Assembly: GCA_009379925.1 (NCBI GenBank)
Contig: WHSU01000001.1
Span: 1 to 64,000, forward strand
DNA from: Dehalococcoidia bacterium
GTDB lineage: Bacteria > Chloroflexota > Dehalococcoidia > UBA2979
Length of the DNA: 64,000 bases
Reading direction: 5' to 3'
This document shows positions 1-64,000 of this stretch, piece by piece. Both the position numbers and the translations under genes were made by a program. Under the pieces are notes generated by a model. It had not been told where the DNA came from. It made no database searches and saw only the letters and a list, made by a program, of their open reading frames with translations. Position 1 is the first letter of the stretch; the number at the start of each line of letters is the position of its first letter.

Positions 1-78
1 CAGCGTCGCGCCGAACAACGCGAGAGCGAAACGCGCGACATCGAGTCCGCGAACGTCGACGCCGGCGAGGGGACCTAG
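1..78 (+). CDS. C-terminal tail of an upstream gene (partial)
   Basis: An open frame enters from the left edge and ends at TAG 76-78, encoding a hydrophilic, charged tail ending ...DAGEGT. The next gene starts one base after this stop, so the two are probably co-transcribed. ABC exporters of the next gene's type are often encoded as adjacent pairs, so this could be the end of the partner subunit. The fragment holds no diagnostic motif, so that is only inference. Confidence 0.5.
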   Translation, partial: QRRAEQRESETRDIESANVDAGEGT

Positions 79-79
79 C

Positions 80-1888
80 GTGGGCTTCGGTTACTACGAG
101 GAGGAGTCGGCGATCGGTCGCGTCTACGACCGGCGTCTGCTGGCGCGCCTGTGGGAGTACCTGCGCCCGTACAAGGCATCGGTGCTCGCCTCGCTGGCGA
201 TGATGATCCTGGTCGCCGTCCTCGAACTGGTGCCGCAGCTGATCATCCGCTACGCCATCGACAAGCAGATCAGGGCAGAGCCGCCAACCATCGAGCAGTT
301 GCCTGAGCTGACGGGGCTGTTCTTCCTCACGCTCTCCACGATCTTCGTCGCGCGCTACGCGCAGGGGATGCTGATGGCGTACGTGGGGCAGCGCGTGATG
401 ATGGACCTGCGGATGGCACTGTTCGCGCACCTCCAGCGCATGTCGATCGCGTTCTTCGACCGCAACCCCGTCGGCCGCCTGGTCACGCGGCTGACCAATG
501 ACATCCAGACGCTGGAGATGGTGATCTCGCAGGGCGTCGTCCAGATGCTCACGAACCTGCTGATGGTGAGCGCCATCGTCGTCGTGCTGATCGTGCTCGA
601 CTGGCGGCTGGCGCTCCTGATGTACTTCTTCCTGCCGTTCCTCATCTATGCCGTGCGCACCTTCGCGATGGCCCAGCGCGACGCCTTCCGCGACCAACGC
701 GTGTGGGTCGCGAGGATCAACGCCTACCTGAACGAGCTGATCACGGGCGTCGCCGTGGTGCAGCTCTTCAACCGGCAGGGCGAGAACCTCCGCCGCTTCG
801 ACCACCGCAATCGAGGGGCCCTGGCGGCCAACATGCGCGTGCTCTTCTGGTACGCGGTCTTCGAGCCGACCGTGGTGCTCTTCGGCGCGGTCACCACCGG
901 CGCCATCCTCTGGTACGGCGGCGGGAACGTGGTGCAGGACACGCTCACCCTGGGCACGTTGGTCGCCTTCCTCGGCTACATGCAGCGCTTCTACTGGCCG
1001 ATCCGCGAGCTGTCCGAGCGCTACACGACGCTGCAGGCCGCCATGGCCTCGGCCGAGCGCATCTTCGAGGTGCTGGACGAGCCCGAGGAACTGACGGACG
1101 TGGACGACCCGCACGAGGTCGAGCACGTGCGCGGCAAGATCGAGTTCCGCGACGTGTGGTTCGCCTACCACGAGGAGAACTGGGTGCTGCGGGGCGTCTC
1201 GTTCACCATCGAGCCCGGCGAGAAGGTCGCGGTCGTCGGGGCTACGGGCGCCGGCAAGTCCACAATGATGTCGTTGCTCAACCGCTTCTACGACATCCAG
1301 CGCGGCGAGATCCTGATCGACGACGTACCGATCAAGCGCTACCGGCAGCGAGCGCTACGCCGCCACGTGGGCCTGATGCTGCAAGACCCGTTCGTGTACA
1401 CGGACACGGTCCTGGAGAACGTCCGCCTCCGCGACCCCAGCATCGCGCCGGAGCGCGTACGCGAGGCCGCCCGCGCCGTCGGCGCCTCCACGTTCATCGA
1501 GCGCATGCCCGAGGGCTACGACTCGATGCTCGCGGAGCGCGGGGCAAACCTCTCCACGGGGCAGAAGCAGCTGATCGCCCTGGCCCGCGTGGCCGCGTTC
1601 GACCCTGAGATCGTGCTGGTGATGGACGAGGCGACCGCCAGCATCGACCCGGAGACCGAGGCGATCATCCAGCGCGGCATCCGCGAGGTGACCAGCGGAC
1701 GCACCTCGATCATCATCGCCCACCGCCTGAACACCATCCGTGCGGTGGACCGCATCATCGTGCTGCACCACGGCGAGCTGGTGGAGGAGGGCACGCACGC
1801 GCAACTGGTGACCACCGGCGGCATCTACGCGCGGCTCTACGAGCTGCAATACAAGGACCAGGACGCGGCGGGCTCGCCTGCCAGCTGA
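80..1888 (+). CDS. ABC exporter half-transporter (membrane domain fused to ATPase)
   Basis: A 602-residue type I ABC exporter. Residues about 1-310 hold a six-helix membrane domain and the remainder holds the nucleotide-binding domain. Visible motifs are Walker A GATGAGKST, a variant signature LSTGQKQ (T for the usual second G), Walker B IVLVMDEAT and the H-loop IIAHRL. Order and length fit the MdlB/LmrA-like multidrug or lipid exporter family, acting in the inner membrane as a dimer. The GTG start lies directly after the stop of the preceding frame, suggesting a two-gene operon and a heterodimer. The substrate cannot be read from the sequence. Confidence 0.93.
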   Translation: MGFGYYEEESAIGRVYDRRLLARLWEYLRPYKASVLASLAMMILVAVLELVPQLIIRYAIDKQIRAEPPTIEQLPELTGLFFLTLSTIFVARYAQGMLMAYVGQRVMMDLRMALFAHLQRMSIAFFDRNPVGRLVTRLTNDIQTLEMVISQGVVQMLTNLLMVSAIVVVLIVLDWRLALLMYFFLPFLIYAVRTFAMAQRDAFRDQRVWVARINAYLNELITGVAVVQLFNRQGENLRRFDHRNRGALAANMRVLFWYAVFEPTVVLFGAVTTGAILWYGGGNVVQDTLTLGTLVAFLGYMQRFYWPIRELSERYTTLQAAMASAERIFEVLDEPEELTDVDDPHEVEHVRGKIEFRDVWFAYHEENWVLRGVSFTIEPGEKVAVVGATGAGKSTMMSLLNRFYDIQRGEILIDDVPIKRYRQRALRRHVGLMLQDPFVYTDTVLENVRLRDPSIAPERVREAARAVGASTFIERMPEGYDSMLAERGANLSTGQKQLIALARVAAFDPEIVLVMDEATASIDPETEAIIQRGIREVTSGRTSIIIAHRLNTIRAVDRIIVLHHGELVEEGTHAQLVTTGGIYARLYELQYKDQDAAGSPAS

Positions 1889-2011
1889 TCCCGTCCGAGG
1901 GCGCCTAGCGCCGCGTCAGGCAACGTTTGCGCGCTTGACGAGGTCGCGTGGGGCTCGGTCGTGTGCGTTGCGGTTGCGCCCGTTCTTCCTCGGGCTCGGC
2001 GGACGAACCGG

Positions 2012-2575
2012 CTAGTGCGGCACGCGGTAGCGAAGGTAGACGACTTTCGAACTGAAGGTTCGGGTCTCGACGAGTTCGAGGTCCACCCGGCGCTCACGCT
2101 GGGGGAAGAACGGAATGCCACCGCCGACCAGTACCGGGTAGACCCGGGCGCGGTACTCGTCGATCAGACCCAACGCGGCCGCCTCGGCGGCGAGCGTCGC
2201 GCCGCCGATCGCGATGTTGCCCTCCCCCGGCTCGGCTCGCAACCGCTCGATCTCCTCCGCCAGGCCACCAGACGCCAGGCGCGTATTGCCCTGCACCGCC
2301 GACAGCTTGGTGGAGAACACCACCTTAGGGAGGGCCTTCCAGATCGTGGCGAATTCGAGCGTCGAGAAGTCGAGCGCCGGGTTCTGGTCGGCAGTCTCCC
2401 AGTACAGCATCGTCTCGTATAGCCGTCGTCCCAACAGGTGGACGCCTACCTGTCGTACCTCGTCGGTGGCGAAGCGAAAGACCTCCTCGTCAGGCGGCGT
2501 CCAGTCGAAACCGCCATCCGGCCCAACGATATAGCCGTCCAGTGAGACACCCATCGAATAGGTCACGCTGCGCAT
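2012..2575 (-). CDS. Dihydrofolate reductase-like (RibD C-terminal domain) protein
   Basis: A 187-residue single-domain protein of the RibD C-terminal/DHFR-like fold, an NADPH-dependent reductase family. It has the family opening SLDGYIVGPDGGFDW, the LLGRRLYETM segment, the glycine-rich IAIGGATLAAE nucleotide loop and the YPVLVGGGIPFF strand. ATG 2575 is chosen because AGGAGG lies just upstream, overlapping the stop of the crotonase gene; the longer frame upstream is a shadow of that gene. The 11-base gap makes the two a likely operon. Stand-alone members often have unknown substrates, so a role in folate or riboflavin synthesis is not implied. Confidence 0.88.
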   Translation of the reverse strand: MRSVTYSMGVSLDGYIVGPDGGFDWTPPDEEVFRFATDEVRQVGVHLLGRRLYETMLYWETADQNPALDFSTLEFATIWKALPKVVFSTKLSAVQGNTRLASGGLAEEIERLRAEPGEGNIAIGGATLAAEAAALGLIDEYRARVYPVLVGGGIPFFPQRERRVDLELVETRTFSSKVVYLRYRVPH

Positions 2576-2586
2576 CAGAGGTCCTC

Positions 2587-3399
2587 CTAGCTGCCGGTGA
2601 ACCTCGGCGCCCGCTTCTCCACGAAGCTGGCGCGCGACTCCTTCACGTCGTTCGGCGCGCGGCGCGCGTAGCCGAGGCCGTGGTACTCCTCGCGGAGCGC
2701 GTCCTCCAGGTTGAGGTCCAGGTTGCGCTGGATGACGCGCTTCGCGCTGCGCATGGCCATCGGCGGCCAGCCCGCGATCTGGTTCGCCACCTCGAGCGCT
2801 TCGTCGATCAGCCGCTCGTGCGGCACCAGGCGGTCGAGCAGGCCCAGCCGGTACGCTTCCTCGCCGTCCACGCTGCGGCTGGTGAAGATGAGGTCCGCCG
2901 CGCGCGAGTAGCCAATGATGCGCGGGAGGAAGAACGACATCCCGGAGTCCGGGGACAGGCTTCGCTCGATGAACACGGTCTTGAAGCGCGACTGGTCGGA
3001 CCCCACGCGCATGTCGCATGCCAGCGCCATGCTCATGCCCGCGCCGGCCGCGACGCCGTTGACCGCGGCGATCGTTGGCTTCGTCATGCGATAGAGGGAG
3101 ATCGCCTGCCGGCCTACCCAGCCGTATTCGTCCAGCCGGTCGCCCTGCGGCGGCGTTTCGGGCTCGGCGTCGCCGTTGGCGCTCGGTGGGCGGCCGCTGA
3201 GGTCGGCGCCGGCGCAGAAACCCCGACCGGCGCCCGTGATGACGACCGCACGGATGGTGTCATCCTCCTCGGCAGCGCGCACCGCCGCGCGCTGGTCCTC
3301 CTGGAGTCCCCTGCTCAGTGCGTTCAGCCGGTCCGGCCGGTTCAGGGTGATCAGCGCCACCTGGTCCCGGCGCTCGTACGTCAAGAACTCGTAGTCCAT
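2587..3399 (-). CDS. Enoyl-CoA hydratase/isomerase family protein (PaaG-like)
   Basis: A 270-residue crotonase-fold protein acting on acyl-CoA thioesters. The oxyanion-hole segment is ITGAGRGFCAGADLSG, and a second glycine-rich loop is AVNGVAAGAGMSMA. The active-site loop reads SLSPDSGMSFFLPR, with Asp where classical hydratases carry Glu. This resembles PaaG-type isomerases, so isomerisation of a ring-derived or branched enoyl-CoA is plausible. ATG start at 3399. It is followed closely by the DHFR-like gene and faces the divergent P450 gene, in a neighbourhood of other CoA-dependent catabolic genes. The precise substrate is unknown. Confidence 0.9.
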   Translation of the reverse strand: MDYEFLTYERRDQVALITLNRPDRLNALSRGLQEDQRAAVRAAEEDDTIRAVVITGAGRGFCAGADLSGRPPSANGDAEPETPPQGDRLDEYGWVGRQAISLYRMTKPTIAAVNGVAAGAGMSMALACDMRVGSDQSRFKTVFIERSLSPDSGMSFFLPRIIGYSRAADLIFTSRSVDGEEAYRLGLLDRLVPHERLIDEALEVANQIAGWPPMAMRSAKRVIQRNLDLNLEDALREEYHGLGYARRAPNDVKESRASFVEKRAPRFTGS

Positions 3400-3566
3400 C
3401 GGCCACCACCCCTCGTCACTGCGTCATCGGCTGCGCGCCCGGCGGCCAGCATACGCAGCGCTCGATGCGATGCAAATCAGGGACGTGTACCCGCGTGCTA
3501 GACTTCCCTGGCATATCCTGCCAGACGTTCGTACGGAATCCCGCCCGCACCGTGCCGAGGTGGCCT

Positions 3567-4916
3567 ATGGCAACCGCTCGCGAGTCCCTGCTCCAGCGAC
3601 TGCTCCGCTCCAGCCGGCGGCGCCGCATGTGGGCCATGCGGGAGGGGCAGCCGATCCCGCAGCCGTCGAAGCTGCGCACGCTCATCCGGCCGGCGATCAT
3701 CCGAGGGCTCACGCTCAAGGAGCGCGTGCAGACCGGCGCGCACTACAACCCGCTCGCGGACGGGTTCCACCAGGACCCGACTGCGGACTACACGCGGTTG
3801 CGCACGAAGGACCCCGTCCACTACAGCGAACTGCTGCGCGGGTGGGTGATCAGCCGCCACGAGGACATCGACGCCATCCTACGCGACCACAAACGCTTCT
3901 CCAACGACAACCGCAACGCGAGCGACCTCCAGTTCGAGGGTTCCGACGCCATCGACCAGCGCTCGATGCTCGGCCTCGACCCACCCGACCACACGCGGCT
4001 GCGCAGCCTGGTCAACCAGGCCTTCACACCAAGAGCCATCGAGGCGTGGCGGCCGCGCATCGAGGAGACGGTCGACGAGCTGCTCGACGCCATCGGCGAC
4101 GCCCGGCGCTTCGACGCCATCGAGGCACTGGCCGTGCCGCTGCCGATCGTGGTGATCTCGGACTTGCTTGGGATCCCTCGGGAAGACCGCGCGCGGTTCA
4201 AGGCGTGGTCAGACCGCGTGGCGCGCACGCTCGAGCCCACCATCACCCCAACCGAGCTGGCGGAGGCGATGGAGGCGCGGGACGAACTGCGAGCTTACCT
4301 CGACGTCATCGTGCGCGAGCGGGCGCGCGAGCCTCGCGAGGACCTGGTCTCGGTGCTGGCGACGGCCGAGGAAGCCGGCGACCGCCTGACCCAGGACGAG
4401 GTGCTGGCGACGCTGATCCTGCTGCTCGTCGCCGGGAACGAGACGACCACGAACCTCATCGGCAACGGGCTCTATGCCCTGCTGGGGCATCCGGAGCAGA
4501 TGCGGTGGGTGCGCGAGCACCCCGAGCGCGTCGATGTGGCCGTCGAGGAACTGCTCCGCTACGACAGCCCGGTGCAGACCAACGCGCGCACCGCGCTGGC
4601 AGATGTCGAGATTGGCGGCAAGGTCGTGCGGAAGGGCCAGCAGGTGATCCTGCTGCAAGGCGCCGCGAACCATGACCCCGCGCAGTACGCCGAGGCGGAC
4701 CGCCTCGACCTCGCCCGCGGCGACCGCAGCCACGTCTCCTTCGGGCGTGGCATCCACCACTGCCTGGGCGCCCCACTCGCGCGGCTGGAGGGCCAGCTGA
4801 TCTTCCCTCGGCTGCTGGCGCGCTACCCTGATCTGCACCTGGCTTCGGGCGCGAAGCCCCGATTCCGCGATCAGGTGGTGCTGCGAGGCCTGCGCTCGCT
4901 CGAGGTGGAGGTGTAA
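3567..4916 (+). CDS. Cytochrome P450 (first copy)
   Basis: A 449-residue soluble bacterial P450 monooxygenase. The I-helix oxygen-activation motif is AGNETTTN, the ExxR motif is in EELLRYDSP, and the heme loop is FGRGIHHCLGAPLAR with proximal ligand Cys399. ATG 3567 is preferred because GCCGAGG lies at 3554-3560; an in-frame ATG at 3465 would add 34 residues unlike a P450 N-terminus. No membrane anchor is seen, so it probably takes electrons from a ferredoxin; no redox partner gene is in the window. It is followed after 2 bases by a DUF2277 gene. Substrate unknown. Confidence 0.95.
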   Translation: MATARESLLQRLLRSSRRRRMWAMREGQPIPQPSKLRTLIRPAIIRGLTLKERVQTGAHYNPLADGFHQDPTADYTRLRTKDPVHYSELLRGWVISRHEDIDAILRDHKRFSNDNRNASDLQFEGSDAIDQRSMLGLDPPDHTRLRSLVNQAFTPRAIEAWRPRIEETVDELLDAIGDARRFDAIEALAVPLPIVVISDLLGIPREDRARFKAWSDRVARTLEPTITPTELAEAMEARDELRAYLDVIVRERAREPREDLVSVLATAEEAGDRLTQDEVLATLILLLVAGNETTTNLIGNGLYALLGHPEQMRWVREHPERVDVAVEELLRYDSPVQTNARTALADVEIGGKVVRKGQQVILLQGAANHDPAQYAEADRLDLARGDRSHVSFGRGIHHCLGAPLARLEGQLIFPRLLARYPDLHLASGAKPRFRDQVVLRGLRSLEVEV

Positions 4917-4918
4917 CG

Positions 4919-5143
4919 ATGTGCCGTTCGATTAAGCGCCTGCGGCCGGCCGCGAACGACCCGGTGGGCGTGCCCGCTACGCCCGAGGAGATCGAGGCGG
5001 CCGCACTCCAGTTCGTCAAGAAGATCAGCGGCTTCCAGCGCCCCTCGCCCGCCAACCAGGCGGCGTTCGACCGCGCCGTCGCCGACATCGCCACTACCTC
5101 GACGCAGCTGCTCGACGGTCTGGTGCTGGGAGCGCGCCGGTAG
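4919..5143 (+). CDS. DUF2277 family small protein
   Basis: A 74-residue protein starting MCRSIKRLRP, with the conserved core PEEIEAAALQFVKKISGF and PSPANQAAFDRAV. This layout matches the DUF2277 family, whose function is not established. It begins 2 bases after the P450 stop and must be translated with it. The conserved Cys2 near the N-terminus is a family feature and might bind a metal or be modified, which is speculation. The tight linkage makes an accessory role for the P450 worth considering. Confidence 0.82.
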   Translation: MCRSIKRLRPAANDPVGVPATPEEIEAAALQFVKKISGFQRPSPANQAAFDRAVADIATTSTQLLDGLVLGARR

Positions 5144-5214
5144 CGCATTGCCACATCTCGCCTGCTAGCATCGCACCGCGACTCGCCCCGTCCGGGAGAT
5201 CCGAGAGGTCATCC

Positions 5215-6327
5215 GTGACTACCACAACGCACCTCGACCTGCTGGAGCAGGCACGGACACTGGCCGAGGGGTGGCGCGAGCGCGAGCGGGAACAGCCAGA
5301 CGACCTCCAGCCGGAAAGCCTGGACGCGGCGCGTCGCAGCGGCCTGCTGCTCGCCCCGTTTCCTCAGGCGCTCGGCGGGCAGGGATGCAGCCTAGTCGAT
5401 GCCGTCCACCTGACGGAGACGATCGGCCGCGCCTCACCCTCGATGGCCCTGCTCGTCTCGATGCCACTCGGCCTCGCCGGCGTGCATTCCGCCAACGACG
5501 CTGTCCCGGCTGAGCATCGGGCGGCGTGGGAGGCGCGCGTCGAGGCGTTGGCCGCCGACTACGCGGCCGGCGTCTGGTACGCCGCCTGCAACTCGGAACG
5601 AGGCGCGGGCGGCTCGCTCGACGCCACGAAGACCGTCGCATCCAGGCAGGACGACGGCGCGTGGAGGCTCACCGGCGAAAAGATCCTCGCGACGGGCGGG
5701 CGATACGCCGACCGCTTCTTCTCGACGGCGAAGGTGACGCAGGACGACCTGCCGGGCGCCGGGGTGGTGGAGTTCTTCGTGCTCCGTACGGACGCGCCGG
5801 GCGTACAGATCCTCGATGACTGGGACGGCTTCGGGATGCGTCCGACGGAAAGCCAGACGGTCCGCTACGAGGTCGCCCCGGCCAGTGACATCGTGGGGTT
5901 CCCGGACTTCATCGCCGTCCAACAGCCGCTTGGGTACTGGTTCTGCCTGTTCGCCGCGATCCCACTCGCCTGTGCCGCGTCGATGCTCGAGCAGCTCTCG
6001 ACGCCTCGCCCTGCCTCGCCGGCGCTCCGGCTCCGCTTCACCGATGCGGAGATGCGCGTGGAGGCGCTGCGCGCGTACCTGCGCGAGACGGCTTCGATGT
6101 GGCAGCCGGCCGCCGGGCAGGAATACGCCGCCCGCGTGCTGCGCACCAAGACTTACGTCTCGCAGGAATCGACGAAGCTGTGCGCCGAGCTGTTCGCCCT
6201 CGGTGGCGGGCGGCACTATCGCCGCACGGACCCGCTGGCCCGGCTGCTGGCGGACTCCTTCGCCGGCACCGCCCTGCGCCCGCCGCTCGCGATGGCCCTC
6301 GATGCGATGGTGGCGGACCTGCCCTGA
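5215..6327 (+). CDS. Acyl-CoA dehydrogenase family protein
   Basis: A 370-residue flavoprotein of the acyl-CoA dehydrogenase fold. The N-terminal helical part contains LLLAPFPQALGGQG, followed by the beta-domain with NSERGAGGSLDATKT and GEKILATGGRYADRFF, then the C-terminal helical bundle with ALGGGRHYRRTDPLARLLADS. The layout fits more divergent members that act as desulfurisation or flavin-dependent monooxygenase-like enzymes as well as true dehydrogenases, so the reaction is open. The GTG start at 5215 has GAGAGG upstream. It lies 71 bases after the DUF2277 gene on the same strand, so it may belong to the same catabolic unit as the P450. Confidence 0.88.
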   Translation: MTTTTHLDLLEQARTLAEGWREREREQPDDLQPESLDAARRSGLLLAPFPQALGGQGCSLVDAVHLTETIGRASPSMALLVSMPLGLAGVHSANDAVPAEHRAAWEARVEALAADYAAGVWYAACNSERGAGGSLDATKTVASRQDDGAWRLTGEKILATGGRYADRFFSTAKVTQDDLPGAGVVEFFVLRTDAPGVQILDDWDGFGMRPTESQTVRYEVAPASDIVGFPDFIAVQQPLGYWFCLFAAIPLACAASMLEQLSTPRPASPALRLRFTDAEMRVEALRAYLRETASMWQPAAGQEYAARVLRTKTYVSQESTKLCAELFALGGGRHYRRTDPLARLLADSFAGTALRPPLAMALDAMVADLP

Positions 6328-6344
6328 GCCCTGGCAGCGACGGG

Positions 6345-6913
6345 TTACGGAGCCTCGTAGAAGAACGCAAGCCGGCCGAGGTACCCAACCACGCACAGGA
6401 TCGCACCCACCGCTGCCGACAGGACCAGCGTCCTCGTCGGTTGCCTGGGGGTGACGATCCCGGAAACGAGGAAGAGCAGACCCGCTGTCGCCGCGAACCC
6501 GACCGGGTTCCCCTCGACGAACGCGAAGAGGAGCGCGGGACCGCGATGAAGCCGCCCGCCGCCGCGAACCCGAGGCCTACGCGGACCGGGTTGCCCGGGG
6601 CGGTGGCACGTGCGGCCACCACCGTGGCAACTGCGGCCACCAGCGCAACCGTGAGCCCGGTAGCGACGCGATGCGCCTCGCGCTCCTCGTGTGACTGATA
6701 CCAGGAGCTGACACACTCCGAGAAGCGGGGGAAGCCGAGGCCGGCGGGGCACGCCTGGCCCTCGATTGGAGGGTCGGGGAACAGCGCCCGTGCCGCGAGG
6801 GTGAGTGTCAGGATGACCGCAGCCACGAAGAGCGCCGTCGCGACCCCCTCACGCACGCCCGACTGCGTAAGCCCTGCAGCGTCTGAGGCTCGAGGGGACG
6901 TTGGCGCCGCCAT
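6345..6913 (-). pseudogene. Four-helix membrane protein interrupted by a frameshift
   Basis: ATG 6913 opens a frame (MAAPTSPRASDAAG...) with hydrophobic segments ALFVAAVILTLTLAARAL and VALVAAVATVVAARA, reading to GFAAAGGFIA near 6545. From there the hydrophobic protein continues in another frame as PALLFAFVEGNPVGFAATAG and ends with LGRLAFFYEAP and a stop at 6345. The total span is 569 bases, one short of a multiple of three. Adding one G in the GCGG run near 6541-6543 restores a continuous protein of about 189 residues with four helices. The gene is either recently broken or the base is a sequencing error. Its start overlaps the stop of the CoA-transferase (TAATG). No family recognised. Confidence 0.72.
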
Positions 6914-8112
6914 TAGGGAATGACGCCCTGTTCCTTGAGCGCCGTGATGCGGTCCCAGTCGTAACCCAGCTCCTGGAGCACCAGCTCCGTGTCCTGCCCG
7001 AGCTGCGGCGCGCCTGAGCGCGCCTCCCACGGCGTGCCGTGGAAGTCGACGGGCGTGGCGACCATGCGGGCAGTGCCGCCCTCGGCGCGTGGCACGTCCA
7101 CCCAGGCGCCGGCCTGCGCCATCACCGGGTCTGCGACGACCTCTTCGAGCGTGTGCACGGGCGCCCACCACACGTCGTTGCGGTCGAGCACCGGCGCCCA
7201 CTCCTCCAGCGTGCGCTGCGCCAGCACCTCGTCGATCGCGCTTACGAGGTCGGCCGCGTTCATCGCGCGCCGGGCGAGCGACTCGAAACGCTCTTCGAAC
7301 ATCCACTCCTCGTGGTTGACCGCGCGACAGAAGTCCGGCCAGTGGCGGTCGCCCTCCAGCATCAGCAGCCAGATCCAGCGCCCGTCCTTCGTGCGGTAGC
7401 AGTTGATCAGCGGGTTGAGAAACGCCGTCCGCTTCGAGGGTTGCGGCACCACGTCCCCCTGCAACGCCTGGTTGAGGTCCCAGCCGAGCTGGTACGCCGC
7501 CGTCCGCGCGAGCGAGGTGGTGATGAGCTGGCCCTTGCCGCTGCGCTCGCGGTGATAGAGCGCCGCGGCAATGGCGCCGGCCGCGTTAGCGCCGGTGAAA
7601 TGGTCGCCCATACCGCCTCGTTGCAGGGGGAGGTCACCGTCGCCGGACTGCAGCATCCAGGAGAGGCCGCCACGCGCCCAGTACGCACCCACATCGAAGG
7701 CTGCGCGGTCGGACTCCTCGTGGCCCAGGCCGTATGCGGAGACGTGCGCGTAGACCAGCCGCGGATAGCGAGGACAGACGCTCGCGGGGTCCAGCCCCAG
7801 GCGCGCCAGCCCGCCACCGCGCACGTTGCTGACAAAGACGTCCGCCTGTTCCAGCAGCCGCGCGGCCACCTCTCTGCCCTCGTCGCTGCCGAGGTCCACC
7901 GCAACGCTGCGCTTGCCCCGATTGTCAAGCTCGAACTGCGGCGGGATGCCACCCCCGCCGAGCATCGCGCTGATGCCCCGGAACGGGTCGCCGGCGGGTG
8001 GCTCCAGCTTGACCACGTCCGCACCCCAGTCCGCCAGGATGCCGGCGGCCGAGGGGGCTGCCACCCACACGCCGACCTCGACGACCCGGACGCCCTCCAT
8101 CGGACCCGCCAT
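6913..8112 (-). CDS. CaiB/BaiF family (class III) CoA-transferase
   Basis: A 399-residue class III CoA-transferase, which moves CoA between carboxylic acids through an aspartyl-CoA intermediate. N-terminal VRVVEVGVWVAAPSAAGILADWGADVVKLEPP and FELDNRGKRSVAVDL are typical, and AAFDVGAYWARGG contains the likely catalytic Asp region. ATG 8112 is chosen over GTG 8133 because GGGAGGGG sits 6 bases upstream of it. Its stop overlaps the start of the frameshifted membrane protein. Likely role: activation of an organic acid for the nearby acyl-CoA enzymes. The acid is unknown. Confidence 0.92.
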   Translation of the reverse strand: MAGPMEGVRVVEVGVWVAAPSAAGILADWGADVVKLEPPAGDPFRGISAMLGGGGIPPQFELDNRGKRSVAVDLGSDEGREVAARLLEQADVFVSNVRGGGLARLGLDPASVCPRYPRLVYAHVSAYGLGHEESDRAAFDVGAYWARGGLSWMLQSGDGDLPLQRGGMGDHFTGANAAGAIAAALYHRERSGKGQLITTSLARTAAYQLGWDLNQALQGDVVPQPSKRTAFLNPLINCYRTKDGRWIWLLMLEGDRHWPDFCRAVNHEEWMFEERFESLARRAMNAADLVSAIDEVLAQRTLEEWAPVLDRNDVWWAPVHTLEEVVADPVMAQAGAWVDVPRAEGGTARMVATPVDFHGTPWEARSGAPQLGQDTELVLQELGYDWDRITALKEQGVIP

Positions 8113-8142
8113 CGACGTCCCCTCCCGCTCCACCGCGCCCGG

Positions 8143-8547
8143 CTACGCCTGCTGACCCAGCTCCACCCAGTTGCCGTCCGGGTCCTCGACCATCGAGATC
8201 GTGACGCCAGGCCGGGACTCGCGAGGCTCGACCGCGATCGTGTAGCCGGCCGCGCGGCAGCGCTCGACCATTTCGTCCAGGTTGGAGACCCAGAAGGTCC
8301 AGTAGCGGTAGCCGTATGCGCCCTGGAGGCCGCCGGGCGGCGCCTTCGCCGGTGGCGGGGAACCGGGCTGGATCACCTTGATCGTGCTGGTGCCGCACAG
8401 CAGGCGATGCATCTGGCCGCCATTGGCCATCGGTTGCACGCGTTCGAACTCGAAGCCCAGCGTGTCGCGATAGAAGCGGAGCGACTGTTCGGCGTCCTCC
8501 ACGATGATGCCGATGTCGATCGAGTCCTTGGTGAGGGCGACGCCCAT
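8143..8547 (-). CDS. VOC family (glyoxalase/bleomycin-resistance-like) protein
   Basis: A 134-residue protein of the vicinal-oxygen-chelate fold, with two beta-alpha-beta-beta-beta modules. Seen are DIGIIVEDAEQSLRFYRDTLGF at the N-terminus and NLDEMVERCRAAGYTI then VEDPDGNWVELGQ at the C-terminus, where the final Glu is the usual metal ligand. Members are glyoxalases, epimerases, dioxygenases or binding proteins. It is 30 bases upstream of the CoA-transferase on the same strand, so a methylmalonyl-CoA epimerase-like or ring-cleavage role is possible but unproven. Confidence 0.88.
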   Translation of the reverse strand: MGVALTKDSIDIGIIVEDAEQSLRFYRDTLGFEFERVQPMANGGQMHRLLCGTSTIKVIQPGSPPPAKAPPGGLQGAYGYRYWTFWVSNLDEMVERCRAAGYTIAVEPRESRPGVTISMVEDPDGNWVELGQQA

Positions 8548-8614
8548 GGCGCCTCGCTTTCTCTACTCGCCTCGGGGATGGGCCGGCCCCGGCGATGCTA
8601 CACGTCCAGTCTTG

Positions 8615-10618
8615 CTACACGTCCAGCCCGATGCCGCGGAGGAAGGCCTCCGGCCGCGGCTCGCGGCCGAGGAACTCCCGCAGCAGCTCGTCGCCGTCGC
8701 GGGTGCCACCGGCCTCCAGGATCAGCTCGCGGTACTCGCGCCCGACGATGGCCGGGTCTCCCTCCGGCGCGTACTGGAAGCGCGTGAACATGTCGTCGCC
8801 GAAGACCTGCGACCACAGGTAGCCGTAGTACCCGGCGTCGTAGCCGAAGAGGTGGCCGAACCCGGCCTGGAAGTGCGTATCCGGAGGCAACGGGAAGCCC
8901 GATACCGGATGCAGCTCGGCCGCCAGCGCATCGGTGTCTTTCTCGCGGCCGGGCCCGTGATACGCCAGGTCGAGGCGCGCGAAGAAGATCTGGCGGAGGT
9001 AGTGGATGCCGCTGCCGACGTTCTTCGCGGCGATCATGCGGTGCACCTGTTCCGCCGGCAGCGGCTCGCCACGCTCGACGTGCCTCGTGAACCCCGCGAG
9101 CACCTTCGGCTCCCACACCCAGTGCTCCAGCATCTGCGAAGGCGCCTCCACGAAGTCGCGTTCGACGTTCGTGCCCGCGAAGCGCGCGAAGCGGGACCGG
9201 GTCATCACCTGGTGCAGGATGTGGCCGAACTCGTGGAACAGTGTCTCCACCTCGGAGTGGCGCAGCAGCGAGGGCGACGTGGCTGTTGGCTTCGTGAAGT
9301 TCGCGACGATCGCGCTCACGGGTGGCTGATACGAGCCGTCCGGACGCTCTCGGCCCTGGCGCAGCGTGAACGCTGCCGCGTGCCCGTACTTGTCCGCGCG
9401 CGGGTGCAGGTCCATGTAGAAATGCGCGATGTGCTCCCCGCTGGCCGCATCCAGGACGGCGTGCAGACGGACATCGGGATGCCACGCCCTCGTATCGACG
9501 ACTGGGACGAAGCGCACCCCGACCAGGCGCTGGTAGACATCGAACAGGCCGTCGAGGGTGGCGTCCAGCGGGAAGTACTCGGCGATCGCGAAGCTATCGA
9601 CCTCGTACTCCTCCTTCAGGACGCGCTCCTGGTAGTACCGCCAGTCCCAGACCTCGATCGTGGCCTCGGGCTGCCCGAGGTGTTGCGCCTTCGACGCAGC
9701 CAGGTCCGCGATGTCCAGGTCGGCCTTCAGTCGCACCTTCTGTTGCAGGTCGAGCAGAAAGTCGGTCGCGGCCTCCGGCCGCTTCGCCATGCGTGTCTCG
9801 AGCACGTAGTGCGCCCACGAGCCGTAGCCAAGCGCGGTCGCGATCTCATCGCGGATGCCGATCGCCTCGGATAGCAGCGGCAGGTTGACGCCGGCGGCCT
9901 TGTTGTAGTTCTTCAGGAACAGCTCGCGGCGCAGGTCTCCGTCCTCGGCGGCCTCCATGAACGGATACATCTCCGGGTAGTCCAGCGACACCCGGTAGCG
10001 CTTTCCTTCGTCCGTGTCGACCTGCTCCAGCCGCTCGATGTAGCTGTCCGGCAGTCCGGTCAGCTGCTCCCGGGTGAGCAGGAGCGCGTCGTTGTACTCG
10101 TCGATGTTGCGGCGGAACTCGACGCCGAGGTTGACCAGGCGCTCCTTCGATGCCTGGATGCGCGCCCGCTCGGCTTCGCCGAGTTCGAAGCCGTCGCGTC
10201 GATAGTCGCGCAACTGGAACTCCAGTAGCCGCGCCTCCTCGCCCTCGAGCGCCTGTCCGGCGGCGGACTCGGCAAAGCCACGGAGCGCGTGGTACACGTC
10301 CTCCCGGAAGCCAACCGACGTCCCGTAGGTGTCCAGCTTCTGTTCGTACTCGATGGCGACGTCGCGCAGCTCCTTGTCCGCGGCGACGTATCCGAGGAAG
10401 CCATACTGCCCGCTGGCGCTGGCCAGCCGGTCGCCCACCTCGTCGAGGATGCGCAGAGTGTTGTCGAACGTCCGCTCGCCGTCCGGCACGGCCACGATGC
10501 CATCGAGGAGCCTGTCGCACTCGACGATGGCCTCGTCGCACCCGCGGCGGACATCCTCCGGCGTCACGGCGGCGTAGTCGAAGGGAGGCCTCGCGCCTCG
10601 GTCGCTGGTGTCAGGCAT
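8615..10618 (-). CDS. M3 family oligopeptidase (thimet/oligopeptidase A-like)
   Basis: A 667-residue zinc metallopeptidase. The M3 signature is TLFHEFGHILHQVM with H462-E463 and H466, followed by the downstream helix EAPSQMLEHWVWEP that supplies the third ligand. The long helical N-terminal half fits the family's enclosed, channel-like fold that restricts it to short peptides in the cytoplasm. ATG start at 10618; length is normal for the family. It is likely a housekeeping peptide-recycling enzyme rather than part of the adjacent catabolic genes. Confidence 0.95.
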   Translation of the reverse strand: MPDTSDRGARPPFDYAAVTPEDVRRGCDEAIVECDRLLDGIVAVPDGERTFDNTLRILDEVGDRLASASGQYGFLGYVAADKELRDVAIEYEQKLDTYGTSVGFREDVYHALRGFAESAAGQALEGEEARLLEFQLRDYRRDGFELGEAERARIQASKERLVNLGVEFRRNIDEYNDALLLTREQLTGLPDSYIERLEQVDTDEGKRYRVSLDYPEMYPFMEAAEDGDLRRELFLKNYNKAAGVNLPLLSEAIGIRDEIATALGYGSWAHYVLETRMAKRPEAATDFLLDLQQKVRLKADLDIADLAASKAQHLGQPEATIEVWDWRYYQERVLKEEYEVDSFAIAEYFPLDATLDGLFDVYQRLVGVRFVPVVDTRAWHPDVRLHAVLDAASGEHIAHFYMDLHPRADKYGHAAAFTLRQGRERPDGSYQPPVSAIVANFTKPTATSPSLLRHSEVETLFHEFGHILHQVMTRSRFARFAGTNVERDFVEAPSQMLEHWVWEPKVLAGFTRHVERGEPLPAEQVHRMIAAKNVGSGIHYLRQIFFARLDLAYHGPGREKDTDALAAELHPVSGFPLPPDTHFQAGFGHLFGYDAGYYGYLWSQVFGDDMFTRFQYAPEGDPAIVGREYRELILEAGGTRDGDELLREFLGREPRPEAFLRGIGLDV

Positions 10619-10848
10619 GCGCGCATGATGCCGTAAAACGCGCCGGCTTCATACCGAGAACCCTCGGGGGCGCGGGGATGGGGATGCGCCTGGTCTCCGG
10701 CCCTGGCGACTGCCCTACGCCCGCGTGCGACCTCGTCGGCACGCCACGAACGTTGTCAAGGGTTTAGACTGGTGCGTGCCGTACGGTCGGTAGGTATCGC
10801 CTCTGCGGGCGGCGCCCTATCCGAGCGACCCACCCGGAAGGACCGGAC

Positions 10849-12132
10849 ATGCCCACCAACACGCATCCCTTCACCCCCGAGATGAAGGAGTGCCCCTTCC
10901 CTCGTTACGACGAATGGCGAGAGGACGCGCCCCTGGTCTGGAGCCCGGAGGTCGAAGCGTGGCTGGTCACGTCCTATGAGGAGGCGAAGGCCATCCTGGC
11001 TAACCACCAGGTGTTCTCCTCCAGCAACTCCGTCTTCGGCGGCCCCGCGCTCGAGCACCCCGAGTTCCCCTCGATGATCAACCGCGACGAGCCGGACCAC
11101 CGGCGCCTGCGCGCGCTGGTGTCGAAGGCGTTCACCCCTCGGACCATCGAGGAGGCATGGGAGCCCCGCATCCGGCAGGTCGTGGAAGAGCTGGTGGACG
11201 GTGTGCTGGCGCGCGGCGACGGCCGCCTCGACATCGTGCGGGACGTGGCCTACCCGCTGCCGGTGAAGATCATCGCCGAGATCATCGGTGTCCCGCCCGA
11301 GCGGTTCGAGCAGTTCAAGACGTGGTCCAACGAGATCGTGTCACGCATCGGTCGCGTGCCCGAGCACGGCTACCGCTCGATGGAGCAGGCCGCGGAAGCC
11401 GCGGAGGAGGCGCTCGCCGAACGCGAGCACCACCGCGACGACGCCGAGGCGCCGGGTGGCGGTCCCGACGAGAGCATATTCGCGTACTTCGCGCAGGAGG
11501 TCGAGATGCGACGCGCGCAGCCCCGTGACGACCTCGTGACCCGCCTGGTGCAGGCGGAGGTCGACGGACGGCAGCTCGACCTGCCGGAACTGGTCTCGTT
11601 CCTCGTGCTGCTGCTCGTCGCCGGCAACGAGACGACGACGAACCTGATGAACCACTCGGTGCGCGCCATGGCGGAGCACCCCGAGCTACAACAGCGAGTA
11701 CGCGACCAGCCCGAGCTGATGGAGAAGCTGCTGGAGGAGGCGCTGCGCTGGGAGTCACCGATCCAGGGCTTCTACCGGCGTGCCCGCCAGGACATCGAGG
11801 TGGGCGGCGTACAGGTGAAGACCGGCGACGCCCTGCTCGTGCTGTTCGGCGCGGCCAACCGTGACCCCGAGAAGTACGAGTGCCCGGCCGACTTCGACCT
11901 CGAGCGGTTCGACGGGCAGACAGGTACGCGGGACCACCTGGCCTTCGGCTACGGCATCCACTACTGCCTGGGCGCCAACCTCGCGCGCATGGAGGCACGC
12001 ATCGCGATGCAGACCGTGCTGACGCGCCTCGGCGAGCTACGCTCGGTGGAGGGTCAGCGGGTGGAGTGGTGGGACGCGCCGTTCTTCCGCAGCCCGAAGG
12101 CCTACGTGGTCACGTACCAGCCACGCGCCTGA
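10849..12132 (+). CDS. Cytochrome P450 (second copy)
   Basis: A 427-residue P450 with I-helix AGNETTTNLMNH, ExxR in EEALRWESP and heme loop FGYGIHYCLGANLARME (Cys373). It is clearly related to the first P450 but differs through much of its length. It carries a charged insert near residues 180-225 (AEREHHRDDAEAPGGG...) before EVEMRRAQPRDDLVTRLV. ATG 10849 follows AAGGACC. It is transcribed away from the M3 peptidase gene and stands alone, with no redox partner alongside. Fits the CYP107/CYP125-like broad group; substrate unknown. Confidence 0.95.
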   Translation: MPTNTHPFTPEMKECPFPRYDEWREDAPLVWSPEVEAWLVTSYEEAKAILANHQVFSSSNSVFGGPALEHPEFPSMINRDEPDHRRLRALVSKAFTPRTIEEAWEPRIRQVVEELVDGVLARGDGRLDIVRDVAYPLPVKIIAEIIGVPPERFEQFKTWSNEIVSRIGRVPEHGYRSMEQAAEAAEEALAEREHHRDDAEAPGGGPDESIFAYFAQEVEMRRAQPRDDLVTRLVQAEVDGRQLDLPELVSFLVLLLVAGNETTTNLMNHSVRAMAEHPELQQRVRDQPELMEKLLEEALRWESPIQGFYRRARQDIEVGGVQVKTGDALLVLFGAANRDPEKYECPADFDLERFDGQTGTRDHLAFGYGIHYCLGANLARMEARIAMQTVLTRLGELRSVEGQRVEWWDAPFFRSPKAYVVTYQPRA

Positions 12133-12161
12133 CTTCGGGCCACGAGTCCCGAATCCGCCCA

Positions 12162-12234
12162 CCCTTCGACGGGCTCAGGGTGAGCGGACTTCCGGGCGGG
12201 CCGCCCATGCTTCGATACGGTTCAGGACGAGCGG
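12162..12234. repeat. Paired dispersed intergenic repeat (TTCGA..GAGCGG elements)
   Basis: Two related units lie in tandem after the P450. Unit 1 (12162-12187) reads CCCTTCGACGGGCTCAGGG then TGAGCGG. Unit 2 (12209-12234) reads GCTTCGATACGGTTCAGG then ACGAGCGG. Between them GGGCG-GGC-CGCCC can form a short hairpin. A near-identical single unit occurs at 38207-38232. Similar elements are scattered between genes in several GC-rich bacterial lineages. Here both sites are intergenic, so they may act as terminators or RNA-processing sites. Confidence 0.7.
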
Positions 12235-12264
12235 CCAGGATCCCGCACCCTGGCGCCGTCGCAC

Positions 12265-12744
12265 CTACCCCGCGTAGGCGACGGCCCGCGCGCGGGGTCG
12301 GTGGTGGACGTCCACGCCGCCCATGACCGCGCTCGCCTCGATGGTGAGCGTCGGCGCGCCGGCGGGCACCCGGTCGTTGTCGAGGCTGGCCTCACGTCCC
12401 CCGGCGATGCTGCGGCCGCCGCGCATCTCCACCCGCCAGTCGGCCGGTACGGAGACATCGATGCCACCCATGTACGTGCGCAGTTCCAGGTAGGCGCCGC
12501 CGGGCGCGATCTCTGCGTCGCTGAAGTCCAGTTCGACGCCGCCCATCGCCGCGAGCACCGTCCCCGCGCGGAACGAGCGTGCGTGGCTCTCGAACTCCAC
12601 GCCGTCCATGATCGCGACGATGTCGAACTCGTCCGTGTGTTCGTCACCGCTGGGCGGCACCATCCGCTTGGCGATCTGCGCCGCCATGATGATGAGCACG
12701 TTGATGACAATGATCCCGGCGAGCAGCCGGCGAAGTCCGCGCAT
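12265..12744 (-). CDS. LiaF-like membrane-anchored protein
   Basis: A 159-residue protein with one N-terminal membrane helix (LLAGIIVINVLIIMAAQIA) and a C-terminal beta-rich domain. That domain has repeated MGG turns (AAMGGVELDFSDAEIAPGG, TYMGGIDVSVPADW, AVMGGVDVHHRP). This pattern matches the LiaF/DUF2154 'cell-wall-active antibiotic response' domain, which in Firmicutes damps an envelope-stress two-component system. ATG 12744 is chosen because GGAGG lies just upstream; an earlier ATG at 12771 lacks this. No LiaRS pair is adjacent, so any regulatory role here is inferred. Confidence 0.8.
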   Translation of the reverse strand: MRGLRRLLAGIIVINVLIIMAAQIAKRMVPPSGDEHTDEFDIVAIMDGVEFESHARSFRAGTVLAAMGGVELDFSDAEIAPGGAYLELRTYMGGIDVSVPADWRVEMRGGRSIAGGREASLDNDRVPAGAPTLTIEASAVMGGVDVHHRPRARAVAYAG

Positions 12745-12870
12745 TGATGCCTCCTTGCAATCGCGGGACATGGTAGCAACGCCCGCATAGGTGGCTACGG
12801 ACGCGCCGGAGTGTGGCGGCTGCGGACAAGGCCTGTCCAGCGCAGAGTCGCGCTGCCTCGGGCGCTCGCG

Positions 12871-13500
12871 CTACTCCCGAACGCGCAGGCTGTCGAAGAA
12901 GTGGTCCACCTGCGCACCCACCTCCGCGCGAGCGGCGGTCACGTCCTCCGCCCGGGCGATGATGTGGGACGCCTCGCTGATCACCCCGAGCAACAGGTGC
13001 GCCAGCACGTCCACAGGGCGCGCATCGTCGATCAGGCCACGTTCGATGGCGGCGCCCAGTGCGCCGCGTAGCATGCCCAGGCTGTACTCGGTGTCGATCG
13101 TGCGCCAGCGCTCCCAGCCGAGTACCGATGGCGCGTCGATGAGCGCGATCCGCTGCACGGTGGGGTCCATCGAGTGGTCGAGCCACTCGAAGAGGCCCGC
13201 GCGGATGCGCTCCCAGGGGTCAGCCTCCGCGCGGTAGGCGGCGACGATGAGGTCCCGCAGTTGGTCCTGCAGGTCGCGGTAGACCGCCTCGAACAGGTCC
13301 TGCTTGTCGCGGAAGTGATGATAGAGCGCGCCCCGGGTGACGCCGGCGGCGTGCACGATTTCCTCGGTGGCGGTGGCGGCATAGCCGCGCTCGGCAAAGA
13401 GCGCCCGAGCGACATCGATCAGCGCGCCGCGTGTGCGGTCCGACTGCTCGGCCTTCCGCCCTCGGATGGCGAGCGGCGGTCGGGTGGTGGTGGCGGTCAT
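12871..13500 (-). CDS. TetR/AcrR family transcriptional regulator
   Basis: A 209-residue one-component repressor. The N-terminal helix-turn-helix region is RGALIDVARALFAERGYAATATEEIVHAAGVTRGALYHHFRDKQDLFEAVY, the canonical TetR form. The rest is a helical ligand-binding and dimerisation domain with the pattern of the TetR_C group (WERIRAGLFEWLDHSMDPTVQRIALIDAPSVLGW). ATG 13500 is taken because homology to the family begins soon after it, although the frame is open to 13719. It is divergent from the cadherin-repeat gene and 126 bases from the LiaF-like gene. The ligand and targets are unknown. Confidence 0.93.
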   Translation of the reverse strand: MTATTTRPPLAIRGRKAEQSDRTRGALIDVARALFAERGYAATATEEIVHAAGVTRGALYHHFRDKQDLFEAVYRDLQDQLRDLIVAAYRAEADPWERIRAGLFEWLDHSMDPTVQRIALIDAPSVLGWERWRTIDTEYSLGMLRGALGAAIERGLIDDARPVDVLAHLLLGVISEASHIIARAEDVTAARAEVGAQVDHFFDSLRVRE

Positions 13501-13893
13501 CGTGCCCTGCGTTCCATGGGGAGCCTCGTGTGCGGCCGGCGGTCCCTGCCGGCGGTGCTCGCGCCTCGTGCCGCCCCGCCAGCGGCGCCGAATCCCGGCC
13601 GGCTCCTCGGCCAGGAGGCGCTGATTTGCCCTTCGGGAAGTATGCGCCGAAGCAAAGATTATGGCACGACGGTAGCGCGAGTACCCGTGGCGGCGCCGTA
13701 CGGACATCCGGTACTCCAACAGGCGCGACGCGACTTCGATGCGATGTACCCTTCAGAACTAGCGTGGGATCTCCGAGGATGGCCTTGGTCGCCTCGTGTG
13801 ACCACCGTCCGTCGCGGGCTCACGAGATCCCGCAACCAGCGCACCTCTCCTGCGTCCGGGTCCAGCTGTGAGAGGGCTTCGAAGGGAAGCAGC
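13501..13893. other. 393-base intergenic region between divergent genes
   Basis: This region separates the TetR gene (minus) from the cadherin-repeat gene (plus) and should hold both promoters and probably the TetR operator. GCCGGC occurs twice close together near 13537-13555, itself a palindrome, but I found no convincing operator or promoter pair. Longer open frames here read into the flanking genes and have no recognisable protein signature. Confidence 0.4.
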
Positions 13894-14850
13894 ATGCCAG
13901 GGACCCACCGGTGGCGACTCGTCGCCACATCGGCCGTTGCGGCCATCGCGATCGGCCTTGCCTCGCCACTCGCCGCATTCGCGGCAGCGCCCGTGGCCGT
14001 CGACGACGACGCGACCACCCTTGAAGACACAGCCGTCGACATCGACGTGCTCGCCAACGACGATGACGCGGACGGCGACACACTGGAAGTCGTGGACGTG
14101 ACCGAGCCGGCGGACGGTACCGTCGAGGTCGACGACGACGGCGTCATCACCTACACGCCGGACCCCGACTTCAACGGCACGGACGGGTTCGACTACACCA
14201 TCTCGGATGGCGTCGATGAGTCGACCGCCACAGTCACCGTCACGGTTGACCCGGTCAACGACCCACCCGTGGCCGCAGACGACGAGGCGGACACCGACAT
14301 CGACACCGACGTGCTCGTCGATGTGCTCGCCAACGACGATGACGTGGACGGCGACGCCATCACGCTGGTCGACGTGAGCGATGGTCCCGACAACGGCACC
14401 GCCGTAGTCGAGGGCGACCGGATCCGCTACACGCCGGACGCCGGCTTCGAGGGCGCCGACGAGTTCACCTACACCATCACGGATGGCGAGGAGATCGCGA
14501 CGGCCACGGTCGAGGTGCACGTCGGCGAGGACGCCTCGTTGCTCGACCAGGCACTCGAGATCTGCGAGACAGGTGATTTCACGCACCCTTCGTTGTTCGC
14601 ACTGTGCCGGGTGCTGACGATCGTCCCCGACGAGGCGCAGCCGACGATCGCCGGTGTGGTGATCGCCCACGCCCAGAAGGTCGCGCCGGGCTGGCTCAAG
14701 AACCACGGCGGCGAGACGGCCGAACTGAGCGGTGATGACCACCGCGGCGGACCGCCCGCGTGGGTGATCGAGAAGCAGGCAGAGAAGGCGGCGCAGAAGG
14801 CTGAGGCGAAGGGGAACAAGGGCCGCGGCGGCCCGCCCTGGACTCGATAG
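13894..14850 (+). CDS. Secreted protein with two cadherin-like (Ig-like) repeats
   Basis: A 318-residue protein. Residues 1-29 form a signal peptide (hydrophobic ATSAVAAIAIGLASPLAAFA, cut near AFAAAP). Two repeats of about 90 residues follow. Each starts PVA(V/A)DD, contains DVLANDDD(A/V)DGD, a YTPD turn, a (G/E)FDYTI or EFTYTI strand and ends in TATV, the layout of bacterial cadherin-like/VCBS-type adhesion domains with acidic calcium sites. The C-terminal third is different: a helical DQALEICETGDFTHPSLFALC segment and a Lys/Ala-rich tail. ATG 13894 has GAAGGGA upstream. No sorting signal is seen, so it is probably secreted or wall-associated. Confidence 0.82.
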   Translation: MPGTHRWRLVATSAVAAIAIGLASPLAAFAAAPVAVDDDATTLEDTAVDIDVLANDDDADGDTLEVVDVTEPADGTVEVDDDGVITYTPDPDFNGTDGFDYTISDGVDESTATVTVTVDPVNDPPVAADDEADTDIDTDVLVDVLANDDDVDGDAITLVDVSDGPDNGTAVVEGDRIRYTPDAGFEGADEFTYTITDGEEIATATVEVHVGEDASLLDQALEICETGDFTHPSLFALCRVLTIVPDEAQPTIAGVVIAHAQKVAPGWLKNHGGETAELSGDDHRGGPPAWVIEKQAEKAAQKAEAKGNKGRGGPPWTR

Positions 14851-14940
14851 CCTGCGCCGACCAGGCACGGCGGGAACCGTTCAGGCCGCCCGGTCGTCCC
14901 ACCCACACGGGAGGCCAGACGGTTGCCCCCGCCTCCGTCT

Positions 14941-14974
14941 GCCGGGAGGGGATGCAGGGGCACCCCCTCCCGGC
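14941..14974 (+). terminator. Candidate intrinsic terminator after the cadherin-repeat gene
   Basis: An 11-base-pair perfect stem (GCCGGGAGGGG with CCCCTCCCGGC), whose 12-base loop can itself pair TGC with GCA. It lies about 90 bases downstream of the stop codon. No T-run follows, so it may be a Rho-independent terminator of the U-less type or an mRNA 3' end stabiliser. Confidence 0.5.
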
Positions 14975-15100
14975 CCTCTCCTCCCCGCCCCGGGGCCGGA
15001 TCGACAGCAACCTCGCCTGTACGCGCCCCGGTGTTCTGTTACACTGAAAGGCGCCAACGCGGACCGACGCGGGATGTACGCGCCCGTGAGAGGCCCTGCC

Positions 15101-16147
15101 ATGTCCCTCGCGCACGACCCTCAGATGTCCCCTCAGCCCCCGGCCGAACTCGATCCCGACCGTATCGATGCGGATGGGAGCGACCGGGTTGCCCTGGTGT
15201 TCCCCGGGCAAGGCTCGCAGACGCCCGGGATGGGCCGCCTGCTCTCCGAGCACTCCCAGGCCGCCCGCGACACCTTCCAGGAGGCGAGTGACTACACGGG
15301 CATCGATCTGGTGAAGGTCTGCTTCGACGCGGACGCGGACGACCTTTCGGACACCTCCAACACCCAGCCGGCCGTGCTCACCACTTCTGTCGCCTTCCTC
15401 CGCGCCATGCGCGAGAAGCTGACCGATGTCGGCGACCGCGTGCGCCCGCGGCTCTTCGGCGGGCACTCCCTCGGACTGTTCAGCGCCGCCGTCGCGTCGG
15501 AGGCGCTCTCGTTCCGGGATGCGCTCCTGGTCATCGTCGAGCGGGCCCGTCTGATGGGCGACTTCAACGAGGGCCGCCCGGTCGGCATGGCCTCCGTGAT
15601 CGGCCTCGACCACGAGATGGTGCGCCAGATCTGCGAGGACGCCACGCGCGACGCGGCGGACCGGGTGGACGTCGCCAACTACAACCTCGACACACAGACC
15701 GTGATCAGCGGCGACGTGACCGCACTGGAGCGCGCGATGGAGCGCGCCCGCGAGCTACAGGGCAAGGTGATCCGCCTCAAGGTGAAGGTCTCCAGCCACA
15801 CCCCGCTCCACGCCGAGCAGGCCGAGGAGTTCGCGCAGCTCATCCGAGAGATCCCGATCGCCGCGCCCTCGATGCCCGTCGTCTCCAACATCACGTCGCG
15901 CCTTCTGAAAACGGCGGAGGAGGTGCGCGCGGAGTTCGAGGCGCAGCTCCGCTCGCCCGTCCACTGGAGCGACAATGTGAAGCGCATGACCTCGGAGGGC
16001 GTCGAGACGTTCGTCGAGGTCGGTCCCGGCCACGTCCTGAGCCGCATGGTGAAGCGCGTCAGCGACGGCCTCACGGCTGTGTCCCTTGACGACGCCCGCG
16101 AGGAACCGATCCCGATCTCGGTGTTGCCGCCCCGCTCCGCACGCTAG
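15101..16147 (+). CDS. fabD: Malonyl-CoA:ACP transacylase
   Basis: A 348-residue FabD that loads malonyl groups onto acyl carrier protein for fatty-acid synthesis. Motifs: VALVFPGQGSQTPGMG at the N-terminus, the nucleophile elbow GGHSLGLFSAA with Ser123, and the catalytic His region VSSHTPLHAEQAEEF. The C-terminal VEVGPGHVLSRMVKR is typical. ATG 15101 is preferred because GAGAGG lies 7 bases upstream; an in-frame ATG at 15074 would add nine residues. It heads a same-strand group with a kinase-like gene and two ketoacyl synthases, although acpP and fabG are not adjacent. Confidence 0.94.
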   Translation: MSLAHDPQMSPQPPAELDPDRIDADGSDRVALVFPGQGSQTPGMGRLLSEHSQAARDTFQEASDYTGIDLVKVCFDADADDLSDTSNTQPAVLTTSVAFLRAMREKLTDVGDRVRPRLFGGHSLGLFSAAVASEALSFRDALLVIVERARLMGDFNEGRPVGMASVIGLDHEMVRQICEDATRDAADRVDVANYNLDTQTVISGDVTALERAMERARELQGKVIRLKVKVSSHTPLHAEQAEEFAQLIREIPIAAPSMPVVSNITSRLLKTAEEVRAEFEAQLRSPVHWSDNVKRMTSEGVETFVEVGPGHVLSRMVKRVSDGLTAVSLDDAREEPIPISVLPPRSAR

Positions 16148-16207
16148 TCCTCCCAGGAGACTCCTGCCGGCGGCAGCCTCCGCACGCAAGGGGGAGGTTG
16201 GCCAGCC

Positions 16208-16669
16208 GTGAAGCGCGTACTCCTGACGGGCATGTCTGCCACCGGTAAGTCGAGCGTCATCGGCGAGCTGGCCGCACGCGGCTATCGGGCGGTCGACATC
16301 GACGCCGCCGGGTGGCTGGAGCAGGCGCCCGATGGCCACTGGGAGTGGCAAGTCGAGCCCGTCCGCGAACTGCTGGCGACCGATGAGAGCGACGTGCTGT
16401 TCCTCAGCGGAACATCCGCGCGTCAGGGCCAGTTCTACCCGCAGTTCGACCACGTCATCCTCCTGAGCGCACCGACGGAGGTGATCGTGGAGCGGCTGGC
16501 GAACCGGACGACGAACCCCTACGGGAAGCATCCCGACGAACTGGCCGAGGTCCTGCACAACATCGAGGCGGTCGAGCCGCTGCTGAGGCGCCGCGCCCAC
16601 CACGAGGTGGACACGAGCGTCCCCCTCGACGAGGTGGTGGCCACGGTCTTGCGGCTCGTCGACGAATAA
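16208..16669 (+). CDS. Small P-loop kinase-like ATPase
   Basis: A 153-residue single-domain P-loop protein. Walker A is LLTGMSATGKSS, followed by a DID motif after the second strand and a lid-like RQGQFYPQFDHVILLSAPTEVIVERLANR segment. This resembles the shikimate/adenylate kinase superfamily (AAA_18-type), but the substrate site does not match a known enzyme. GTG start at 16208 with GGGGGAGG upstream. It sits between fabD and fabF, on the same strand. A nucleotide or small-molecule kinase is likely. Confidence 0.78.
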   Translation: MKRVLLTGMSATGKSSVIGELAARGYRAVDIDAAGWLEQAPDGHWEWQVEPVRELLATDESDVLFLSGTSARQGQFYPQFDHVILLSAPTEVIVERLANRTTNPYGKHPDELAEVLHNIEAVEPLLRRRAHHEVDTSVPLDEVVATVLRLVDE

Positions 16670-16760
16670 GCGGGCGGCGCGCCCACACGCCGCTCCACCC
16701 CGTATCCCGTCCCTCGCGTAAGATCGGCTGAGTCCCCGACGAGCATCGAGGAGGCCGCGC

Positions 16761-18032
16761 GTGGTTTCGAGCAACGGGAGTCATCCCCCGGCTGAGCGCC
16801 GTCGCGTCGTGGTGACGGGGCTCGGCATGCTCACCCCCGTCGGCAACGACGTGGAGTCGACGTGGGACGGCCTGCTGGCCGGCCGGTCGGGCATCGATGT
16901 CATCCAGGGTTTCGATGTCTCGGCGTACGAGTGCCCCATCGGCGGTGAGTTGAAGGACTTCCGGCCCGAGGACCACATCGAGGCGAAGCTGCTGCGGCGC
17001 TTCGACCGCTCGGCCGTGATCGCACTGGCCGCCGTGCGCGAGGCAGTGGCCGACGCCGCCCTCGACATCGCCGCCGAGCCGGACGGCGTCGGTGTCGTAC
17101 TCGGGACCGGCATGGGGGGCGCGCACCTGATGGTCGAGCAACAACAGGTGCTCGACGAGAAGGGCCCGCGGCGCGTGTCGCCGTTCCTCATCACCTCGTT
17201 CCTGCCCGACACCGCGACCGGTCTGATCGCCATCGAGCTGGGGGCGCGCGGACCGAACTTCGCCATCACCGCCGCCTGCGCGACGGGCGGCGCCACCGCG
17301 GGAGAGGCCGCCGAGATGGTGGCGCGCGGTGAGGCGGACGTCATCCTCACCGGCGGTTACGAGGCGCCCCTGCGGCCCATCTACTACGCCGGATTCAACG
17401 CCATGAAGGCGCTCGCCACGCACGAGGACCCGAAGCAGGCCGTCCGCCCGTTCGATGCGGACCGCAACGGCTTCATCATCTCGGAGGGGGCAGGGGCGCT
17501 GGTGCTCGAGTCGCTCGATCACGCGCAGGCGCGCGGCGCACGCATCTACGCCGAGTTCCTGGGCGCTGCGACGACCAACGACGCGCATGACATGGTCGCC
17601 GCCGCCGAGGATGGCCACGGCGTGGCGCAGGCCATGGAGCAGGCGCTGCGGCGGTCCGGCCTGCAGCCGGGCGACATCGACTACATCAACGCGCACGGCA
17701 CCGGCACCCCGCTGAACGACCGTGTGGAGACCGCCGCCATCCGGCGCGTCTTCCGCGAACAGGCGGACGAGGTCGCCGTGTCCTCGACCAAGTCGATGCA
17801 CGGCCACATGATGGGCGCCTCAGGCGCGGTGGAGGCGGCGATCGTGGCGCTCGCCTGCCAGCGCCAGGTGGTGCCGCCCACGATCAACTACACGACACCC
17901 GACCCCGCGTGCGACCTGGACTACGTCCCCAACGAGGCCCGCGAGACCGAGGTGCGGCGCGGGATGAGCACCTCGGTCGGCCTCGGGGGACACAACTCGG
18001 CGATCATCTTCGGCCGGTGGGAGGGCGCCTGA
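16761..18032 (+). CDS. fabF: 3-oxoacyl-ACP synthase II (first of a tandem pair)
   Basis: A 423-residue condensing enzyme that elongates acyl-ACP with malonyl-ACP. The Cys-His-His triad is intact: C173 in TAACATGG, H312 in NAHGTGTPLND and H349 in SMHGHMMGASG. GTG 16761 has GAGGAGG just upstream. Its stop overlaps the start of the second synthase in a TGATG, so both are translated together. Cys retention argues against a chain-length-factor role. Probably housekeeping type II fatty-acid synthesis. Confidence 0.94.
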   Translation: MVSSNGSHPPAERRRVVVTGLGMLTPVGNDVESTWDGLLAGRSGIDVIQGFDVSAYECPIGGELKDFRPEDHIEAKLLRRFDRSAVIALAAVREAVADAALDIAAEPDGVGVVLGTGMGGAHLMVEQQQVLDEKGPRRVSPFLITSFLPDTATGLIAIELGARGPNFAITAACATGGATAGEAAEMVARGEADVILTGGYEAPLRPIYYAGFNAMKALATHEDPKQAVRPFDADRNGFIISEGAGALVLESLDHAQARGARIYAEFLGAATTNDAHDMVAAAEDGHGVAQAMEQALRRSGLQPGDIDYINAHGTGTPLNDRVETAAIRRVFREQADEVAVSSTKSMHGHMMGASGAVEAAIVALACQRQVVPPTINYTTPDPACDLDYVPNEARETEVRRGMSTSVGLGGHNSAIIFGRWEGA

Positions 18033-19294
18033 TGGGTGACGACGGACGCGGCACGCCCCGGCGCGTGGTGGTGACGGGCATCGGCATGATGACGCCCGTC
18101 GGCATCGGCCGCGAGGCGAGCTGGCAGGCGCTGCTCAACTTCCAGAACGGCATCCGCTCGATCACGCTCTGCGACACCAGTGACCTCAAGTCGCGGGTGG
18201 CCGGCGAGGTGGCGGACTTCGACGCGTCCCAGTGGATCGAGAGCAAAGAGGCGCGCCGCATGGACCGCTTCACGCACCTCGCGATCGCCGCCTCCGCGGA
18301 GGCCATCGAGCAGTCCGGGCTCGACATCACGGCCGAGGCCGACGAGATCGGCGTGATGATCGGCTCCGGCATCGGCGGCATGAGCTGGCTGGAGGAGCAG
18401 TTCGACGTCTTCTTCCACAAGGGGCCGTCGCGCGTCTCGCCCTTCCTGGTGCCCGCGTTCATCTCGGACATGGCCGCCGGCCAGGTCTCGATCCACTTCG
18501 GGGCGCGCGGCCCCAACTACAACACCGTCTCCGCCTGCGCCTCCGGCGCGGACGCCGTTGGCACCGCCGCCGAGGTGATCCGCCGCGGCGATGCGGTCGC
18601 GATGCTCGCCGGGGGCGCCGAGGCCGCCGTGACGCGCATGTCCATCGCCGCCTTCGCCGCCTCGCGGGCACTCGCCACCGGACGCAACGACGACCCGGAG
18701 CACGCCTCCCGCCCCTTTGACCTCGAGCGCGACGGCTTCGTGCTGGCCGAGGGCGCGGCGACGCTGGTGCTAGAGGACTACGAACACGCGATGGAGCGCG
18801 GCGCCTCGGTGATCGCGGAGTTCATCGCCTACGGGCAGTCCTCGGACGCGTTCCACGTCACCCAGCCCTCCGAGAATGGCGAAGGCGCCGCGCGAGCGAT
18901 GCGCGTGGCGCTCAAGAAGGCCGGCATCGCCGCCAGCAACATCGATTATGTCAACGCGCACGGTACCTCTACCCCGCTGAACGACAAGTTCGAGACGATG
19001 TCGATCAAGACCGTCTTCGGTGAGTCTGCCGGTGCCATCCCCGTCTCCTCGACGAAGTCGATGGTTGGCCACACCCTCGGCGCGGCAGGCGGCATCGAGA
19101 GCGCGGTCAGCGTGCTCTCGATCCGCGACCAGCGCATCCACGGCACGCGCAACGTGATCGTGCCGGACCCGGACTGCGACCTGGACTATGTCACCGAGGG
19201 TGCCCGCAACCTCGAGATCGAGTACGCGATGTCGAACTCACTCGGCTTCGGCGGCCACAACTCCTCGCTGATCTTCAAGCGCTTCGAGGGGTAG
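18032..19294 (+). CDS. fabF: 3-oxoacyl-ACP synthase II (second of a tandem pair)
   Basis: A 420-residue paralogue of the preceding enzyme, also with an intact triad: C169 in VSACASGADAVG, H310 in NAHGTSTPLND and H347 in SMVGHTLGAAGG. ATG 18032 overlaps the preceding stop (TGATG). Differences near the active site (ACAS here, ACAT in the partner) suggest different chain-length or branch preference, which is inference. The two may form a heterodimer or divide elongation steps. It converges on the toxin-antitoxin locus, with only 6 bases between the stops. Confidence 0.94.
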   Translation: MGDDGRGTPRRVVVTGIGMMTPVGIGREASWQALLNFQNGIRSITLCDTSDLKSRVAGEVADFDASQWIESKEARRMDRFTHLAIAASAEAIEQSGLDITAEADEIGVMIGSGIGGMSWLEEQFDVFFHKGPSRVSPFLVPAFISDMAAGQVSIHFGARGPNYNTVSACASGADAVGTAAEVIRRGDAVAMLAGGAEAAVTRMSIAAFAASRALATGRNDDPEHASRPFDLERDGFVLAEGAATLVLEDYEHAMERGASVIAEFIAYGQSSDAFHVTQPSENGEGAARAMRVALKKAGIAASNIDYVNAHGTSTPLNDKFETMSIKTVFGESAGAIPVSSTKSMVGHTLGAAGGIESAVSVLSIRDQRIHGTRNVIVPDPDCDLDYVTEGARNLEIEYAMSNSLGFGGHNSSLIFKRFEG

Positions 19295-19300
19295 GCGCCG

Positions 19301-19857
19301 CTACCTCTCCAACCGGATGCCGAGCACCTCGGCAGCGTCGCGGATGGACGGGTGCCGGACGGTAAGCGTCTCCGGCTCACCGTTGAGCTCGAGCAGATCC
19401 GCGACGCGTTCCGCGAATAGGGTCACATTCGCCCACGACGCTTCGAGCGTGGACCACCAACCGATCCCTGCGCGCCCTCCTGGAAGATCTCGCGGGCCAC
19501 GGCATGAGTCACCGCTCGGTTGCGGGTCGCCACTGCCGAGGGGCGTAGTCCGCGCGCCAGGAGCTCGGCTGGGTCATCCAGATCAACGATTCGCTCCAGC
19601 ACATCGTCCCGGAAGGCCGCGAGCGCGAGCGGTCGTCCACTCATGCGCCGCAGTCGTGCATCGGTGAGGACGCGCCCTCGGAAGGCCTGGATGGCTTCCG
19701 CCACAGCGCTCTGTCCCTGGCGCGAGGCGTACATCGCACCGTAGCGGGCGGGTTGATCGTGCCGTCCCCTTCCCTGTCGGGCGCGTGGGACGTACAGAGG
19801 GCCGCCGGGCTCGTCGATCGCGGCGTCAACGGTCTGTGGAAACACGCGATACAGCAC
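19301..19857 (-). pseudogene. RES-domain toxin, frameshifted
   Basis: GTG 19857 opens a RES-type toxin: LYRVFPQTVDA, the GGPLYVPRAR region, then ARYGAMYASRQGQSAVAEAI with the expected Arg, Tyr and Glu positions. These toxins degrade NAD+ in studied cases. At AREIFQEGAQG the frame fails and reads SVGGPRSKRRGRM to a stop at 19423. In another frame the typical C-terminus continues as IGWWSTLEASWANVTLF, then ...VRHPSIRDAAEVLGIRLER, stopping at 19301. The span of 557 bases lacks one base; an extra G in the GGG run near 19470 restores about 185 residues. Either toxin inactivation or a sequencing error. It follows its antitoxin by 3 bases. Confidence 0.8.
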
Positions 19858-19860
19858 GGA

Positions 19861-20193
19861 TCAGGCGTACGCCCCGGTCTCCTCGGCCTCGATGGCAGCC
19901 ATGACGTCGAGCACGTTTCCTGTCGCAATCACGTCGATTGGCCGCCGGTCGCCGAGGTGAGCGTTGAAACCCTGCATCCATTCGAGCGCCGACTCCCGGT
20001 CGAACACCTCGAGTAGCCGGGTGAGCACGTATTCGAGTGCCTCGACTGTCCGGCGATTCTCGGCGTCCGGCTCCTCGGTCTTCAGCCAGCGCGTGACCCG
20101 CGACGGGCTGACATCGATGAGTCGGGCGAGCGCCGCCTGACCGCCGAGGTCCTGGCTGACCGCCCGCACCTTGTCCCTGACTGCCACCGGCAT
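19861..20193 (-). CDS. Xre/MbcA/ParS-type antitoxin
   Basis: A 110-residue antitoxin partner of the RES toxin. The N-terminal helix-turn-helix is GGQAALARLIDVSPSRVTRWLK. The C-terminal toxin-binding part has LEYVLTRLLEVFDRESALEWMQGFNAHLGDRRPIDVI, with the RPIDVI segment typical of MbcA/ParS-like proteins. ATG 20193 has AAGGAG upstream. It is the first gene of the pair, as is usual for this family, and probably represses the operon. The two-gene order and 3-base gap support the assignment. Confidence 0.86.
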   Translation of the reverse strand: MPVAVRDKVRAVSQDLGGQAALARLIDVSPSRVTRWLKTEEPDAENRRTVEALEYVLTRLLEVFDRESALEWMQGFNAHLGDRRPIDVIATGNVLDVMAAIEAEETGAYA

Positions 20194-20323
20194 TGGTCTG
20201 CTCCTTCGTCGGTCCTATTGTAGCGCAACGAATCCCGTTGCGTGTAACTCCAGCAGCATCCAGGTTGACGCCCGCGTCCCGCTGCCAGACCATCCGTTCG
20301 CACTCCCCGTAGCGAGGCTCCCG

Positions 20324-22054
20324 ATGACCATCGATGTTCCGGCGCGGGATCCGGTGTGGCTGGCCGGCTCCAACGGGCGGCGCTGGCGCGTCCTGCCGGA
20401 GCCGGACCTGAGCCGCTTTGCGGATGCCGGCGACGGGCTGCCGCACCTGGTGCGCGTGCTGCTGGCGCACCGCGAGGTGCGCGACACGGCCGACGCGCGC
20501 CGCTACCTCGGCCGGCCGGGCGAGCTGACCGACGCCTCGCTCATGCCGAACCTCCAGGTCGCCGTGGACCGGCTCGTGCACGCCTGCGAGGGCCACGAGA
20601 CGGTCGCGATCATCGGCGACTACGACGTCGACGGCGTGACCTCGACCACAGTGCTCGTCGAGGGGCTACGGGCGCTCGGAGCGGACCCGTTGCCGCATCT
20701 GCCGGACCGCTTCTCCGAAGGCTACGGGCCGAACGTGCAGACTGTGCGCAGCCTCGCCGACCGCGGCGCGACCGTGCTGGTGACGGCCGACTGCGGTACC
20801 TCCTCGGTGGACGAGGTCGCGGAGGCGAACTCGCTCGGGATGGACGTGCTGGTGCTGGACCACCACACGATCCCCGCGACGCTGCCGGCCGCGATGGCCA
20901 TCGTGAACCCCAAGCTCAACGACAACTCGTACGGCTCCGAGCCGGCGGCCGTGGGCGTGGCCTACAAGGTGATCCACGACCTGCACGAACGCATGGGCCG
21001 CCCCTACGACCCGACCGAGCACCGCGCGCTGGTCGCCCTCGGCAACGTGTGCGACCTCGCGCCCCTCACCGGCGAGGTGCGCGACACGGTGCGCCTGGGC
21101 ATCGAGGCGCTGGCGAAGACGAAGCGGCCCGGCCTGCTGGCGCTCGCCCGGGCGGCCGGGTGTGACCTGCGGCAGGCGTCCCCGGACACGTGCGGCTGGG
21201 TACTCGGCCCGCGGCTGAACGCTGCCGGGCGCATGGCCCATGCTCGCCTCGCGCTGGACCTCATGCTCACCGACTCCCCCGACGAAGCCGACCGGCTGGC
21301 GAAGGAACTGGAAGCGCTGAACGATGAGCGCCGCGCCGCCACGACAGCAGCCGTCGACCTGGCGAAGGCCGGCATCACCCCGGCCGACCTGGCGGCGCCC
21401 CTGCTCATCGTCGGCGCGGAGGAGTTCTCCAAGGGCGTCGTGGGACTCGTCGCCTCGCGGCTCGTCGAGGAGTACAGCCGGCCTGCCATCGCGATGCAGT
21501 TCACTGACGGCGAGGCCGTCGGGTCGTGCCGCTCGATCCCGGACTTCGACATCACGGAGTTGCTCCGCCGGCATGGCGACGTCTTTGAGCGCTTCGGCGG
21601 GCATCGGGCCGCAGCCGGCTTTACCGTGCGCCTCGACCGGCTGCCGGAGATGCGCGAACGACTGATCGCGGACGCCTCGGGGCGGCTCGATGTCGCTTCG
21701 CTGGCCCCTACCATCGATGTCGACGCGGAACTGCCGCTGAGCGCGGTCAGCCGGCAGGTGCTGCAATGGCTGGCGATGCTCGGGCCACACGGCCAGAACA
21801 ACCCAACGCCTCGATTTCTCGCGCGTGGCGCCACGGTGATGCAGAGCCGCGCCGTCGGGCAAGAGGGCGAGCACCTGCAACTGACACTCCGCGAGCGTGC
21901 GGTGACGTGGCGCGCGATCTCGTTCCGCAACGCGGAGTTTGCCGTGCCGGACGGCGAGCAGGCGGACATCGTCTACACCTTCAAGCGCGACGACTTCCGA
22001 GATGACGGCGGCCTCCAGCTGGAGGTGCTCGACCTGCGGCCGGCTGAGGGGTAG
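20324..22054 (+). CDS. recJ: Single-stranded-DNA-specific exonuclease RecJ
   Basis: A 576-residue DHH-family 5'-3' exonuclease used in recombination and mismatch repair. Seen in order: IIGDYDVDGVTST (motif I), VLVTADCGTSS (motif II), LDHHTIP (the DHH motif), RLNAAGRMAHA, then the DHHA1 motif FGGHRAAAGF and an OB-fold C-terminus ending LEVLDLRPAEG. ATG 20324 is chosen since RecJ similarity begins just after it. It is transcribed divergently from the toxin-antitoxin locus and is followed 2 bases later by a HicA-like gene. Confidence 0.95.
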   Translation: MTIDVPARDPVWLAGSNGRRWRVLPEPDLSRFADAGDGLPHLVRVLLAHREVRDTADARRYLGRPGELTDASLMPNLQVAVDRLVHACEGHETVAIIGDYDVDGVTSTTVLVEGLRALGADPLPHLPDRFSEGYGPNVQTVRSLADRGATVLVTADCGTSSVDEVAEANSLGMDVLVLDHHTIPATLPAAMAIVNPKLNDNSYGSEPAAVGVAYKVIHDLHERMGRPYDPTEHRALVALGNVCDLAPLTGEVRDTVRLGIEALAKTKRPGLLALARAAGCDLRQASPDTCGWVLGPRLNAAGRMAHARLALDLMLTDSPDEADRLAKELEALNDERRAATTAAVDLAKAGITPADLAAPLLIVGAEEFSKGVVGLVASRLVEEYSRPAIAMQFTDGEAVGSCRSIPDFDITELLRRHGDVFERFGGHRAAAGFTVRLDRLPEMRERLIADASGRLDVASLAPTIDVDAELPLSAVSRQVLQWLAMLGPHGQNNPTPRFLARGATVMQSRAVGQEGEHLQLTLRERAVTWRAISFRNAEFAVPDGEQADIVYTFKRDDFRDDGGLQLEVLDLRPAEG

Positions 22055-22056
22055 CC

Positions 22057-22272
22057 GTGCCCGGGCTATCGAACGTGAGCCAGGCCCGAGCGGCTCGCGC
22101 CTTCATCCGGCTTGGCGGTGAAGATCGCCAGACGAAGAAGAACTACCGAATGATTCGCATGCCCAATGGAACCCTGCTTGTCCTGCCATCCGGTACGCTA
22201 AAGCGAGGACTGCTCCTCGCGCAGATCAAGCGCGCCGGGCTGACACCCGAGCAGTTCGAGGAGGCACTGTGA
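22057..22272 (+). CDS. HicA-like small protein with catalytic His replaced
   Basis: A 71-residue protein resembling the HicA mRNA-interferase fold, with LGGEDRQTKKNYRMIRMPNG, LVLPSGTLKRGLL and IKRAGLTPEQFEEAL. In canonical HicA the first segment carries GSH with the catalytic His; here the aligned residues are KNY, so Tyr takes that place. It may be an inactive or divergent toxin. GTG 22057 follows the recJ stop by 2 bases; an in-frame GTG at 22075 is an alternative start. Its stop overlaps the HicB start (TGATG), the normal HicA-HicB order. Confidence 0.7.
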   Translation: MPGLSNVSQARAARAFIRLGGEDRQTKKNYRMIRMPNGTLLVLPSGTLKRGLLLAQIKRAGLTPEQFEEAL

Positions 22273-22520
22273 TGGCCACTGTCCGCGAGTACACGGCCGC
22301 GGTGTACGAGGCTGAAGAGGGTGGCTACTGGGCGGAGGTCCTCGAAGCGCCCGGGTGCGTGGCGCAGGGCGAAACGCTCGATGAGCTCGAGCGCAACCTC
22401 CGCGAAGCGATCGACGCGTGGGAGGAAACGCGACGCGAGATCGACGGCGAAGAGCCACCGCGTCCCGTCCATCGGCTGACCATCCTGCGAGAGGTTCCCG
22501 AGGGCGCCGGGAGCCGGTAG
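22272..22520 (+). CDS. HicB-like antitoxin
   Basis: An 82-residue protein of the HicB fold: YTAAVYEAEEGGYWAEVLEAPGCVAQGETLDELERNLREAIDAWEET. This is the single-domain form found in many HicAB pairs and lacks a C-terminal DNA-binding domain, so it probably does not regulate transcription itself. ATG 22272 overlaps the HicA-like stop by one base. It normally neutralises HicA; with a HicA lacking the key His, its role here is unclear. Confidence 0.82.
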   Translation: MATVREYTAAVYEAEEGGYWAEVLEAPGCVAQGETLDELERNLREAIDAWEETRREIDGEEPPRPVHRLTILREVPEGAGSR

Positions 22521-23078
22521 CTACTCGGTCCCGCGCAGCGGCAACTCGAACCGCTCCGCGATCCGCATCGCCAGCTCCTCCGGGCCTGCGCTCGTGGCGT
22601 CGAGGAGCAGGTGACGCTCGGGGTACGGGAACGCGTCGTTGCTGCTGTACTGGTGCTGACGGTCCAGCTGGGTGAGCGCGTGGTCCGTGGCCCAGTCCAG
22701 CTTCTTGTGCGCGCGTCGATGCTCGTGACGGTTTCGGCGTAGGCGCTCCTCGAAGGGCGCCTCCAGTTCGACGTACCAGACGTCGCCGCCGGCCTCGAAG
22801 AACGGCCGCGCGTACGCGTCGATCTGCTGCTTCGCCTCCGGTCGCTCGAAGGGCCAGCCCCAGGTGGCGATCAGGCTGCCAGCACTCGCGGCGACCTCGT
22901 CGTGCAGCGACTGCGCGTAGAGGTTGATCAGGCGTTCGAAGCGCGGCGAGTTGAACTCGAAGAAGGTGGTGAGCAGGTCGATGAGCATGTGGTTGTAAAG
23001 CAGCGGAAAGCCAGTGAGCTGGGAGAGACACTGACCCACGGTCATCTTGCCGGTCGCCGGAGGTCCGATGATCACCAC
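22521..23078 (-). CDS. P-loop kinase-like protein
   Basis: A 185-residue P-loop protein with Walker A VIIGPPATGKMT near its N-terminus, an acidic DLL turn and a lid-like region rich in Arg (ERLRRNRHEHRRAHKKLDW), then a C-terminal YPERHLLLDATSAGPEELA. It resembles small AAA/shikimate-kinase-type proteins that act on nucleotides or small molecules. No substrate is recognised. The GTG start at 23078 is the only upstream choice before an in-frame stop, and its ribosome site is weak. Its stop abuts the HicB stop. It lies 45 bases downstream of the threonine dehydratase gene. Confidence 0.72.
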   Translation of the reverse strand: MVIIGPPATGKMTVGQCLSQLTGFPLLYNHMLIDLLTTFFEFNSPRFERLINLYAQSLHDEVAASAGSLIATWGWPFERPEAKQQIDAYARPFFEAGGDVWYVELEAPFEERLRRNRHEHRRAHKKLDWATDHALTQLDRQHQYSSNDAFPYPERHLLLDATSAGPEELAMRIAERFELPLRGTE

Positions 23079-23123
23079 CAGCGTTGGGCCCGTCTGCCCG
23101 CTCCACGTCGATGTCGCCCCTCG

Positions 23124-24368
23124 TCATCGTGAGCGAGCTGCCGCGGCCGGCGTCGCCAGGTCCGTCTCGGTGCCGCGCACGAGCCCGTACTCCAGCAGGC
23201 GGTCGACGAGGTGCTCCGCGTCGCCCTCACCGGCCATTTCGATACGCATCGTGAGGCGCGCCACGCCCATCGGCAACTCCGCGGTGTTGAGGTCATGATC
23301 CAGCTCGATGACGTTGGCGCCGGCGGCCGCCACCGCCGAGGTGGCCCGCGCCAGCTCGCCCGGCACATCAGCCGCCGCCACCGTGATCTTGCGCTGGCGG
23401 CCCTCGAATAGCAGGTTGCGCTCGATCAGCCGCCCGAGGCGGTTCACGTCGATGTTGCCGCCGGAGAGCACGGCTAGGGTGTGCCCGCGGGGCTCGACAC
23501 GCCCCGCGAGCAGCCCGGCGACGGCCAACGCGCCCGCGCCCTCCACCACGAGGCGCGCTCGCTCGATGAGGAAGACGACCGCGCGGCCGATCTCCTCCTC
23601 GGTGACGCTGACGACATCGTCCACGTACTCCTGGAGGAGGCCGAACGTGAGCTCAGAAGGTCCGCCCACGGCGACTCCGTCCGCCAGCGTGTGCGCCGGG
23701 TCCACCAGGCACACACGCCCGGCCTCCAGCGACGCCTCGATGCCTGCCATCGCTCGGGCCTGCACTCCGACCACCCGTACGTCCGGACGGCGTGCCTTCA
23801 CGGCGACCGCGATGCCCGCGAGCAGCCCTCCGCCGCCCGCCGGCACGACGATGGTGCCGGCGTCCGGGCACTGGTCGAGCAACTCGAGGCCCAACGTGCC
23901 CTGGCCTGCAACGACCGCCGGATGGTCGAACGGGGGGACGTAGAGCAGCCGGCGCTCCGCGGCGAGGCGGCTGGCGCGCGCGAAGGCCTCGACCATCGAG
24001 CCGTCCACCAGCTCCAGCGTGGCGCCGTACTCGCGCGTCCCGGCCTGCTTCACCAGCGGCGCCGTGGAGGGCATCACGATGGTGGCGGGCAGTCCTACCT
24101 CGCGGGCAGCCAGCGCGACGCCCTGCGCGTGGTTCCCGGCGCTGGCCGCGATCACGCCTCGGGCGCCCTCCCCTTCGACCGCGAGCATATTCGTCGCACC
24201 GCGCACCTTGAACGAGCCCCCGCGTTGCAGGTTCTCGCACTTCAAGTCGACGGACACGCCGAGGCGCTCCGCGAGCGTGACACTGGGCCACAGCGGCGTA
24301 CGGCGCACGAGCGAGGACACTCGCGCGTGCGCTGCCTCGATGTCTTCGACGGTCACCGTGCTCGTCAT
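23124..24368 (-). CDS. ilvA: Threonine dehydratase with C-terminal ACT domain
   Basis: A 414-residue PLP enzyme (threonine ammonia-lyase) that makes 2-oxobutanoate for isoleucine synthesis. The PLP Lys lies in CENLQRGGSFKVRGATNML, the phosphate-binding loop is VPAGGGGLLAG, and SGGNIDVNRLGRLIERNLL is typical. Residues about 330-410 form a single ACT-like regulatory domain (VPGELARATSAVAAAGANVIELDHD). One ACT domain and this length fit the shorter type rather than the long E. coli form; catabolic and biosynthetic roles are not separable here. ATG 24368. Confidence 0.92.
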   Translation of the reverse strand: MTSTVTVEDIEAAHARVSSLVRRTPLWPSVTLAERLGVSVDLKCENLQRGGSFKVRGATNMLAVEGEGARGVIAASAGNHAQGVALAAREVGLPATIVMPSTAPLVKQAGTREYGATLELVDGSMVEAFARASRLAAERRLLYVPPFDHPAVVAGQGTLGLELLDQCPDAGTIVVPAGGGGLLAGIAVAVKARRPDVRVVGVQARAMAGIEASLEAGRVCLVDPAHTLADGVAVGGPSELTFGLLQEYVDDVVSVTEEEIGRAVVFLIERARLVVEGAGALAVAGLLAGRVEPRGHTLAVLSGGNIDVNRLGRLIERNLLFEGRQRKITVAAADVPGELARATSAVAAAGANVIELDHDLNTAELPMGVARLTMRIEMAGEGDAEHLVDRLLEYGLVRGTETDLATPAAAARSR

Positions 24369-24547
24369 CGCCTCGCCATCATGCGCCAGCCGTCGCTCCG
24401 ACGGCCACCACGACCCCTCGGAGCGGGGTTGCAGACTAGTAACGTACGTTGTCGAGGCGGACGCGGGCGGGGTACCATCCGGTCGCGCTCTGCCGGCGGA
24501 CGGGCCGGAGGCCGGCAGCGGCAGCTTGCGGCAAGGGGTGCAGCACC

Positions 24548-26608
24548 ATGAAGGACTACGAATCCGACAGATTGCGTAACGTGGCGCTGATGGGCCACGG
24601 CAGTTGCGGCAAAAGCACGCTGGCGGAGGCGTTGCTCTTCGCCTCCGGCGCCCTGTCCCGCATGGGGCGCGTCGAGGACCGCAACACGGTCTCCGACTTC
24701 GACGAACAAGAGCATTCGCACCAGTACTCGATCTCGTCCTCGATGATCCCCATCGAGTGGGCGGGACACCGCATCAACCTGATCGACACGCCCGGCTACG
24801 CCGACTTCGAGGGCGAGGTCGTCTCGGCCGCCGCCGCGGCCGATGCCGCGCTGATCGCCGTCGACGCCGCGTCCGGCGTCGAATCTGGCACCGAGGTGGC
24901 GTGGCAACTGGCGGACGAGGCCGGCGGCCTGCCGCGCATGCTGCTGGTCACGCGACTCGACCGCGAGTTCTCCGACTTCCGACGCGTGTTCGACCAGTTG
25001 CGGGACCGCTTCGGGACGCGGCTGGTGCCGCTCGCGCTGCCGATCGGCGAGGCGCAGGAGCTGGCCGGCGTCGTCGATGTGCTTGCGGGCACCGCACACC
25101 GGGGCGCTGAGCCCTGCGAGGTGCCGGAGGAGATGGCGGACGCCGTTGCCGAGGCGCGCGAGCTGCTCGTGGAGTCCGTGGCGGAGAGCGACGACGACCT
25201 GCTCGGCCGCTACCTCGAGGGCGAGACGATCGGCGACGACGAGCTGACCGCGGCCCTCCACGCCGGCGTCGCCGAGGGCACGGTCGTGCCGGTGCTGCCG
25301 GTCTGCGCCACGCGCGACATCGGGCTCCGCACGTTGCTCGATGAGGTCGTGCGGCTGCTCCCCTCGCCGCTGGGGCGGGAGCATCGCTGCGAGGACGGCG
25401 GCACGATCGTGACGAGCGCCGAGGGGCCATTCGTCGCACACGTCTTCAAGACGACCGCGGACCCGTTCGTAGGCCACCTCTCGTTCATGAAGGTGCTCTC
25501 CGGGCAGCTGACGCCGGACATGCACCCGCACAACCCGCGCAGCCGGCAAGCCGAGCGGTTGGGACACCTCTACGTGCAGCGCGGCAAGGAACAGATCGAG
25601 GTGCCGGCGCTGGTGGCTGGGGACATCGGCGTGGCGGCGAAGCTGCAGGCGACCTCCACCGGCGACGTGCTCACGGCGGCCGCCGAAGCCACCGTCGCGC
25701 TGCGCCCGATCCCGTTCCCGAACTCCACCTACCGCTCCGCGCTGCATCCGCACAGCAAAGACGACGTGGACAAGCTGTCTTCGGCGCTGCACCGCATCAC
25801 CGAGCAGGACCCGACCATCCGAGTAGAGCGCGACCCGGACACGCACGAGACGGTGATGACCACGCTGGGCGAGGCGCAGGTGACCGTCGCGGTCGCGCGC
25901 CTGGCGAAGGTCTACGGCGTCGCCGTGGACGTCGAGGCGCCTCGCGTGCCGTACCGCGAGACGATCAGCGCGCCGGTCAAGGCGGAGTACAAGCACAAGA
26001 AGCAGTCCGGCGGACACGGCCAGTACGGCCACGTGGTCATCGAGCTATCGCCGCTGGACCGTGGTGAGGGCTTCAAGTTCGAAGACCGCGTCAGCGGCGG
26101 CACGGTGCCGCGGCAGTTCATCCCGGCCGTCGAGAAGGGGATCGCGGAGACCCTGCCCGCGGGGCCGCTGGCCCACTCTCCGGTGGTGGACCTGCGTGTG
26201 ACGTTGCTAGATGGCTCATCGCACTCCGTGGATTCCTCGGAGATGGCGTTCAAGACGGCGGCGTCACAGGCGCTGAAGCAGGGCGTACTGGGTGCGCAAC
26301 CGGTGCTGCTGGAGCCGGTGATGCGTATGCGCATCCGCGTGCCCAGCGCCAGCCTGGGCGATGTGATGAGCGACGTGAGCACTAAGCGCGGCCACGTCCA
26401 CGGCGTGGAAGCGGACGGCGACATCACCGTGGTGGAGGCGGAAGCCCCCCTGGCAGAGGTGCAACGGTACGCCAACGACCTGCGCGCGCTGACTGGCGGC
26501 CGCGGCCGCTTCGACCTCGAATTCGACCGCTACGTGGAGGTGCCCGCCCACGTGCAGCAGGGCCTGCTGGACGCGCTGCGGACGGCGGAGGCCAACGGAC
26601 ACTCGTAG
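24548..26608 (+). CDS. Elongation factor G-like translational GTPase (EF-G paralogue)
   Basis: A 686-residue protein with EF-G domain order. G1 is GHGSCGKST and G3 is DTPGYADFEGE. The G4 motif, NKxD in ordinary EF-G, reads TRLD here (T135-D138), so the conserved Asn is Thr. Domain IV includes KHKKQSGGHGQYGHV and domain V includes DVMSDVSTKRGHVHG. This fits the EF-G-like group found beside the housekeeping factor in several phyla, with no clear function; a second, true fusA would be expected elsewhere. ATG 24548 has AAGGGG upstream. It is followed by a strong terminator. Confidence 0.9.
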   Translation: MKDYESDRLRNVALMGHGSCGKSTLAEALLFASGALSRMGRVEDRNTVSDFDEQEHSHQYSISSSMIPIEWAGHRINLIDTPGYADFEGEVVSAAAAADAALIAVDAASGVESGTEVAWQLADEAGGLPRMLLVTRLDREFSDFRRVFDQLRDRFGTRLVPLALPIGEAQELAGVVDVLAGTAHRGAEPCEVPEEMADAVAEARELLVESVAESDDDLLGRYLEGETIGDDELTAALHAGVAEGTVVPVLPVCATRDIGLRTLLDEVVRLLPSPLGREHRCEDGGTIVTSAEGPFVAHVFKTTADPFVGHLSFMKVLSGQLTPDMHPHNPRSRQAERLGHLYVQRGKEQIEVPALVAGDIGVAAKLQATSTGDVLTAAAEATVALRPIPFPNSTYRSALHPHSKDDVDKLSSALHRITEQDPTIRVERDPDTHETVMTTLGEAQVTVAVARLAKVYGVAVDVEAPRVPYRETISAPVKAEYKHKKQSGGHGQYGHVVIELSPLDRGEGFKFEDRVSGGTVPRQFIPAVEKGIAETLPAGPLAHSPVVDLRVTLLDGSSHSVDSSEMAFKTAASQALKQGVLGAQPVLLEPVMRMRIRVPSASLGDVMSDVSTKRGHVHGVEADGDITVVEAEAPLAEVQRYANDLRALTGGRGRFDLEFDRYVEVPAHVQQGLLDALRTAEANGHS

Positions 26609-26626
26609 GAGCGACCGGTTCGGCAC

Positions 26627-26653
26627 AAACGGCCGGCGGATCGCCGGCCGTTT
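26627..26653. terminator. Strong bidirectional intrinsic terminator
   Basis: A perfect 12-base-pair stem with a 3-base loop: AAACGGCCGGCG, GAT, CGCCGGCCGTTT. The TTT end on each strand supplies a short U-run in both directions. It lies between the convergent EF-G paralogue and the last gene of the minus-strand aromatic superoperon, so it can end both transcripts. Confidence 0.9.
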
Positions 26654-26675
26654 GGCCGCCCGGACTGTGGGCCCG

Positions 26676-27128
26676 CTACTCCGCCTCGACCTCCGTGCGG
26701 GGCCAGATCGTCTGGTACTGCTTACCGGTGATGGCGCACGCGAACTCACGCAGCTCCAGCTCGCGTAGCTCGCAGTAGCAGTCTTGGGCTGCCTGGCAGA
26801 CCGCGATGTCGCCGGTCTCCTGCAAGCGGGTCACCACGTGTTCCCACACACCGAGGCGGGCAAGGGAGTCTACACGGCGGGCCCAGGGGATCATCGTGAG
26901 CGATTCAGGACGGGGGAGCTGGGGACGAAGGCGGCGGATCGAGCGGAGGCGGTCGACAGAGTTGGAGGCCATGGGGACGATCCGGACCGCCGGTCCCACA
27001 TGCTCGCTCCAGCGAGTATCGATGAGGAGTGTTTTGCCGAAGAGCGGAAAATAGAGGGTGACGACTTCCGCCTCGTCGATATTCTGCTTGATCTCCTCGA
27101 TGTCGATGTCGACCCCACCGTCCATCAT
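26676..27128 (-). CDS. Conserved-looking protein of unknown function, last gene of the superoperon
   Basis: A 150-residue protein I do not recognise. It starts MMDGGVDIDIEEIKQNIDEAEVVTLYFPLFGKTLLIDTR, then VRIVPMASNSVDRLRSIRRLRPQLPRPESLTMIPWARRVDSL. The C-terminal half is helical and has a CQAAQDCYCELRELELREF segment with three Cys. No signal peptide or membrane helix. ATG 27128, 33 bases after tyrS, with GGGGAG upstream. It is the last gene before the terminator at 26627-26653. Codon use is in line with its neighbours. It could be a metal-binding or nucleic-acid-associated protein, which is speculation. Confidence 0.78.
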   Translation of the reverse strand: MMDGGVDIDIEEIKQNIDEAEVVTLYFPLFGKTLLIDTRWSEHVGPAVRIVPMASNSVDRLRSIRRLRPQLPRPESLTMIPWARRVDSLARLGVWEHVVTRLQETGDIAVCQAAQDCYCELRELELREFACAITGKQYQTIWPRTEVEAE

Positions 27129-27161
27129 GGTCGCGCTCCCCGCTGCACGTTGCTGGCCCCT

Positions 27162-28415
27162 CTAACGCGCATCGCCGGCCTCTACCAGGCGCACGAAACG
27201 ATGCTTCCCCACCCGCACGACGTCGCCCGCGGCGACATCCGCGCTGAACTCCGACACCGCCTGGCCGTTCACGGCCACGGCCCCCTGTGCGACCAGACGC
27301 CGCACCTCGCCGCCACTGGCGACGACACCCGCGTCCACCAGTACGCGGTGCAGCGGCGCCGGCGCGCCGACCGCGTACTCCGGCAGTTCGTCCGGGATCT
27401 CTTTGCGCTGGATCGTGGACTCGAAGTAGTCCTGCGCGGCTTCGGCGGCCGCGGCATCGAAGAGGGAAGCCGTGATCTCCCGCGCGAGGCGCTTCTTCGC
27501 GTCCATCGGGCGTAGCTGCTCACCCGCGAGCCTCGCCCGGAGGTCGTCGACCGCGTCTGGGCCGACCGGTGTGGCAAGGGTGAAGTAGTCGAGGATGGCG
27601 GTATCCGGAATCGACATGACCTTGCCGAACACGTCGTTGGGCCGCTCGTCGATGCCGATGTAGTTGCCCGTGGTCTTCGACATGCGCTCGTGGCCGTCCG
27701 TGCCAACGAGGATCGGCAGCGTGAGCACCACCTGGGGGCGCTGGCCGGAGTCGCGCTGCAGCGTGCGCCCGGCCATCAGATTGAACAGCTGCTCGGAGCC
27801 GCCCACCTGCACGTCGGTCTCCAGCACGACAGCGTCGTAGGCCTGCATGATCGCGTACATGAACTCGCTGAGGTGGATGGCGTCGCCACGCTCGAAGCGC
27901 TTCGCGAAGTTATCGCGCTCCAGGAACTGCGCGATCGTGAACTTCGAGCACAGGCGCACGACATCGGCGAACGTCAGCAGGGAGAGCCAGTCCGCGTTGT
28001 AGCGGACCTCGGTGGACTCGCCGTCCAGGATGCGGAAGGCCTGCTGCGCGTAGGTGCGGGCATTCGCCGCCAGATCCTCCGCGGAGAGCATCGGGCGTTC
28101 CTTGTTCTTCTCGGACGGGTCACCGACCAGGCCGGTGAAGTTGCCGATCAGGAAGACGGCCTGGTGTCCGAACTCCTGGAACTGGCGCAGCTTGCGCATC
28201 GTGAGGGTGTGTCCCAGGTGGAGGTCCGCCTTCGTGGGGTCGTAGCCACAGTAGACGCGCAGCGGGCGGTCCTCCGCCAGCCGTTCGCGCAGCTCGCGCT
28301 CCATCGTGCGGCGCGTCGGCTCGTCGCCGAATTCGGTGCCGCTCATCAGGACGCGCATCTGCTCCTCGACGGGCGCCATGTGGCGCGGCGCGCGCGCGGC
28401 GTCCGATGTGGTCAT
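27162..28415 (-). CDS. tyrS: Tyrosyl-tRNA synthetase
   Basis: A 417-residue class I synthetase charging tRNA-Tyr. The HIGH-type motif is DLHLGHTL, the KMSKS-type loop is ERMSKTTGNY, and the C-terminus is an S4 RNA-binding domain (GGEVRRLVAQGAVAVNGQAV). ATG 28415 is chosen since it forms an ATGA overlap with the ribF stop at 28412; an in-frame ATG at 28427 would add four residues. It is within the aromatic amino-acid transcription unit. Because the leader senses Trp, any control of tyrS by it would be indirect. Confidence 0.94.
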   Translation of the reverse strand: MTTSDAARAPRHMAPVEEQMRVLMSGTEFGDEPTRRTMERELRERLAEDRPLRVYCGYDPTKADLHLGHTLTMRKLRQFQEFGHQAVFLIGNFTGLVGDPSEKNKERPMLSAEDLAANARTYAQQAFRILDGESTEVRYNADWLSLLTFADVVRLCSKFTIAQFLERDNFAKRFERGDAIHLSEFMYAIMQAYDAVVLETDVQVGGSEQLFNLMAGRTLQRDSGQRPQVVLTLPILVGTDGHERMSKTTGNYIGIDERPNDVFGKVMSIPDTAILDYFTLATPVGPDAVDDLRARLAGEQLRPMDAKKRLAREITASLFDAAAAEAAQDYFESTIQRKEIPDELPEYAVGAPAPLHRVLVDAGVVASGGEVRRLVAQGAVAVNGQAVSEFSADVAAGDVVRVGKHRFVRLVEAGDAR

Positions 28416-29335
28416 GCGGCGAACCATTCTCGCGTGGCGGACAGGTCACGGTTGATCCGTGCGACCAGTTCGTCCACGCCGTTGAACTTCATCTCGTCCC
28501 GGATGCGCTGCAGCAGGTCCACCTTCGCGATGTGCCCGTAGAGGTCGCCCTCGAAGTCCAGCAGGTGCGTCTCCACGCGCCGTTCGGAGCCCTCGAAGGT
28601 CGGCCGCGTACCAATGTTGGTGCACGCCTCGAAACCGCGGCCATCGATGGTGGCGCGCGTCACGTAGACACCGTTCGGTGGCAGGGCCCGGTCCGCGCTG
28701 ACGCCGATGTTGAGCGTGGGGAACCCGATGGTGCGCCCGCGCTCGTCACCGTGCAGTACCGGACCGCGCAGCGAGAACGGCCGTCCGAGGAGCGTCGCCA
28801 CCTGCTCCATCCGTCCGGCCGCCAGCGCCTCGCGGATCCGTGTGGAGGAGACGCGCTCGGCGTCGTCATCCAGCTCGGCGATCGGGACGACATCGAAACC
28901 CTGCTCCTCGCCGATCTCGGCGAGCCGGGCCGCCGTGCCCTCTCGTCCACGGCCCAGGGTGAACGTCTCACCCACGACCAGGGCGCGCATGCCGGCTTCC
29001 TCCACGATCAGGCGTGTGAAGTCAGCGGCCGAGACCTGCTGCACCTCCGAGGTGAACTGGAGCACGGAGACGAAGTCGACCCCCAGGTCGCGCAGCAGTT
29101 CCACGCGCTGCTCGAGCGACTCGAGGTAGGAGAACGACACGTCCGGGCGGACGACGGTGATGGGGTGCGGGTGGAAGGTCACGATGCCGGCGCCCAGACC
29201 GCGCGCCCGAGCCTCCTCGAGGAGCCGACCGACGAGCATGCGGTGGCCCAGGTGGACGCCGTCGAAGACGCCGATGGAGATCGCGTGGTCGCCGGGCGTG
29301 GCGCTCCGGCGCAGCTCCTCACGGACGAGTAGCAC
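28412..29335 (-). CDS. ribF: Bifunctional riboflavin kinase/FAD synthetase
   Basis: A 307-residue RibF that phosphorylates riboflavin to FMN and adenylates it to FAD. The N-terminal nucleotidyltransferase part has SIGVFDGVHLGHRMLV and VTFHPHPITV, and STRIREALAAG closes that domain. The C-terminal riboflavin kinase part has GDERGRTIGFPTLNI, NIGTRPTFEG and ETHLLDFEGDLYG. The GTG start at 29335 lacks a clear ribosome site. It is coupled to tyrS by an ATGA overlap and separated by 143 bases from scpA, where an extra promoter is possible. Confidence 0.94.
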   Translation of the reverse strand: MLLVREELRRSATPGDHAISIGVFDGVHLGHRMLVGRLLEEARARGLGAGIVTFHPHPITVVRPDVSFSYLESLEQRVELLRDLGVDFVSVLQFTSEVQQVSAADFTRLIVEEAGMRALVVGETFTLGRGREGTAARLAEIGEEQGFDVVPIAELDDDAERVSSTRIREALAAGRMEQVATLLGRPFSLRGPVLHGDERGRTIGFPTLNIGVSADRALPPNGVYVTRATIDGRGFEACTNIGTRPTFEGSERRVETHLLDFEGDLYGHIAKVDLLQRIRDEMKFNGVDELVARINRDLSATREWFAA

Positions 29336-29478
29336 TGAGGTGGGATCCCTTCCCGTCGCAGGGACGGCCCTTCCGCGCGAACGGTACTGCCCAGCATCGT
29401 ACCACCGTGCTTACCCGCTCCGTAAGCGCCTCTATCGCCTCCAGCGCGCCGCCCGAGGGACGGTCGTTGGCCTGGCGG

Positions 29479-30369
29479 TCACGCACCGTGGAAGTCCTCC
29501 ACCGCCTCCACGTCCGGCGCCTGTGCCCCCTCCAGCCGCACCAGGTCGATGTCGCCGAAGGACTCGGACTGCTGCGCGACGAGATAGCGCGACTTGATCA
29601 GCTCGAGTACGGCCATGAAGTCCACGATCACCTCGGTGCGCGTGCGCGCCTCCCCCACCAGCTGTCGGAACGAGGCACGGCCGCTCTCCTCGAGGCGGTC
29701 CACGAGGCGAGACATGCGGTCCCGCAGCCGCACCGGGTCGCGCTCGACCTCGACGACCTCTTCCTCCTCCGGCATACGCGAGAGCACGTCCCGGATGAGG
29801 TCCACGAGCGAGTCGAGGCTGACGGTGTCCAGGCCGGTGGGCAGCGGGGTCTTCGGTGGCGCCGCGTCCCTGCGGTACGTCGCGTGACCCCCGTCGCGCT
29901 CTCGCAGGTACTCGGCGGCTTCCTTGAAGCGGCGATACTCACGCAGCGCCTCCACCAGGCTCTGCGCGTCGGACTCGTCGTCGTCCTCGGGCTGTTCGTC
30001 CTCATCACGCGGGAGCAGTGCACGCGACTTCAGCAGCAGCAACCGCGCCCCGACCGCGACGAAGTCCGCGAGGGCGCCCAGGTCGATCGCCTCGCGTGCA
30101 CGCAGATTCGCCAGGTACTGCTCGGTCACCTCCAGCAACGAGACCTCGGTGACGTCCAGTTGCCGCCGCTCGATCAGCTCGAGCAGCAGGGCCAGCGGCC
30201 CCTCGAACGCGGGAAGCTGGAGGCTGAAGGCCGGCTCAGCGCCCTCGCCGTCACTTTCGCCGCCGGGATCGACGCCGGCGGACGCCTCCAGCTCGGGGTC
30301 GCCCGGGACGCCGGTGGCCCCCTGGGCCGCCTGCTTGTCCCCTTGCACCTCGGATCCCTCGCCGGTCAT
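29479..30369 (-). CDS. scpA: Segregation and condensation protein A
   Basis: A 296-residue kleisin subunit of the SMC-ScpAB condensin. It has the N-terminal kleisin signature FEGPLALLLELIERRQLDVTEVSLLEVTEQYL and ADFVAVGARLLLLKSRALLP, followed by an acidic linker. A winged-helix C-terminus follows (VIVDFMAVLELIKSRYLVAQQ). The first 45 residues are acidic and low-complexity, longer than usual. ATG 30369, 13 bases after aroF, so it is in the same unit. scpB, often its neighbour, is not in this window. Confidence 0.92.
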   Translation of the reverse strand: MTGEGSEVQGDKQAAQGATGVPGDPELEASAGVDPGGESDGEGAEPAFSLQLPAFEGPLALLLELIERRQLDVTEVSLLEVTEQYLANLRAREAIDLGALADFVAVGARLLLLKSRALLPRDEDEQPEDDDESDAQSLVEALREYRRFKEAAEYLRERDGGHATYRRDAAPPKTPLPTGLDTVSLDSLVDLIRDVLSRMPEEEEVVEVERDPVRLRDRMSRLVDRLEESGRASFRQLVGEARTRTEVIVDFMAVLELIKSRYLVAQQSESFGDIDLVRLEGAQAPDVEAVEDFHGA

Positions 30370-30382
30370 GACGCGTCCAACG

Positions 30383-31423
30383 CTAGACCAGCGCGGGGCT
30401 GGTCTCCGCGAATGGCCGGCCGACGGCCACGGCCAGCGCGCGCGCCTCGTCCGCCAGTTCCGCGAAGTTCGCGGGCGTGAGCGATTGGGCGCCGTCCGAG
30501 AGCGCGTGGTCCGGGTTCGGGTGCACCTCGATCATCAGCCCGTCCGCGCCCACGGCGATCGACGCCATCGACATCGGCCGCACCAGGTACCACTTGCCGG
30601 TGCCGTGAGAGGGGTCAGAGATGACCGGCAGGTGGCTGAGCCGCTTCACCAGCGCGATCGCGTTGAGGTCCAGGGTGTTCCGCGTCGCGGTCTCGAAGGT
30701 ACGGATGCCCCGCTCGCACAGGATCACGTTCGGGTTGTCCTGGCTCAGGATGTACTCGGCTGCCAGCAGCCACTCCTCGATCGTGCCGGCCAGGCCACGC
30801 TTGAGCATGACGGTCTTGCCGGTCTTGCCGGCTTCCTCCAGCAGCACGAAGTTCTGCATGTTGCGCGCGCCGATCTGCAGGACGTCCGAGTACTGCGCGA
30901 CCGCGTCTACGTCACGGACGGAGAGCAGCTCCGTGATCACGGGCATACCCATCTCGGCGCCCGCGGCGGACAGCATCTTGAGCGCGGGGACGCCGAGACC
31001 CTGGAAGGAGTAGGGGGACGACCGAGGCTTGAACGCGCCGCCTCGGAGCAGGTGCGCGCCGGCGGCGCGCACGCCCTTCGCTGCCGCCCATAGCTGCTCC
31101 TCAGACTCGATGGAGCACGGGCCGGCCATGAACACGGGCCGCCCGCCGCCGACTCTGACGCCGTTACTGAGTTCGATCACCGAGTCGTCCGGATGCACCT
31201 CGCGGCTCGACAGCTTGTACGGCTTGGATACGCGCAGCACCTCGTCGACGCCATCGATGGTGGCTAGTTCGTCGCGGTACTCGGGGAGGACCTGGCCCAG
31301 GACCGCGATCACGCTGCGCGACTCGCCGTGGATGGTCTGCGGCTTCAACCCCAGTTCCTGCACGCGCGCGATCACCGCGTCGCTCTGCTCCTGCGTGTGG
31401 TCCATCTTCATGATCACAATCAT
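30383..31423 (-). CDS. aroF: 3-deoxy-7-phosphoheptulonate synthase (DAHP synthase, AroF type)
   Basis: A 346-residue DAHP synthase joining PEP and erythrose-4-phosphate, the first shikimate step. An N-terminal ferredoxin-like (ACT-like) domain of about 70 residues (MIVIMKMDHTQEQSDAVIARV) is followed by the TIM barrel with GRPVFMAGPCSIES and LLRGGAFKPRSSPYSFQGLG. SDPSHGTGKWYLV and DGLMIEVHPNPDHALSDG hold metal-binding residues. This is the type I-beta form, whose N-terminal domain is used for feedback control. Its ATG (31423) overlaps the aroH stop as ATGA. Confidence 0.95.
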   Translation of the reverse strand: MIVIMKMDHTQEQSDAVIARVQELGLKPQTIHGESRSVIAVLGQVLPEYRDELATIDGVDEVLRVSKPYKLSSREVHPDDSVIELSNGVRVGGGRPVFMAGPCSIESEEQLWAAAKGVRAAGAHLLRGGAFKPRSSPYSFQGLGVPALKMLSAAGAEMGMPVITELLSVRDVDAVAQYSDVLQIGARNMQNFVLLEEAGKTGKTVMLKRGLAGTIEEWLLAAEYILSQDNPNVILCERGIRTFETATRNTLDLNAIALVKRLSHLPVISDPSHGTGKWYLVRPMSMASIAVGADGLMIEVHPNPDHALSDGAQSLTPANFAELADEARALAVAVGRPFAETSPALV

Positions 31424-31806
31424 GTCTGTGACTCCGTCGGCTGGTCTTCGACAAGGTCGCGCCGCAGCTGGCGCGCCCCGTGAAGATACACGTGCTTGAT
31501 GTCCGCGGCGGCCCGCTCCGTGTTGACATGCATCAGGATGCGCAGGCAGCGGGCCAGGCTCCCCGGCACGTTCATCTCATGCACGCACGAGAGCGCCACG
31601 TCCGTCCACCCATCCTCGCGGGCGGCCACGGCCGGGAACTCCGCGTTCAGATCAGGGGTCGTCGAGAAAATGATGGAGGCCACGTGGTCATGCTGGATGT
31701 CATTACCCCGCACGATCGCGTCCAGCAGCTCATGCGTGGCTGCCAGGATGTCATCGCGGGTGTTGGCGCGGACGGTGGTCGCGCCCCTGATTCCACGGAC
31801 CAACAT
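31420..31806 (-). CDS. aroH: Chorismate mutase, AroH type
   Basis: A 128-residue trimeric-type chorismate mutase converting chorismate to prephenate. LVRGIRGATTVRANTRDDILAATHELLDAI matches the AroH fold, with the Arg in RGIRGAT as an active-site residue, and SIIFSTTPDLNAEFPA, followed by MNVPGSLARCLRILMHVNT, matches the rest. ATG 31806 is chosen because the family begins there; the open frame to 31902 is not needed. It overlaps aroF by ATGA. It directs chorismate away from Trp and towards Phe/Tyr, yet lies in the same transcription unit as trp genes. Confidence 0.92.
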   Translation of the reverse strand: MLVRGIRGATTVRANTRDDILAATHELLDAIVRGNDIQHDHVASIIFSTTPDLNAEFPAVAAREDGWTDVALSCVHEMNVPGSLARCLRILMHVNTERAAADIKHVYLHGARQLRRDLVEDQPTESQT

Positions 31807-31974
31807 GTCCTGGAGGCTCCGTTTCGACTCGAGACCCCGGCCCCCTGCCTGAACGTCAACGGCGGGACCGGCGCGGTGGTGTATGGGCGACCTACGAGCC
31901 AAACGACCCGGCCGCGGCGCGGCCGGTCAGCGCCGTCTGGCTCCGCGTATAGCACGCGGCAACCCTGAGGTAGC

Positions 31975-31992
31975 CCGCCCCTCGAGGGGCGG
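31975..31992 (-). terminator. Palindromic hairpin after trpA
   Basis: A perfect 18-base palindrome, CCGCCCCTCGAGGGGCGG, begins about 6 bases downstream of the trpA stop on the minus strand. It can fold as a stem of up to 9 pairs with little loop. No U-run follows. With the 191-base gap to aroH, it may partially terminate or process the transcript and make a trp / aro-tyrS boundary. Confidence 0.5.
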
Positions 31993-31997
31993 TGCGC

Positions 31998-32816
31998 TCA
32001 GTCGACAGCGGGGACCGGACCAGGCTCACGACCGGTGATCTCCTCCATGAATGCCCGGATGCGCTCGGGGCGCTGCTCCGGACTGGACTCGCTTATGGTA
32101 CGGACGAATGCGCTTCCGATCACGGCCCCCTCCGCCAGGGCGCCCACCGCCTCGACATGCGCCCGTTCGCGGATGCCGAACCCGACGGCCAGCGGCAGGT
32201 CCGTGAGCGCCCGCACGCGCGCCAGGAACGGCCCCAGGTCCTCCGCCACCGACTGCCGCTCGCCGGTCACACCGGTCACGCTCACGCAGTAAAGGAAGCC
32301 GCTGCCGTGCTCGGCCGCCAGCCGGATGCGCTCGTCCGTCGAGGTTGGCGCCAGCAGGTAGACCATGTGCAACCCGGCCGCCCGCGCCGGCGCCTCCAGC
32401 TCGGTCGCCTCGTGCGGCGGTACGTCGACGATGATCAGCCCGTCGATGCCTGCCTCCGCCGCGTCGTGCGCGAAGCGGTCCAGGCCGTAGGACAGCAGCG
32501 GGTTGATGTACCCCATGACGAGCAGCGGGACCTCGATGCCCGCATCGCGGATGCGGCGCGCCGTCTCGATGACCGTCGCGGTGGTCGTGCCGGCGGCGAT
32601 TGCCTGCTGGTAGGCGAGCTGGTTCACCGGCCCGTCGGCCAGGGGGTCGCTGAACGGCAACCCGAGTTCGAAGGCGTCCGCACCGCCCTCGACAGCCGCG
32701 CGCACGACCTCGACGGTGGCGTCCGGCTCCGGCCAGCCGCTGGGCGCGAAGGGGATCACCGCGGGGCGGCCCTCGGCGCGGGTGCGCTCGAACATCGCGG
32801 CGATGCGGTCGGTCAT
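31998..32816 (-). CDS. trpA: Tryptophan synthase alpha subunit
   Basis: A 272-residue TIM barrel that cleaves indole-3-glycerol phosphate. FELGLPFSDPLADGPVNQLA carries the catalytic Glu and Asp region, and GLIIVDVPPHEATEL and VSVTGVTGERQSV are typical. The phosphate site is AVGFGIRERAHVEAV...GAVIGSAFV. ATG 32816 overlaps the CPBP protease stop as ATGA. It acts as an alpha-beta-beta-alpha complex with trpB, from which it is separated by the protease gene, an unusual arrangement. Confidence 0.95.
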   Translation of the reverse strand: MTDRIAAMFERTRAEGRPAVIPFAPSGWPEPDATVEVVRAAVEGGADAFELGLPFSDPLADGPVNQLAYQQAIAAGTTTATVIETARRIRDAGIEVPLLVMGYINPLLSYGLDRFAHDAAEAGIDGLIIVDVPPHEATELEAPARAAGLHMVYLLAPTSTDERIRLAAEHGSGFLYCVSVTGVTGERQSVAEDLGPFLARVRALTDLPLAVGFGIRERAHVEAVGALAEGAVIGSAFVRTISESSPEQRPERIRAFMEEITGREPGPVPAVD

Positions 32817-33577
32817 GCGGTCGTTTGGGTCACAGTGAGCACGAAACTGATCCCGTTCACGATGGCGTGCGCGCCGATGCTCGTCCAGATCGACCCGCTG
32901 GCGCGGTAGGCCCAGGCGAAGAGCATGCCCACGACCGTGAAGGGGATGATGACGCTCACGTTGATGTGAAACAAGGAGAACGCCAGACCGCTGAGGAAGA
33001 GCGCGACCCACGCCGGCCACATCGTCAGCATCGCCCGGAAAACGAAGCTGCGGAAGAACAGCTCCTCCGCGAAGGGCGCCACCAGGACGACCGCCACCCC
33101 CAGCAGTACGTAGACCGCCGTCTCCTCGCTCCGGTCCACGGGGATGGTGTTGCCCTCGTCCAGCACGCCGATGTCGACGCCGGCGGATTCGAGGAGTCCG
33201 AGCGCCAGCGCGTAGAAGCCAAGTGCGACGTACGTGCCGATCACCGCGACGACCATCGGTCCCCACCGCCGAGGGCGCACGAACCCCAGGTCGCGCAGCG
33301 ACATCCCCCGCCGGAGCGCCAGCAGGAGGACGGTGGCCGCGAGCACCAGTTCGAAGGCGACCGTGAACGAGACCCCCTCGACGACGAAGTCCTCAGGCCG
33401 AAACTCACCTTCCGGCGGTTCAACGAGCAGGGCGACGGCGACGGAGATTCCGACCAGGCCGAGCAGGAGCACGCCGAAGCCGAAGAGCAGGTCGCGGCCT
33501 CGCCACGTCGGGCGGCGCTCCGGCTCGGGCGGCGCGACCGGCGGCTCCGTCACCCATCGGGGTGGCTCAGCAAACAC
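32813..33577 (-). CDS. CPBP family intramembrane metalloprotease (between trpB and trpA)
   Basis: A 254-residue integral membrane protein with about seven or eight hydrophobic segments. Motif 1 is FAEELFFRSFVFR (EExxxR) and a later motif is FSLFHINVSVIIPF, matching the CAAX-type/bacteriocin-processing CPBP protease family, zinc-dependent enzymes of the cytoplasmic membrane. GTG start at 33577, 57 bases after trpB; its stop is coupled to trpA by ATGA. Its substrate is unknown, and a role in Trp synthesis is not expected from the family. Confidence 0.88.
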   Translation of the reverse strand: MFAEPPRWVTEPPVAPPEPERRPTWRGRDLLFGFGVLLLGLVGISVAVALLVEPPEGEFRPEDFVVEGVSFTVAFELVLAATVLLLALRRGMSLRDLGFVRPRRWGPMVVAVIGTYVALGFYALALGLLESAGVDIGVLDEGNTIPVDRSEETAVYVLLGVAVVLVAPFAEELFFRSFVFRAMLTMWPAWVALFLSGLAFSLFHINVSVIIPFTVVGMLFAWAYRASGSIWTSIGAHAIVNGISFVLTVTQTTA

Positions 33578-33634
33578 GATTGAGCCTACCAGCAGCGCGC
33601 AGTGAGGCAGCCGATGGCGGCGACGGCTCGGACG

Positions 33635-34849
33635 TCACACGTCTACCCCGAGCGTCTCGGCGACGGTGTTCATGTCCTTGTCGCCGCGGCCGCTCAGGTT
33701 CACCAGCACGATGTCTTCCGGCCCCAGTTCGCCACGCAGGTGCTCCAGGTACGCGATGGCGTGCGAGGACTCCAGCGCCGGGATGATCCCTTCGAGACGA
33801 GAGAGCCGCTGTAGCGCCTCCAACGCCTCGCCATCGGTGACGGCCGCGTACTCGGCGAGTTCGCTCACCTTCAGCCACGCGTGCTCCGGACCGACGCCCG
33901 GGTAGTCGAGACCGGCCGAGATCGAGTGGGCCTCCAGCACCTGGCCCCACTGGTCCTGCAGCAGGTAGGAGCGCGCGCCGTGCAGCACGCCGGGGCGGCC
34001 GCGGTTCAGCGTAGCGGCGTGCTTCCCCTCCAGGCCCTCGCCCGCCGCCTCCACGCCGATCAGCCGCACCAGGTCATCGAGCAGTGGCGCGAAGAGGCCC
34101 ATGGCGTTCGACCCGCCTCCGACGCAGGCGACGGCTACCGTGGGCAGCCGGCCCTCCTTCTCCAACAGCTGCGCGCGCGCCTCCTGGCCGATGATCGCCT
34201 GGAAGTCACGCACCATTGCCGGGTACGGGTGCGGCCCAACGACGCTGCCGATGATGTAGTACGTGTCACGGACGTTGGTGACCCAGTCCCGGATCGCCTC
34301 GTTGGTCGCGTCCTTGAGGGTGCGCGAGCCCGCTTCGACGGTGCGCACCTCGGCGCCGAGCACCTTCATCTTGAACACGTTGAGCGCCTGCCGCCGCACG
34401 TCCTCGGCGCCCATGTAGACGATGCAGTCGAGGCCGAAGAGTGCGCAGACGGTGGCCGTCGCCACGCCGTGCTGCCCCGCGCCAGTCTCGGCAATGATGC
34501 GGCGCTTGCCCATCCGGCGCGCCAGCAGCCCCTGCGCCAGCACCGCGTTGATCTTGTGCGCGCCGGTGTGGTTCAGGTCCTCCCGTTTCAGGTAGACCTT
34601 CGCGCCCACGTGCTCCGAGAGCCTCGATGCAAACGTGAGCGGCGACGGCCGCCCGACGTAGTCACGCAGCAGCCCGTCCAGCTCCGCGTGGAACGCCGGG
34701 TCCCCCAGGGCCTCGTGGTACGCCGTCTCCAGTTCGGCGAGCGCCGGCATCAGCGTCTCCGGGACGTACTGCCCTCCGAAGATGCCGAAGTGTCCCCGGG
34801 CGTCCGGCTGGCGCTCGGACGGTGCCTCGCCGCGTGGGCTCGAGGTCAT
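33635..34849 (-). CDS. trpB: Tryptophan synthase beta subunit
   Basis: A 404-residue PLP enzyme that joins indole and serine. [17 protein letters not shown] opens it, the PLP Lys lies in [16 protein letters not shown], and [19 protein letters not shown] and [16 protein letters not shown] are typical, so it is the TrpB1 type that works with trpA. ATG 34849 overlaps the trpF stop (ATGA); the longer open frame to 35647 is a shadow of trpF. It ends 57 bases before the CPBP protease gene. Confidence 0.96.
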
Positions 34850-35595
34850 GAGAGCTCCTCGTCGACACGACGGACGGCGTCCACGAACTCGCGCACCCGC
34901 TGGTGGTCCTTGCGCCCGTCGGTCTCGGTGCCAGTCGACACATCGACGCACCAGGGGCGCACGCGCTGGATCGCCTCGCCCACGTTCTCGGGCGTCAAGC
35001 CGCCCGCGAGGATGACGGGCACCTGCTCGGAGACCCGCCGGGCGACCTCCCAGTCGAAGGGGTGTCCACCACCCCCCCGATACGGGCCGTGCGCCGCGTC
35101 GAGCATGAGGGCGAGCGCGAAACCAGGCTGCACGTCCTCCATCGGGTCGGACGGGGAGTCGATCGGCGAGACGTGGACCACCTGGATCACCTGCTTCGTC
35201 ACCAGCAGGCAGTCCTCCCACGTCTCGTCGCCGGACAGCTGTACGAGGTCGACCTCCGCCTGCTCGGCCAGCTCGTTCACCTCGTCGATCGGCTGGTCGG
35301 CGAAGATGCCGACGGTCAGCGGCCGCTTGGCGCGCAGGTACGCCTCCAGCACCTCCGACCCGTGCTGGAACCAGGGCGTGATCTCCTCGCGCACGTGCGG
35401 CTGCGCCGGCGGCGGGAGCACCATCTCGTGCCGCGCGAGCGGCGCGCCGAGGGCACGCGTCATCGCGTTCGCCTCCTCGGCGTCGACGCGACGCTTGGAC
35501 TCGGCGAACATGATCCCGACGAAGTCCGCACCCGCCTCGGCGGCCGCCAGGACATCTTCGGGTGTGCGGTTCCCGCAGATCTTGATGAAGGTCAC
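34846..35595 (-). CDS. trpF: Phosphoribosylanthranilate isomerase
   Basis: A 249-residue TIM barrel, longer than the usual 200-220. The catalytic Cys is in [13 protein letters not shown], the catalytic Asp in LMLDAAHG, and the phosphate site in [16 protein letters not shown] followed by [15 protein letters not shown]. The usual QLHG motif reads QLSGDE. The extra length is in the loop [23 protein letters not shown] 35595 overlaps the trpC stop (GTGA). It follows trpC and precedes trpB in canonical order. Confidence 0.93.
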
Positions 35596-36500
35596 TCGAC
35601 CCGCTCCCCCCGGCTACCTCTCCCCACTCCGGAGACAGGGTGAGCAAGCCGTTCAGGCTCCGCGCGCATCAGTTCCAGCGCCTTCGCGCGGGCGTCGCCG
35701 CTCTTCACCAGCGCCTCGCCGACGAGCAGCGCGTGCGCGCCCGCCTCGACCATGCGCGCGGCATCGAGGGGTCTGCGGATCGCGGACTCCGCGACCAGCG
35801 TCACCTCCGGCGGCAGCAGCGGCGCGAGCCGCTCCGTGGTGCCGAGGTCCTCGCCGAAGGTGCGCAGGTCGCGGTTGTTCACCCCGACGACGCGCGCGCC
35901 AGCCGCGAGGGCCGTAGTCACCTCGGGCTGGTCGTGCACCTCGACCAGCGGCTCCATGCCGTAGGAGCGGGTGAGCGCCAGCAGGTCTGCGAGCGCCGAG
36001 GGCTCCAGCAGCGCCACGATCAGCAGCAACGAGTCGGCGCCCGCGGCCCGCGCCTCCAGCACCTGGTAGGGGTCGAAGATGAAGTCCTTGCGCAGCAGGG
36101 CGGGCGCGTCCGGGCCGCGCGCGAAGGCTTCGCCCATGCGTACCAGGTCCTCGATGCTGCCTCGGAAGTGGTCCGGCTCAGTGAGCACCGAGACGGCGGC
36201 CACGCCGGCGTCCGCGTACTGTCGCGCCTGCGCGAGGGCGTCGAGGTCGGCGTCGAAGACGCCTTTGCTGGGGGAGGCCCGCTTCACCTCGCCGATCAGC
36301 CGCACCCGCGCCTCGGACGGCGTGGCGGCACGGCCGTGTCGCAGCAGCGCCGCGAAGTCACGCGGCCGCGCGTCGAGGGCATCGATGCGCCGCGCCAGGT
36401 CCGCCTCGGCGATGAGCCGGCGGTCCTCGGCGAGGCGCTCACGCCGCGTCGCGACGATGCGGTCCAACACCGTGCCGGTCAGCCGCGCGCCGTCGGTCAT
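35592..36500 (-). CDS. trpC: Indole-3-glycerol phosphate synthase
   Basis: A 302-residue TIM barrel. [20 protein letters not shown] carries the active-site Lys and Glu region, [31 protein letters not shown] is diagnostic, and the glycine phosphate-binding loop is [37 protein letters not shown] 36500, 2 bases after the trpD stop. The N-terminal 50 residues contain the usual [11 protein letters not shown] helix. The enzyme cyclises CDRP to indole-glycerol phosphate. The last 15 residues are basic and overlap the next start. Confidence 0.95.
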
Positions 36501-36502
36501 CG

Positions 36503-37561
36503 CTATTCCACCGTCGCCCGGCGCGTCGCCTCGACGAACGCGCCGACGCGCGCGGCGGCGTCGCCGCTGTCGATCGCCTTGAGCGCCATCTCCACCCCCG
36601 ACCGCAGGTTCGAGGCGAGTCCGGTGACGTAGAGCCCGGCGCCCGCCGTCGCGGCGACCAGCTCCCGTACGGCGTGCGGGCCTTCGCCGCGGAAGATGTC
36701 GCGCATGATCTGCGCGTTCTCCTGCGGCGAGCCGCCCACGATGTCCTCGAACCTGTGGACGGAGAGCCCGAGGTCGAAGGGCGTGACGGTGCGCTGCGTG
36801 ACGGTGCTGCCCTTCACCTCGAAGACAGTTGACGGGCCGGTGACCGTGAGGTCGTCCAGGCCGTCTTCGCCGGCCACGACCAGCGCGTGGCGCATACCGA
36901 GGCGGGCCAGCACCTGCGCGTTGCGCTCGGCCACCTGGGCGTTCGGCGCGCCCATGACGTGGCAGCTCGCGCCCGCCGGGTTCGTGAGCGGGCCGAGGAT
37001 GTTGAAGACCGTACGGATGCCGAGCTGCGGACGCAGCGGTCCCGCGAACTTCATGGCCGGGTGGAAGGCCGGCGCGAACATGAAGCCCACGCCGGTCTGC
37101 TCGATGCTCTGCACCACCTGCTTTGGCGTGAGCATGATGTTCGCGCCCAGCGCCTCCAGCAGGTCCGCCGCGCCCGACTTCGAGGTCATCGCGCGGTTGC
37201 CGTGCTTCGCGACCTTCGCCCCGGCGGCCGCGGCCACGAAGGCGGCGGCGGTGGAGGCGTTGAACACCTTTCTCGAGGAACCACCCGTGCCACAGGTGTC
37301 GAGCAACGGCTTCAGGGAGGTGTCGACGTGCAGCGCGTGCTCGCGCATGGCCTTCGCCATGCCGGTCAACTCGTCGACGCTCTCGCCCTTCATGCGCAGC
37401 GCCGTCACGATGGCGCCGAACTGCGCCGGGCTCGCGACCTGGTCGTCCGGCCAGTCGCCGATGCCCGCATGCATGATCGCGTGCATCACCTCGGCGGCCT
37501 CGAACTCGGTGAGGTCTCGGCCCTCGTCGACGATGGCGGCGAGGGCGTCCCTGACAGTCAT
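36503..37561 (-). CDS. trpD: Anthranilate phosphoribosyltransferase
   Basis: A 352-residue enzyme that joins anthranilate and PRPP. LDTCGTGGSSRKVFNASTAAAFVAAAAG is the PRPP-binding signature, KHGNRAMTSKSGAADLLEALG the anthranilate-binding region, and FGIRT-type LGIRTVFNILGPLTNPA the conserved centre. ATG 37561 overlaps the trpG stop (ATGA). Stand-alone form, not fused to trpG. Confidence 0.96.
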   Translation of the reverse strand: MTVRDALAAIVDEGRDLTEFEAAEVMHAIMHAGIGDWPDDQVASPAQFGAIVTALRMKGESVDELTGMAKAMREHALHVDTSLKPLLDTCGTGGSSRKVFNASTAAAFVAAAAGAKVAKHGNRAMTSKSGAADLLEALGANIMLTPKQVVQSIEQTGVGFMFAPAFHPAMKFAGPLRPQLGIRTVFNILGPLTNPAGASCHVMGAPNAQVAERNAQVLARLGMRHALVVAGEDGLDDLTVTGPSTVFEVKGSTVTQRTVTPFDLGLSVHRFEDIVGGSPQENAQIMRDIFRGEGPHAVRELVAATAGAGLYVTGLASNLRSGVEMALKAIDSGDAAARVGAFVEATRRATVE

Positions 37562-38151
37562 CGCGCGGCCTCCGCGGGCACCGGCTGCTCCATGCGCAGG
37601 AAGTTGCGCAGCAGGTCGTGCCCGACCTTCGTCATGATCGACTCCGGGTGGAACTGCACGCCCTCGATTGCGAGCGAACGGTGACGCACTCCCATGATCA
37701 CCCCGCTGTCCGATCGCGCGGTCACCTCAAGGTCCGCGGGCACCGTCTCCGGCGCGATCGCGAGCGAATGATAGCGAATCGCCTCGAAGGGGTTGGGCAG
37801 ACCGTCGAAGACGCCCTTCCCGTCGTGTTCCACCATCGAGGTCTTGCCGTGCATGATCTCGCCGGCGTACCCCACGGTGCCCCCGTACGCCTCGCCGATG
37901 CACTGGTGTCCGAGGCAGACGCCGAGCAGTGGCGCACGCCCCTCGAAGGCGTGTACGAGGTCCCCGGAGATCCCCGCCTCCTTCGGCGAGCATGGACCGG
38001 GCGAGATCACGACGCGCTCCGGGCGCATCGCCAGGCAGTCCTCCACGGTCACCTCATCGTTGCGGTGGACCTCGACCTCCGCTCCGAGTTCCGAGAGGTA
38101 CTGGTAGAGGTTGAACGTGAACGAGTCGTAGTTGTCGATCAGTAGCAGCAT
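37558..38151 (-). CDS. trpG: Anthranilate synthase glutaminase subunit
   Basis: A 197-residue class I glutamine amidotransferase that supplies ammonia to TrpE. LLLIDNYDSFTFNLYQYL opens it, the nucleophile Cys is in LLGVCLGHQCIGEAYGG, and the His-Glu pair is in IEGVQFHPESIMTK. ATG 38151 begins the family sequence; the frame open to 38547 includes no further recognised domain. Unusually, a Nudix/DinB gene and a dispersed repeat separate it from trpE. Confidence 0.95.
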   Translation of the reverse strand: MLLLIDNYDSFTFNLYQYLSELGAEVEVHRNDEVTVEDCLAMRPERVVISPGPCSPKEAGISGDLVHAFEGRAPLLGVCLGHQCIGEAYGGTVGYAGEIMHGKTSMVEHDGKGVFDGLPNPFEAIRYHSLAIAPETVPADLEVTARSDSGVIMGVRHRSLAIEGVQFHPESIMTKVGHDLLRNFLRMEQPVPAEAAR

Positions 38152-38206
38152 GTCAGGCTCCCCGGCCGTCGTTGAGCAGTGACCGGCGCCGTCGCCCTTC
38201 CGGCGA

Positions 38207-38232
38207 CCCTTCGACGGGCTCAGGGCGAGCGG
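38207..38232. repeat. Dispersed intergenic repeat, single unit
   Basis: Reads CCCTTCGACGGGCTCAGGG then CGAGCGG, differing by one base from unit 1 at 12162-12187. It lies in the 113-base gap between the Nudix/DinB gene and trpG, inside the trp superoperon. It could be an RNA-processing site that changes the trpE:trpG ratio, or a passive repeat. Confidence 0.7.
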
Positions 38233-38264
38233 CGCCTGGCGTTGAGTCACAGACAAGCCACATC

Positions 38265-39200
38265 TCAGGCCCCTCCTTCGGGGGCAGGGGCGTCCGAGGC
38301 GGAGGCGACGCGTCCCGCGGTCGCCATCACGCGCAGTTGGTCCGCGTGCTCGTCGTAGTGACGCGCAACCTTCTCGATGCGCTCCCCAACCATCACCGCG
38401 CCGCGCTCCGCGTGGTTGCCGTAGCGCGCGAGTTCCTCTGGCGTCAGCGTCTCGAGCCACGCCTCGGTCTGCTCGCGTACCCCCTCGAGGCGCGCGCGCA
38501 GCACCGCCTCTTCCTCGGGCTCGCGCAGCCGGTAGGCCAGCTCCCACTGGTACTCGCTGAACGGCCGCCAGGTGTGGCCAGCCTCCTCCAGGAGCACGCG
38601 CGCCTCGGCGGCGTAGTACGCCTCCACATCAGCCACGTGCGCGAGCGCGTCGATGGGCGACCAGCCCTCCAGCAGCGGCTCGCCGCGCTGCGGCAGCGGC
38701 ACGGCCTCGAATGCCGCCAGCAGGCCGTTGCGAGCCTCCGCGACCAGGTGCTGCAACGACGCCGCGGAGTAGCCGTCGAGCGCCTCGCTGCCGAAGGAGC
38801 GCGCGAGCCAGTCGGCGAGCCCGCTGGCGAGGTCGACATCACCCGGAGCGGTGGCGTTCACCCAGGCCGCATCGTCGTAGTGCTTCGCGCTGAATCGCGG
38901 CTCGCCGCCCCAGCCCACACAGGTGAAGGCGTTGACGATGAAGCGACTGCCCTCGACGCCTTCGAGGTAGAGCGTGTCCTGGAACTCGAACGGGCCGGGC
39001 TGCACGCCCAGTTGATCGCGCAGCACGCGCTGCAGCGCGTCCTCGGCGGCCTCGTGCCCGGCGACGGGCGCCAGCGGTAGCGACCAGCGCCCGGCAAAGG
39101 GGTCCCGGCCGGTGCGGTGCCGCACCAGCAGGATGCGATCGTCGTCGCGCACGAGCAGGCCCGCGGAGGCGAGGATCGGCGGTGGCGGCGGTGCGGTCAT
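38265..39200 (-). CDS. Nudix-like domain fused to DinB-like domain
   Basis: A 311-residue two-domain protein. Residues about 5-130 resemble a Nudix hydrolase (SAGLLVRDDDRILLVRHRTG..GRWSLPLAPVAGHEAAEDALQRVL). The catalytic REUxEE core is missing, with RVLRDQ there instead, so hydrolase activity is doubtful. Residues about 140-290 resemble a DinB four-helix metal-binding domain, with His residues in DALAHVADVEAYY and ARHYDEHADQL that could form the metal triad. Strong AAGGAGG precedes ATG 39200, 21 bases after trpE. No function is assigned; a small-molecule repair or thiol-linked role is only a guess. Confidence 0.75.
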   Translation of the reverse strand: MTAPPPPPILASAGLLVRDDDRILLVRHRTGRDPFAGRWSLPLAPVAGHEAAEDALQRVLRDQLGVQPGPFEFQDTLYLEGVEGSRFIVNAFTCVGWGGEPRFSAKHYDDAAWVNATAPGDVDLASGLADWLARSFGSEALDGYSAASLQHLVAEARNGLLAAFEAVPLPQRGEPLLEGWSPIDALAHVADVEAYYAAEARVLLEEAGHTWRPFSEYQWELAYRLREPEEEAVLRARLEGVREQTEAWLETLTPEELARYGNHAERGAVMVGERIEKVARHYDEHADQLRVMATAGRVASASDAPAPEGGA

Positions 39201-39221
39201 CGTGCTCCTCCTTCCCCTCCG

Positions 39222-40706
39222 TCAGTACCCGAGGCTGCCGGACGGCGCGCCGCCCTCACCGTGCTCGGCGTCGTCGATGGCCGCGAGCAAGGCGCGCGCC
39301 TTGTGCTCGCACTCCTCGAACTCCCGAACCGGGTCGGAGTCGTAGACGATGCCCGCACCCGCCTGGATATGCGCCCAGCCGTCCTTCATCACCAGCGTGC
39401 GGATGGTGATACACGTCTCCAGGTTCCCGGAGAAGTCGAAGAAGCCCACCGCACCCGCGTACGGTCCTCGGCGGTCGGGTTCCAACTCCGCGATGATCTC
39501 CATCGCGCGGATTTTCGGCGCCCCGGACACCGTGCCCTCTGGGTAGGCGGACCGCAGCGCCTCGTAGGGCGACATCCCCTCGCGCAGTTGCCCGGTGACG
39601 TGGCTGACGAGGTGCATGACGTGCGAGTAGTACTCCACCTGCTGCTGTGCGGTGACGCGCACGCTGCCGGTCTCCGCCACCCGGCCGATGTCGTTGCGCC
39701 CGAGGTCGAGTAGCATCACATGCTCCGCGATCTCCTTCGGGTCGTTGCGCAGCTCCTCGGCCAGCCGCTCGTCCTCCAGCGGCGTCTCGCCGCGCCTGCG
39801 CGTGCCCGCAATCGGATGCACCTCGACGAGCCCGTCCTCGACGTTCACCAGCAACTCCGGCGACGCGCCGACGATGTAGGTGTCGTCGAACTGCAGGTAG
39901 TACATGTACGGCGACGGGTTGATGGTGCGCAGGCTGCGGTAGACCTCGAACGGATGCGCGCCCGTCTCTCGCGAGAACCGCTGCGAGAGCACCGCCTGGA
40001 TGATGTCGCCCGCGACGATGTACTCCTTGGTGCGCTCGACCGCGCGCAAGAAGTCCTCGCGCTTCCAGTTCGACTCCACGCCGCGGCCGGACTTGCCGGA
40101 GAACGGCACGTACGGCAGCGCGCCCAGCGGGGTCTCCAACCGCTCCACGAGCTGGTCGATCTTCCACCGCGCCTGCTGGTAGGACGCCTCCACGTCGCCA
40201 TCGAGGCGGACGTGGGAGACGACCTTGATCGTGTGCATCAGGTGGTCGAACACCAGCAGCGTGTCCGTAAACATCAGCCACGTCTCCGGCACGCCGAGCA
40301 CGTCCACCCCGGTGACGGGCACCCGCGGCTCGAAGTGCGCGACCGCTTCGTAGCCGACGTAGCCGACGGCGCCGCCACGGAAGCGCGGCAGCCCCTCGAT
40401 GTCGACGGCGTCGAAGCGGCCCAGCTCGCGCTCCACCTCGCGGAGCGGGTCGCCGTCCTCGTGCTCGGCCGCCAGCACACGGTACGGCTCCGTGCCGATG
40501 AAGGAGTAGCGGCCCATGCGCTCGCCGCCCTCCACGGACTCCAACAGGTACGAATAGGGACCTCGCGCGACCTTCAGGAACGCGGATACGGGGGTCTCGA
40601 GGTCGGCGCGCACCTCTCGATAGATCGGGACGATGTTGCCCCGGCCTTGCATGCGCCGGACCTCGTGCAGGGGCGGTTCGTACATGTGATCAGTCATGCG
40701 TGGCAT
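39222..40706 (-). CDS. trpE: Anthranilate synthase component I
   Basis: A 494-residue chorismate-utilising enzyme. The N-terminal part includes YSYLLESVEGGERMGRYSFIG, the usual site for Trp feedback inhibition (an LLES motif). The catalytic part has VLSQRFSRETGAHPFEVYRSLRTINPSPYMYYL, PIAGTRRRGET and GTVSGAPKIRAMEII. ATG 40706 has AAGGA upstream; an in-frame ATG at 40697 is possible. It is the first gene after the T-box leader and converts chorismate and glutamine with trpG. Confidence 0.95.
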   Translation of the reverse strand: MPRMTDHMYEPPLHEVRRMQGRGNIVPIYREVRADLETPVSAFLKVARGPYSYLLESVEGGERMGRYSFIGTEPYRVLAAEHEDGDPLREVERELGRFDAVDIEGLPRFRGGAVGYVGYEAVAHFEPRVPVTGVDVLGVPETWLMFTDTLLVFDHLMHTIKVVSHVRLDGDVEASYQQARWKIDQLVERLETPLGALPYVPFSGKSGRGVESNWKREDFLRAVERTKEYIVAGDIIQAVLSQRFSRETGAHPFEVYRSLRTINPSPYMYYLQFDDTYIVGASPELLVNVEDGLVEVHPIAGTRRRGETPLEDERLAEELRNDPKEIAEHVMLLDLGRNDIGRVAETGSVRVTAQQQVEYYSHVMHLVSHVTGQLREGMSPYEALRSAYPEGTVSGAPKIRAMEIIAELEPDRRGPYAGAVGFFDFSGNLETCITIRTLVMKDGWAHIQAGAGIVYDSDPVREFEECEHKARALLAAIDDAEHGEGGAPSGSLGY

Positions 40707-40883
40707 CAGTCGAGTCCTTGAGAGCAGCGGGCCGCGGTGACGAGCGAAGCGCGCCCCACCACCAGCTCCCCCGCCCGTCGCTGGCCCCGCGGTCCGCGCG
40801 CGCGTTGAAGCCGGTCATGCTCGCTCTCCGTCCTCGCTCAGGTGCTTTCACTGCCTGCCTTGCCTCGATCTATCGTCACACAC

Positions 40884-40916
40884 AAAAGGACCACCGCCAC
40901 GTGGGGCGATGGTCCT
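40884..40916 (-). terminator. T-box attenuator terminator hairpin
   Basis: On the minus strand, AGGACCATCGCC (40916-40905) pairs with GGCGGTGGTCCT (40898-40887), a 12-pair stem with one G-U wobble and a 6-base loop. TTTT follows at 40887-40884. The antiterminator element directly precedes it (ends at 40917). This is the regulated terminator of the T-box, upstream of trpE by about 180 bases. Confidence 0.92.
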
Positions 40917-41226
40917 CGCGGTGCCACCCACATTCCGCGCCGTCGACCGGCCCCGAGGGGCGGCGCAGCGCGCTCGTTCGGGACACAGCCACAGCATCGC
41001 TGCGCACGTCGAGGACGCGCATCGCGAGGGCGATGTCCTGGGCCTGGATAACGGCGCCCGCACCGTCGACGCCTACTGGCCACCCCGATGGCGGCGTTCG
41101 GGTCGAGACTCCCGGGTCCATTCGGCCGCTGCTGACAGGCGCCGGGCTTCCACCTTGCCCCGGCTCTCTGAGCCCCGCGTAGCGGCGTACTAGTCCCGAT
41201 CGACATCGCTTATGTATGCCAACTGG
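40884..41226 (-). promoter_or_regulatory. Trp-specific T-box riboswitch leader
   Basis: The minus-strand leader of trpE carries the T-box landmarks in order. The stem I base is GGGACT (41192-41197) pairing with AGTCTC (41105-41110), and an AGTA sits at 41188-41191. AGAGAG is at 41164-41169, and an apical GGTGGAAG is at 41147-41154 between CCGGG and CCCGG. In the specifier position GAA-TGG-ACC (TGG at 41118-41120) is a Trp codon. The conserved T-box antiterminator TGGCACCGCG is at 40917-40926. It ends in a terminator with a T-run. Uncharged tRNA-Trp should stabilise the antiterminator and turn on the trp genes. Confidence 0.92.
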
Positions 41227-41232
41227 GCATTG

Positions 41233-41261
41233 ACGTTACGCGCGCCCTCGAATCGTGTCAA
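41233..41261 (-). promoter_or_regulatory. Probable promoter of the trp superoperon
   Basis: On the minus strand, a perfect -35 TTGACA (41261-41256), a 17-base spacer, and a -10-like TAACGT (41238-41233). The predicted start near 41226 is just upstream of the first T-box stem at 41197. The region also overlaps the 5' end of the divergent GNAT gene (ATG 41292). Confidence 0.7.
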
Positions 41262-41291
41262 CGCAATGGCGACCTATGGTAGAAGACGTTC

Positions 41292-41891
41292 ATGCACGCG
41301 GTTCCTAACACCGACCAGCGGGAGCGAACGACGACGATCCTCCGAAGGGCCGGGTCCGCGGATGCCGAGGGAATCGCACGCGTCCACGTTCGTTCATGGC
41401 AGGCGGGGTACCAGGGGATCATCCCCAAGGCCATCCTGGACCGTCTGCGAATATCAACTCGTGCTCGTCGGTGGGCAAGGAACGTCGAGCACGCTCGAAG
41501 CCGCGGGCACCACGTCTGGGTTGCCGAGAGGGGCGGTGAAATCGTCGCTTTTGCGATCACAGGCCCGGGGCGAAACGAGGACACGCTGAACCTTGGCGAA
41601 CTCCACGCGATCTATCTCCTGCCCGACGAGTGGGGAGCGGGGACGGCGGCGCGAATGCTCGAGCTGGCAGTCACCCAGTTCCGGCACGAGGGTCGACCGG
41701 CAGCGGTGCTGTGGGTCCTTGAGCAGAACCGACGAGCGCGGCGATTCTACGAACGCTACGGCTGGCATACGGACGGCGCCGAGGATGTGACTCGAGTCGG
41801 CGCGTACCCGCTCCTGCAACTGCGTTATCAGCACGACCTCAGCGGGTCTCAACCGTCGAAAGGGGTGCGCTGGCGGCCAGCCTGGGTGTAA
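41292..41891 (+). CDS. GNAT family N-acetyltransferase
   Basis: A 199-residue acetyl-CoA-dependent acetyltransferase. The family core is LGELHAIYLLPDEWGAGTAARMLELAV (acetyl-CoA loop region of the Q/RxxGxG/A type, here EWGAGTA) and VLEQNRRARRFYERYGWHTDGAEDV. An N-terminal ILRRAGSADAEGIARVHVRSW starts the fold. ATG 41292. It is divergent from the T-box leader. Substrate unknown; no operon partner on its strand. Confidence 0.88.
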   Translation: MHAVPNTDQRERTTTILRRAGSADAEGIARVHVRSWQAGYQGIIPKAILDRLRISTRARRWARNVEHARSRGHHVWVAERGGEIVAFAITGPGRNEDTLNLGELHAIYLLPDEWGAGTAARMLELAVTQFRHEGRPAAVLWVLEQNRRARRFYERYGWHTDGAEDVTRVGAYPLLQLRYQHDLSGSQPSKGVRWRPAWV

Positions 41892-41968
41892 CCGGGCCGC
41901 CGGCCCTTAGACGAAGCCCCGGACGAGCGGGGAGGTGGCCGTGATCCCGGTCCCTTTAGGACACCCCC

Positions 41969-42598
41969 TCACCGCCGCAGCGCCAGCGTCTCGATCCAGC
42001 CTGTGGCACCGGGATTCACGTACTCGCTCTCCGAAACACGGAGCGAAGCCACCTCGAATCCGGACGCCGCGAGGCGTGCGCGGAGGCCGTCCGGCTGGTG
42101 ATACACCATGAACCGCTCGACCTTTATCGCCGCGCCCATCACGAAGCCCTCGCCGTCCCCCATCTGCGCGGAGCAGACGAACGGCGCTCCCGGCACGAGC
42201 ACCCGCGCGACCTCGGACAAGGCCGTGTCCTGGTCGGCGTGCGCGACGTGCAGCAATGAGGCGCACGCCCACGCACCCTCGAACGTGCCATCGGCGAAGG
42301 GGAGGCGGCGCAGGTCACCGACGACGTGGCCGCTGGCCGGCTGCTCTCGGCGGGCGTAGCGCAGCATCTCCATCGTCAGGTCGAGGCCGACCGCGCGAAA
42401 CCCCCGGTGCTCCAGTTCCGCGCTTTCCCAGCCAGGCCCGCAGCCGAGGTCCACGACCCGCGCGCCCGGCGCGAGGCGCTCCGTGAGCGTGTTCACCATG
42501 TGCATGATCCCGGAGCGATCGGCGTTGATTCCGACGTACGCGTCGATGTGAGGGGCGTAGGCGGCAGCGTTGCGGACGGCAGCGTCATTCGAGGCCAC
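41969..42598 (-). CDS. SAM-dependent methyltransferase (class I)
   Basis: A 209-residue class I methyltransferase. Motif I is VVDLGCGPGWESAEL, the acidic residue after strand 2 is in VGLDLTMEML, and later motifs are GDLRRLPFADGTFEGAWACASLLHV and ALSEVARVLVPGAPFVCS. This is a UbiE/arsenite-methyltransferase-like fold; the substrate is unknown. GTG 42598 with GGAG 6 bases upstream is preferred; the longer frame to 42670 has no family match before it. It is divergent from the small membrane protein at 42637. Confidence 0.88.
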   Translation of the reverse strand: MASNDAAVRNAAAYAPHIDAYVGINADRSGIMHMVNTLTERLAPGARVVDLGCGPGWESAELEHRGFRAVGLDLTMEMLRYARREQPASGHVVGDLRRLPFADGTFEGAWACASLLHVAHADQDTALSEVARVLVPGAPFVCSAQMGDGEGFVMGAAIKVERFMVYHQPDGLRARLAASGFEVASLRVSESEYVNPGATGWIETLALRR

Positions 42599-42636
42599 GG
42601 GCGGCTCCAGTCGCGCGCGGAGGGTACGATCCGCGG

Positions 42637-42945
42637 ATGCCGGGCCGCTACCAGCTTCCGAGCACCACAACCCGGGAATGGCGCCTCTTTGCGAGCGACG
42701 GCCTGCTGGTGCTGGCCACGCTAGCGTCGGTCGCAGGCTGGACGACGGTGCTGTCGCTCGGCCCGAGCCTCCTCTACATGGCCTGGGCGCTCGCCGCCGC
42801 TGGATTCCTTGCGTTCGCCACTCGCGGACGGGCGATCGCCGCGTTCGGTATCTCGACGCTGTTCCTGTACTACCTCGGGATCGTCGTGTTGCTGGTGACG
42901 GCCGCGTTCAAGATCCGGCAACGACTGTCCGGTGAGCGCCGCTAG
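42637..42945 (+). CDS. Small membrane protein of unknown function
   Basis: A 102-residue protein with about three hydrophobic segments: LLVLATLASVAGWTTVLSL, SLLYMAWALAAAGFLAFA and FGISTLFLYYLGIVVLLVTA. It has no catalytic motif I recognise. Its short basic ends suggest an inner-membrane protein. Its stop and that of the convergent DoxX-like gene share the same CTAG. Function unknown. Confidence 0.68.
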   Translation: MPGRYQLPSTTTREWRLFASDGLLVLATLASVAGWTTVLSLGPSLLYMAWALAAAGFLAFATRGRAIAAFGISTLFLYYLGIVVLLVTAAFKIRQRLSGERR

Positions 42946-43379
42946 CGCTTGACCGTGCTCGCCACGACGAGGCCGGCAGCGATCAGCACGAGGTTCTTGA
43001 TCACGAACTCGCCCGCCGTGGTCAGCAGCAGCGGGTTGCCCTGTTGAAACGCCAGCTCCGGCCGCAAGAACAACACGAGAAACGTCCCCAGCAATTCGCC
43101 CCAGAACAGCAGCAGCGTCAGGCGGAGCGCCACCCGAAACAGCAGTCCGAGGCCCACGATGACCTCGACGGCGCCGACCAGCGGGACGATCACGTCCGCC
43201 GGGAACCAGCTCAGGGTGAGCGCCACGAGGTCCGCGACCGGGCTGCGGTCCACGACCTTGAGCGCGCCGAACCACAGGAACACGAGGCCAAGCGAGATCC
43301 GCAGCAGCTCAGAGCCGTGCGCAGCCATCCAGCTCCGCGCCCGGCGGTCGATGTCCTCGGCGGTCCGCCCGAGGCTCAC
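42942..43379 (-). CDS. DoxX/DUF417-like membrane protein
   Basis: A 145-residue integral membrane protein with four hydrophobic segments. LRISLGLVFLWFGALKVVDRSPVADLVALTLSWF and VGAVEVIVGLGLLF follow the DoxX/YkgB-like pattern (GxxKxxxxxP, EVxxGxxLL), a family of quinone- or sulfur-linked membrane proteins. GTG start at 43379 after gmk by 36 bases on the same strand. It ends convergent with the small membrane protein. Function uncertain. Confidence 0.78.
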   Translation of the reverse strand: MSLGRTAEDIDRRARSWMAAHGSELLRISLGLVFLWFGALKVVDRSPVADLVALTLSWFPADVIVPLVGAVEVIVGLGLLFRVALRLTLLLFWGELLGTFLVLFLRPELAFQQGNPLLLTTAGEFVIKNLVLIAAGLVVASTVKR

Positions 43380-43415
43380 CCGAGGTTCACCGGCCGCTCA
43401 TCGCCACCGCGCGCC

Positions 43416-44027
43416 TCATACGCGGACCGGCTGGCGATCGGCACGCGCCGCTTCGCGTTCGATGATGGCCCAGGCGGCGTCCACCGTGGCGTCCAGGTCA
43501 CCCTCGGTGTTCCGCACCACGTAGTCGAACCGCGGCGCCTCCGCCAGCTCTGCCTCCGCCTCCGCCAGGCGGCGGCGCAGGCTCTCGTCGTCCTCGCTGG
43601 CGCGCTCACGGAGATGTGCTTCAAGGTGGTCAAGGTCGTCCGGGACGAGGAAGAGGAAGAGCGCGCCAGGAAGCGCCTCGCGCAGCGAGGCGGCGCCCTG
43701 CACGTCCACGCGGATCATGACGTGATTGCCGGTCTCCAGTGCGCGCCGGACCTGGGAGCGGGGGACGCCGTAGAAGTTGCCGTAGACCTCCGCGTGTTCA
43801 AGCAGCTCGCCCTCCGCAAGCTGGCGGGCGAACTCCTCGCGTGAAGCAAACACGTGATGGACGCCGTCGACCTCGTCCGCTCGAGGTGGACGGGTGGTCA
43901 TCGTCGCCGGCACTGCGACGGGTAGTCCCCGCTCGCGCATCCGCGCCATCAGCACGTCCTTGCCGGCCCCAGAGGGGCCGGAGAGGACGATCACCAGCGG
44001 AAGCGGCGCGCGGGGCGGGTCAGTCAC
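43416..44027 (-). CDS. gmk: Guanylate kinase
   Basis: A 203-residue kinase converting GMP to GDP. The P-loop is VLSGPSGAGKDVLMARM, with TTRPPRADEVDGVHHVFASREEF for GMP binding, EHAEVYGNFYGVP, and the lid RASEDDESLRRRLAEAEAEL. GTG start at 44027, only one base after remA's stop, so the pair is an operon (remA-gmk order is also known in Bacillus). rpoZ, which often follows, is absent here. Confidence 0.95.
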   Translation of the reverse strand: MTDPPRAPLPLVIVLSGPSGAGKDVLMARMRERGLPVAVPATMTTRPPRADEVDGVHHVFASREEFARQLAEGELLEHAEVYGNFYGVPRSQVRRALETGNHVMIRVDVQGAASLREALPGALFLFLVPDDLDHLEAHLRERASEDDESLRRRLAEAEAELAEAPRFDYVVRNTEGDLDATVDAAWAIIEREAARADRQPVRV

Positions 44028-44028
44028 G

Positions 44029-44295
44029 CTAGGCGACGGCCTCGGTCTGAGCGCGCATCTGTGACGCCCGGCTGGCGAACGTCTCCGGCGTGATGGCGAT
44101 CAGCGCCACCCAGTCGTTGTCCAGCACGACGACGGCCTTCGTGCGCCGGCCGCTGGTGAGGTCGATAGCGCGCTGCCCCTCCTTGCCTCGCTGCACCATG
44201 CGCTTGACGGGCGCCGAACCCGGCGAGGCGACCGCCATTACGCGATTCAGGGAGAGGTGGTTATCGAAGCCGACATGAATCAACTCAGTGTGCAT
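44029..44295 (-). CDS. remA: RemA family (DUF370) DNA-binding regulator
   Basis: An 88-residue protein matching RemA: LIHVGFDNHLSLNRVMAVASPGSAPVKRMVQ, GQRAIDLTSGRRTKAVVVLDNDWVALIAITPET. In Bacillus this small octameric protein activates matrix and osmoprotection genes; its role here is not known. ATG 44295 with GGAGGG upstream. It is the first gene of the remA-gmk pair, facing aroA across 269 bases. Mildly longer at its C-terminus than the Bacillus protein. Confidence 0.9.
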   Translation of the reverse strand: MHTELIHVGFDNHLSLNRVMAVASPGSAPVKRMVQRGKEGQRAIDLTSGRRTKAVVVLDNDWVALIAITPETFASRASQMRAQTEAVA

Positions 44296-44564
44296 GTGAA
44301 GACCCTCCGAGGGACCATCTACCCGCCTGCCATCCGGTCCAATGGCTTTGCAGACGGTTCAGGCCCATCCACAAGGAAGGATACGACACCTGAACAGCGC
44401 CAGCCTCCACCACCGTCCCCTCTCCGTCCTCCAGCCTCCTAATTTGCGCGGGATCCGGCCGCCTCCTCTGGCCGCGCGAGCCGCCCCGAACTCGCCTCCG
44501 CAACCGGGGTAGCGCAGAATAGAGGTCACACACAGGCACGAGGTGCGCGCGACGGAGCATCGAT

Positions 44565-45842
44565 ATGGAAGCGACGACCGTCTCACCCGTCGGACGGCCC
44601 GTGGACGCCGTCGTCGACCTGCCCGGCTCAAAGAGCTACAGCAACCGCGCCTTGCTCGTCGCCGCGCTGGCCGAGGGACGCTCCGAGATCACGCGCGCGC
44701 TGTTCTCAGACGACACACGCTACATGCACGGCGCGCTCACGGCCCTCGGCCTCGTCGTGGAGGCGGACGAGGCGTCCCAGCGGTTCTCTGTGGAGGGCAG
44801 CGGGGGCCGCTTCCCTGAGCGACAGGCTGAGCTGTTCGTCGGCGGCGCGGGCACCGCCGCCCGCTTCCTGACCGCGGCGGTCGCCATCGGCGACGGGACG
44901 TACACGGTGGACGGGTCGCCTCGGATGCGGGAGCGGCCGATTAGCCCGCTGCTGGAGGCCCTGCGGGAACTCGGTGTGGACGCGGTCGACCGCTTCGGCA
45001 ACGGCTGCCCGCCCGTGGACGTGCGGGCGAGCGGGATTCCGGGCGGCCGCGCGTCCGTGCGGGGCGACATCTCCAGTCAGTACCTGAGCGCACTCCTGCT
45101 CGCCGCGCCTTACGCCCGCACCGACGTGACCATCGAGGTACAAGGTGAACTCGTATCCGCGCCCTACATCGACGTCACGCTCGATGTGATGTCGGCCTTC
45201 GGCGTCCCCGTCGACCGCCGTAGCGACACGAGCTTCCGCATCGCAGCGGGGCAGCACTACCGGGGCCGCGCGTACGAGATCGAGCCGGACGCCTCCAGCG
45301 CGTCCTACTTCTTCGCCGCGGCCGCCGTCACCGGGGGCCGCGTCCGCGTGCCGCGCCTGGGCGCCGGCTCCGTGCAGGGCGACCTCGGCCTGCTGGACGT
45401 ACTCGAGCGCATGGGCTGCGGGGTGCTACGCGAGGCGGACGCCATCGAGGTGCGCGGCCCACGGCAATTGCGCGCGGTGGACGCCGACTTCACGCGCATG
45501 GGCGACGTGGCGACGACCCTGATGGCGATCGCACCGTTCGCGGACGGCCCGGTGACCGTCCGCGGCATCGCGCAGACCCACTACGAGGAAAGCGACCGCC
45601 CGGTGGCGGCGGCGGCCGAACTGCGCCGCATGGGCATTCAGGTCGAGGAGACGTGGGACAGCGTCACGGTACACCCCGGGACACCTCAACCGGCGGTGAT
45701 CGAAACCTACGATGACCACCGCATCGCGATGAGCTTCGCCCTGGTCGGCCTGCGCGTGGCGGGCATCGAGATCGCGGACCCGGGCTGCGTGGCCAAGACG
45801 TTCCCGGCGTACTTCGAGGTGCTGGGCGGGCTAACGGCGTAG
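44565..45842 (+). CDS. aroA: 3-phosphoshikimate 1-carboxyvinyltransferase (EPSP synthase)
   Basis: A 425-residue EPSP synthase, the sixth shikimate step. LPGSKSYSNRALLVAALAEG and FVGGAGTAARFLTAAVA bind shikimate-phosphate and PEP. DGSPRMRERPISPLLEALRELG, then GDISSQYLSALLLAAPYA, and the C-terminal RPVAAAAELRRMGIQVEETWD and TYDDHRIAMSFALVGLRVAG are typical. ATG 44565 with GGAG upstream. The Gly-Ala loop reads GGAGTAAR, a class that can affect glyphosate response, not checked. Converges on tyrA. Confidence 0.95.
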   Translation: MEATTVSPVGRPVDAVVDLPGSKSYSNRALLVAALAEGRSEITRALFSDDTRYMHGALTALGLVVEADEASQRFSVEGSGGRFPERQAELFVGGAGTAARFLTAAVAIGDGTYTVDGSPRMRERPISPLLEALRELGVDAVDRFGNGCPPVDVRASGIPGGRASVRGDISSQYLSALLLAAPYARTDVTIEVQGELVSAPYIDVTLDVMSAFGVPVDRRSDTSFRIAAGQHYRGRAYEIEPDASSASYFFAAAAVTGGRVRVPRLGAGSVQGDLGLLDVLERMGCGVLREADAIEVRGPRQLRAVDADFTRMGDVATTLMAIAPFADGPVTVRGIAQTHYEESDRPVAAAAELRRMGIQVEETWDSVTVHPGTPQPAVIETYDDHRIAMSFALVGLRVAGIEIADPGCVAKTFPAYFEVLGGLTA

Positions 45843-45857
45843 GCCGCCTGCGTCCTG

Positions 45858-46889
45858 TTAGACGTTCCGGCGCATCCGCTGTTCGCGGTCCAGGTCTTCC
45901 AGGCGCTTCTCCTGGTCGCGGTTGATCTCCTGCATCTTCTCCTTGATGACCTCGCCCATCAGGAACGAGCCGAAGTCGAAGCCGCTGGAGTCGGGGAGCG
46001 ATGAGTCCGCCTCGCGGCCGACCTTGCCGGCGCGGTAGGCGGTGTATTCGAACTCGTTCTGCGCGATCAGCTTGAAGTACTCGTCCCGCCGCTCCTCGCC
46101 TGCCTCGAGTAGCTCCTTCAGGTCAAGCAGCGCGCCGCGGAAGCGGTCCAGCCAGTGCAGGATCTGCTCGCTGTTCGTCACAGCGATGTCGTAGGCCATT
46201 GCGGGGTCGGTGGCGGTGAGTCGCGTGGCGTCCTTGAAACCCCCGGCCGCGAGCAGCGACAGCTCCGGCCAAGCCTCCGAGGCGCGGGCGGTGCGGAAGA
46301 GCGCGGTCGAGAGCAGCATGGGCACGTGGGAGATGGCGGCCACGTAGGCATCGTGTTCCTGGGCGTCCATGAACATCGGCTCAGCGCCTACAGCGTTCGC
46401 CAGGTTCGTGACACTCTCGATGGCCGCGGACGGGGCGCCGGGCGGCGCCACCACCACCCAGCGGCTGTCCTCGAAGAGCGCCGGGTCCGCGAAGCGGGGG
46501 CCGGCCTCGGTCTTGCCGGCCATGGGGTGGCCACCGATGAACGTGACCCGCGAGGGCATCAGCTCCGCCGCCCAGCGCATCGTCTCCGCCTTGGTCGAGC
46601 CCGTATCGGTGACGACCGCGCCGTCCTCCAGCGCGTCCGCGATCTCCTCCATGAGCCGCCGGTTGGCCAGCACGGGCGCCGCGAGGATCACGAGACCGGC
46701 GCCGCGCACGGCGCGTGACGGCTCGTTCTCCACCTTGTCCAGCGCGCCCGCCTTCTGCGATGCGTTGGCGGTCGACCGGTAGCGGTCGAACCCGACGATC
46801 TCGAGGTCCCGCACCTCGCCGCGCTGCTTCAGGGCAAGCCCGATCGAGGAGCCGATGAGACCCGTTCCGAGGATGGCGACTCGGGGCAT
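45858..46889 (-). CDS. tyrA: Prephenate dehydrogenase
   Basis: A 343-residue NAD(P)-dependent enzyme for Tyr synthesis. The Rossmann motif is ILGTGLIGSSIGLALKQRG, with IVGFDRYRSTANASQKAGALD for cofactor choice. TDTGSTKAETMRWA and FIGGHPMAGKTEAGPRFAD are the prephenate-binding region; AISHVPMLLSTALF and AAGGFKDATRLTATDP follow. The C-terminal 70 residues are charged, with a helical EVIKEKMQEINRDQEKRLEDLDREQR tail and no ACT domain. ATG 46889 with AAGGA upstream. It pairs with aroA and aroH of the window for Tyr supply. Confidence 0.93.
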   Translation of the reverse strand: MPRVAILGTGLIGSSIGLALKQRGEVRDLEIVGFDRYRSTANASQKAGALDKVENEPSRAVRGAGLVILAAPVLANRRLMEEIADALEDGAVVTDTGSTKAETMRWAAELMPSRVTFIGGHPMAGKTEAGPRFADPALFEDSRWVVVAPPGAPSAAIESVTNLANAVGAEPMFMDAQEHDAYVAAISHVPMLLSTALFRTARASEAWPELSLLAAGGFKDATRLTATDPAMAYDIAVTNSEQILHWLDRFRGALLDLKELLEAGEERRDEYFKLIAQNEFEYTAYRAGKVGREADSSLPDSSGFDFGSFLMGEVIKEKMQEINRDQEKRLEDLDREQRMRRNV

Positions 46890-46942
46890 TCAGAGTGTCC
46901 TTGCCTGTGTGGGCCGCGATCAGTCGCAATCGTAGCAGTTTC

Positions 46943-46976
46943 GCGGGCCAGCCTCGCGGCCGGTGGCGCGGCCCGC
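46943..46976 (-). terminator. Weak hairpin between the HD-protein and tyrA genes
   Basis: GCGGGCC (46943-46949) and GGCCCGC (46970-46976) can form a 7-pair stem in the gap after the HD-protein gene. No U-run follows on the minus strand. It may separate the HD-protein transcript from tyrA, but evidence is slight. Confidence 0.3.
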
Positions 46977-46989
46977 CCGCCCCAGGCGC

Positions 46990-47526
46990 TCAGTTGTCGG
47001 CGTCCGCCTCGATCAACCAGAGCAGTTCGGCGTCATCGGCGGCGTCCACGACGCGCTCGCTGTGCCGGCGCACCAATTCGACCACCCGCGGACGCACGCC
47101 TGCGGCCTCCAACCGTTCCGCGCCCAGCGCCGCGTGGTGCCGCAGTGTCCACAACGCGTGCCGGAAGCCGTCACCCGAGGGCGACTCGACATGCCGGCTT
47201 ACACCCCGCGGCAGCGCGTCCAACAGCACGAAGGCGACGCGCTCCCACACCCAGATCCGTCCCTTGCCCGCGTCGTGGAGTAGCGCCGCCTCCAGGAGGT
47301 CCGGGGACGGCCGCGCGCCCTTCGCGACGCCGTCGCGGCGCAGCCAGCGCATGACCGCCAGTGAGTGACGCCGGTCGCGCGGATCCATCGTGACGAAAAC
47401 CCGCACGCCCCGCTCGTCGAGGACAGCGGCCACCTCGGCGGCGTCCTCCGCCTCCAGGACGGGGCGGAGGCCGGCGACGAACTGGCACGCGCGATAACGC
47501 GCGCTACGCCACGCGGAGGCCACCAC
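46990..47526 (-). CDS. HD-domain phosphohydrolase-like protein
   Basis: A 178-residue protein. The metal-binding pattern is RRHSLAVMRWL...DLLEAALLHDAGKG...HALWTLRHHAALGAERLEAAG, an H...HD...H...H arrangement typical of HD phosphohydrolases. No fused domain. GTG start at 47526, overlapping the end of the site-2 protease gene by 23 bases. Substrate unknown; it may act on nucleotides or cyclic-di-nucleotides. Confidence 0.82.
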   Translation of the reverse strand: MVASAWRSARYRACQFVAGLRPVLEAEDAAEVAAVLDERGVRVFVTMDPRDRRHSLAVMRWLRRDGVAKGARPSPDLLEAALLHDAGKGRIWVWERVAFVLLDALPRGVSRHVESPSGDGFRHALWTLRHHAALGAERLEAAGVRPRVVELVRRHSERVVDAADDAELLWLIEADADN

Positions 47527-48247
47527 CGTCCCCCACGAAAATCGTCAGGAAGAACTCAATGAGCGGGCCCATGATGGTGAACAGCGGGTTGAACTCGCCT
47601 CCGCTGATGAACGGCGACAGGATCAGCAGCATCAGGATGCCCGGCCCCCAGGGCTCCAGGCGCGCCAGCTGCTCGGACAACTCGCCCGGCAGCAGGCCCA
47701 CCGCCACCCGGAACCCATCGAGTGGCGAGACGGGGATGAGGTTGAACACCGCCAGAAGCACGTTGAGCAGCACCACGGTGCCCAGGAAGAGCCCTGTGAG
47801 GTCGCCCGCGGACTCGGTCCAGCGTTGTGCGAACAGCTCGGCGGCCGCCGGGTTCACGAAGGGGTGCCAGAACGGCACGAGCCCGAGCTTGATCGGGATG
47901 GCCGCGACGCCCGCCATGACCAGGTTCGAGGCCGGCCCCGCCGCCGCGACCATCGTCATCGTCTTCTTCGGGTTCGCCGTGTTGTACGGGTTCACGGGCG
48001 TCGGCTTCGCCCACCCGAAGCCGACGAAAAAGATCATCAGGGAGCCGACTGGGTCCAGGTGCGCGACGGGGTTGAGCGTGAGGCGGCCCGCCAGCCTCGG
48101 CGTGCGGTCCCCCAGGCCGTCCGCCACCAGGGCGTGCGAGAACTCGTGGAAGGCGAGCCCGACGAAGAGCGCCACGAGGAACGCGCTGATGAGGACAAGA
48201 AAGACCTCGGGCGCGTCGCCGAGCACGGAGAGGTAACGGAGCAGCAT
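47504..48247 (-). CDS. Site-2 protease-like M50 intramembrane metalloprotease
   Basis: A 247-residue membrane protein with about six hydrophobic segments. The zinc motif is AFHEFSHALVADGLGD and the second motif is FNLIPVSPLDGFRV. This is the stand-alone 'RseP/SpoIVFB-like' group without a PDZ domain. ATG 48247 with GGTGGA upstream is preferred over 48265. It probably cleaves a membrane-tethered regulator; no anti-sigma factor is adjacent. It overlaps the HD-domain gene, suggesting co-transcription. Confidence 0.9.
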   Translation of the reverse strand: MLLRYLSVLGDAPEVFLVLISAFLVALFVGLAFHEFSHALVADGLGDRTPRLAGRLTLNPVAHLDPVGSLMIFFVGFGWAKPTPVNPYNTANPKKTMTMVAAAGPASNLVMAGVAAIPIKLGLVPFWHPFVNPAAAELFAQRWTESAGDLTGLFLGTVVLLNVLLAVFNLIPVSPLDGFRVAVGLLPGELSEQLARLEPWGPGILMLLILSPFISGGEFNPLFTIMGPLIEFFLTIFVGDGGGLRVA

Positions 48248-48317
48248 TGCCGTCCACCATAGCAACGTGAGCGCTGAGGGCTACGCAGCGCGCGGAGGTC
48301 GGTGGTCCAGAACTTCG

Positions 48318-48347
48318 TTGACAGTGCGAACGGGCGCTCCCTATCGT
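48318..48347 (+). promoter_or_regulatory. Probable promoter of the beta-propeller gene
   Basis: A perfect TTGACA (48318-48323), an 18-base spacer and TATCGT (48342-48347), four of six -10 matches. A transcript from here would have a leader of about 135 bases before ATG 48490. Confidence 0.55.
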
Positions 48348-48489
48348 TGTGCGAGCGTCTGGCGCCGAACCGCGCCGCTCCAGCACGCTTCACAGCAGAA
48401 AAGGAGCTGGGCACCCGTCGGTGTGAGTGTCGGGGACTGGCGGGGTCCCGATACCGAGCGCGAACGCGCACGCCGGCGTGCTCCACCGG

Positions 48490-49644
48490 ATGTCACCACA
48501 ACCCCGCACGTCCCGCACGATCGCGCTCTCCATCGGCTCCTTCGCGCTTGTGGCCGCCCTCGTGGCCGGCGCCTTCTCGCTGCAGCTCATCCCCACCCGC
48601 GCGCCCGATCTGACGAGCACGCCCCAGGCAGGCGAGGCCCCGGCGCTGGTCTTCGCGGAGTTCGGACAGACCGCGGACCGGCTCTACGTCGCGCGCGCCG
48701 AGACCCCCGGCGAACGCACGCTCATCGACACCATCGACCATGCCGAGGGCTGGGGCCTGAACCCGGCCGTGGGAATGTCCGGGTCGCTGATCGCCTACAC
48801 GGTGCTGCCGCCGGACTCGGCGCCCCGGCGGGACGCTCTGGCCGAGTTGTGGCTGCTGGACATCGACACCCGCAACCGCACCCGCCTCGCGAGCGACGCC
48901 GACCTGCTGGTCGCGCCGCTCTTCACACGCGGCGGCGGTGAGCTGGTCTACCGCAGCACCGGCGCGGGCAGCGAGCAGGCGCTTGTACGCGTCGACCTGG
49001 CCACACGCGCCCGCGCGACCGTGTACGAGGAGCAGACTGCCTTCGGCATCTTCCCCATCGGCTTCGATGCCTCGAACCTCCTGCTCTTCGCGCGACTCTC
49101 CGCCAACGGCACCGATGTGTACCGGGTGACCGGCAAGGGCGCAGCGAGCCTCGTCTTCCACGCCTCGGACAACCTGGCGCGGGACTGGCGGATCTCTCCG
49201 GACGGTCGCGCGCTCTCCTACCTGGCGCCGGAGGTCCTCGCGGAGCGCGTGGTGCACCGGGCGCAGGTGGTGCCGCTCCAGGGACGGCTCGAGCCGGCGG
49301 CGTTCGCCGCGGGCAGCCTGCCGATGGAGCAGTACGGGCCGGTGTGGGCGGCGGACGGCAGCTCGCTGACCGTTGGCCAGGAGGCCTTCCCCGGCGAGGG
49401 CGCGCCGGCCGCGGTCCTGACCCGCGCCGGACAGGCGGCCGAGCTGGCCGCGCCGGAGCGCGGCTTCGATGTCCCCCTACAGTGGAGTGCGGATGGCGCC
49501 TACCTCGCCGTGCGGGCCTTCGACGGTGTGAACTCGCACGACCCGGGCCTCGAATCGTTGACGGTGGTGACGCGCGACGGGCGCCGCATCCCGGTGCCGG
49601 CCAGCGCGGAGCTGATCTTCATCGGCTGGATCGGGCGTGCTTAG
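48490..49644 (+). CDS. Membrane-anchored beta-propeller protein (TolB-like repeats)
   Basis: A 384-residue protein. An N-terminal membrane helix (TIALSIGSFALVAALVAGAF) precedes a proline/threonine linker. The rest is beta-propeller-like, with repeats of the form LWLLDIDTRNRTRLASDADLLVAPLFTRGGGELVYRS and DWRISPDGRALSYLAPE, which resemble TolB/WD40-like blades. ATG 48490 is chosen for the signal anchor, although the frame is open from 48427. Its stop overlaps the next gene start (8 bases), so the two are one operon. Likely a periplasmic or wall-facing sensor or binding protein. Confidence 0.75.
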   Translation: MSPQPRTSRTIALSIGSFALVAALVAGAFSLQLIPTRAPDLTSTPQAGEAPALVFAEFGQTADRLYVARAETPGERTLIDTIDHAEGWGLNPAVGMSGSLIAYTVLPPDSAPRRDALAELWLLDIDTRNRTRLASDADLLVAPLFTRGGGELVYRSTGAGSEQALVRVDLATRARATVYEEQTAFGIFPIGFDASNLLLFARLSANGTDVYRVTGKGAASLVFHASDNLARDWRISPDGRALSYLAPEVLAERVVHRAQVVPLQGRLEPAAFAAGSLPMEQYGPVWAADGSSLTVGQEAFPGEGAPAAVLTRAGQAAELAAPERGFDVPLQWSADGAYLAVRAFDGVNSHDPGLESLTVVTRDGRRIPVPASAELIFIGWIGRA

Positions 49645-50974
49645 GCGGTGGCTGGCTGTCCTTCTCGCCTGCGCGTGCACGGCGCTCGTCGCGACGCTAG
49701 GCCCGGAGGGGACACCGCGCGCAGACGCCTGCGCCTTTGACACCCGCACGCCCGAGACGTACGAGGCGGACTCCGGCCGCTCCGCGTACCTGCTGAGCGT
49801 GGACGCCGCGGCCGCGGACTTGCTCTTCCCCGGCGATAGCTACTTCGGGCTGCCCGCCATCGAGGCCGGTGGCCGCAACGACCGCATCCAGGGTCCACGA
49901 CGCATCCCGCCGCAGCTCCTGCGCGCCATCGGCTGGGTCGAGTCCGACCTCACGATGGCCTCGCGGTCCGTGCGCTTCGAGTCGATCGGGGCGGCGCTGG
50001 TGTCGTTCGACTGCGGGCACGGGGTGATGCAGGTGACCTCCGGCATGACGCTCCCGCTGGGCGACGGGGACCGGCCGTCCGGACGGCAGACCAGCGTCGC
50101 CACGCACTACGCCTACAACATCGCCAGGGGCGCCGCGATCCTCGCTGAGAAATGGAACCAGGCGCCGGAGATCCGCCCCATCGTGGGGACCGACACCGGC
50201 TCCGACCCAAACGTGCTGGAGAACTGGTACTACGCCGTCTGGGCGTACAATGGCTTCACCGGTCCCGGCTCCAACCAGAGCAATCACCCCCTGGACCCGT
50301 CCCTCGGGAGCTGGCCCCGCTCCGAGTACCGCTGCGACGGCACTCAATCGAGGAACCGCTACCCGTACCAGGAGATGGTGTGGGGCTGCGTGTCCAACCC
50401 GCCGTCTCGGGACGGCCGCGTGCTCTGGGCGGCGGTGGACATCTCCTACCCGGACTTCACCTCGCCGCGCTTCTTCGACGCGCTGGCGCCGGCAAACTTC
50501 AGCTTCCCCTACAGCGCCATGGACATCCCCACACCCCAGCCTGCGCACGTCGCGCAGCCCTCGTTGGTGGACGCCGGCGCCGTCGCGCGGTTGCTCGGGA
50601 CGCCGCGCCTGGATGTCACCAGCACGCCGATCACGATCCGCACCGCCGGTGCGCCGCAGCAACAGACGTTCACCGTGCCAGTTCGCAACGCCGGCGGCGG
50701 CATCCTCTCCTGGCAGGCCACCAGCAGCGCCAACTTCATCGTGCTCTCACCACCGGCGGGCGCGGCTGTGGGTCCCGACATCCGATGTACCTCGGGCGGC
50801 TGTCCCTCGGGCCAACTGACCGTGACGGTGAACCCCACGCTGCTTCCGGCGGCGCGCCAGAGCGGGACGATCACGATCTCGTCGCCTAACGGCGCCGGAC
50901 CGCCCGTCACGATCCGCGTCGAGGTCTTCGCGGACTTCGAGGTGGGTGTGCCGGGGACAAGCCGCGCACCGTAG
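49637..50974 (+). CDS. Secreted lytic-transglycosylase-like protein with BACON-like C-terminus
   Basis: A 445-residue protein. The signal peptide is RRWLAVLLACACTALVATLG. Residues about 85-230 resemble an SLT domain: PPQLLRAIGWVESDLT with candidate catalytic Glu102, then DCGHGVMQVTSGM and ENWYYAVWAYNGF. The middle is variable, and residues about 340-435 form an Ig/BACON-like beta-domain (LDVTSTPITIRTAGAPQQQTFTVPVRNAGGGILSWQA). GTG start at 49637 overlaps the preceding stop. It may cleave or bind peptidoglycan or a similar glycan; the transglycosylase call is by motif only. Confidence 0.75.
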   Translation: MLRRWLAVLLACACTALVATLGPEGTPRADACAFDTRTPETYEADSGRSAYLLSVDAAAADLLFPGDSYFGLPAIEAGGRNDRIQGPRRIPPQLLRAIGWVESDLTMASRSVRFESIGAALVSFDCGHGVMQVTSGMTLPLGDGDRPSGRQTSVATHYAYNIARGAAILAEKWNQAPEIRPIVGTDTGSDPNVLENWYYAVWAYNGFTGPGSNQSNHPLDPSLGSWPRSEYRCDGTQSRNRYPYQEMVWGCVSNPPSRDGRVLWAAVDISYPDFTSPRFFDALAPANFSFPYSAMDIPTPQPAHVAQPSLVDAGAVARLLGTPRLDVTSTPITIRTAGAPQQQTFTVPVRNAGGGILSWQATSSANFIVLSPPAGAAVGPDIRCTSGGCPSGQLTVTVNPTLLPAARQSGTITISSPNGAGPPVTIRVEVFADFEVGVPGTSRAP

Positions 50975-51091
50975 CGGCGTAGAAGAGGCCCGTATACGCG
51001 CCCAGCCGCCACCTATACTCGTCGCCAGCAGAGAGCCTCCTGGCGAACGGACGGCAGCGGCGGTCGCCTCGAAGATGACGAAGGAGCACCG

Positions 51092-51595
51092 ATGATTCGA
51101 GGATGGATCGACTCGATCCGCCGCAACCACGGCCTGGAGCACGCGACCGTGACGATCCTGCTCGCGCGCCACGGCCCTCGCCGCATGGCGGGCCGCGCCG
51201 CCTCCAATGGCTTCTACATCATCGGCGATGTCGACGAGGCGGAGTTGAACGCCTGCGCGCGCGAGGCGTTAGCGCGCATGCAACGCGGCGAGGAGGGGCT
51301 GGCGGTTTCGCCCCTCTGCGGGACGAACATCGCCGTCACGGGTTTCATGACCGCCGCGGCCACCGCGGCGGTCTTGCGCCGGGGCAAGCTCCGCGAGCGC
51401 TTCGGCGACGCCTTCACCGCCGCGATGGTGGGCGTGGTGCTCGCCCAGCCCGTAGGCCGCATGGTGCAGGAGCACCTGACCACTCGAGGCGACCTCCAGG
51501 GCATCGAACTGGTGGGGACGCGCTCGATCCTGCCCGGGATCAAGAAGGTCTACACGGCCCCGCGCCCGGCGCCGGCCACGCCTCCCGTCTCCTGA
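51092..51595 (+). CDS. DUF6391-like protein
   Basis: A 167-residue protein. IRRNHGLEHATVTILLAR, SNGFYIIGDVDEAELNACAREALARMQRGEEGLAVSPLCGTNIAVTG match a conserved family of unknown function found mostly in Chloroflexota and cyanobacteria. One or two short hydrophobic stretches (FMTAAATAAVL, AAMVGVVLAQPVG) suggest membrane association. ATG 51092 with AAGGAG upstream. Stand-alone on the plus strand. No function is known. Confidence 0.75.
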   Translation: MIRGWIDSIRRNHGLEHATVTILLARHGPRRMAGRAASNGFYIIGDVDEAELNACAREALARMQRGEEGLAVSPLCGTNIAVTGFMTAAATAAVLRRGKLRERFGDAFTAAMVGVVLAQPVGRMVQEHLTTRGDLQGIELVGTRSILPGIKKVYTAPRPAPATPPVS

Positions 51596-51634
51596 GGGAC
51601 GGACACCGCCTGCGCGTCGCGAGGTGGGACGTCG

Positions 51635-52588
51635 CTACGCCGCGAGCATGCGGGGCTGCTGGCGCCGGGACGCCTGCCGCCCGAGCAGCCGCACGAAGGC
51701 GCGGAGCAGCTCCGGGTCGTACGCGCCGACGTCCGTCGCCATCTCGCTGAGCAGCGCGTACACGTCCGACTCACCTCCGGAGGCGCAGAGCAGCGATAAG
51801 CGCGCCGCAATGGCTACGGAACGGGCCGCGAAGGGCATCGCGCCGCCGGCCAGTCCCGCCGGGTAGCCCTCGCCGTCCAGCCGCTCGTGATGGGAGAGCG
51901 CGGCCGCCTGCGTCGACTCACGGGTCACACCCATGCGCCGCGTCACCGCCAGCGAACGGCCGGGGTGCTCCCGCAGCATGTCGTCGGGTGCGCCCGCCTC
52001 GGGTGCCAGCAGCGCCTCGAACGGCTGCCCGCTCATCCCGATGTCCGCGAAGACGCCACCCACCGCCAGCGCGCCCAGGCGGTCGACGGCCCGTATCCCG
52101 GTCTCGTGCCCCAGCAACAGCGCGTACAACGAGGTGCGCGCCATGTGCACCGGCAGCGACGGCTCACCCCCGCCGGCGGTCGCCAGTAAAGCGTCCGCGG
52201 TCCGCGGCGACCGCAACACGAAGTGCGCACACTCGTCGATGGCCGCCATCAACCCCGCCGGGATGGCCCGCTCGTCTAGGTGCTGGAGCAGGTCCGCCAC
52301 CTCGTACGTGAGCGCGCGGTGGAGCGCCCACGCGCGGTGCGCCGGCGACACCGAGTCGGTGACGGCGATGCGGTGCAGGTGGTGCCGGAGGTAGAGCCGC
52401 AGCGCCGGGACATCGTCGCGCAGGATGAGCACCTGCCCGGCCTCGTGCGCCCCCAGCGCCCTCGGATGGACGCGCGCACCGCCCGTATCGAACAGTGGGA
52501 ACGCGGGGATCCGGTACAGCGAGAAGATCCCCGCCGGGACCTCGATACTCTCGCGGTCCGGCAGTCGTTCGAGGGCGATCGGCGCCAT
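51635..52588 (-). CDS. HD-GYP-like domain protein, degenerate metal site
   Basis: A 317-residue protein with a HD-GYP-like C-terminus. SHHERLDGEGYPAGLAGG is the GYP signature, and EHPGRSLAVTRRMG the second His motif. The HD motif, normally HDIGK, reads FADIGMSG here, so the first metal His is Ala, and the late Asp motif (VADxxDA) reads IAARLSLL. The enzyme is probably not an active c-di-GMP phosphodiesterase, though it could bind the ligand. The N-terminal 150 residues are not recognised. ATG 52588 with GGAGGG upstream is preferred over 52606. Confidence 0.8.
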   Translation of the reverse strand: MAPIALERLPDRESIEVPAGIFSLYRIPAFPLFDTGGARVHPRALGAHEAGQVLILRDDVPALRLYLRHHLHRIAVTDSVSPAHRAWALHRALTYEVADLLQHLDERAIPAGLMAAIDECAHFVLRSPRTADALLATAGGGEPSLPVHMARTSLYALLLGHETGIRAVDRLGALAVGGVFADIGMSGQPFEALLAPEAGAPDDMLREHPGRSLAVTRRMGVTRESTQAAALSHHERLDGEGYPAGLAGGAMPFAARSVAIAARLSLLCASGGESDVYALLSEMATDVGAYDPELLRAFVRLLGRQASRRQQPRMLAA

Positions 52589-52660
52589 GCATCCCTCCGC
52601 CTGCATGGTCGCGCGGTGGAGGCGGTCCGGGGATCGGGGATTCCCTGACGGACCCGCGGC

Positions 52661-53365
52661 CTAGAGGAGCCGGGCCTGCTCGGCTGGTGGGGCCGTCTCG
52701 CGCAGGCAGTCCGGGTCGTCGTACTCGACGGAGTTCACGCGGCTGGAGACCGGCGTGGCCAGCAGGACGCCCGTCGGCGCAGGTCCGAGGAGGTCGCGCA
52801 GCACTCGGGGCGCCTGGCGCGAGTAGAGCCACGCATCCGCGGCCTCCTGGTCGCCCAGGATCACCGGCATGCGGTCATACACCGCCGCCACGTCCGCGCT
52901 CGCCTCGGTGGTCACGATGGTGAACGTGGTCTGCGTCCCGCCCCGCGGGAGGGGCGCATCCGAAGCCAGCCCGGCGAAGAGCAGCGGCTGCCCGTCCGTG
53001 CGGTGGAACCAGTAGGGGCGCCGCTCGCGGCCGGCGGTCGCCCACTCGAAGAAGCCGTCCGCCGGGACGATGCACCGTCCCGACTCGAACGCCTCCCGGA
53101 ACGCCGGACGCTCGGCCAGCGTCTCCGCACGGGCGTTGATGTGCCTCGCGGCATCGCCGCGACTCGACCAGCCATTCACCAGGCCCCACGTCGCCAGGAC
53201 CGCGTGACGCTCCTCGCGGCGCTCTCGCGCGATCCAGTGCTCCTGCATCGGCGCGATGTTCCAGCGCGGCCGGTAGCTCTCTTCGACTAGTTCCTCGACG
53301 GGCACACCGAGCAGTGCGGCGACGCGGTCGCGGTTCTCCTCGGTGAGTGTGAAGCGCCCGCACAT
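52661..53365 (-). CDS. SOS response-associated peptidase (SRAP/YedK/HMCES family)
   Basis: A 234-residue protein starting MCGRFTLTEE, where Cys2 forms a covalent crosslink with abasic sites in single-stranded DNA. Other family residues are RWNIAPMQ, NARAETLAERPAFREAF, RCIVPADGFFEW, and VYDRMPVIL with the conserved His replaced by Pro-Val. The usual RMPVIL is normally followed near HxR; not all catalytic residues can be checked here. ATG 53365 must be used, since the N-terminal Cys has to follow Met directly. Divergent from the flippase-like gene. Confidence 0.9.
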   Translation of the reverse strand: MCGRFTLTEENRDRVAALLGVPVEELVEESYRPRWNIAPMQEHWIARERREERHAVLATWGLVNGWSSRGDAARHINARAETLAERPAFREAFESGRCIVPADGFFEWATAGRERRPYWFHRTDGQPLLFAGLASDAPLPRGGTQTTFTIVTTEASADVAAVYDRMPVILGDQEAADAWLYSRQAPRVLRDLLGPAPTGVLLATPVSSRVNSVEYDDPDCLRETAPPAEQARLL

Positions 53366-53462
53366 CGCCGCAGTGTACGAGGGGCGCGTGGTGGGCTCGA
53401 CGCTCAGGTAGCATCGCAGTCCAGATGTCCGCCCCCACTCACCGCCGAGACGAGGTGCGCAC

Positions 53463-54455
53463 GTGAGCCGCGGCACCGCGGTGCGGCTGGGCGTGCAGGT
53501 TGCCGTCTCCGCGCTCTTCGTGCTGCTCGCCGTGCGGGCCATCGACTACGGCGAGCTACGCGAGGCGGTCCGCGAGGCTGACCTGCGCTGGGTGCCCCCG
53601 GCCTTGTTGCTGTTCACCCTCGCCAAGTACGTGGACTCCTGGCGCTGGCGCTACCTGCTGCGGGGCGTCGATGCGCCCCCACAGCCCGCGCTGTTCGGCG
53701 CCTTCCTGATCGGCAACTTCGTGAACAACGTGCTCCCGCTGCGGGCGGGCGACGTGGCGAAGATCCAGGTGCTCGCCAACCGCTACGGCACTCCGCGCTC
53801 CAGCCTGGCGTCCTCGGTCTTCGTCGCGGAGGCCACCCTCGATGCGGTGACGTTCGTGCTGTTCCTCATCCCGCTCCTGACCTTCACGGAGCTGGGCGAC
53901 ATCCCGCAGATCACCCGCGCCGCGGTCCTCGTGCTGGTCACACTCGCCGTGCTGGCCGCGGCGGGCGCGCTCGCCCTGGCGCGCCACGGGCACCGCCTGC
54001 CCGTGCCCAGACCGTGGCATGAGGCGCTCGAGGCGAGCCCCGGCCAGATCGAGGAGGGACTGCACGCGCTGCGATCCCTCCCGCGCGCGATGGGCGCCGT
54101 GGCGCTCTCCGTCCCGCCGTGGCTGCTGGAGGCGGGCACGTTCGGCCTCGTGGGCCTCGCCTTTGGACTGGAGCCCGGCTACCCGACCTTTGTGACGGCG
54201 ATGATCGCGGCGAACGTCGCCGTCGCGGTCCCGCTGGGGCTGTGGAACATCGGACCGTACGAGGTGCTGGTCTCCGCGGTGCTGATCGCCGCGGGCGTGA
54301 GCGCGACCGTCGCGCTCTCCTACGCGGTCGCGGTGCATCTGCTGGTCAACCTCTGGATCAACGTCGTGGGCCTCGTCACGCTGTGGGTCATGCGGATCAG
54401 CCCGCGTGACGTGCTGCGCGGCCCCGGTGGTCGGCGGCCGGAGCCGGTGCGATGA
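53463..54455 (+). CDS. LPG_synthase_TM/flippase-like membrane protein
   Basis: A 330-residue protein with about eight hydrophobic segments. LFTLAKYVDSWRWRYLLRGV, LIGNFVNNVLPLRAGDVAKIQVLANR and ASSVFVAEATLDAVTFVLFLIPLL match the UPF0104 / lysylphosphatidylglycerol synthase TM family. It lacks the soluble synthase domain, so it is more likely a lipid flippase-like protein. GTG start at 53463. It is coupled to the next gene by an ATGA overlap. The substrate is unknown. Confidence 0.85.
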   Translation: MSRGTAVRLGVQVAVSALFVLLAVRAIDYGELREAVREADLRWVPPALLLFTLAKYVDSWRWRYLLRGVDAPPQPALFGAFLIGNFVNNVLPLRAGDVAKIQVLANRYGTPRSSLASSVFVAEATLDAVTFVLFLIPLLTFTELGDIPQITRAAVLVLVTLAVLAAAGALALARHGHRLPVPRPWHEALEASPGQIEEGLHALRSLPRAMGAVALSVPPWLLEAGTFGLVGLAFGLEPGYPTFVTAMIAANVAVAVPLGLWNIGPYEVLVSAVLIAAGVSATVALSYAVAVHLLVNLWINVVGLVTLWVMRISPRDVLRGPGGRRPEPVR

Positions 54456-54766
54456 GCGATGCGCCCGAGGCCGCCGGACACGTCGTGCTCCTCACCAGGT
54501 GGCACTTCCCATCGATGCGGGTGATGCCGCGACAGTTCTGGCGCATCCGCACGCTCGACCGCGCGACCAGGTACGTGCCGGGGTGCCTGTGGGTCCATCG
54601 ATGGGCTTCGCGGCGCTCGCTGCTGCTGACCAGCGCGTGGGTGGATGCTGAGGCAGCGGCGCGGTGGCTCGCCTCGGACCGGTTCGCCGAGTTCGACCGG
54701 ACTGCCCGTGCGGTCCCCGGCGTCCGAGCGGACGTCGACTGGCTCGTCGAGCGGACGCCACGTTAA
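54452..54766 (+). CDS. Small protein of unknown function
   Basis: A 104-residue protein: HVVLLTRWHFPSMRVMPRQFWRIRTLDRATRYVPGCLWVHRWASRRSLLLTSAWVDAEAAARWLAS. The pattern of a strand, a helix, and W/R-rich core recalls small ferredoxin-like monooxygenase-type (ABM/CrtA-like) folds, but no catalytic residue is confirmed. ATG 54452 overlaps the membrane-protein stop as ATGA. The phoB gene follows after 54 bases, with a TTAACA over its stop. Confidence 0.65.
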   Translation: MSDAPEAAGHVVLLTRWHFPSMRVMPRQFWRIRTLDRATRYVPGCLWVHRWASRRSLLLTSAWVDAEAAARWLASDRFAEFDRTARAVPGVRADVDWLVERTPR

Positions 54767-54820
54767 CAATCGGGAGGGCTATTGCAAGGCCGTTCCGTTA
54801 ATCTGTGCGCAGGAGGCAGC

Positions 54821-55522
54821 ATGTCCACGGTCCTCGTCGTCGAGGATGACCAGAGCATCCTCGACGCGGTCGAGTTCAACCTGCAGCGTGACGGCCATGA
54901 GGTGCTCACGGCCGCGGACGGCGTTGCCGGGCTAGAACTCGCACGCGAGCGGCAGCCCGACCTGGTGGTGCTGGACATCATGCTTCCGCGCATGTCCGGC
55001 CTCGATGTCTGCCGCATCCTTCGGGAAGAACAGGTGGCGGTGCCGATCCTGATGCTCACCGCGCGCGGCGGCGAGGCAGACAAGGTCCAGGGACTGGACC
55101 TGGGCGCCGACGATTATGTCACCAAGCCATTCTCGATGCGCGAGCTGCGCGCCCGCGTCTCCTCCATGCTGCGCCGCGACCAACTGTCGCGGGCTGCCGG
55201 CGTGGACGGCCAGGAAGAGGCGGAGTTGCTGCAGGGCGGCGACGTGCGCCTGGACGCGCGGGCGCACGAGGTGTGGCGCGGCGAAATGCCGGTGCGGCTG
55301 CGCCCGCGCGAGTTCGCCCTCCTGGAGTTCCTGATGCGGAACCCGGGCCAGGTCCTGACCCGCGAGATGATCCTGGAGCGTGTCTGGGGCTACTCGTACG
55401 GCGGCGAAACGCGCACCGTGGACGTCCACATGCGCTGGCTGCGCGAGAAGATCGAGGACGACCCCGCGAACCCGCAGCATCTGCAGACGGTCCGGGGCGT
55501 CGGCTACAAGTTCGTCCCATGA
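54821..55522 (+). CDS. phoB: OmpR/PhoB-family response regulator
   Basis: A 233-residue regulator. The receiver domain has LVVEDDQSILDAVEFNL, phosphoacceptor Asp52 in LVVLDIMLPRMSG, and LTARGGEADKVQGLDLGADDYVTKPF with the conserved Lys. The DNA-binding winged helix ends with TRTVDVHMRWLREKIEDDPANPQHLQTVRGVGYKF. ATG 54821 with AGGAGG 4 bases upstream. It overlaps phoR by ATGA. Neighbouring pst genes support a phosphate-starvation role, so PhoB is the best name; the alternative PhoP is equivalent. Confidence 0.93.
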   Translation: MSTVLVVEDDQSILDAVEFNLQRDGHEVLTAADGVAGLELARERQPDLVVLDIMLPRMSGLDVCRILREEQVAVPILMLTARGGEADKVQGLDLGADDYVTKPFSMRELRARVSSMLRRDQLSRAAGVDGQEEAELLQGGDVRLDARAHEVWRGEMPVRLRPREFALLEFLMRNPGQVLTREMILERVWGYSYGGETRTVDVHMRWLREKIEDDPANPQHLQTVRGVGYKFVP

Positions 55523-56748
55523 ACCCGGGGTGGCGGAGGGTGTTGGTACTGGTCGCCGCCGGCGCGGCTGCCGGCGTCGGCGCGCTGGTGGCGCCACCCC
55601 CGGTGGCCGCCGCGGTGGCCGTGCTCGCCGTCGTCGCCGCCGCGCTGCTGCTACCTCGAGGCCGCCCAGCCACCTCGGCGGCCGCCCCCGTGACGGCGGC
55701 CACTGTGCCGTCCGCAGACACGGCCTCCGTCGACGTCCAGGCCTCCGTCGGGCCCCTGCTCGAGGGGCTGTACGACGCCATCTTGCTCGTCGACGGCGAC
55801 GAGGTCGTGCGGGCGGCCAACCCAGCGGCAGAGCGCCTGCTGGGACGGCCCGCCGGCTCCCTCGTCGGCCAGTCCGTGATCCGCGCCACGCGCGACCACA
55901 ACCTGACGCAAGTCGCGCGGGAGGCCGCGGGCGAGGCGCGCGAGGTGGACGTGGAGGGTCGCCGCGTGATGCGCACGACGGCCTGGCGCGTGCAGACCGC
56001 CGGCATCGCCACCGTGCTCGTCATGGAGGAGTTGACCGAACTGCGTCGCGCTCAGCGGGCGCGTTCCGACCTCGTCGCCAACGTCTCCCACGAGCTGCGC
56101 ACGCCCATTGCCGCCGCCCTCGCCCTGGCCGAGACGCTCGAGGAGGGTGTGCCGGACGAGGCGCAGCGCGCGCGATTCCACCGGCAGCTGACGGAGGAGG
56201 TGACGCGGCTCGGGCGCATCGTGGAGCGGCTGCTGCACCTCTCGCGGCTGGAGCAGGCGGCCGAGGGCTTCGAGACTGAGGTCGTGGAGCCGAGCGACCT
56301 CCTCGAGACCGCCGCCACGCGCATCGCCCCGCTCGTGGGGACGGACCAGCGGCTGCACGTCGAACTGGGCGCAGCGCCACCGGTGCTCGCCGACCGCGAG
56401 CGGACGCTGGAGGTGCTGGCGAACCTGCTGGAGAACGCGCTGCGCTTCAGCCCGCCTGGCGGTACGGTCACGCTCCTGGCGGAGGCCGGCGACGGAGAGG
56501 TGTGCTTCGGGGTGCGCGACGAGGGCCCCGGCATCCTGCCGTCTGACCGTGCGAGGGTCTTCGAGCGCTTCTACACGGGCGACCGCTCGCGCGACCGCGA
56601 GGCGGTGGGGACTGGCCTGGGGCTCGCGATCGCCCGGCACATCGTGGCGCGCCTGGGCGGGCGGATCTGGGTCGGCGACAGCGAGCGCGGCGCGCGGCTG
56701 TGCTTCACGTTGCCGGTCGCGCCCGGCCCGGACGCCGCCTCGCGCTGA
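55519..56748 (+). CDS. phoR: PhoR-like sensor histidine kinase
   Basis: A 409-residue kinase. Two N-terminal hydrophobic segments (VLVLVAAGAAAGVGALVA, AVAVLAVVAAALLL) are followed by a PAS-like domain (LLEGLYDAILLVDGDEVVRAANPAAERLLG). The H-box is LVANVSHELRTPI with His191; the ATPase domain has LLENALRFSPPGG, DEGPGILPSDRARVFERFY and GTGLGLAIARHIV. The short membrane part with almost no periplasmic loop is typical of PhoR, which senses Pst/PhoU state rather than phosphate directly. ATG 55519 (ATGA overlap with phoB). Confidence 0.93.
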   Translation: MNPGWRRVLVLVAAGAAAGVGALVAPPPVAAAVAVLAVVAAALLLPRGRPATSAAAPVTAATVPSADTASVDVQASVGPLLEGLYDAILLVDGDEVVRAANPAAERLLGRPAGSLVGQSVIRATRDHNLTQVAREAAGEAREVDVEGRRVMRTTAWRVQTAGIATVLVMEELTELRRAQRARSDLVANVSHELRTPIAAALALAETLEEGVPDEAQRARFHRQLTEEVTRLGRIVERLLHLSRLEQAAEGFETEVVEPSDLLETAATRIAPLVGTDQRLHVELGAAPPVLADRERTLEVLANLLENALRFSPPGGTVTLLAEAGDGEVCFGVRDEGPGILPSDRARVFERFYTGDRSRDREAVGTGLGLAIARHIVARLGGRIWVGDSERGARLCFTLPVAPGPDAASR

Positions 56749-56793
56749 CCCTCCACGTCCGAGCCCTCCCCCGATCCCATCCTGATCGCAGTC

Positions 56794-56810
56794 TTAATCA
56801 GCCGTTAAAG
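56794..56810 (+). promoter_or_regulatory. Candidate Pho-box-like direct repeat upstream of pstS
   Basis: TTAATC at 56794-56799 and TTAAAG at 56805-56810 are direct repeats with an 11-base period, the spacing used by PhoB-like regulators on one face of the DNA. They lie between phoR and pstS. A similar TTAACA/TTAATC occurs upstream of phoB (54763, 54798), but at a different spacing. The assignment is inference. Confidence 0.45.
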
Positions 56811-56904
56811 GCGCGGGCTGATGCTGCGAGTACCCAGAGGTACGCGCCCGTCCAGCGCATTGCGGCGCCCGCGCACGAACTCCCCCCAAGGAGGATTGTC
56901 GACA

Positions 56905-57978
56905 GTGGTACGAAACCCCACGAAGCACCGACTGCCGCTGCTGTTCATGCTGATGGTGTCCGCGGTTGCGCTGTTCGCGGTCGGATGTGACGACGACGAC
57001 GGCGGCAACGGTTCCGGCAACGGTGGCACCACCTCCACGCCGGCCGGTAGCGACTCCACCTCGATGCCTGCGGGCAGCGACTCCACTTCAACCCCCATGG
57101 CTGGCGGCGAAATCGACTACGGCTCGCTGAGCGGCTCCGTCCGCGTCGACGGCTCGTCCACCGTGTTCCCGATCTCGGAGGCGGTCGCTGAGGAGTTCAG
57201 CCTGGTCTCGGACGTGCGCGCCAATGTGGCCTTCTCTGGCACCGGCGGCGGCTTCGAGAAGTTCTGCCGAGGCGAGATCGAGATCAGCGACGCCTCGCGC
57301 CCGATCCAGGATGATGAGGTTGCCGCCTGCGCCGCCAACGGCATCGAGGACATCGTCGAGATTCAGGTGGCCATCGACGCGCTGACGGTGATGGTGAACC
57401 CGGGCAACGACTTCGCCGAGTGTCTGACCATCGACGAGGTCAACAACATCTTCCGGGGCGACGGCGCCACCAACTGGAGCCAGGTCCGCGATGGCTTCCC
57501 GGACCAGCCGATCAGCTGGTACTACCCGGGCACGGACTCCGGCACCTTCGACTACTTCGTGGAGGCGGCCATCGAGGGCGTCGACGAGGAGGCCACGCAC
57601 CGCGGTGACGGCACGTCCTCCGAGGATGACAACATCCTGCTCCAGGGCATCGCGAACGACCCAAACGCCATCGGCTACTTCGGCTTCGCGTACTTCCTGG
57701 CGGCAGGCGACGAGCTGAAGGCGGTCGCGGTCGACGGCGGCGATGGCTGCGTCGAGCCGTCCTTCGACGCGGCGCTCGACGGCTCCTACCAGCCGCTGGC
57801 GCGCCCGATCTTCATCTACACCACGGAGACGCTGCTTGCCGAGCGGCCCGAGGTGCTGGGCTTCATCAACTTCTACCTCGAGAACCTGGGCGAGCTGGTC
57901 CCAGAGGTCGGGTACGTGACGATGCCGGAGGACCTGCACCAGGAACAGGTCGCCAAGATTGAGCCGTTCCTCCAGTAG
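56905..57978 (+). CDS. pstS: Phosphate-binding lipoprotein PstS
   Basis: A 357-residue lipoprotein. The lipobox is FAVGC with Cys28 as the acyl site, after a hydrophobic [12 protein letters not shown] Gly/Ser/Thr-rich linker with a repeated PAGSDSTS precedes the binding domain. This has [49 protein letters not shown] and [17 protein letters not shown], which carry the phosphate-binding loops. GTG 56905 has AAGGAGG upstream with a 10-base gap. First gene of the pst transport set. Confidence 0.94.
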
Positions 57979-57997
57979 GCGAGGCGGCTTAGAATTC

Positions 57998-58029
57998 AGC
58001 CGGGTGGCGCAGGGCTGCGTCACCCGGCT
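57998..58029 (+). terminator. Hairpin between pstS and pstC
   Basis: A 14-pair stem (nine base pairs AGCCGGGTG/CACCCGGCT, a G-U, then CGCA/TGCG) with loop GGGC. No U-run follows. It is 20 bases after pstS. Such a hairpin can protect the upstream mRNA from 3' exonucleases or partly terminate, giving more PstS than transporter, a known pattern for binding proteins. Confidence 0.65.
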
Positions 58030-58088
58030 AGGCGATCCGAGTCCGGCGGTGCGGTCGGCACGCGGGTGCGACGGAGCGGGGAGCGCCT

Positions 58089-59033
58089 GTGCAAGGAGTA
58101 GGTGACGGCCGCGACCCCGCGGACGTGGGGGCAGCGCTGCGCAAGCGGCGACGCCTGGGCGAGAGCGTCATCCGAGGCACCCTGGTCGTGTGTGCCGCTG
58201 TCTCACTCTTCACCACCGCGGCCATCGTGTTCGTGCTGCTCGGCGAGACCGTGTCGTTCTTCCGGGAGGTCTCGTTCTCCGAGTTCTTCCTGGAGACCAC
58301 ATGGCAGCCGAACTTCAATCCGGTGAGCTTCGGCATCTGGGAACTGGTCGCCGGCACAGCGAATGTGCTGCTGTGGTCGCTCGCCATCGCGCTTCCCCTG
58401 GGGATCGCCGGTGCGATCTACCTGAGCGAGTATGCGTCGGCGCGGCAGCGCAAGGTGCTGAAGCCGATGCTTGAGGCGCTGGCCGGTGTGCCCACGGTGG
58501 TCTACGCCTACTTCGCGCTGACCTTCATCACGCTGGACGTCCTTGGACCCTTGTTGGGCACGAGCATCTCCGTCCCGTTCAACTCACTGGGCGCGAGCAT
58601 CGTGATGGCCGTCATGATCACGCCGACCATCGCCTCGATCTCGGAGGACGCGATGGCCAGCGTGCCTAGCGAGCTGCGAGAGGCCGCCTACGGGCTGGGC
58701 GCGACGCGGCTCGAGGTAGCGATGCGGGTGGTCGTCCCCGCGGCGCTCTCCGGCATCGTGGCGTCGGTGCTGCTCGCGATCGCACGGGTCGTGGGCGAGA
58801 CAATGATCGTGGCGGTCGCCGCCGGGTCGACGCCCGCGCTGACGATGTCTCCCCTCGAGAGCATCCAGACGATGACCGGGTTCATGCTCCAGATGGGTGG
58901 TGGCGACGCCGCCCGCGGCACCCTGCAGTACCAGTCGCTCTTCGCCGTGGGCACGACCCTGTTCGTCTTCACGCTGATCTTCAACGTGGGTGCGCAGGTC
59001 CTCGTACGGCGCTTCCGCGAGGTGTATGTCTGA
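58089..59033 (+). CDS. pstC: Phosphate ABC transporter permease PstC
   Basis: A 314-residue inner-membrane permease with six helices. FFREVSFSEFFLETTWQPNFNPVSFGIWELVAGTANVLLWSLAIALPLGIAGAIYLSEYAS is typical of PstC. The ATPase-coupling EAA-like loop is LREAAYGLGATRLEVAMRVVVPAALSGIVASVLLAIARVVGET. GTG start at 58089 with GGGGAG upstream. Its stop overlaps the pstA start (TGATG). Confidence 0.94.
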   Translation: MQGVGDGRDPADVGAALRKRRRLGESVIRGTLVVCAAVSLFTTAAIVFVLLGETVSFFREVSFSEFFLETTWQPNFNPVSFGIWELVAGTANVLLWSLAIALPLGIAGAIYLSEYASARQRKVLKPMLEALAGVPTVVYAYFALTFITLDVLGPLLGTSISVPFNSLGASIVMAVMITPTIASISEDAMASVPSELREAAYGLGATRLEVAMRVVVPAALSGIVASVLLAIARVVGETMIVAVAAGSTPALTMSPLESIQTMTGFMLQMGGGDAARGTLQYQSLFAVGTTLFVFTLIFNVGAQVLVRRFREVYV

Positions 59034-59923
59034 TGGCCACCGCGGGGGCCACCGAAGCGCCCAGACTACGCGCCGAGGGCAAGGTTGCGCGTCGCCAGTG
59101 GCTCTCGCGCATCTCGCGCTGGATCCTGTTCAGCGCGATCCTCATCGTGCTGTCCGCGCTTGCGTTCCTCGCCTACGACACGATCGTCCAGGGCGCCGGA
59201 AGCCTGACGTGGGACTTCCTCACGAGCTATCCGTCGCGCAACGCGGAGCGTGCCGGCATTCGCTCCTCCATCCTCGGTTCAGCGTGGGTCCTCAGCCTGG
59301 TTGTGGTGATGGTGATTCCGATCGCCGTCGGGACCGCGATCTGGATCGAGGAGTTTGCTCCACAGAACCGCGTACTTACGGTGGTGAAGCTCAACGTGGC
59401 CAACCTCGCCGGCGTCCCGAGCATCATCTACGGCGTGCTTGGGCTCACGCTCTTCGTGCGCTTCATGGGCCTGGGGCCCAGCATCCTGGCCGGCGCCCTC
59501 ACGCTCTTCTTGATGATCCTGCCGATGACCGTGATCGCCGCGCAGGAGTCGATCCGCCAGGTGCCGTCGAGCGTGCGCGAAGGCTCGCTGGCCCTCGGGG
59601 CGACGCACTGGCAGACGGTCTGGTTCCACGTCCTGCCGGGGGCCGCACCGGGCATCGTCACGGGGGTCATCCTCGCGATCTCGAGGGCCGCGGGCGAGAC
59701 GGCCGCGCTGATCATGATCGGCGCGTTCGCCTTCATCGCCTTCGACAACACGAGCCCGCTCGATGACTTCACGACCGTGCCGATCCAGATCTACAACTGG
59801 ACTCTGCGGCCGCAGCCCGAGTTCCGGGCGAACGCGGCCGCCGCGATCATCGTGCTGATGGTCGCGGTACTGACGTTCAACCTGCTGGCCGCGGTGATCC
59901 GGGAGCGGTTCCGGCGTGACTAG
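59033..59923 (+). CDS. pstA: Phosphate ABC transporter permease PstA
   Basis: A 296-residue permease with six helices. [25 protein letters not shown] starts it, [36 protein letters not shown] follows, and the EAA-like loop is [49 protein letters not shown] 59033 overlaps pstC by one base. It forms a heterodimeric channel with PstC and works with PstB and PstS. Confidence 0.94.
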
Positions 59924-59948
59924 CGTTGCCAAGGAAGGAAGCGGCATC

Positions 59949-60833
59949 ATGGCCGAACAACGACTCGCGATCCCGCGCCCGGAGACCGGGCGCGGCGGCA
60001 TCGAGGGGCAGGGCGGCATGCAGCGAGTCGAGGAGCAGCGGCGCGCGCCTCGTGACTTCGAGCCGCCCGAGCCGGCGGTGATGCGGGTGCGCGAGCTGGA
60101 CTTCTACTACGGCAAGAAGCAGGCTCTTTCCGGCATCGGCATGGAGTTCCCTGAGCACCGAGTGACGGCGCTCATCGGGCCATCCGGGTGCGGGAAGAGC
60201 ACGCTCCTGCGTTGCCTGAACCGCATGAACGACCTGATCTCGGGCACCCGCGTGGACGGGGCGGTCGAGTACCACGGCCAGGACCTGTACGGCAGCGACG
60301 TCGACCCCGTCGAGGTGCGGCGCCGCATCGGCATGGTGTTTCAGAAGCCAAACCCGTTCCCGAAGTCGATCTACGACAACGTCGCCTTCGGCGCGAAGGT
60401 GAACGGCTACAACGGCAACATGGATGAACTGGTGGAGCGCAGCCTGCGCCAGGCGGCGCTGTGGGACGAGGTGAAGGACGACCTCAAGAAGTCCGGGCTC
60501 GCACTCTCCGGCGGCCAGCAGCAGCGGCTCTGCATTGCCCGTGCCCTGGCCGTGGCCCCCGAGGTGATCCTGATGGACGAGCCGTGCTCCGCGCTCGACC
60601 CCATCGCCACCCTGCGCATCGAGGAGCTGATCCAGGAACTGTCAGACCAGTACACGATCATCATCGTGACCCACAACATGCAACAGGCGGCTCGCGTTTC
60701 CAACTACACTGCATTCCTGCTCGCCGAAGAGTCCGGGGCCGGGGAACTCGTCGAGTACGGCCCCACCGAGGACATCTTCACCAACCCGGGCGACACGCGG
60801 ACGGAGTCTTACATCACCGGACGGTTCGGCTAA
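59949..60833 (+). CDS. pstB: Phosphate ABC transporter ATP-binding protein PstB
   Basis: A 294-residue ATPase. Walker A is [21 protein letters not shown], the Q-loop region is [11 protein letters not shown], the signature is [15 protein letters not shown], Walker B is [13 protein letters not shown], and the H-loop is [12 protein letters not shown]. The last two residues before YITGRFG are typical of PstB. A basic and glutamate-rich N-terminal extension of about 35 residues is longer than usual. ATG 59949 with AAGGAAGGAAG upstream is preferred to the upstream GTG 59916. Confidence 0.95.
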
Positions 60834-60835
60834 CG

Positions 60836-61510
60836 ATGACCATGCCCCTGCGGGAGCACTTTCGCCGCCAACTCGACGGCATCCAGGACGGCGTCCTGGA
60901 GATGGGTTCGATGGTGGACCGCGCCATCGAGCGTGCCTTGCAGGCGCTGATTGACCGCGATGTCGAACTCGCCCGCGTGATCATCGAAGAAGACACGGAC
61001 ATCAACCGGCAGGGCTTCCACATCCAGAATCAGTGCCTGTCGTTGCTGGCGCAGCAGGCGCCCATGGCCAGCGACCTGCGCATGATCATCGCCGTCACCG
61101 CGATCGTCTCGGACCTCGAGCGGATGGGCGACCACGCGGAAGGCATCGCGAAGATCGTGGTGATGATGCAGGACGAGCCGCTGGTGAAACCGCTGATCGA
61201 CATCCCGGTGATGGCGGACCGCGCGCGGGAAATGCTCAACAACGCCGTCCATGCCTTCATGGAGAAAGACACTGAGGCCGCCTACCGAGTCGGCGCCGCG
61301 GATGACGAGGTGGACCGGCTCTACGACCGCATCTACCAGGACCTGGTCCAGGTGATGATTAACGACCCTTCCACCGTGGAGCCCAGCACGCGCCTGCTCT
61401 GGGTCGCACACAACCTGGAACGCATCGCCGACCGCGCCACGAACATCGCGGAACGCACGGTGTTCGCCGTCACGGGGATGCTGCCCGAGATGGACGTGTC
61501 GACCTACTAG
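60836..61510 (+). CDS. phoU: Phosphate transport regulator PhoU
   Basis: A 224-residue all-helical protein of two PhoU three-helix bundles, each with an E/DxxxD-type metal site: VLEMGSMVDRAIERALQALIDRD and SDLERMGDHAEGIAKIV, then NNLERIADRATNIAER (here HNLERIADRATNIAER). PhoU links Pst and the PhoR kinase, promoting dephosphorylation in phosphate excess. ATG 60836, 2 bases after the pstB stop. Last recognised gene of the pst operon. Confidence 0.94.
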   Translation: MTMPLREHFRRQLDGIQDGVLEMGSMVDRAIERALQALIDRDVELARVIIEEDTDINRQGFHIQNQCLSLLAQQAPMASDLRMIIAVTAIVSDLERMGDHAEGIAKIVVMMQDEPLVKPLIDIPVMADRAREMLNNAVHAFMEKDTEAAYRVGAADDEVDRLYDRIYQDLVQVMINDPSTVEPSTRLLWVAHNLERIADRATNIAERTVFAVTGMLPEMDVSTY

Positions 61511-61551
61511 GCCCGCGCTGTTGACACGCGCGAGACGGTCACGCGGCCGGC

Positions 61552-61582
61552 CCCTCGCAGCCCCATATGGAGGCGGTGAGGG
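61552..61582 (+). terminator. Candidate hairpin after phoU
   Basis: CCCTC (61552-61556) and GAGGG (61578-61582) pair, with an imperfect inner stem (GCaGCCcC / GgAGGCgGT). A T-poor tail follows. It lies 41 bases after the phoU stop and could end the pst transcript, ahead of the small membrane ORF. Structure is imperfect. Confidence 0.35.
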
Positions 61583-61724
61583 CATCTTGCAATCTCCTCG
61601 CTTCTGATCACATCCATACGCCTCGACAACCTGATGCCTGCGAGGGTGCGGCACCATGACGCAACCCACGTGGCGCTCGAGGCCCCCGGGCTGTTCCGCG
61701 GGCGCGGACCACCGAGGATGATGT

Positions 61725-61829
61725 ATGGACTATCTGATCGGCGCAGTGCTCACGGCCGGCTACTTCGGCATCCTCGCGGTCGTCGTCGGCTGGACGGGGC
61801 TGCGCGGGCGGGACCCGCGGCCGGAGTAG
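61725..61829 (+). CDS. Short membrane peptide ORF (34 residues)
   Basis: ATG 61725 opens a 34-residue reading frame, MDYLIGAVLTAGYFGILA then VVVGWTGLRGRDPRPE, ending at TAG 61829. It has one membrane helix (residues 3-25) and a basic C-terminal tail, with GAGG 7 bases upstream. This layout is common for small transporter-associated or stress peptides. The frame is shorter than usual gene-finding limits. I do not recognise a family. Confidence 0.5.
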   Translation: MDYLIGAVLTAGYFGILAVVVGWTGLRGRDPRPE

Positions 61830-61872
61830 CGCACCGCCGCAGCGCCACCCCACACCAGCGATCGGCACCCCA

Positions 61873-62616
61873 GTGCTCGAGGTCCGACGAGCCGACGAGA
61901 TCCACCACGAGCAGGGTTACTGGTTCGACGCCCGCTGGCACTTCTCCTTCGACCGCTATCGTGACCCAGCGCAGATGGGAGTCGGGCCGCTCCGTGTCTT
62001 CAACGACGACCGGTTGATCGAGGGCGCGGCGTGGCCGATGCATCCGCACGCCGACGTGGAGGGCATCACCTACGTGGTCGAAGGCCACTTCGAGCACGCG
62101 GACAGTCTCGGGAACGGTGGCCGGCTGGAGTCCGGCGGCGTCCAACGCATGACGCTCGGCTCGGGCGCGGAGCACTCGGAACGCAACGCCTCCGAGGATG
62201 AGCCGATGCGCTTCCTGCAGCTCTGGATCTTCCCGGAGACGAGTTCCCTGCCCCCCGAGATCGAGCAGCGACAGTTCCAGCCAGACGACTTCCGCGATCG
62301 CCTCCACCGCGTGCTCGGTCCGGACGGCCACGGAAACACCGTCCACGTACACCAGGACGCGGCGCTCTACGTCGCTCGCCCCACCACGGGTGTCGAGTTG
62401 GAACACCGATTCCCGGAGGGCCGTGGCGGCTACCTCTACGTCATCGATGGCGCGCTCGACCTCGAAGGAGACGATGACGGCGAGCGGCTCGCGGTGAGCG
62501 ACTCGGCGAAGGTGTACGGTCCGCACGCGCTTCGGATGCGCGCGGCGGCAGAGAGCCACTTCGTCCTGGTCGATGTGCCGCTGGAGTACACGCCCGTGGG
62601 CGTGTGGGCCCGTTGA
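61873..62616 (+). CDS. Pirin family protein
   Basis: A 247-residue two-cupin pirin. The N-terminal cupin has the metal motif WPMHPHADVEGITYVVEGHFEH and QRMTLGSGAEHSERN with the usual His/Glu set. The C-terminal cupin has GGYLYVIDGALDL and lacks the metal residues, as in other pirins. Some pirins are quercetinases or redox sensors; the substrate is unknown. GTG start at 61873. Stand-alone gene between the phosphate cluster and the reductase gene. Confidence 0.92.
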   Translation: MLEVRRADEIHHEQGYWFDARWHFSFDRYRDPAQMGVGPLRVFNDDRLIEGAAWPMHPHADVEGITYVVEGHFEHADSLGNGGRLESGGVQRMTLGSGAEHSERNASEDEPMRFLQLWIFPETSSLPPEIEQRQFQPDDFRDRLHRVLGPDGHGNTVHVHQDAALYVARPTTGVELEHRFPEGRGGYLYVIDGALDLEGDDDGERLAVSDSAKVYGPHALRMRAAAESHFVLVDVPLEYTPVGVWAR

Positions 62617-62763
62617 GGTCCCCCGGCGTCTCTTCGTCGCCGTAGCGGGCGTTGTGGCCCTCTGGCGAGTTCCTCGAGGCACCGGGTGCGTCCCTCCGCT
62701 GACTTTCCGCAACGCACCCAGATTTCGGGTAGCAGGCCGCCACCCAATTCTCCCACGATGCGC

Positions 62764-62791
62764 TTGATGATTGCGGAGACTGTGGTAGTCT
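62764..62791 (+). promoter_or_regulatory. Promoter with overlapping inverted-repeat operator upstream of the nitrite/sulfite reductase
   Basis: TTGATG (62764-62769), a 16-base spacer and TAGTCT (62786-62791) are a plausible promoter. The inverted repeat AGACT-GTGGT-AGTCT at 62777-62791 overlaps the -10 position, placed so that a bound regulator would block transcription. The gene starts at 62839, giving a leader of about 40 bases. Confidence 0.45.
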
Positions 62792-62838
62792 GTCGAGGAT
62801 TCACGAGGAACTTACTCGACAAACTCAAGGATGGGCGA

Positions 62839-64000
62839 ATGACTACCATCGAGCAGCGGGCAGCCGTGATCCCGATCCTCGGCGATGAGCTGACGGACTT
62901 CCGGACCGAGGCCGGGGAATTCCTGGACGGCAAGCGGGACGAGGTGAAGTTCATCGGATTCCGGTTGAAGCAGGGCGTCTATGGCCAGCGCCAACCGGCC
63001 CGCCAGATGGTGCGCGTGAAGCTCCCCTTCGGCGGCGTCAGCCCCGAACAGCTCGAGGCCCTGGCCGACGTGGCGGAGCAGTACGCCCCCCTGAAAAAGG
63101 GCCACATCACCACCCGCCAGAACATCCAGTACCACCACATCCCGCTCCGCGAGATGTACGACGTCCTGCGACGCCTGGGGGACGCCGGGCTCTCCTCGCG
63201 GGAGGCCTGCGGGAACGTGGTGCGCAACGTCACGGGCGACCCCTGGGCGGGCGTCCGGGACGACGAGGCGTTCGACCTCACGCCGTACGCCGGCGCCTTC
63301 GTCCGCTACTGGGTGCGCAACCCGCTGACGCAGGCGCTGCCCCGGAAGTTCAAGGTCACGTTCTCCGCCAGTGACGACGACGCGGCGATGACCGCGATCC
63401 ACGACATCGGCTTCATCCCTCGCGTCCGCGAGATCGATGGCAAGCAGGTCCGCGGCTTCAAGATGGTCGTCGGTGGCGGCCTCTCGACGATGCCGAAGGA
63501 CGCCGTCCTGATCACCGAGTTCGTCGCCGTGGACGAGTTCCTCAAGTACTCCGAGGCCGTCCTGCGCCTCTTCCACGCCGCGGACGAGCTGCGCGTGAAC
63601 ATCCTGAAGGCCCGGCTCAAGTTCCTGGTGCACCGCGTGGGCGCGGACGAGTTCCGCCGCATGGTGGAGGAGGAGCTGAAGGGCGACTGGGCCAGCAAGA
63701 CCTACGACCTCGAATCGCTGCTCTTCGTCGACGACGAAGAGGCGGACGCCCCGGCGCAGCCCGAGCGCCCGGACGAGGTCGCGCCGGAGGACCGTGCCGC
63801 CTTCGAGCGGTTCATCGAGGTCAACGTCCGCAAGCAGAAGCAGGCCGGCTACGCCGCCGTGACCGCGAAGGTGCGGCAGGGTGACCTCTCGCCGCAGCAG
63901 TTCCGCGAACTGGCGCGGCTGCTGCGCAAGTACGGCAACGGCCGCGCCCGCACCACCCAGGACCAGAACCTGGTGCTGCGCTGGATCCCCGAAGGCCGCG
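62839..64000 (+). CDS. Ferredoxin-dependent nitrite/sulfite reductase, N-terminal part (runs off window)
   Basis: A reading frame open to the right edge (387 codons, no stop), so the 3' end is missing. Residues about 40-100 have FIGFRLKQGVYGQRQPARQMVRVKLPFGG and KGHITTRQNIQYHH, the siroheme-binding half-domain of the nitrite/sulfite reductase family, and then CGNVVRNVTGDP. This fits the first of two repeated halves. The second siroheme/4Fe-4S half, with the Cys cluster, lies beyond the window. ATG 62839 has AAGGA upstream. Sulfite and nitrite reductases are not separable from this part. Confidence 0.9.
   Translation, partial: MTTIEQRAAVIPILGDELTDFRTEAGEFLDGKRDEVKFIGFRLKQGVYGQRQPARQMVRVKLPFGGVSPEQLEALADVAEQYAPLKKGHITTRQNIQYHHIPLREMYDVLRRLGDAGLSSREACGNVVRNVTGDPWAGVRDDEAFDLTPYAGAFVRYWVRNPLTQALPRKFKVTFSASDDDAAMTAIHDIGFIPRVREIDGKQVRGFKMVVGGGLSTMPKDAVLITEFVAVDEFLKYSEAVLRLFHAADELRVNILKARLKFLVHRVGADEFRRMVEEELKGDWASKTYDLESLLFVDDEEADAPAQPERPDEVAPEDRAAFERFIEVNVRKQKQAGYAAVTAKVRQGDLSPQQFRELARLLRKYGNGRARTTQDQNLVLRWIPEGR

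Follow-up and report, generated by a model that had tools for sequence, protein, structure and literature searches.

The trp genes of the DNA analysed here, a stretch of 64,000 nucleotides from an uncultured Dehalococcoidia bacterium (the window), are preceded on the minus strand by a T-box leader, and the question that this locus raises is whether the T-box alone links the operon to the supply of Trp. A preliminary description of the sequence had placed a Trp-specific T-box directly before trpE and made it the regulator of the whole aromatic gene set. The T-box is indeed upstream of trpE and its role as a Trp regulator is supported, but this account is incomplete, since the T-box appears to be only the first of two Trp sensors. 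About 175 nt separate its terminator from the first trpE ATG, and they hold a second Trp-related feature, a 42-codon ORF opening at ATG 40818. Our main reading, with a probability of about 0.7, is that the trp operon leader would be a two-stage sensor of tRNA-Trp charging, acting first on transcription and then on translation. Sequence and comparison support both elements, their order, their Trp specificity and their conservation, and from the same data we infer that the leader ORF is translated and has a regulatory role, with the direction proposed below.

Organization of the trp locus

The genome has 3.54 Mb and is 87% complete, and the window is its contig 44. The trpE gene is 73-82% identical to those of the nearest MAGs, and the same-family comparison set comprised 44 genomes. 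The following genes were located:

39222..40706, minus strand: trpE, anthranilate synthase component I (TIGR00564, 548 bits), with its start at 40706, 40697 or 40685
37558..38151, minus strand: trpG (TIGR00566), start estimated from the domain match
36503..37561, minus strand: trpD (TIGR01245)
35592..36500, minus strand: trpC (NF001377, above cut-off)
34846..35595, minus strand: trpF (PF00697)
33635..34798, minus strand: trpB (TIGR00263), start estimated
31998..32795, minus strand: trpA (TIGR00262), start estimated
31420..31902, minus strand: chorismate mutase type I (PF07736)
30383..31423, minus strand: DAHP synthase (NF006421)

The minus-strand order is trpE, a DinB-like ORF, trpG, trpD, trpC, trpF, trpB, a CPBP-type protease gene, trpA, chorismate mutase and DAHP synthase, followed by scpA, a riboflavin kinase/FAD synthetase gene and a TyrS/TrpS-type tRNA synthetase gene. 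The DinB-like ORF (38265-39200, minus strand) and the protease gene (32813-33577, minus strand) are two insertions in the trp gene run. The name aromatic superoperon, used in the preliminary description, is fair for this set of genes, whose co-transcription we infer.

A T-box leader upstream of trpE

Read along the minus strand, the leader contains, in this order, a Stem I with AGTA, AGAGAG and the apical motif GGTGGAAG, the specifier region GAA-TGG-ACC, the antiterminator sequence TGGCACCGCG, and a terminator stem with its T run, all of them as listed in the preliminary description. Its features are:

40884..41212, minus strand: Trp T-box leader, whole element (RF00230 match, extended to 40884 by the 3' arm and T run of the terminator; conserved in 20 relatives)
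41118..41120, minus strand: specifier codon UGG in GAA-UGG-ACC (Infernal alignment; 20/20 aligned relatives; also before trpS)
40923..40926, minus strand: T-box bulge UGGC, within TGGCACCGCG, complementary to the GCCA 3' end of tRNA-Trp
40901..40931, minus strand: antiterminator, outer helix GUGGG/CCCAC (98/99 cells paired in 20 sequences, with both-side changes)
40884..40917, minus strand: intrinsic terminator of 13 pairs, T run 40887-40884 (215/219 cells paired in 20 sequences)
41233..41261, minus strand: putative promoter, tentatively read from the sequence as TTGACA (41261-41256), a 17 nt spacer and TAACGT (41238-41233)

A cmscan search with an E-value threshold matched RF00230 at 40899-41212 of the minus strand, over the complete model (1-219 of 219), with 52.1 bits and an E-value of 1.8e-10. 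The preliminary description had made its proposal depend on such a match, which exists, though under the curated cut-off: the gathering score of RF00230 is 93, and the default Rfam search, which uses it, reported nothing. The gathering score is set conservatively and does not describe a biological property; the T-boxes of other family members score 24-72 bits. The low score of the window element fits its GC-rich leader and a long insertion that precedes the antiterminator and spans ~65 nt of the alignment. That GC-rich T-boxes of this kind escape the Rfam cut-off is a warning for annotation. The matches to 6C, mir-9318 and a plant-virus pseudoknot in the region were weak (E 1.6 to 9.9) and on this ground were taken as chance.

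The terminator, initially described as a 12-pair stem with a T run, has 13 pairs at 40917-40886 according to a terminator scan, in which it was the single site of the window against 0.2 expected in shuffles. The antiterminator and terminator helices have the strand GGACCAUCGCCCCAC in common and both are conserved, so that they form a mutually exclusive pair. Stem I carries a specifier loop, in which AGUA faces GAA, as well as a cognate codon at the specifier. By its sequence and predicted structure, the window element is a T-box and a member of RF00230, and it is predicted to sense and respond to uncharged tRNA-Trp. A promoter scan of the window gave no site at the scan thresholds, the -10 of the putative T-box promoter being too poor.

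Conservation of the T-box and specificity for Trp

Conservation was assessed as counts of paired cells over the named helices in 20 related leaders, instead of by RNAalifold on the free alignment, which did not recover the canonical Stem I. The helices flanking the specifier loop were paired in 80/80 and 100/100 cells and the GGGC helix in 80/80, and several pairs of the named helices show changes on both sides. The strand GGGTGGC(A/G)CCGCGAGGACCATCGCCCC is nearly invariant across the same leaders. The Trp T-boxes of the family also have an extra conserved helix with both-side changes, located between the GACGGUG/CGCCGUU helix and the antiterminator (alignment columns 202-211 and 259-268).

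The specificity for Trp claimed in the preliminary description was borne out by Infernal, which aligns the specifier to TGG (41120-41118). If the codon were read one base further downstream, it would be GGA and the element would be a Gly T-box. Such a reading finds a precedent in another T-box of this genome, that of ileS, with one base between GAA and its codon (GAAG-ATC-AC), a spacing that would turn the window motif into GAAT-GGA-CC. However, Infernal puts UGG in the specifier, with the conserved A behind it and the one-base gap before it; GAATGGACC is invariant in 20/20 aligned related leaders, standing before trpE throughout and before trpS in two genomes (G002 and G026); and the UGGC bulge fits tRNA-Trp. 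A Gly specifier is, thus, extremely improbable. The genome's own tRNA-Trp has the anticodon CCA and an encoded GCCA 3' end that pairs with the UGGC bulge. Taken together, the placement of UGG by Infernal, the same motif before trpS and the UGGC/GCCA complementarity make the predicted Trp specificity secure.

The T-box before ileS, the second of the genome (L003 1501-1880; G000:C40, from 57162, plus strand) has the specifier ATC and the bulge UGGU, and no leader ORF was seen behind it. The 3' part of another T-box, with 22 bits, was detected before thrS (L002 / L160; G000:C39:18310-18345, minus strand); its Stem I was not found by the model and is divergent or degraded.

A Trp-codon leader ORF between the T-box and trpE

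The ORF that follows the terminator has these features:

40690..40818, minus strand: Trp leader ORF of 42 codons, MTGFNARADRGASDGRGSWWWGALRSSPRPAALKDSTDATHD (27 family members have a Trp-cluster ORF at this position)
40756..40764, minus strand: TGG-TGG-TGG, proposed stalling codons (P = 0.03 in this genome alone; ~5e-8 combined, 12 genera)

A SD, GGAG (40829-40826), can be read before its start, and its end at 40690 falls among the candidate trpE starts. The window has, therefore, a Trp T-box and then a short ORF with a SD and clustered Trp codons. This ORF is probably a second, ribosome-based Trp sensor.

It could be argued that only the T-box regulates and that the ORF is a chance product of a G-rich, high-GC sequence, with no leader peptide involved, and indeed the Trp run of the window alone reaches only P = 0.03 against dinucleotide shuffles. 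The family as a whole tells otherwise. Leader ORFs of 34-54 codons, carrying a cluster of at least 2 Trp codons in the range of codons 16-32, are found in the same place in 27 same-family genomes belonging to 12 genera (e.g., MSRHHRPSAQTRHGQWSWWWRGRVTHPTFVVLGA, VHRQYNASTRRDSTTGRAWWWRTTSHRLTAARSTGAAR and MIDVGLGQQMRATDLGVWRWRRCVPSAHLVRSSTGAAR). In 30 genomes of the family, the richest 9-codon window averages 2.73 Trp codons versus 1.29 in shuffles, with P<0.05 in 18/30; in other families of the class the corresponding values are 1.26 and 1.19, with P<0.05 in 1/76 genomes, that is, the shuffle test detected no Trp-codon excess before trpE in these 76 genomes. Using one genome per genus, the one with the lowest handle regardless of the outcome, the combined P over the 12 genera is ~5e-8, a value to be read with the fact that genera are not fully independent. 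The position of the T-box also counts against chance: the distance from its bulge to the start of the trpE match has a median of 230 nt in the family versus 72 nt in a set of 29 genomes from 20 other families, so that the family T-box lies ~160 nt further from trpE, just the room for the ORF. Finally, the ORFs have SDs and end at the trpE start. The leader stop overlaps this start as ATGA in 14 of the 27 members, while other leader ORFs share 8-11 nt with it or directly adjoin it, and those of genus g13 end 22-34 nt upstream. Mean SD pairing is -8.5 kcal/mol at leader starts, -7.0 at trpE starts and -4.1 in the background, although leader starts were chosen partly for their SD and these values are only supporting.

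Chance would also account for the members with just 1-2 Trp codons in the leader, for G060, which has none, and for the little conservation at the protein level. Changes are spread over the three codon positions (69/77/63) and affect 20 codons synonymously versus 117 non-synonymously, so that the codon-position test gave no sign of protein-level constraint outside the Trp codons, which were kept in 27/30 comparisons. This poor conservation weakens the coding argument; weak protein conservation outside the regulatory codons is, nevertheless, usual for leader peptides. On balance, we consider a chance ORF unlikely, and the existence of a functional Trp leader highly probable.

A simple motif scan of the trpE loci, other phyla included, did not reveal a T-box combined with a clear Trp-run leader outside the family. 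In three genomes of other families (G053, G054 and G158; L205, L199 and L207), a T-box motif is found at a distance of 197-277 nt before the trpE match, and no Trp cluster accompanies it.

Proposed mode of action

It is established for the T-box family that uncharged tRNA lets transcription pass the terminator. In the first stage proposed here, uncharged tRNA-Trp would pair with the UGG specifier and, via its GCCA end, with the UGGC bulge; the antiterminator would thereby be stabilised and RNA polymerase would pass the terminator at 40917-40884. In the second stage, the read-through mRNA would carry the leader ORF with its strong SD and its Trp codons. Among the members listed, the first Trp codon of the leader is 55-86 nt ahead of the trpE ATG. 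The final part of the leader ORF contains the trpE SD or adjoins it. With charged Trp-tRNA at hand, ribosomes would translate the leader to its stop and there mask both the SD and the start of trpE, resulting in poor trpE translation, and when charged Trp-tRNA is scarce they would stall at the Trp codons, leaving the trpE SD free and trpE translated. This steric occlusion, modelled on what has been proposed for rtpA, is the least certain step, and we hold it only slightly better than an even bet.

Occlusion is preferred over an RNA switch or classical attenuation because no terminator stands behind the leader and the predicted SD accessibility does not change on stalling. A switch exposing the trpE SD on stalling found no support: in models of 25 members the mean SD accessibility was 0.40 in the free state versus 0.37 in the stalled one. 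The tandem Trp codons of the short leader ORF, which are also a mark of the actinobacterial systems (PMC1262725), might suggest ribosome-mediated transcription attenuation of the kind known from enterobacterial and actinobacterial trp operons, or its Rho-dependent variant. Yet an intrinsic terminator was sought behind the leader and none was found: the longest T run of each member in the stretch from the Trp codons to trpE measures 1-3, the sole terminator found in the window is that of the T-box, and the leader lacks the U-run terminator that a classical Trp attenuator has between the leader codons and the first gene. We consider attenuation very unlikely.

The main rival to occlusion has the opposite sign. 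Ribosomes that finish the leader could restart at the overlapping ATG, in which case stalling would lower trpE translation in severe starvation and the leader would be a brake or a delay, not a second inducer. It is the main rival because ATGA overlaps, a common coupling arrangement present in the 14 members mentioned above, often mean re-initiation. Nevertheless, the trpE start has its own SD, above the background, and need not depend on re-initiation; the stop of the genus g13 leaders is separated from the trpE start by 22-34 nt; and a brake on Trp synthesis triggered by Trp starvation makes little physiological sense. We give re-initiation coupling a small chance, somewhat above that of a chance ORF.

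Comparison with known systems

The Trp T-box is the part already known, since T-boxes of trpE and trpB-like genes were reported in Dehalococcoides in 2008 (Wels et al., 2008, PMC2494555). The Dehalococcoides trpE element is of the same kind and precedes the same gene in the same class of bacteria. In the other families of this class that we compared, the T-box lies ~72 nt before trpE without a Trp-cluster leader ORF, whereas in the family of the window a leader ORF of 34-54 codons intervenes. This ORF between the terminator and trpE is the part that appears new in the papers searched.

The window leader is similar to that of rtpA (anti-TRAP) of B. subtilis, in which a Trp leader peptide comes after a T-box (Chen and Yanofsky, 2003, 2004, as cited by PMC11255114; also PMC4027176). 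In both cases a Trp T-box acting on transcription would be followed by a Trp-codon leader peptide acting on translation through ribosome stalling, and then by the controlled gene. However, rtpA encodes a regulator, and in the window the target is the biosynthetic operon itself, with trpE as first gene. The rtpLP leader, of ~10 codons, stops immediately ahead of the rtpA SD. The leaders of the window family have 34-54 codons and in most members their stop overlaps or abuts the trpE start instead of lying upstream of the SD. The phyla differ and the two leaders are apparently unrelated. Thus, the window leader may work like that of rtpA by analogy, yet it is not classed as a member of this leader type.

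The leader-peptide Trp attenuators found in Corynebacterium and Streptomyces, of the classical actinobacterial type (PMC1262725), resemble the window leader in that a short ORF ahead of trpE has two or three consecutive UGG codons. They lack a Trp T-box and their terminator follows the leader, whereas the terminator of the window is part of the T-box and comes before the leader. The trp operons of Bacillota may carry tandem T-boxes (PMC12452182), which also sense the same charging signal twice in one leader; there, both sensors are T-boxes acting on transcription, while in the window the second one would be a leader ORF acting probably on translation. According to a 2010 survey, its authors knew of no leader-peptide system demonstrated outside Proteobacteria and Actinobacteria before their own Firmicutes example (PMC2965389), and a 2025 survey of contiguous riboswitches, tandem trp T-boxes included, does not mention leader peptides (PMC12452182). 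The searchable literature describes a single gene, rtpA of B. subtilis, for which one uncharged tRNA is sensed in tandem, in transcription and in translation. If our reading is true, the biosynthetic operon of this Chloroflexota would be a second, apparently unrelated case, and a leader peptide layered on a T-box would be a recurrent solution.

Modularity, gain and loss of the T-box and the leader ORF

The two sensors do not always travel together. In G002 and G026, the T-box is placed before trpS and the Trp leader between trpS and trpE. G011 has the order T-box, trpS, trpE, with an ORF containing a single Trp. G060 keeps a five-residue leader remnant, MIEQP, ending in ATGA at trpE, and in G024 and the genera g5, g8 and g10 neither a T-box nor a Trp-cluster leader was found before trpE. 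With genomes that have both sensors, a leader split from its T-box by trpS, decayed leaders or neither element, gain and loss can be traced within the family. We consider it fairly likely, though a little less so than the two-stage reading, that one Dehalococcoidia family evolved, independently of Bacillus rtpA, a Trp-codon leader behind an older Trp T-box, so that its trp operon would be gated twice by tRNA-Trp charging, in transcription and in translation, by modular sensors of which the leader decays or disappears in some lineages.

Upstream of trpE in G013 (L146; C100), Stem I is missing and a TTGACA element and a terminator hairpin remain; in this single genome an ATG ORF with TGG-TGG stands just before the terminator. 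This element may be what is left of a T-box, or one converted into a classical Trp attenuator. GC-rich palindromic insertions of the CCCCTCCCC...GGGGAGGGG type are located between the T-box and the leader in G060 (L153) and G061 (L135).
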